12,281 nucleotides of DNA from contig NCCR01000136.1 of the NCBI GenBank assembly GCA_002279765.1, positions 1 through 12,281 on the forward strand, written 5' to 3'. Within the stretch, counting starts at the first letter, position 1, and every line of letters begins with the position of its first letter. Origin of the DNA: Verrucomicrobia bacterium 12-59-8. Lineage in GTDB: Bacteria; Verrucomicrobiota; Verrucomicrobiae; Verrucomicrobiales; Verrucomicrobiaceae. The notes under the pieces were generated by a model, which saw nothing but the letters and a program-made list of their open reading frames with translations, was not told the origin of the DNA and ran no database searches. The position numbers were made by a program, and so were the translations under genes. Positions 1 through 12,281 of this stretch are shown here, piece after piece.

Positions 1-549
1 ATCAACAACCAGATCTGGCCCACTCACGAGACCATCAATTACGTCTTCCCCGGCACCCAATACACCGCCGGCAAAACTATGAAGCTCACCTGGATGGACG
101 GCGGCCTCAAGCCCAGCCACAAGCTCGCGCAGATGCCCGGTGACGTCGATCTGCCCTCCAGCGGCTCCATCTTCATCGGCGAAGGCGGCACCATGGTCCT
201 CGCCCACGTCGCCGGCCCCCGCCTCTATCCGCTCGACAAATTCACCGGCTTCAAATACCCCAAGGAAGAGCCCCGCAGCCACTGGCACACCTGGGTGGAC
301 GCCTGCCTCGCCGGCAAAAAAACCAGCGACGGCTTCCACTACGCCGGCCCCCTCGCCGAAACCGTGCAGCTCGGCAACGTCGCCACCCGCCTCGCCATCC
401 CCAAGATCGACCCCGTCACCGGTCGCATGGAAGAAGCCAACCAAGTCCTCGAATGGGACGCCGCCAATCTCAAATTCACCAACTCCCCCGAAGCCGACAA
501 GCTCCTCACCAAAACCTACAGCAAAGGCTTCGAAGTCGCCGCAGCATAA
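1..549 (+). CDS. Gfo/Idh/MocA-family oxidoreductase, C-terminal part (5' end outside window)
   Basis: The frame is open from base 1 and ends at TAA 547-549, so the gene starts upstream and only about 182 codons are seen. The fragment looks like the C-terminal alpha/beta dimerisation and substrate domain of the bacterial Gfo/Idh/MocA family, which are NAD(P)-dependent dehydrogenases or hydrolases acting on sugars and related polyols. Supporting segments are SHWHTWVDACLAGKKTSDGF, then the YAGPLAETVQLGNVATRL helix, then LEWDAANLKFTNSPEAD near the end; this tail is typical of the large Verrucomicrobiota/Planctomycetota paralogue groups. The Rossmann NAD-binding domain would lie upstream and cannot be checked. 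The substrate cannot be told from this part. It is followed by a candidate hairpin terminator, so it probably ends its transcription unit. Confidence 0.85.
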   Translation: MNNQIWPTHETINYVFPGTQYTAGKTMKLTWMDGGLKPSHKLAQMPGDVDLPSSGSIFIGEGGTMVLAHVAGPRLYPLDKFTGFKYPKEEPRSHWHTWVDACLAGKKTSDGFHYAGPLAETVQLGNVATRLAIPKIDPVTGRMEEANQVLEWDAANLKFTNSPEADKLLTKTYSKGFEVAAA

Positions 550-582
550 TCAACAGAGGTACGTGCTAGTTCCGCTCGTGGA

Positions 583-608
583 ACGGGTGTGGCGTCAGGC
601 CCACCCGT
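583..608 (+). terminator. Candidate intrinsic terminator after the oxidoreductase gene
   Basis: ACGGGTG (583-589) pairs perfectly with CACCCGT (602-608). With one bulged T the stem continues three more pairs and closes on a five-base loop. A short T-rich run (TTTCT) follows. It lies 34 bases after the stop codon at 549. A second small stem, GTTCC/GGAAC (569-584), overlaps its left arm by two bases. The T-tract is weak, so it could also be a REP-like intergenic palindrome. Confidence 0.5.
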
Positions 609-785
609 TTCTCAGTGCACTCGCGCAGTCTTTCCAGACCCGCTGCCCGTCTGGGATATCCGGTAAGAGCACAGACCACATCACCTTTGATCCCGCCGTC
701 TTGTCGGGAAAGACTTGGATATTCAAACTTTAGAACCTGCACCACTGCAAGACCAACGTGTGCGGCAACGCCAGGGTTCCCCTCT

Positions 786-1296
786 TCACCCAAGTGTTGC
801 CCGAAGCTCCAGGATCAGGCTGGCAACGAGTTCCTTCCTGTCACGAAACAAATCGTCTCTTCGAACGCAGGCCGGGAACGGCCCTCCAGACGATTCATGT
901 CTGCGGTAAGCGTTCGCAGACGCGTAATCGCCGCCTGTTCGAAATCGGCGCGAAAGTGCATCGCCAGGAAGTGTACATCATACAGATCCCGTGCCGTGGT
1001 GTCTTGAAGGCCAAAGGCCTTCCGCATCATAGCGAAGGGATGCCGAGCTTTAGCGAGTGCTTCCCTGGTAAACGCGTCAGCGTCATTCGGAAAGCAAACC
1101 CAGTGCATTCTTCGCGCACCGCGTCCACCAGAAGCGTCTTCAACGTCCTGCCGCTGCTGCCTGTGTGAGCCACCCCTCCAGAATTTACGCTCGTTTCCCT
1201 TGAGCGAATGCCGTTTATGTAAGTCTACAGCACAAGGATCAATAATACTTCACGCATGATGCGCACGTGCAGTTGCTGGGCGGGAGTGAAGTTCAT
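786..1296 (-). pseudogene. Decayed AbiEii/AbiGii-type nucleotidyltransferase toxin gene (multiple frameshifts)
   Basis: Reading the minus strand from ATG at 1296, the first 23 codons give MNFTPAQQLHVRIMREVLLI plus three more residues, then TAG at 1225-1227. This start resembles AbiEii-like proteins that begin with a 'VMREVL' helix before the GG(T/S) nucleotidyltransferase core. After the stop, protein-like stretches continue in shifting frames: LEGWLTQAAAAAGR, then TLKTLLVDAVREECTGFAF, then PNDADAFTREALAKARHPFA through ARDLYDVHFLAMHF to RSRPAFEE, then DDLFRDRKELVASLILELRA, ending at TGA 786-788. Single-base losses near 1091-1093 and 857-859 would explain two of the shifts. The KGGTAL...RxSxDID catalytic core appears to be missing altogether. 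The ATGA overlap with the upstream ORF fits an antitoxin-toxin pair. Frame joins are read by eye. Family assignment is moderate; loss of function looks firm. Confidence 0.5.
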
Positions 1297-1664
1297 TGCA
1301 GCGCCAGCCATTCGTCCAGCAGCCTGAGTTGCGCACCCTCTTCCAGACGGTCACGCAGCCGCCGGATCTCCACTCGCAGATGCTCAGCGTCGGTGTCAGC
1401 GTCCGAGTAATCATCAATGCGCAGGTGGTCCGGTCGGCGGCCTTGCTGTAGATTGCCCAGAAGCAGATCCAGAAAGGCGCGGTCACGGTTTGCCGCATAA
1501 AAAGTGCTACCCGCAGGCAGTGGCACGCCGCTGCCGCGCAAATTCACAAACGCAGCCTCGCCGTCAGGGATCGTCATTGCGGACGTCCCGGTGAGGTATG
1601 CTCCGGCGTGGTGGCTGGCAGCGCAGTCATGCCCGAAGTTTGCCACACCCCATAAATTCAGCAC
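1293..1664 (-). pseudogene. Probable AbiEi-like antitoxin, C-terminal remnant
   Basis: An open minus-strand frame of up to 123 codons (GTG at 1664; internal ATG at 1577) ends with TGA 1293-1295, which overlaps the ATG of the decayed toxin gene (ATGA). The segment YAANRDRAFLDLLLGNLQ resembles the 'SPERAxLDxLY' region of AbiEi-type antitoxins, and the tail (LRVEIRRLRDRLEEGAQLRL) is helical, as expected there. The N-terminal winged helix that such antitoxins carry is not present; the frame reaches only to the YqgE gene, so the gene is probably 5'-truncated. A protein-like stretch in another frame just upstream (RTEKLRAEFMGCGKLRA) hints at a frameshift near 1640-1660. It could instead be a small intact hypothetical protein from the ATG at 1577 (94 residues). 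The AbiEi assignment rests on short motif likeness plus gene order. Confidence 0.4.
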
Positions 1665-1721
1665 GCAGTTTTTCGGTGCGCTAATTGAGTGACTGGCGTA
1701 GTTATTGCGTCAGACATCGAT

Positions 1722-2285
1722 ATGAGTTCGGAAAACACCAACGAATCATCGTCTTCCCTCAGCGGAAGTCTTCTGCTCGCCTCACCCGCGATGCGCGACT
1801 CAAACTTTGCCCGCTCCGTGGTCTTCATGGCCGCGCACAACGCCAAAGACGGTGCCTTTGGCTACATCCTCAACCGCCCGCTGGAGCAATGCGTGGCCGA
1901 TCTCCTGCCAGATCAGGATCTCGGCGCCCTTGGCGAGGTCCAGGTCTTCATGGGCGGCCCCGTTTCCACCGACAAGCTCGCCTTTGCCGCCCTCCATTGG
2001 AACAAACGCCGCCGCACCCTGCGCTGCCAGACCCATCTCTCCGTCGCGGATGCCCTGCACGCACTCAGCCTCGGCCATGAAGTACGCGGCTTCGTCGGTT
2101 ACTCCGGCTGGAGCGGCGGCCAGCTCGAAAGCGAACTCGAAGTCCGCTCCTGGATCACCGCCGACCCCCGCCCCCTCGTGCTCACCGTCGAAAAGCCCAC
2201 GCAAATGTGGTCCGCCATCCTCAAAGACATGGGCCCCGTTTACCAAGTCATGGCCGGCGTCCCCGAAGACGTGGGCCTGAACTGA
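1722..2285 (+). CDS. yqgE: YqgE/AlgH family protein (DUF179)
   Basis: This 187-residue protein carries the whole YqgE/AlgH signature: GSLLLASPAMRDSNFARSVV near the N-terminus, GAFGYILNRPL, the MGGPVSTD turn in the middle, and GYSGWSGGQLESEL followed by a conserved SW (SWITADP). The family has a compact alpha/beta fold; it was linked to alginate regulation in Pseudomonas, but no molecular activity is established, so the name should not be taken as a function. The length matches the family (about 185-190). I chose ATG at 1722 because it leaves a normal short, Ser/Asn-rich leader before the core; a GTG at 1689 in the same frame would add 11 residues. No clear Shine-Dalgarno sequence precedes either start. 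It stands alone, divergent from the decayed minus-strand pair. Confidence 0.9.
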   Translation: MSSENTNESSSSLSGSLLLASPAMRDSNFARSVVFMAAHNAKDGAFGYILNRPLEQCVADLLPDQDLGALGEVQVFMGGPVSTDKLAFAALHWNKRRRTLRCQTHLSVADALHALSLGHEVRGFVGYSGWSGGQLESELEVRSWITADPRPLVLTVEKPTQMWSAILKDMGPVYQVMAGVPEDVGLN

Positions 2286-2589
2286 GCAAGCACTCCTCCC
2301 GAATAACTACCACTCCACATCCCGCACTCTTCCGGCTCCTCTTTCCTCTGAGTACGTAGTTCGGGCTTTGACTGAGATTTGCCGCCAGCGGCGCCAGACT
2401 TTTAACCCTCATTCGGGCAACCGCTTCGCGAGGTGTTTTCACACGCTGTTCAGCCCGTGCGGTTCCGGCTCTTCGTATTGTAGTCCGGCTTCAGCTGGTT
2501 GGGGGCAAACGTCACTCCCCCCCTCCAGAGCCGTTCTCTCGCCCTCAAAAACTCCCGCCTTGACTTAGTGTAAATCAAACACAAAACTT
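2286..2589 (+). other. Intergenic region with REP-like short palindromes
   Basis: No convincing gene is seen here; the short open frames have no protein-like composition. Two imperfect related segments, GTAGTTCGGGCTT (2356-2368) and GTAGTCCGGCTTCAGCTGG (from about 2480), look like halves of a REP-type palindrome. GCCGCCAGCGGC (2381-2392) is a small self-complementary motif that could end the yqgE transcript, although only a weak T-run (2399-2402) follows. TTGACT (2560-2565) is a possible -35 box for the next gene, without a good -10. Confidence 0.4.
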
Positions 2590-2606
2590 GGTGTGTGAAA
2601 CACACC
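2590..2606 (+). promoter_or_regulatory. Palindromic operator candidate over the start of the Nudix regulator gene
   Basis: GGTGTGT (2590-2596), a three-base spacer GAA, then ACACACC (2600-2606) form a perfect 7-bp inverted repeat. It contains the GTG start codon at 2595. A second, weaker GTGT-N7-ACAC element lies just upstream (2568-2582). A palindrome over the translation start of a self-standing regulator suggests autorepression. Whether the DNA is bound by the protein, or forms an mRNA hairpin that hides the start, cannot be told from sequence. Confidence 0.45.
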
Positions 2607-3290
2607 TACGAATACCCCAGGGCCGCCCTCACCGTGGACTGCGTCGTCTTCGGCTTCGACAGCGGCGCAGCGGGCCTGCAGGTCCTCCTCATCCGCCGCG
2701 GCCTTGCCCCCTTCAAAGACCACTGGGCTCTCCCCGGCGGATTCGTCCGCGTCGAAGAAACCCTCGATGACGCCGCCCGCCGCGAGCTCACGGAAGAAAC
2801 CGGCCTCAAAGACCTCTTCCTCGAACAGCTCTACACCTTCGGCACCGTCAACCGCGACCCCCGCGAGCGCGTCGTCAGCGTCGCCTACTACGCATTGACC
2901 AAACCCGCCGACCACACCACCGCCGCCTCCACAGACGCCGCCGAGGCCCGCTGGTTCCCCGTCACAGACATCCCCCCGCTCGCCTTCGACCACGCCGAAA
3001 TCTTCGCCGCCGCCCTCACCCGCCTCCGCGGCAAGCTCACCTACCAGCCCATCGGCTTCGAGCTCCTCCCCCCCAAGTTCACCCTTACCGAGCTCCAACG
3101 CCTCTACGAGAGCGTCCTCGGCACCGAGATCGACAAACGCAACTTCCGCAAAAAAGTCCTCAGCTACGACCTCCTCATCCCCCTCAAAGAACAACACCGC
3201 GAAGGCACCCACCGCCCCGCCCAGCTCTTCCGTTTCGATCCCGTGAAGTATGAGAGGCTGAAGAAAAAGGGATTCCTATTCGAGATATGA
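2595..3290 (+). CDS. NrtR-type Nudix/winged-helix transcriptional regulator
   Basis: A 231-residue protein with two parts. Residues about 8-145 are a Nudix domain with an intact Nudix box (G49, E55, R63-E64, E67-E68, G70), so ADP-ribose or ADP-sugar hydrolysis is possible as well as ligand sensing. Residues about 150-225 form the winged-helix domain typical of NrtR (segments [20 protein letters not shown] and [16 protein letters not shown]). NrtR proteins bind ADP-ribose and repress NAD biosynthesis or ADP-ribose genes. The start is GTG 2595, giving the usual [16 protein letters not shown] beginning; it lies inside a palindrome that may be its own operator. The stop overlaps the next start as ATGA (3287-3290), so at least the next gene is translationally coupled. 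Codon use is very C-rich at third positions compared with the gene downstream. The target genes are inferred, not shown. Confidence 0.85.
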
Positions 3291-3637
3291 ACACCACCAC
3301 TCTCTATCGCCCTGTCGGCCCCAAGGAGCTAAAACTGATCGAAGACTCCGGCTGGAAAGCCTTTCCACCGCGTCTGCCGGACCAGCCGATCTTCTATCCC
3401 GTGATGAATGAGGACTACGCGATTCAGATCGCCCGTGACTGGAACGTGCCCGCCTCGGGTTCGGGCTTTGTCACGCGCTTCGAGGTCGAGGCCGAATACT
3501 TGAGCCGCTTTGAGGAGCAAGTCGTTGGTGGTGCCGTGCATCGTGAACTCTGGGTGCCTGCGGAAGAGCTGGAAGAGTTTAATCAGCACATTGTCGGTCA
3601 GATCAAGGTGTCCCAAACTTTCCCGGTAACAACGTAA
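3287..3637 (+). CDS. Small conserved protein linked to ADP-ribose genes (family sometimes labelled ADP-ribosylation/crystallin J1)
   Basis: A 116-residue soluble protein with no signal peptide. From memory, close relatives start with TLYRPVGxKELxLI and contain [20 protein letters not shown], a [16 protein letters not shown] strand-helix, [19 protein letters not shown] and IVGQIKV; all are present, so the gene is full length. Such proteins carry the database label 'ADP-ribosylation/crystallin J1', but that name is probably transferred and no activity is established to my knowledge. Its position, overlapping the NrtR-type gene by 4 bp and 17 bp before a macro-domain gene, supports a role in ADP-ribose or NAD metabolism. 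No catalytic motif is recognised. Its base composition is less GC-skewed than that of the regulator. Confidence 0.75.
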
Positions 3638-3654
3638 GCCGAACTATCCGCACC

Positions 3655-4161
3655 ATGAGCCCCCTCCTCCAGACCATCCAAGCCGACATCACCACACTCG
3701 CGGTGGATGCCATCGTCAATGCAGCCAACACCTCGTTATTGGGCGGTGGCGGCGTGGACGGTGCCATTCATCGTGCCGCAGGAAAAGACCTGCTGGCCGA
3801 ATGCCGCATGCTCAACGGCTGCCGCACGGGCGAGGCGAAAATAACCCGAGGCTACAACCTCAAGGCCCGCCACATCATCCACACCGTCGGCCCTGTCTGG
3901 AATGGCGGCAAAAATGGTGAGCGCGAGAAGCTGCGCTCCTGCTATGCGAACTCACTGCGCATCGCCGCAGAGCACCAATTGGAAACCATCGCCTTCCCCT
4001 GCATTTCCACCGGCGTTTACCACTTTCCACCAGACCAGGCGGCGCAGATCGCCGTGGAAACAGTGCGCGAATTCACCAGCAAATCATCGTCCTTAAAACA
4101 GATCATCTTCTGCTGTTTCGCAGCGGCGGATCGGCAGCGCTACGAAGCGCTGATTCAATAG
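3655..4161 (+). CDS. Macro-domain protein, probable O-acetyl-ADP-ribose deacetylase (YmdB type)
   Basis: A 168-residue single macro domain, the usual length for the YmdB/MacroD group, which hydrolyse O-acetyl-ADP-ribose and remove mono-ADP-ribose from acidic residues. Diagnostic parts are ADI at residues 10-12 (adenine pocket), [19 protein letters not shown] at 21-39 with N25 and D35 in the active-site region, the [10 protein letters not shown] segment around 73-82, and the phosphate/ribose loop STGVYHFP at 118-125. The ATG follows the preceding gene by 17 bp and the next gene by 12 bp, so it sits in the same plus-strand operon as the Nudix regulator. Together they suggest handling of ADP-ribose released during NAD turnover or protein ADP-ribosylation. 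No toxin gene of DarT type is seen beside it. Confidence 0.93.
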
Positions 4162-4173
4162 CCAACGTCCCCC

Positions 4174-4569
4174 ATGAATCCCAACCCATCCCCGAGTCGA
4201 AGATGCGGTTTCCGCCTGTCGTGGCTTGATGCGGCGATTCTCCTGCTCGGAGCGGTCCTGTCAGGGTGGCTTATGCGCCAGTCATTTCCACTTTGGTGGA
4301 TCGTCCCCACCGCACTCGGGCACTTCTTCCTCTTTTGCAATGTCTTCCTGCTATGGCGACGCTGGGAGTTGCTGTGGGCGGTGGCGTTCGTTCTCAATGT
4401 CGGTATGCACCTTGTCTTCGGCATACTGGACTGGCTTTCGCCCATGCTGTTTCAACTGCCGGTTACCGTGCTGGTCATTACGTGGCAGATTCGTTCGCCA
4501 TGGTATCATGGCATCTTTGCCGAAAGGTTGAACCCCCATCTCAAAGAGTATCTCGCGGGTCGCCTGTGA
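4174..4569 (+). CDS. Small four-helix inner-membrane protein of unknown function
   Basis: A 131-residue hydrophobic protein. Four membrane segments can be seen at about residues 17-34, 39-61, 65-86 and 90-106, after a short basic N-terminus (SPSRRCGFR) that suggests a cytoplasmic start, and before a polar tail (HGIFAERLNPHLKEYLAGRL). Trp and Phe are abundant at the helix ends. I do not recognise the family beyond similarity to hypothetical membrane proteins. It begins 12 bp after the macro-domain gene, so it is probably the last gene of that operon; the next gene is convergent, 22 bp away. No catalytic residues or transporter motifs are apparent. Confidence 0.75.
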   Translation: MNPNPSPSRRCGFRLSWLDAAILLLGAVLSGWLMRQSFPLWWIVPTALGHFFLFCNVFLLWRRWELLWAVAFVLNVGMHLVFGILDWLSPMLFQLPVTVLVITWQIRSPWYHGIFAERLNPHLKEYLAGRL

Positions 4570-4591
4570 GGTCGTTCACGGCGGACGCAGT

Positions 4592-4981
4592 TTACTCAGC
4601 CATCGCCTGCCACATCGGGTGCGTATCGGCAAACATGCGGAAGCGGGCGATCTGGCCTTCTTTCAAATCGTAGATATGGGCGACGGCAGTACGCATTACT
4701 TTACCCGTAGCAGGAGAAGTACCGCTGTAGTGGCCAAGAACGACAACTCGGTCATCCGTGGCGAACATTTCTTCTTCCGTGAAGGCGAAGCCCGTCCAGC
4801 GTCTGGCATTGGCACGGAAGACATTCTCAATCACAGCGGCGGCACCGTGCCAGGTGGAGCCGCCGGGGAAGCCCGCGCTCTGCTGCCAGACGAGGTCGTC
4901 GGTGCAGAGCGCGGTGAAGGCGGCGTCATCGCCCGCGCGCATGGCGCGATACATTTCGCGGATGGTTTCGAGCGGGGTCAT
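4592..4981 (-). CDS. SnoaL-like / NTF2-fold protein (ketosteroid-isomerase-related)
   Basis: A 129-residue protein of the SnoaL-like NTF2 superfamily. The start MTPLETIREMYRAMRAGDDA is the typical first helix, followed by FTALCTDDLVWQQ (strand after the helix), the WHGAAAVIENVF helix, and a C-terminal beta sheet (VVVLGHYSGT, AVAHIYDLKEGQIARFRMFA). Members act as small isomerases, cyclases or hydrolases, or only bind ligands, so the substrate cannot be given. It is the last gene of a minus-strand operon, 12 bp after the SDR dehydrogenase. A related SnoaL-like domain is fused to the peroxiredoxin two genes upstream, so the operon holds two such domains. Confidence 0.85.
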   Translation of the reverse strand: MTPLETIREMYRAMRAGDDAAFTALCTDDLVWQQSAGFPGGSTWHGAAAVIENVFRANARRWTGFAFTEEEMFATDDRVVVLGHYSGTSPATGKVMRTAVAHIYDLKEGQIARFRMFADTHPMWQAMAE

Positions 4982-4993
4982 GGCGCGCTGTGG

Positions 4994-5755
4994 TTACTGG
5001 GCCAGGAAGCCACCATCCACATTCAACGAAGTGCCGGTGATGAAGGAAGCGGCGTCGCTGGCGAGGAACAGCACCGCATTGGCGATCTCCTCAGAGCGGC
5101 CCAGGCGGCCCACGGGATGGAGTGAGCGCATGTAGCCGAGCGCATCTTCGTTACCACCGCCGGTGAAGCGGTCCAGCATGTCAGTCTCAATCGCAGCGGG
5201 TGCCACGGCGTTCGCCCGGATGCCCTGCTTGGCGTATTCCATCGCAGCGGCTTTCGTCAGGCCTTCGACGGCATGCTTGCTGGCCACATAGACACCGGCT
5301 CCGGCCATGCCGACCTGTCCGGCGACACTGCTGGTGTTGATGATGACACCCGCGCCCTGCTTGAGCATGACGGGAATCTCATGCTTCATGGAGGTGAGCA
5401 CACCCCAGACATTGATGTCAAAGACGCGGCGGTAGTCGGCCTCGGTGGCATCCACGATGGGGCCGGTGATCTCGACGCCCGCGTTGTTGAAGGCGATGTC
5501 GATCCTGCCATACGTGGCCACCGCTTTGGCCATGAGGGCCGCGACGTCAGCCTCCACCGCGACGTCCGCTTTCACAAACGTGGCTTCACCGCCGGCGGCT
5601 TTGATTTCGGCGACGACGGCCTGGCCTTCCGCTTCACGGCGGCCGCTGACGATCACTTTGGCTCCGGCCTTGCCGAAGGCGAGAGCGCTGACTTTGCCGA
5701 TGCCACTGGTGGCTCCGGTGATGAGTACGACTTTGTTTTGAAATGAGGTTTGCAT
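4994..5755 (-). CDS. Short-chain dehydrogenase/reductase (SDR, classical)
   Basis: A 253-residue classical SDR, full length. The cofactor motif TGATSGIG is at residues 13-20, NNAG at 90-93, the structural Asn at 115, and the catalytic set is Ser143, Tyr156 and Lys160 (YVASK). The C-terminus has the usual GRSEEIANAVLFLASDAASF and GTSLNVDGGF. GRR at 38-40 after the second strand gives a positive patch that usually means NADP(H) preference. The substrate is unknown; many close relatives are labelled glucose dehydrogenase or 3-oxoacyl-ACP reductase without proof. It lies 20 bp after the peroxiredoxin fusion and 12 bp before the SnoaL-like gene, clearly in one transcription unit, presumably under the TetR operator ahead of trxA. 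Confidence 0.95.
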   Translation of the reverse strand: MQTSFQNKVVLITGATSGIGKVSALAFGKAGAKVIVSGRREAEGQAVVAEIKAAGGEATFVKADVAVEADVAALMAKAVATYGRIDIAFNNAGVEITGPIVDATEADYRRVFDINVWGVLTSMKHEIPVMLKQGAGVIINTSSVAGQVGMAGAGVYVASKHAVEGLTKAAAMEYAKQGIRANAVAPAAIETDMLDRFTGGGNEDALGYMRSLHPVGRLGRSEEIANAVLFLASDAASFITGTSLNVDGGFLAQ

Positions 5756-5775
5756 GGGAGTGGGGTCTTGTGAGT

Positions 5776-6909
5776 TCAGGGTTTGCGGGTGAGTTTCCGG
5801 TGCAGTTCCCAGGCGGATCGCTCCACCCAGTTGTGCGTGAGTTTGCCATCACGGATCTCCCAGATGGCGATACCGGAAAATTCGACGGACTGACCGTCAT
5901 CAGGCGTGCCGAGCACACCGTGGTTGATGCCTGTGGCCTGCCAGCGTGAGACGGCGCGCGTGCCGTCGGCACTGGCAAAGGTCTCCATGGGCATAAGCCG
6001 CGCATCACCCAGCTTGGTTTGAAACTCGCGCAGCCAGGCTTTGAAGGCATCGCGCCCCACCGTGTCGCCGCTGGGATTGGTGAGGATAAAATCTTCCGCC
6101 ACGAATTCGTCCACAGCGCTGAGGTCATGCGGCGGGTTCCACACACGCAGCCAGAAGCGCTTCAGCAGTGCCACCGCTTCGGCATCGCCCGGCTGCGGCA
6201 GGAGCTGCTTCACAAAGGCGGCCAGTTCCGCAGGCTCGGCGCGCTTGCGGTAATCAGCATCAAGGAAGGCGTACCGAATGGTGCCATCGCGATCAATGAT
6301 GTAGGTGGCCGCGAGGGGCAGGGTGTCATCGCTCGCTTCCGCACCGTTGTATTCGAGGAGATCAAAATGTTGCTTGTAGAGGTCGCGCACGGTCGCCGTC
6401 AGCTTGAACGCCACGCCGTATTCTTTGGCGACACCATGATTCAGATCCGTGAGCACCTGAAACTGCAGCGCGTTCTTCTCCTGCGTCGTGGCAGATTTGT
6501 CCGGCAGCTCGGGCGTGAGGGCCACCAGCTGCGCGCCAGCGGCCTGCAGTTCCGGCAGCACCTGCTGCAAGGCACGCAGCGAGAGATTGCAGTAGGGGCA
6601 CCAGCCGCCGCGATACCACGTGAGCACCACCGGCCCTTGCTTCAGCAGGGTGCTCAGTGTGATCTCTTTTCCCGCAGCATTGCGCAGGGTGAAGTCCGGC
6701 GCACGCTCACCCGCCTGTTTGGCAGACTTCAGTATGCCGGAATCGGCCACGGCCTGAATGCCTGCCGCGTAGGCGGTTTTGACCTCGGCCGGGGCCTTGG
6801 TGGCAAATTCCGCCTGCTTCGCGAGCAACTGCTCGCTCAATGAGTCTTCAGCCAATGCGGCTGTTGTGAGCACGGCCAGGGCGCCCCAGATGAGTGAAGT
6901 GTTTTTCAT
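5776..6909 (-). CDS. Secreted peroxiredoxin-like (AhpC/TSA) protein fused to a C-terminal SnoaL-like domain
   Basis: A 377-residue protein in three parts. Residues 1-20 form a signal peptide (MKNTSLIWGALAVLTTAALA, likely cut before EDS), so it acts outside the cytoplasm. Residues about 65-240 are an AhpC/TSA-type redoxin: AGERAPDFTLRNAAGKEITL, then WYRGGWCPYCN with Cys104 and Cys107 in a CPYC arrangement, then TYIIDRDGTIRYAF. Residues about 242-370 are a SnoaL-like NTF2 domain (FWLRVWNPPHDLSAVDEFVA, ending in FSGIAIWEIRDGKLTHNWVE). The redoxin part resembles the 'AhpC-TSA_2' group, in which the first Cys is expected to be peroxidatic. The fusion of a peroxidase and an NTF2 domain in one exported protein is unusual; the second domain could bind or process the substrate. 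It lies 11 bp after the DUF5069 gene. Confidence 0.9.
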   Translation of the reverse strand: MKNTSLIWGALAVLTTAALAEDSLSEQLLAKQAEFATKAPAEVKTAYAAGIQAVADSGILKSAKQAGERAPDFTLRNAAGKEITLSTLLKQGPVVLTWYRGGWCPYCNLSLRALQQVLPELQAAGAQLVALTPELPDKSATTQEKNALQFQVLTDLNHGVAKEYGVAFKLTATVRDLYKQHFDLLEYNGAEASDDTLPLAATYIIDRDGTIRYAFLDADYRKRAEPAELAAFVKQLLPQPGDAEAVALLKRFWLRVWNPPHDLSAVDEFVAEDFILTNPSGDTVGRDAFKAWLREFQTKLGDARLMPMETFASADGTRAVSRWQATGINHGVLGTPDDGQSVEFSGIAIWEIRDGKLTHNWVERSAWELHRKLTRKP

Positions 6910-6920
6910 GCGTATGTGGA

Positions 6921-7364
6921 TTATGCTTTGCCGCCAAAGCTGACGTGGTCGTCGAAATCGAGGAAGTCGAACCAGGTGCCAATGTCTTCACGCTCGGCAC
7001 CTCCGGCCTTGGCGATTTGCGCGCTGATGTACTCGCGGCTTTCGTTGTCCGCTGGCACGGCAGCTTCGCGGAATTCGCTCCAGTTGGCGATCTCGTAGTC
7101 GCTGCGTTTGTGCAGGGCCGTCGCTTCGATCCAAGAGAACATGGCCGCATCGCCCAGGCCCTTGGCTGCTTCGGTTTTCAGAGCCTCATGGTCGATACCG
7201 GTGAAGCTGAGGAAGCGCTGATCAAGCGGGCAGTTGTAGTGATACTCGCCGTTTTTGCCGGCGATTTCAGCACGGCATTTGTCGAGCATGCGTGGCAGGA
7301 GGACGTAACCGCCGAGGCGGACGCGTGGGCTGCGTGGGGGACGTTGAGTGAGGTCGATGGACAT
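6921..7364 (-). CDS. DUF5069 domain protein
   Basis: A 147-residue soluble protein matching DUF5069: a Pro/Arg-rich start (LTQRPPRSPRVRLGGY), then YVLLPRMLDKCRAEIAGKNG (20-39), YNCPLDQRFLSFTGID (43-58) and a Trp-containing C-terminal half. The family is common in Verrucomicrobiota and Planctomycetota and has no established function. Here it is the second gene after trxA (46 bp gap) and directly precedes the peroxiredoxin fusion (11 bp gap), so it probably serves in the same oxidative or electrophile response. No metal or redox motif is visible except single Cys residues at 30 and 45. Confidence 0.85.
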   Translation of the reverse strand: MSIDLTQRPPRSPRVRLGGYVLLPRMLDKCRAEIAGKNGEYHYNCPLDQRFLSFTGIDHEALKTEAAKGLGDAAMFSWIEATALHKRSDYEIANWSEFREAAVPADNESREYISAQIAKAGGAEREDIGTWFDFLDFDDHVSFGGKA

Positions 7365-7410
7365 GGGATTCGGGTGTGTGTTGGCGTTGGTTTTGGGGAG
7401 ATTGGAAAAA

Positions 7411-7725
7411 TCAGGCGGCCAGCGCGGCTTCGAGGAAGCCCTTGCTTTTCACCCCGGTGATCGTGTTCACGGGCTGGCCGTTTTTAAAGACGATGAGCGT
7501 GGGGATGGCGCGGATGCCAAAGCGGGCCTGGAGATCGGGATAGGCGTCAATGTCCACCTTGGCGATGGTGGCTCGTCCTGCCTGCTCGGTGGCAAGCTGG
7601 TCGAGGATGGGCGACATCATTTTGCAGGGGCCGCACCACTCCGCCCAGAAGTCCACAAGGACGGGCTGGTCCGTGCCGGAGAGGGTGGTGTCGAAGGTTT
7701 CGGTGGTGAGAGTGATGGGTTTCAT
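7411..7725 (-). CDS. trxA: Thioredoxin
   Basis: A 104-residue classical thioredoxin. The active site WCGPC is at residues 30-34, preceded by VLVDFWAE, and the cis-proline is P75 in the RAIPTLIVFKNG segment. The length and the absence of a signal peptide indicate a cytoplasmic disulfide reductase. It is the first gene of the redox operon after tetR. Upstream, between tetR and trxA, a TTGACT/TCTATT promoter and a palindromic TetR-type operator are seen, so it is probably induced together with the peroxiredoxin and dehydrogenase genes. No clear Shine-Dalgarno sequence precedes the ATG. Confidence 0.97.
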   Translation of the reverse strand: MKPITLTTETFDTTLSGTDQPVLVDFWAEWCGPCKMMSPILDQLATEQAGRATIAKVDIDAYPDLQARFGIRAIPTLIVFKNGQPVNTITGVKSKGFLEAALAA

Positions 7726-7743
7726 AGGGGTGATTAGGTTAAG

Positions 7744-7773
7744 AATAGACCGGTCGGTTTATTTACGAGTCAA
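7744..7773 (-). promoter_or_regulatory. trxA promoter with TetR operator
   Basis: On the minus strand TTGACT (7773-7768) is followed, after 18 bases, by TCTATT (7749-7744), an acceptable -35/-10 pair. Between and over them lies TAGACC-GGTC-GGTTTA (plus strand 7746-7761), which matches the operator in front of tetR (TAGACC-AATC-GGTCTA) in 11 of 12 arm positions. It is centred where a repressor would block RNA polymerase. The box positions are read by eye. Confidence 0.6.
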
Positions 7774-7779
7774 AAGCAA

Positions 7780-8367
7780 TCAAGGGGTCAACAATGTGCG
7801 CACAAAATTCAGGGCATCGCGCGGAGGAGTGGCATCGCGAGAGACGGCAGAGCGCTGCATGGCTCCATTCCAGAGATCATGAATGATGACGGCCATCTCC
7901 GCAGGGCGCACGCTTTGGGCGATCTTCTTTTTCTCGACGCCTTCCTGCAGCACCTGTTCCAGGATGGCGATCCATTCGCGGTTTCCTGCGGCAAGCACCT
8001 CGCGCATCGGTTCACTCATGTCAGCCACTTCAGCGGCCAGTTTGAGCACCAGACAGGGGCATTTCCCCTTGGTTTCGAGGACGCGGCAGATGACACCCTC
8101 GAAAAAGCTGAGCAGTCGGCGCAGCGGATCGGGCTCAGGTGTGGCGGAGAGCAGCATCTGCTTTTTGTAGGCCGTGGCATCAGCCACGTAGTGCTTCAGC
8201 AGTTCCACGCCAAACTGCTCCTTGGACTTGAAATGATGGTAGAACGAACCCTTGGGCACCTTCACAGCCTCAAGAATCTCCGTCAGTCCGACCGAATGAA
8301 AGCTCTTCTCGAGCATCAGCCCTTCGGCTGCGTCGAGAATGCGTTCTTTGGTCGTTCGGTCGCTCAT
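7780..8367 (-). CDS. TetR/AcrR-family transcriptional regulator
   Basis: A 195-residue regulator. Residues 4-55 form the TetR DNA-binding domain: TTKERILDAAEGLMLEKSF, then the helix-turn-helix VGLTEILEAVKVPKGSFYHH and the usual FKSKEQ. The ligand domain contains KGKCPCLVLKLAAEVADMS, with C94, C103 and C105; the 'GCLxxxLAxE' position is shared with NemR-like regulators, in which cysteine modification by electrophiles or oxidants triggers release. A thiol-sensing role is therefore plausible given the redox operon downstream, but is not shown. I chose ATG 8367 because the frame upstream (open to 8808) runs antisense to the L,D-transpeptidase gene and has no TetR-like sequence. A perfect TAGACC/GGTCTA palindrome sits in its promoter, pointing to autoregulation. 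Confidence 0.93.
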   Translation of the reverse strand: MSDRTTKERILDAAEGLMLEKSFHSVGLTEILEAVKVPKGSFYHHFKSKEQFGVELLKHYVADATAYKKQMLLSATPEPDPLRRLLSFFEGVICRVLETKGKCPCLVLKLAAEVADMSEPMREVLAAGNREWIAILEQVLQEGVEKKKIAQSVRPAEMAVIIHDLWNGAMQRSAVSRDATPPRDALNFVRTLLTP

Positions 8368-8376
8368 GATTCCGGA

Positions 8377-8405
8377 CAAATAGACCAATCGGTCTAGTTT
8401 GTCAA
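8377..8405 (-). promoter_or_regulatory. tetR promoter with palindromic operator
   Basis: On the minus strand TTGACA (8405-8400, perfect -35) is followed after 17 bases by TATTTG (8382-8377, weak -10). The spacer holds TAGACC-AATC-GGTCTA (8381-8396), a perfect 6-bp inverted repeat with a 4-base centre, flanked by AAA and TTT. Its arms recur in front of trxA. The L,D-transpeptidase gene starts 98 bp away in the other direction and might share the site. Confidence 0.7.
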
Positions 8406-8494
8406 ATGCGTTTTGGATTCGGCCATTCCACCTGCTGCAACGATGAAACGCAGTTCTCGCGTGCAGACACACGCCATCGGATGAATCTTCCCCC

Positions 8495-8959
8495 ATGAGC
8501 CTCGCCCACCCACACCTCGAAGTCAGCATCGGCACGCAGCGGCTGCGCTTGTTTGATGACAGGCGTCTTGTGCGCGAGTGGGCATGCAGCACCTCGAAAT
8601 TCGGCATCGGCTTCACCGAAGGCAGCAACAAGACCCCTCTGGGCCGCTTTGTGGTGAAGGAAAAGCATGGGGATGGCGCGGACAGCGGCACCATTTTCAA
8701 GGCACGCCAGCCCGTGGGGCATTGGCACCCTGGCATGGAGACAAAGTCCGATCTCGTGCTCACCCGCATCCTCTGGCTGCATGGCACCGAGCCGCGCAAT
8801 GAGAACACCTTCCAGCGCTACATCTACATCCACGGCACCAATGATGAAAGCAGCATCGGCCGCCCCGCCAGCCACGGCTGCATCCGCTTGCGCAACCGCG
8901 AATTGATCGAGCTGTTTGATCTCGTGCCGGTGGGGACACCGGTGTGGATCGAGGAATGA
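8495..8959 (+). CDS. L,D-transpeptidase (YkuD domain)
   Basis: A 154-residue protein that is almost entirely a YkuD catalytic domain. The conserved pair is H113 (IHGTN) and the S126-H127-G128-C129 motif with R131 (RPASHGCIRLRN); C129 is the expected nucleophile. Upstream, VSIGTQRLRLFDDRRLVREW is the usual first sheet, and TPLGRFVV is also conserved. Such enzymes make 3-3 cross-links in peptidoglycan or attach lipoproteins to it. No signal peptide or membrane helix is seen, although the substrate is periplasmic; the same is true of some short homologues with an undefined export route. It is divergent from tetR. No clear ribosome-binding site is seen before ATG 8495. Confidence 0.9.
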   Translation: MSLAHPHLEVSIGTQRLRLFDDRRLVREWACSTSKFGIGFTEGSNKTPLGRFVVKEKHGDGADSGTIFKARQPVGHWHPGMETKSDLVLTRILWLHGTEPRNENTFQRYIYIHGTNDESSIGRPASHGCIRLRNRELIELFDLVPVGTPVWIEE

Positions 8960-9020
8960 GGCAGTACGATGGGCACTCCTGCCCGTCGATCAGCGCGCCC
9001 TTTCCTCCCCAGCACTCAAG

Positions 9021-9045
9021 CCCCATGCCCCGGAGTGGGATGGGG
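9021..9045. repeat. Strong hairpin-forming inverted repeat
   Basis: CCCCAT (9021-9026) pairs with ATGGGG (9040-9045); with one bulged G the stem continues by CCC (9028-9030) with GGG (9037-9039), closing on a six-base loop. No T-run follows on either strand, so it is not a typical intrinsic terminator, but it may mark the 3' end of the L,D-transpeptidase transcript, or be a dispersed palindromic repeat. Confidence 0.45.
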
Positions 9046-9115
9046 GTGGCGACAGCCCGCCCGTCCCTGAGCGGGTGGCAGCGTCCCATATCTTGACCCC
9101 CTCCAGAGTCAGGCG

Positions 9116-9163
9116 GTTTGGCGCAGCAGCGTCTGAAAGATGAGCCACCGCTACGCGCCAAAC
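9116..9163. repeat. 9-bp perfect inverted repeat with 30-base spacer
   Basis: GTTTGGCGC (9116-9124) is the exact reverse complement of GCGCCAAAC (9155-9163). It lies between the transpeptidase and the DGR target gene. It may be a regulatory site, a long-loop hairpin, or the scar of a small mobile repeat; no coding sequence is enclosed. Confidence 0.45.
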
Positions 9164-9268
9164 ACACCCAACGTACGACAAGACTTGCACCTCAAACTCT
9201 CATTTGGAGAGGGGGCTCTTTTGAAAGTTGGCGATGCGCGGCAGCATCAAGGCACCGCACCAACCTGC

Positions 9269-9304
9269 GCCAGTGTGGCGGGACAGTGTCAGGAAAACAC
9301 TGGC
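9269..9304. promoter_or_regulatory. Three evenly spaced CAGTGT half-sites upstream of the DGR target gene
   Basis: GCCAGTGT (9269-9276) and ACACTGGC (9297-9304) form a perfect 8-bp inverted repeat. A third copy of CAGTGT lies in the spacer at 9284-9289. The three half-sites begin at 9271, 9284 and 9297, exactly 13 bp apart, the last being inverted. The array ends 32 bp before the ATG of the target gene, a plausible place for an operator or for a leader hairpin. No binding factor can be named. Confidence 0.35.
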
Positions 9305-9336
9305 AGGCCGCACCGTGGCCGGTTTAAGATGGCCGC

Positions 9337-10092
9337 ATGAGTCTCACGACCGATCTGCCGCGTTACCAGCCCGCCCTTCTCGGCAAGGAGCCGGGGGACG
9401 AGTGCTACCTCGACCTCACACCGGACGCACCATCCCAGAAGACGCCGATGATCTTCTGCTGGTGCCCCCCGGCGGGCGCGGAGCCGGGCTTCTGGTTGGG
9501 AAAGCACCTCGTCACCCAGGCGCAGTGGCAGGCACTCATGGGCGGGAACCCCAGTCGCTTTGCCGAGAGCGGGCAGCACCCGGTGGACCAGGTGTCCTGG
9601 GACAGGGCGCAAGAGTTTGCCCAGGCCTCCCGCCGCCTCTTCCCAGACGGGCAGACCCAGCTCTCGCTGCCGCAGGAGGCGCAGTGGGAGCGCGCCTGCC
9701 GGGCAGGGTGTACCGGAGACTTTGCCGTGGGTGCTGGCCACAGCCTGAACAGCCAGTTGGCCAACTTCGATGGCGGCTACCCCGAAGGACAGAGCAGCAC
9801 CGCTTTCAACTGGATCTACCGTGAGAAAACCCTCCCGGTGGGCAGCTTCCCGCCAAATGCCTGGGGCCTGCACGACATGCACGGCCAGCTCTGGGAGTGG
9901 TGCGCCGACTGGCTCGATAAGGAACGCGGCAACCGCGTGCTGCGCGGCGGCTCCTGGTTCCACGACGGCAGGTACGCTGCCGCCGGCTTCCGCTACGGCG
10001 TCGGACCGCGGTTCGGCAGCGGCAACTACGGCCTGCGTGTCTCCCCCAGTTCCATCCAGCAAGAAAAAAAGAGCGCAACGAGGGACGAGTGA
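9337..10092 (+). CDS. DGR target protein: FGE-sulfatase (C-type-lectin fold) domain with variable C-terminal region
   Basis: A 251-residue protein made of one formylglycine-generating-enzyme (FGE-sulfatase) domain. The family signatures appear in order: CWCPPAGAEPGFWLGKHLVT (41-60), MGGNPSRF (68-75), HPVDQVSWDRA (81-91), LPQEAQWERACRAG (111-124), NAWGLHDMHGQLWEWCADW (174-192) and LRGGSW (202-207). Residues 199-239 are encoded by the variable repeat; compared with the template, 12 residues differ (208, 209, 210, 213, 218, 220, 222, 223, 225, 227, 228, 229). FGE-type targets use the C-type-lectin scaffold to display variable residues for ligand binding; catalysis is not implied. No signal peptide or membrane segment is seen, so an intracellular ligand is possible. 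A polar tail (QQEKKSATRDE) follows the repeat. The accessory gene begins 48 bp later. Confidence 0.95.
   Translation: MSLTTDLPRYQPALLGKEPGDECYLDLTPDAPSQKTPMIFCWCPPAGAEPGFWLGKHLVTQAQWQALMGGNPSRFAESGQHPVDQVSWDRAQEFAQASRRLFPDGQTQLSLPQEAQWERACRAGCTGDFAVGAGHSLNSQLANFDGGYPEGQSSTAFNWIYREKTLPVGSFPPNAWGLHDMHGQLWEWCADWLDKERGNRVLRGGSWFHDGRYAAAGFRYGVGPRFGSGNYGLRVSPSSIQQEKKSATRDE
9926..10049 (+). repeat. DGR variable repeat (VR)
   Basis: These 124 bases align without gaps to 11586-11709. There are 14 mismatches: 9958, 9961, 9964, 9973, 9988, 9994, 10000, 10001, 10004, 10010, 10016, 10019, 10021 and 10022. At every one the template has A and the VR has T, G or C (A to T five times before 10000 and once at 10001, A to G seven times, A to C once). 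The remaining 110 positions are identical, including every template C, G and T. The invariant 3' part (10023-10049) is GC-rich and plays the part of the IMH; the first non-A difference, at 10050 (T against C), marks its end. Confidence 0.97.
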
Positions 10093-10140
10093 AGCGATAA
10101 GCCCGCGCAGCGGTGAAATTTTTTGAACCATCCTGATCCA

Positions 10141-10587
10141 ATGCCCTTTGCCTTTTTCAGCATCCCCGCCGCCGCCCGGCCGGAAGTGGCGGCAGAGCTG
10201 AATGCCTTCCTGCGCAGCCACCGCGTGCTGCGGGTGACGCAGCAGTGGCATGAGAACGAGGGGGCCTGGGCCTTCAGCGTGGAGTATGTGGACGGTGTGG
10301 CTGGCACTGGAACACCGGGCAGTGACAAGGTGGACTACAAGGAAACGCTGCCACCGGAGCAGTTCGCCCTCTTTGCACGGCTGCGCACCCTGCGGAAAAC
10401 GATTTCCGAACGGGAGGGCACGCCGGTCTTCGCGGTGTTCAGCAATGCGCAGCTCGCTGAGATCGTGCAGCGCGGCTGCCAGACTCTGGCAGATTTGCGC
10501 AGCATTCCCGGTGTGGGCGAGTCCCGCGTGGCCAAATATGGCGTGGAGGTGCTGGCCGCGCTTCAAGAAGGGGGGCGGCCCGCATGA
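10141..10587 (+). CDS. HRDC-domain DGR accessory protein
   Basis: A 148-residue protein. The first part (FAFFSIPAAARPEVAAELNA, then FLRSHRVLRVTQQW) and the centre (KVDYKETLPPEQFALFARLR, LRKTISEREGTPVFAVFSNA) lead into an HRDC domain of about 70 residues ending QLAEIVQRGCQTLADLRSIP and GVGESRVAKYGVEVLAAL. Proteins of this kind recur beside the RT in a subset of DGRs lacking Avd, and are thought to replace it as nucleic-acid-binding partner of the RT. The small basic Avd barrel is indeed absent here. I chose ATG 10141, which gives the usual MxFxFFxIP start; a TTG at 10123 would add six residues. The stop overlaps the RT start as ATGA (10584-10587), so the two are translationally coupled. Confidence 0.9.
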   Translation: MPFAFFSIPAAARPEVAAELNAFLRSHRVLRVTQQWHENEGAWAFSVEYVDGVAGTGTPGSDKVDYKETLPPEQFALFARLRTLRKTISEREGTPVFAVFSNAQLAEIVQRGCQTLADLRSIPGVGESRVAKYGVEVLAALQEGGRPA

Positions 10588-11885
10588 GAAGCGTGGGGGG
10601 GCTTTGGGCGCAGATCGTGGCGCGGGAAAATCTGACCGCCGCCGCCTGGCTGGCGGCCAGAGGGCGGCGCTCCCAGACGGCGGTGCGTGCCTGGCTGGCG
10701 GATTTGGACCGGCAGTTGGAACTCCTGCGCACGGAACTGGTCTGCGGGCAGCTCCACTGCGGCGACTGCCGTACCTTCACGATCTACGATCCGAAAGAGC
10801 GGCTGATCACCGCGCCGGTGTTCCGGGAGCGCGTGCTGCACCATGCTATCATGCGCGTGTGTGGTCCGGTGCTGGAGCGCCGGCTCATGCACCATAGCTA
10901 TGCCTGCCGGGCGGGAAAGGGCACCTACGCCGCACTGGCGGCCGCCAGTGCGGCAGCACGGCGCGGCGCATGGTTTGTGAAGCTGGATGTGCGCAAATAC
11001 TTCGACAGCATCGACCACGCCTGCCTGCTGGCACGGCTGGAGCGCGTGTTTCGAGAGCAGCGCGTGCTGGACCTCTTTCGCCTGGTGCTGGCAGCCTACG
11101 CGCCACAGCTTGGCCGCGGGCTGCCCATCGGCACGCTGATCTCTCAGCATTTGGCGAATTTTTACCTCTCGCCGCTGGACACCCAGGTGCTGCAGCACCT
11201 GCGCCCGCGCGGCTATGTGCGCTACATGGATGACATGGCGCTCTGGGTGGACGGCTCGGACCAGGCCCGCACGGCACGAGCAGCAGTGGTGGCCTATGCG
11301 CGGGACGAACTGCACCTGGAAATGAAAACCGCCTTTATCAACCGCAGCAGACACGGCATGGATTTTCTGGGCCACCGGGTTTTTCCCGATCACCTGGGCC
11401 TCAACCGCGCCAGCCGCAGGCGCTACCAGCACCGGCTGCGGGCGCTGACCCATGCCGTGGAGGGCGGCAGCATGCAGGAAACGGCGGCGCAGGTGCGTGC
11501 AGTGGCGCTGACGGCTTTTTCCCTGCGCGCAGACTGCCTGCACTGGCGGCGGCGGGTGGTGGTAAATTTGGGCGGCAGTCCATGGGCGGCAACCGCGTGC
11601 TGCGCGGCGGCTCCTGGATCAACAACGGCAGGAACGCTGCCGCCGGCATCCGCAACGGCAACGAACCGCAGTTCGACAACAACAACTACGGCCTGCGTGT
11701 CTCCCCCAGCTCCAGCCGGAGGCCGGAGCGCCTGGATGGAACCGGCCTGCTGTCCAGCTCCAGCACCGCCAGCGGTGGTGGACGAAACCCCAGCTCCCCG
11801 CCGCCGGTCAGTAGCCCATTGGTGCAGCATAGCACCGGGTCAGGACGGGCGGCGGGGCATGCTTTTTCAAATGTTACCCTCATGA
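10584..11885 (+). CDS. DGR-type reverse transcriptase with reading frame extending through the template repeat
   Basis: The frame is 433 codons. Residues about 60-325 form a group-II-like RT: KERLITAPVFRERVLHHAIM (71-90), the motif A region FVKLDVRKYFDSID with D135, the DGR-specific IGTLISQ (182-188, in place of the QGxxxSP of most RTs), YMDD with catalytic D216-D217 (214-217), and the LEMKTAFIN and MDFLGHRVF (259-267) motifs. The IGxxxSQ motif is associated with the low adenine fidelity of this class. The conserved part stops near residue 325. There is then no in-frame stop: residues 335-375 are the template repeat read in a frame other than that of the target, giving an Ala/Thr/Ser/Pro-rich tail without visible domain, and the stop is at 11883-11885, overlapping the ATG of the next gene. 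Whether the tail is needed is unknown. A purine-rich AAGAAGGGGGG (10565-10575) precedes the ATG. Confidence 0.95.
   Translation: MRSVGGLWAQIVARENLTAAAWLAARGRRSQTAVRAWLADLDRQLELLRTELVCGQLHCGDCRTFTIYDPKERLITAPVFRERVLHHAIMRVCGPVLERRLMHHSYACRAGKGTYAALAAASAAARRGAWFVKLDVRKYFDSIDHACLLARLERVFREQRVLDLFRLVLAAYAPQLGRGLPIGTLISQHLANFYLSPLDTQVLQHLRPRGYVRYMDDMALWVDGSDQARTARAAVVAYARDELHLEMKTAFINRSRHGMDFLGHRVFPDHLGLNRASRRRYQHRLRALTHAVEGGSMQETAAQVRAVALTAFSLRADCLHWRRRVVVNLGGSPWAATACCAAAPGSTTAGTLPPASATATNRSSTTTTTACVSPPAPAGGRSAWMEPACCPAPAPPAVVDETPAPRRRSVAHWCSIAPGQDGRRGMLFQMLPS
11586..11709 (+). repeat. DGR template repeat (TR)
   Basis: This is the donor copy of the 124-bp repeat, beginning at the A of residue 335 of the RT frame. 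It holds 27 adenines, 14 of which are replaced in the VR. Read in the frame of the target it gives GNRVLRGGSW followed by INNGRNAAAGIRNGNEPQF and DNNNYGLRV: nine Asn (AAC) codons, the codon that gives the widest range when both A are randomised. No adenine substitution in this frame can create a stop codon (the A-containing codons are AAC, ATC, AGG, GAA, CAG, GAC, TAC and AGC). The 3' end coincides with the start of a hairpin (11709-11729). Confidence 0.97.
11709..11857 (+). other. Structured segment after the TR, candidate 3' part of the template RNA
   Basis: Three inverted repeats lie in 150 bases. GCTCC (11709-11713) pairs with GGAGC (11725-11729), with GCC/GGC inside and a GGA loop, starting at the last base of the TR. 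CACCGC (11764-11769) pairs with GCGGTG (11772-11777). CCCCGCCGCC (11796-11805) pairs perfectly with GGCGGCGGGG (11848-11857) and encloses GGTGC/GCACC (11821-11836), which can be prolonged by CCC/GGG with a small bulge. TTTTT follows at 11863-11867. In studied DGRs a structured RNA next to the TR guides RT binding and priming; this segment is well placed for that, but it could also end the transcript. The function is inferred. Confidence 0.5.
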
Positions 11886-12281
11886 GCACTCCCAATCTGA
11901 TCGAAGCCACTGCCCGCATCCAGCTTTGCCACCGCCGGCGGCGCAATCATCTCAATCTGGCGGAGATGGGCCTCACCACGGCGGACCTGGATGCCATTCC
12001 CGAGTTCGCCCGGCTCACCCAGCTTGAGTTTCTCGACCTGACGGGCAATGAACTCACGGCACTGCCGCACGGCCTCAGCGCCTTCACCCGCCTGCGCTGG
12101 CTGGGGCTGAACTTCAACCGGCTCGCGGCCATCGACGGGATTGAATATCTGGAGTCTCTGGAGCGGCTTTATCTGCGCAGCAATGAATTGACCGCCGCGC
12201 CCGCCTTGCTGGCGGGGCTAAAACGGTTGGTGGAGCTGGATTTGCACGGGAACCGAATCCTTGCCCTGCCCCTGGAGTTTC
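11882..12281 (+). CDS. Leucine-rich-repeat protein, N-terminal part (3' end outside window)
   Basis: ATG 11882 opens a frame of 133 codons that reaches the end of the window. After a short N-terminal helix (LIEATARIQLCHRRRRNHLN) come at least four leucine-rich repeats of 22-24 residues with the LxxLxxLDLxxNxLxxLP pattern: LTQLEFLDLTGNELTALP, then FTRLRWLGLNFNRLAAIDGI, LESLERLYLRSNELTAAP, and LKRLVELDLHGNRILALP. Repeats of this bacterial type often precede a Roc GTPase or other effector domain; what follows here is outside the window. There is no signal peptide in view, so it appears cytoplasmic. Its ATG overlaps the stop of the RT frame (ATGA), suggesting coupled translation with the DGR. A role in the DGR is not established. 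Confidence 0.9.
   Translation, partial: MSTPNLIEATARIQLCHRRRRNHLNLAEMGLTTADLDAIPEFARLTQLEFLDLTGNELTALPHGLSAFTRLRWLGLNFNRLAAIDGIEYLESLERLYLRSNELTAAPALLAGLKRLVELDLHGNRILALPLEF

Follow-up and report, generated by a model that had tools for sequence, protein, structure and literature searches.

The window analysed here, a 12,281-nucleotide stretch of Verrucomicrobia bacterium 12-59-8, carries a cassette whose features all lie on the forward strand. A target gene for a 251-aa protein with an FGE/C-type-lectin fold (9337–10092) is followed by an HRDC accessory gene with a TTG start (10123–10587), a reverse transcriptase (RT) ORF of 433 aa (10584–11885) and the start of an LRR gene (11882–12281). 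A variable repeat (VR, 9926–10049) encodes the C-terminal part of the target, and a template repeat (TR, 11586–11709) sits in the RT ORF, in another frame. The cassette is a complete HRDC-type DGR, as a previous sequence-only reading had claimed: an adenine-only TR/VR pair, an FGE-sulfatase target, HRDC and RVT_1 are all present, together with a structured RNA after the TR and a hairpin downstream of the VR. DGRs are a known kind of element, and the unusual feature here is the arrangement, with TR and RNA lying within the RT ORF. The locus is likely chromosomal.

Program alignment of the two repeats gave 124 bp without gaps and 14 differences, each on a TR adenine. The other 13 of the 27 TR adenines are unchanged in the VR, as is every one of the 97 TR positions that hold C, G or T; the counts of the sequence-only reading were exact, and a recheck of the window found 0 of 14 differences at non-adenine positions. 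The changes from TR to VR are A>G (8), A>T (5) and A>C (1), and the hypergeometric chance that all 14 would fall on TR adenines is 1.8e-11. They alter 12 target residues, the number proposed before, as seen by comparing the TR version (INNGRNAAAGIRNGNEPQFDNNN) with the VR version (FHDGRYAAAGFRYGVGPRFGSGN). As a control we scanned the window and 80 relatives, 81 loci in total, for TR/VR pairs with a single tolerated base, and found a pair in 64 with A, compared with 0, 2 and 1 with C, G and T, respectively. Across 16 related targets, 11–16 of the 17 VR codons bearing a TR adenine differ, but only 0–10 of the 25 remaining VR codons do; the alignment of target homologues (A5) covers 59 of the 120 listed. 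Because the 14 changes are adenine-only and related targets vary mainly at TR-adenine codons, these comparisons support the earlier claim that the DGR has been active in the past.

The target matches Pfam FGE-sulfatase (4.5e-31), and the best PDB match of its AlphaFold model (mean pLDDT 79) is 2y3c, Treponema denticola variable protein 1 (E 2.8e-13), which bears out the proposed lectin-type fold. Inspection of the target by eye revealed neither a signal peptide nor a lipobox, and the protein appears to be cytoplasmic. The accessory protein, also named in the sequence-only reading, matches Pfam HRDC (6.2e-18), and an HRDC ORF is present at 77 of the 80 related genome loci. The RT has an RVT_1 domain match, and both motifs attributed to it, IGTLISQ and YMDD, can be read in its translation; the former is a DGR motif. 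Together with matches to PHROG 1423 (7e-85) and to the bRT structure 8ub7 (best PDB match, E 5.2e-41), IGTLISQ identifies the enzyme as a DGR-type RT. Its conserved body extends to about residue 329 (11570), beyond which the ORF stays open through the TR and the RNA domain (alignment A1, which covers 36 of the 120 listed RT homologues).

The structured RNA domain (11710–11862) is Sp-like, and its first base follows directly on the TR. The stretch 11710–11870 folds with a z-score of -3.0 (0 of 200 shuffles as good). A covariance model with 10 seed loci (R1) has matches at E ≤ 1e-3 in 60 of the 80 genome loci, including 50 non-seed ones, and none in the window RNA. Model R2, trained without the window, detects the window RNA in a 753-kb search at 32.4 bits (E 1.3e-6); applied to the 29 genome loci that it was not trained on, it also detects 7 further ones. 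In all, the domain is present at 67 of the 80 related loci; 13 have no match at E ≤ 1e-3, among them L002 and L025, whose contigs stop at the TR. The pairing covaries: 17 of 20 pairs in the seed alignment show compensatory change. In a 53-sequence alignment that is fitted to the structure of R1, 93.1% of cells are paired, versus 58.6% after shuffling (0 of 500 as high) and 36–48% when slid, and RNAalifold, applied to this same alignment, returned 19 pairs, all with compensatory changes. Between the window and Prosthecobacter debontii, a relative compared below, 40 of 42 pairs are unchanged and only 1 is compensatory. One later analysis took as input 21 loci already matched by R2.

The place of the domain is also conserved. 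Its start is the base after the TR end in 31 of the 56 loci with RNA and an accepted TR, and falls between -11 and +36 in 51 of them (window included); two per-locus counts cover the loci with an accepted TR (64 of 81 and 60 of 81). Among IMG/VR loci, whose accessory is presumed to be of Avd type, the RNA lies after the TR, at -6 to +69, in 24 of 25 with a TR and an R2 match (E up to 1), and in 21 of these 24 the TR is upstream of the RT. This comparison covers 57 of 80 loci, the selection being made by hand; the match in L102 is situated elsewhere and was not entered. In one other input set of 24 loci, L084, L197, L199, L226 and L237 repeat L034, L048, L062, L080 and L003, and L165 was in the R2 training. 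Of 50 control loci whose RT matches are of other kinds, just two gave a clear R2 match: L207 and L230, both apparently fragments of DGR RTs (a third match had E 0.8).

Rfam RF02921 (RT-14) is a catalogued, distant relative of this domain, and it occupies the same place after the TR. Seven TR-upstream loci in which HRDC was not detected were scanned; RT-14 is above its gathering threshold in 4 of them, placed after the TR, and it gave nothing at gathering in 18 other loci. Neither window positions 11560–11900 nor the RNA of L044 give an RT-14 match, even at E ≤ 1, and the window stays below the gathering threshold. Among 20 HRDC-locus genomes it matched below gathering at the DGR RNA itself in 6 and gave no match at E ≤ 0.1 in 13; 2 of 14 control genomes also had a sub-cut-off match, and such matches count only because those 6 fall on the DGR RNA. 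The idea that Rfam has no family for this RNA, suggested by empty scans at gathering, was rejected when permissive scans gave RT-14. The spacer of phage BPP-1, to our knowledge the only such spacer with experiments, was considered as a member of the R2 family and found unsupported: its best score was 2.3 bits, off-site, and no common covariance model united the domain with a BPP-1-type spacer. Since R2 has no match there, homology between the two is not established.

A hairpin (10074–10096) that contains the target stop codon lies downstream of the VR. By eye, its pairs are 10074–76 with 10094–96 and 10078–79 with 10089–90, enclosing the loop GAGGGACGA (10080–10088). This exact 9-mer, a motif derived by reading the very sequences later used for counting, follows 29 of 70 VRs, the window VR included, and is missing after 41; these are the 70 of 71 VRs whose flank was long enough. 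Of the 27 distinct sites, 23 have flanks that pair, against a permutation mean of 6.9. Prosthecobacter debontii has the loop GAGGTACGA, with one mismatch. Pairing of the loop with CGUCCC of the RNA domain was inspected by eye and dropped.

Like the RNA domain and the hairpin, the reach of the RT frame to the LRR gene was absent from the sequence-only reading. The stop codon of the RT and the ATG of the LRR gene overlap as ATGA, both in the window and in P. debontii (G284), the closest relative compared at the DNA level. This relative keeps the order target, HRDC, RT, TR, RNA and LRR in a 6.3 Mb genome with one TR, one VR and no extra VR copies; its TR/VR differences fall on A in 18 of 19 cases, with one non-adenine. 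Of the LRR protein, 133 aa of LRR are encoded before the window is cut off. Its P. debontii homologue (68% identity over 129 aa) carries LRR, Roc and COR-A domains that score above cut-off, and the window gene likely encodes a Roco (LRR-Roc-COR) protein.

The conserved stretch after the TR could alternatively be protein, the RT being a 433-aa enzyme with a C-terminal tail encoded by the TR and the DNA downstream. The ATGA overlap would suit such a tail, as would a frame that is open into or through the TR in 34 of the 35 top-ranked aligned homologues (only P0155 stops earlier), a ranking based on the 433-aa query and hence biased to long homologues. Against this, differences to P. debontii at the three codon positions number 56/52/150 within the RT body, 5/7/6 within the TR and 16/14/22 downstream of the TR, so that the third-position excess is weaker in the tail than in the body (Fisher p 0.0099). 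Furthermore, 33 of 64 TR-bearing loci have an RT frame that ends ahead of the TR, and 30 of these 33 still have the RNA; among 28 GC-rich loci the RT frame is open in 6, compared with 8 and 2 for the other two frames. Given these early stops, frame counts and codon-position data, we rejected the idea that the conserved tail proves a longer RT, and we regard this alternative as unlikely.

We also considered that the RNA domain is merely the intrinsic transcription terminator of the DGR operon, given its long GC-rich stem and the TTTTT that follows (11863–11867), a possible transcription end. A simple terminator scan did not list this stem or the T-run, and two more conserved helices and conserved unpaired bases speak against this reading. 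In the 21 loci where the TR precedes the RT, moreover, the RNA match falls between the two, which weakens the terminator reading because a terminator there would cut off the RT; we give it little credence.

The reading that we hold with considerable confidence is that of an HRDC-type DGR in which the RT likely copies the TR into adenine-mutated cDNA, an RNA domain is predicted to recruit and prime it, and the cDNA would replace the VR of the lectin-fold gene. HRDC, RT, TR and RNA domain would be on one transcript. The RT with the HRDC protein may bind the RNA domain, by analogy with the Bordetella RT-Avd complex and its spacer RNA, whose role is described in PMC12875486. Synthesis would begin at the TR 3' end, primed by the RNA domain, and the resulting cDNA would replace the VR at a site probably marked by the hairpin, a part that the hairpin behind the VR plays in phage BPP-1. 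The outcome would be a repertoire of ligand-binding surfaces on the lectin-fold protein.

Such diversification might have ended, leaving a fossil, and the window RNA does depart from the consensus: helix 1 contains mismatches, and the inner loop facing AGUAG is CAGGAC, where most relatives, as judged by eye, have CGAA. We think this quite improbable, as the RT motifs are intact, related targets vary at TR-adenine codons, and identity of VR and TR outside adenines over 124 bp needs recent homing or strong constraint. A phage or prophage origin is very improbable: HRDC DGRs do occur in 4 of 80 IMG/VR loci (RT identity 33–48%), but the neighbours are ordinary cellular genes (AlgH, NUDIX/NrtR, TetR and YkuD), RT identity stays below 60% in all 101 phage records that carry a similar RT, and P. 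debontii keeps the whole gene order, with its TR and single VR, inside its genome, all of which fits the non-phage setting suggested earlier.

A further, rather doubtful extension of the HRDC-type DGR reading is that the RT is translated through its own template and guide RNA and its stop couples it to the Roco gene. Ribosomes and reverse transcription might then compete for the RNA, gating diversification, and the diversified lectin-fold protein could be an anticipatory intracellular receptor wired to a Roco switch. If the link to the Roco GTPase is true, the locus adds an example on which the idea of hypermutated receptors in bacterial immunity can be tested. The HRDC form prevails among the nearest RT relatives (77 of 80 genome loci), whereas the mechanistic work consulted concerns the Avd-type element of a phage. 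A covarying RNA whose start is sharply defined and a hairpin at the target site whose loop recurs are cis-elements open to one-by-one mutation, and the R2 model detects the RNA where the RT-14 threshold fails.

Several known systems resemble the cassette. Conflict systems combining FGS/DGR with AP-GTPases (Roc-COR) share DGR-diversified FGS domains and Roc-COR GTPases, according to PMC7159879 and PMC8195603; in the window, by contrast, the LRR/Roco gene stands on its own, next to the cassette and downstream of the RNA, and we noticed no vWA, MoxR or STAND partner in the genes scanned. The DGR of Bordetella phage BPP-1 shares the RT family (8ub7), adenine-specific TR-to-VR change, RNA after the TR and a post-VR hairpin. 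It differs in having Avd instead of HRDC, a phage tail-protein target, a TR upstream of the RT and a post-VR loop of the GRNA class, whereas the window loop is GAGGGACGA, not the phage-type GRNA tetraloop. The T. denticola TvpA DGR has its accessory gene between TR and RT, while in the window both TR and RNA are within the RT ORF, at its 3' end, and the window target has no lipoprotein signal visible by eye. In common with the window, the TvpA DGR has an HRDC accessory gene overlapping the RT gene, and its target has the FGE/C-lectin fold, its structure being the best PDB match of the window target model.

The TR (11586-11709) and VR (9926-10049) of the window align without gaps, and all 14 mismatches between them fall on TR adenines, of which there are 27 (chance 1.8e-11), just as the sequence-only reading had claimed. 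The RT, HRDC accessory and FGE-fold target that it named were all found as consecutive genes, in the order FGE-sulfatase target, HRDC protein, reverse transcriptase (RT). We concluded that the element is a complete, cellular diversity-generating retroelement (DGR) of the HRDC type, in line with the completeness and the non-phage setting proposed for it; its claimed activity was probably recent. This type of element is already known; new are the HRDC branch of its RNA, a GAGGGACGA loop motif and the nested layout. In the literature searched, outside which key papers lie, we recognised no description of an HRDC-type RNA or of the GAGGGACGA loop.

An adenine-tolerant scan found a TR/VR pair in 64 of 81 loci (the window and 80 genome relatives), against 0, 2 and 1 of the 81 when C, G or T was the tolerated base. 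Two VRs accompany a single TR at loci L009, L015, L017, L031, L035, L037, L056, L060, L068, L079 and L080. On its AlphaFold model (mean pLDDT 79, with less reliable parts at 130-157 and both termini), the target would most resemble, among PDB structures, T. denticola variable protein 1, the model's best match. We compared the target with the first sixteen of 120 listed related targets, defining adenine codons by the window's TR throughout. They differ from it at 11-16 of 17 TR-adenine codons and at 0-10 of the 25 remaining VR codons; in the rest of the protein 14-40% of residues diverge. For the homologue P0003 the figures are 12/17, 0/25 and 55 of 209 residues. VR variation mainly at template adenines, for which the earlier reading had called, is present across related organisms rather than inside one population.

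The RT ORF (10584-11885) runs without a stop through the TR and the RNA up to 11885, and in 34 of 35 aligned RT homologues the frame enters the TR or crosses it whole. Among 64 loci with a TR, it is nested in the RT ORF in 12, overlaps it in 16, lies past the stop in 33 (at least two of which, L005 and L017, have a broken RT frame) and lies upstream in 3. Cassettes whose TR overlaps either end of the RT ORF have already been described, as group 3 of PMC3521204. Coding periodicity is weaker 3' of the RT body; the overlap of the RT stop with the ATG of the LRR gene (11882), in the window and in Prosthecobacter debontii, points the opposite way, towards a possibly translated tail. The RT homologues P0122 (500 aa) and P0125 (521 aa) carry an extra tandem-repeat tail beyond the RNA-encoded part. 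In a third, P0126, on a 1292-base contig, the sequence past the TR resembles a VR's flank, with the tail RQGKKSVTRDE; this hints at TR-VR exchange or at an assembly that is chimeric.

Across 58 loci including the window, the 160 bases 3' of the TR form more stable structures than shuffled versions do (mean z -1.53; 22/58 below -2), compared with a mean z of +0.13 and 0/60 below -2 for the RT coding control. A covariance model from ten seed loci (R1), whose alignment has compensatory changes in 17 of 20 pairs, gave matches at E<=1e-3 in 60 of the 80 genome loci, including 50 non-seed loci; its search of the window gave no RNA match. In 53 aligned matches 93.1% of cells are paired, versus 58.6% in shuffles, and RNAalifold returned 19 pairs, all with compensatory changes, on this alignment already fitted to the structure. 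A second model (R2), trained on the 53 matches with the window excluded, did match the window, with 32.4 bits (E 1.3e-6 in a search of 753 kb); the match spans 11710-11862 and so begins at the first base past the TR. The RNA is present in 67/80 genome loci and, among 56 loci with both RNA and accepted TR (window included), starts at TR end+1 in 31 and between -11 and +36 in 51. It has a conserved AGUAG/CGAA inner loop, which we take to be like the bulged-G (sarcin-ricin) motif; the window's RNA departs from the conserved form on the 3' side. In 24 loci of the same families and order, at least six of them repeat loci already counted or belonging to the training, the RNA matched in 18 at E<=1, and in 17 when the cut-off was E<=0.02. 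Fifty loci with other RT matches yielded clear RNA matches at just two, L207 and L230, both apparently DGR-RT fragments (a third match had E 0.8).

The position of the RNA goes with the TR rather than with the RT. An accepted TR was found in 47 of 57 scanned IMG/VR loci; in 24 loci an R2 match (E up to 1) lies -6 to +69 bases after the TR, which is upstream of the RT in 21 of the 24. One more locus, L102, has a single match, at another place. HRDC was found in 4/80 IMG/VR loci, and those with none detected are presumably Avd-type. Rfam RT-14 reached its gathering score in four of seven TR-upstream loci (L151, L110, L134, L104) and not in L136, L118 and L094. Scanned against 20 genomes of HRDC loci, it appeared below threshold at the DGR RNA in six (L064, L039, L018, L032, L055, L060), was absent from 13, and in the genome of L044 passed the threshold away from that locus's RNA; it matched neither L044's RNA nor the window. 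From this pattern, the RNA class is partly catalogued, with the HRDC branch mostly below the Rfam threshold. The other site in L044's genome (G381), L273, carries an RT-14-type RNA (50.8 bits), perhaps of a second DGR.

P. debontii, the closest relative compared at DNA level, has target, HRDC, RT, TR, RNA and LRR in the window's order, and 18 of its 19 TR/VR differences are at TR adenines. The LRR gene there encodes a Roco protein. The window's remaining upstream genes had no match beside the P. debontii cassette (19 kb compared). Among ORFs of the fetched flanks of 193 loci and the window, a gene similar to the window's LRR gene occurs only in L006 besides the window, so the DGR-LRR/Roco link is narrow. 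At L006 the Roc/COR-like gene (7591-10254; phmmer) lies shortly downstream of a Bacteroidetes HRDC DGR. Published work assigns both Roc-COR GTPases and FGS domains diversified by DGRs to conflict systems of bacteria.

The exact 9-mer GAGGGACGA lies within 130 bases past the VR in 29 of 70 VRs, including the window's (10080-10088), and totals 38 copies in 1.13 Mb, both strands of those loci. Of 27 distinct sites, 23 have the two bases that flank it paired with each other, against a permutation mean of 6.9 (0/10,000 as high). In the window the stem contains the target's stop codon, and P. debontii has the site with one mismatch. Related targets end in TRDE or NEGR, both readable from the DNA of the site in two frames, which suggests that DNA is conserved there, not peptide.

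According to PMC12875486, the spacer that follows the TR in BPP-1 is a folded RNA that brings in bRT-Avd and contains the adenine used for priming. The window's RNA shares its place 3' of the TR and by analogy would act likewise, in RT recruitment and priming, although R2 found no match in the BPP-1 spacer. The post-VR stretch of BPP-1 with its hairpin (L194, 3415-3442) is similar to AGUAG...CGAAG in the last stem of the RNA (2.3 bits), a likeness that may be chance. The post-VR site plausibly corresponds to the BPP-1 target-site hairpin, whose loop is of class GRNA in PMC3240598, whereas the window's loop is GAGGGACGA.
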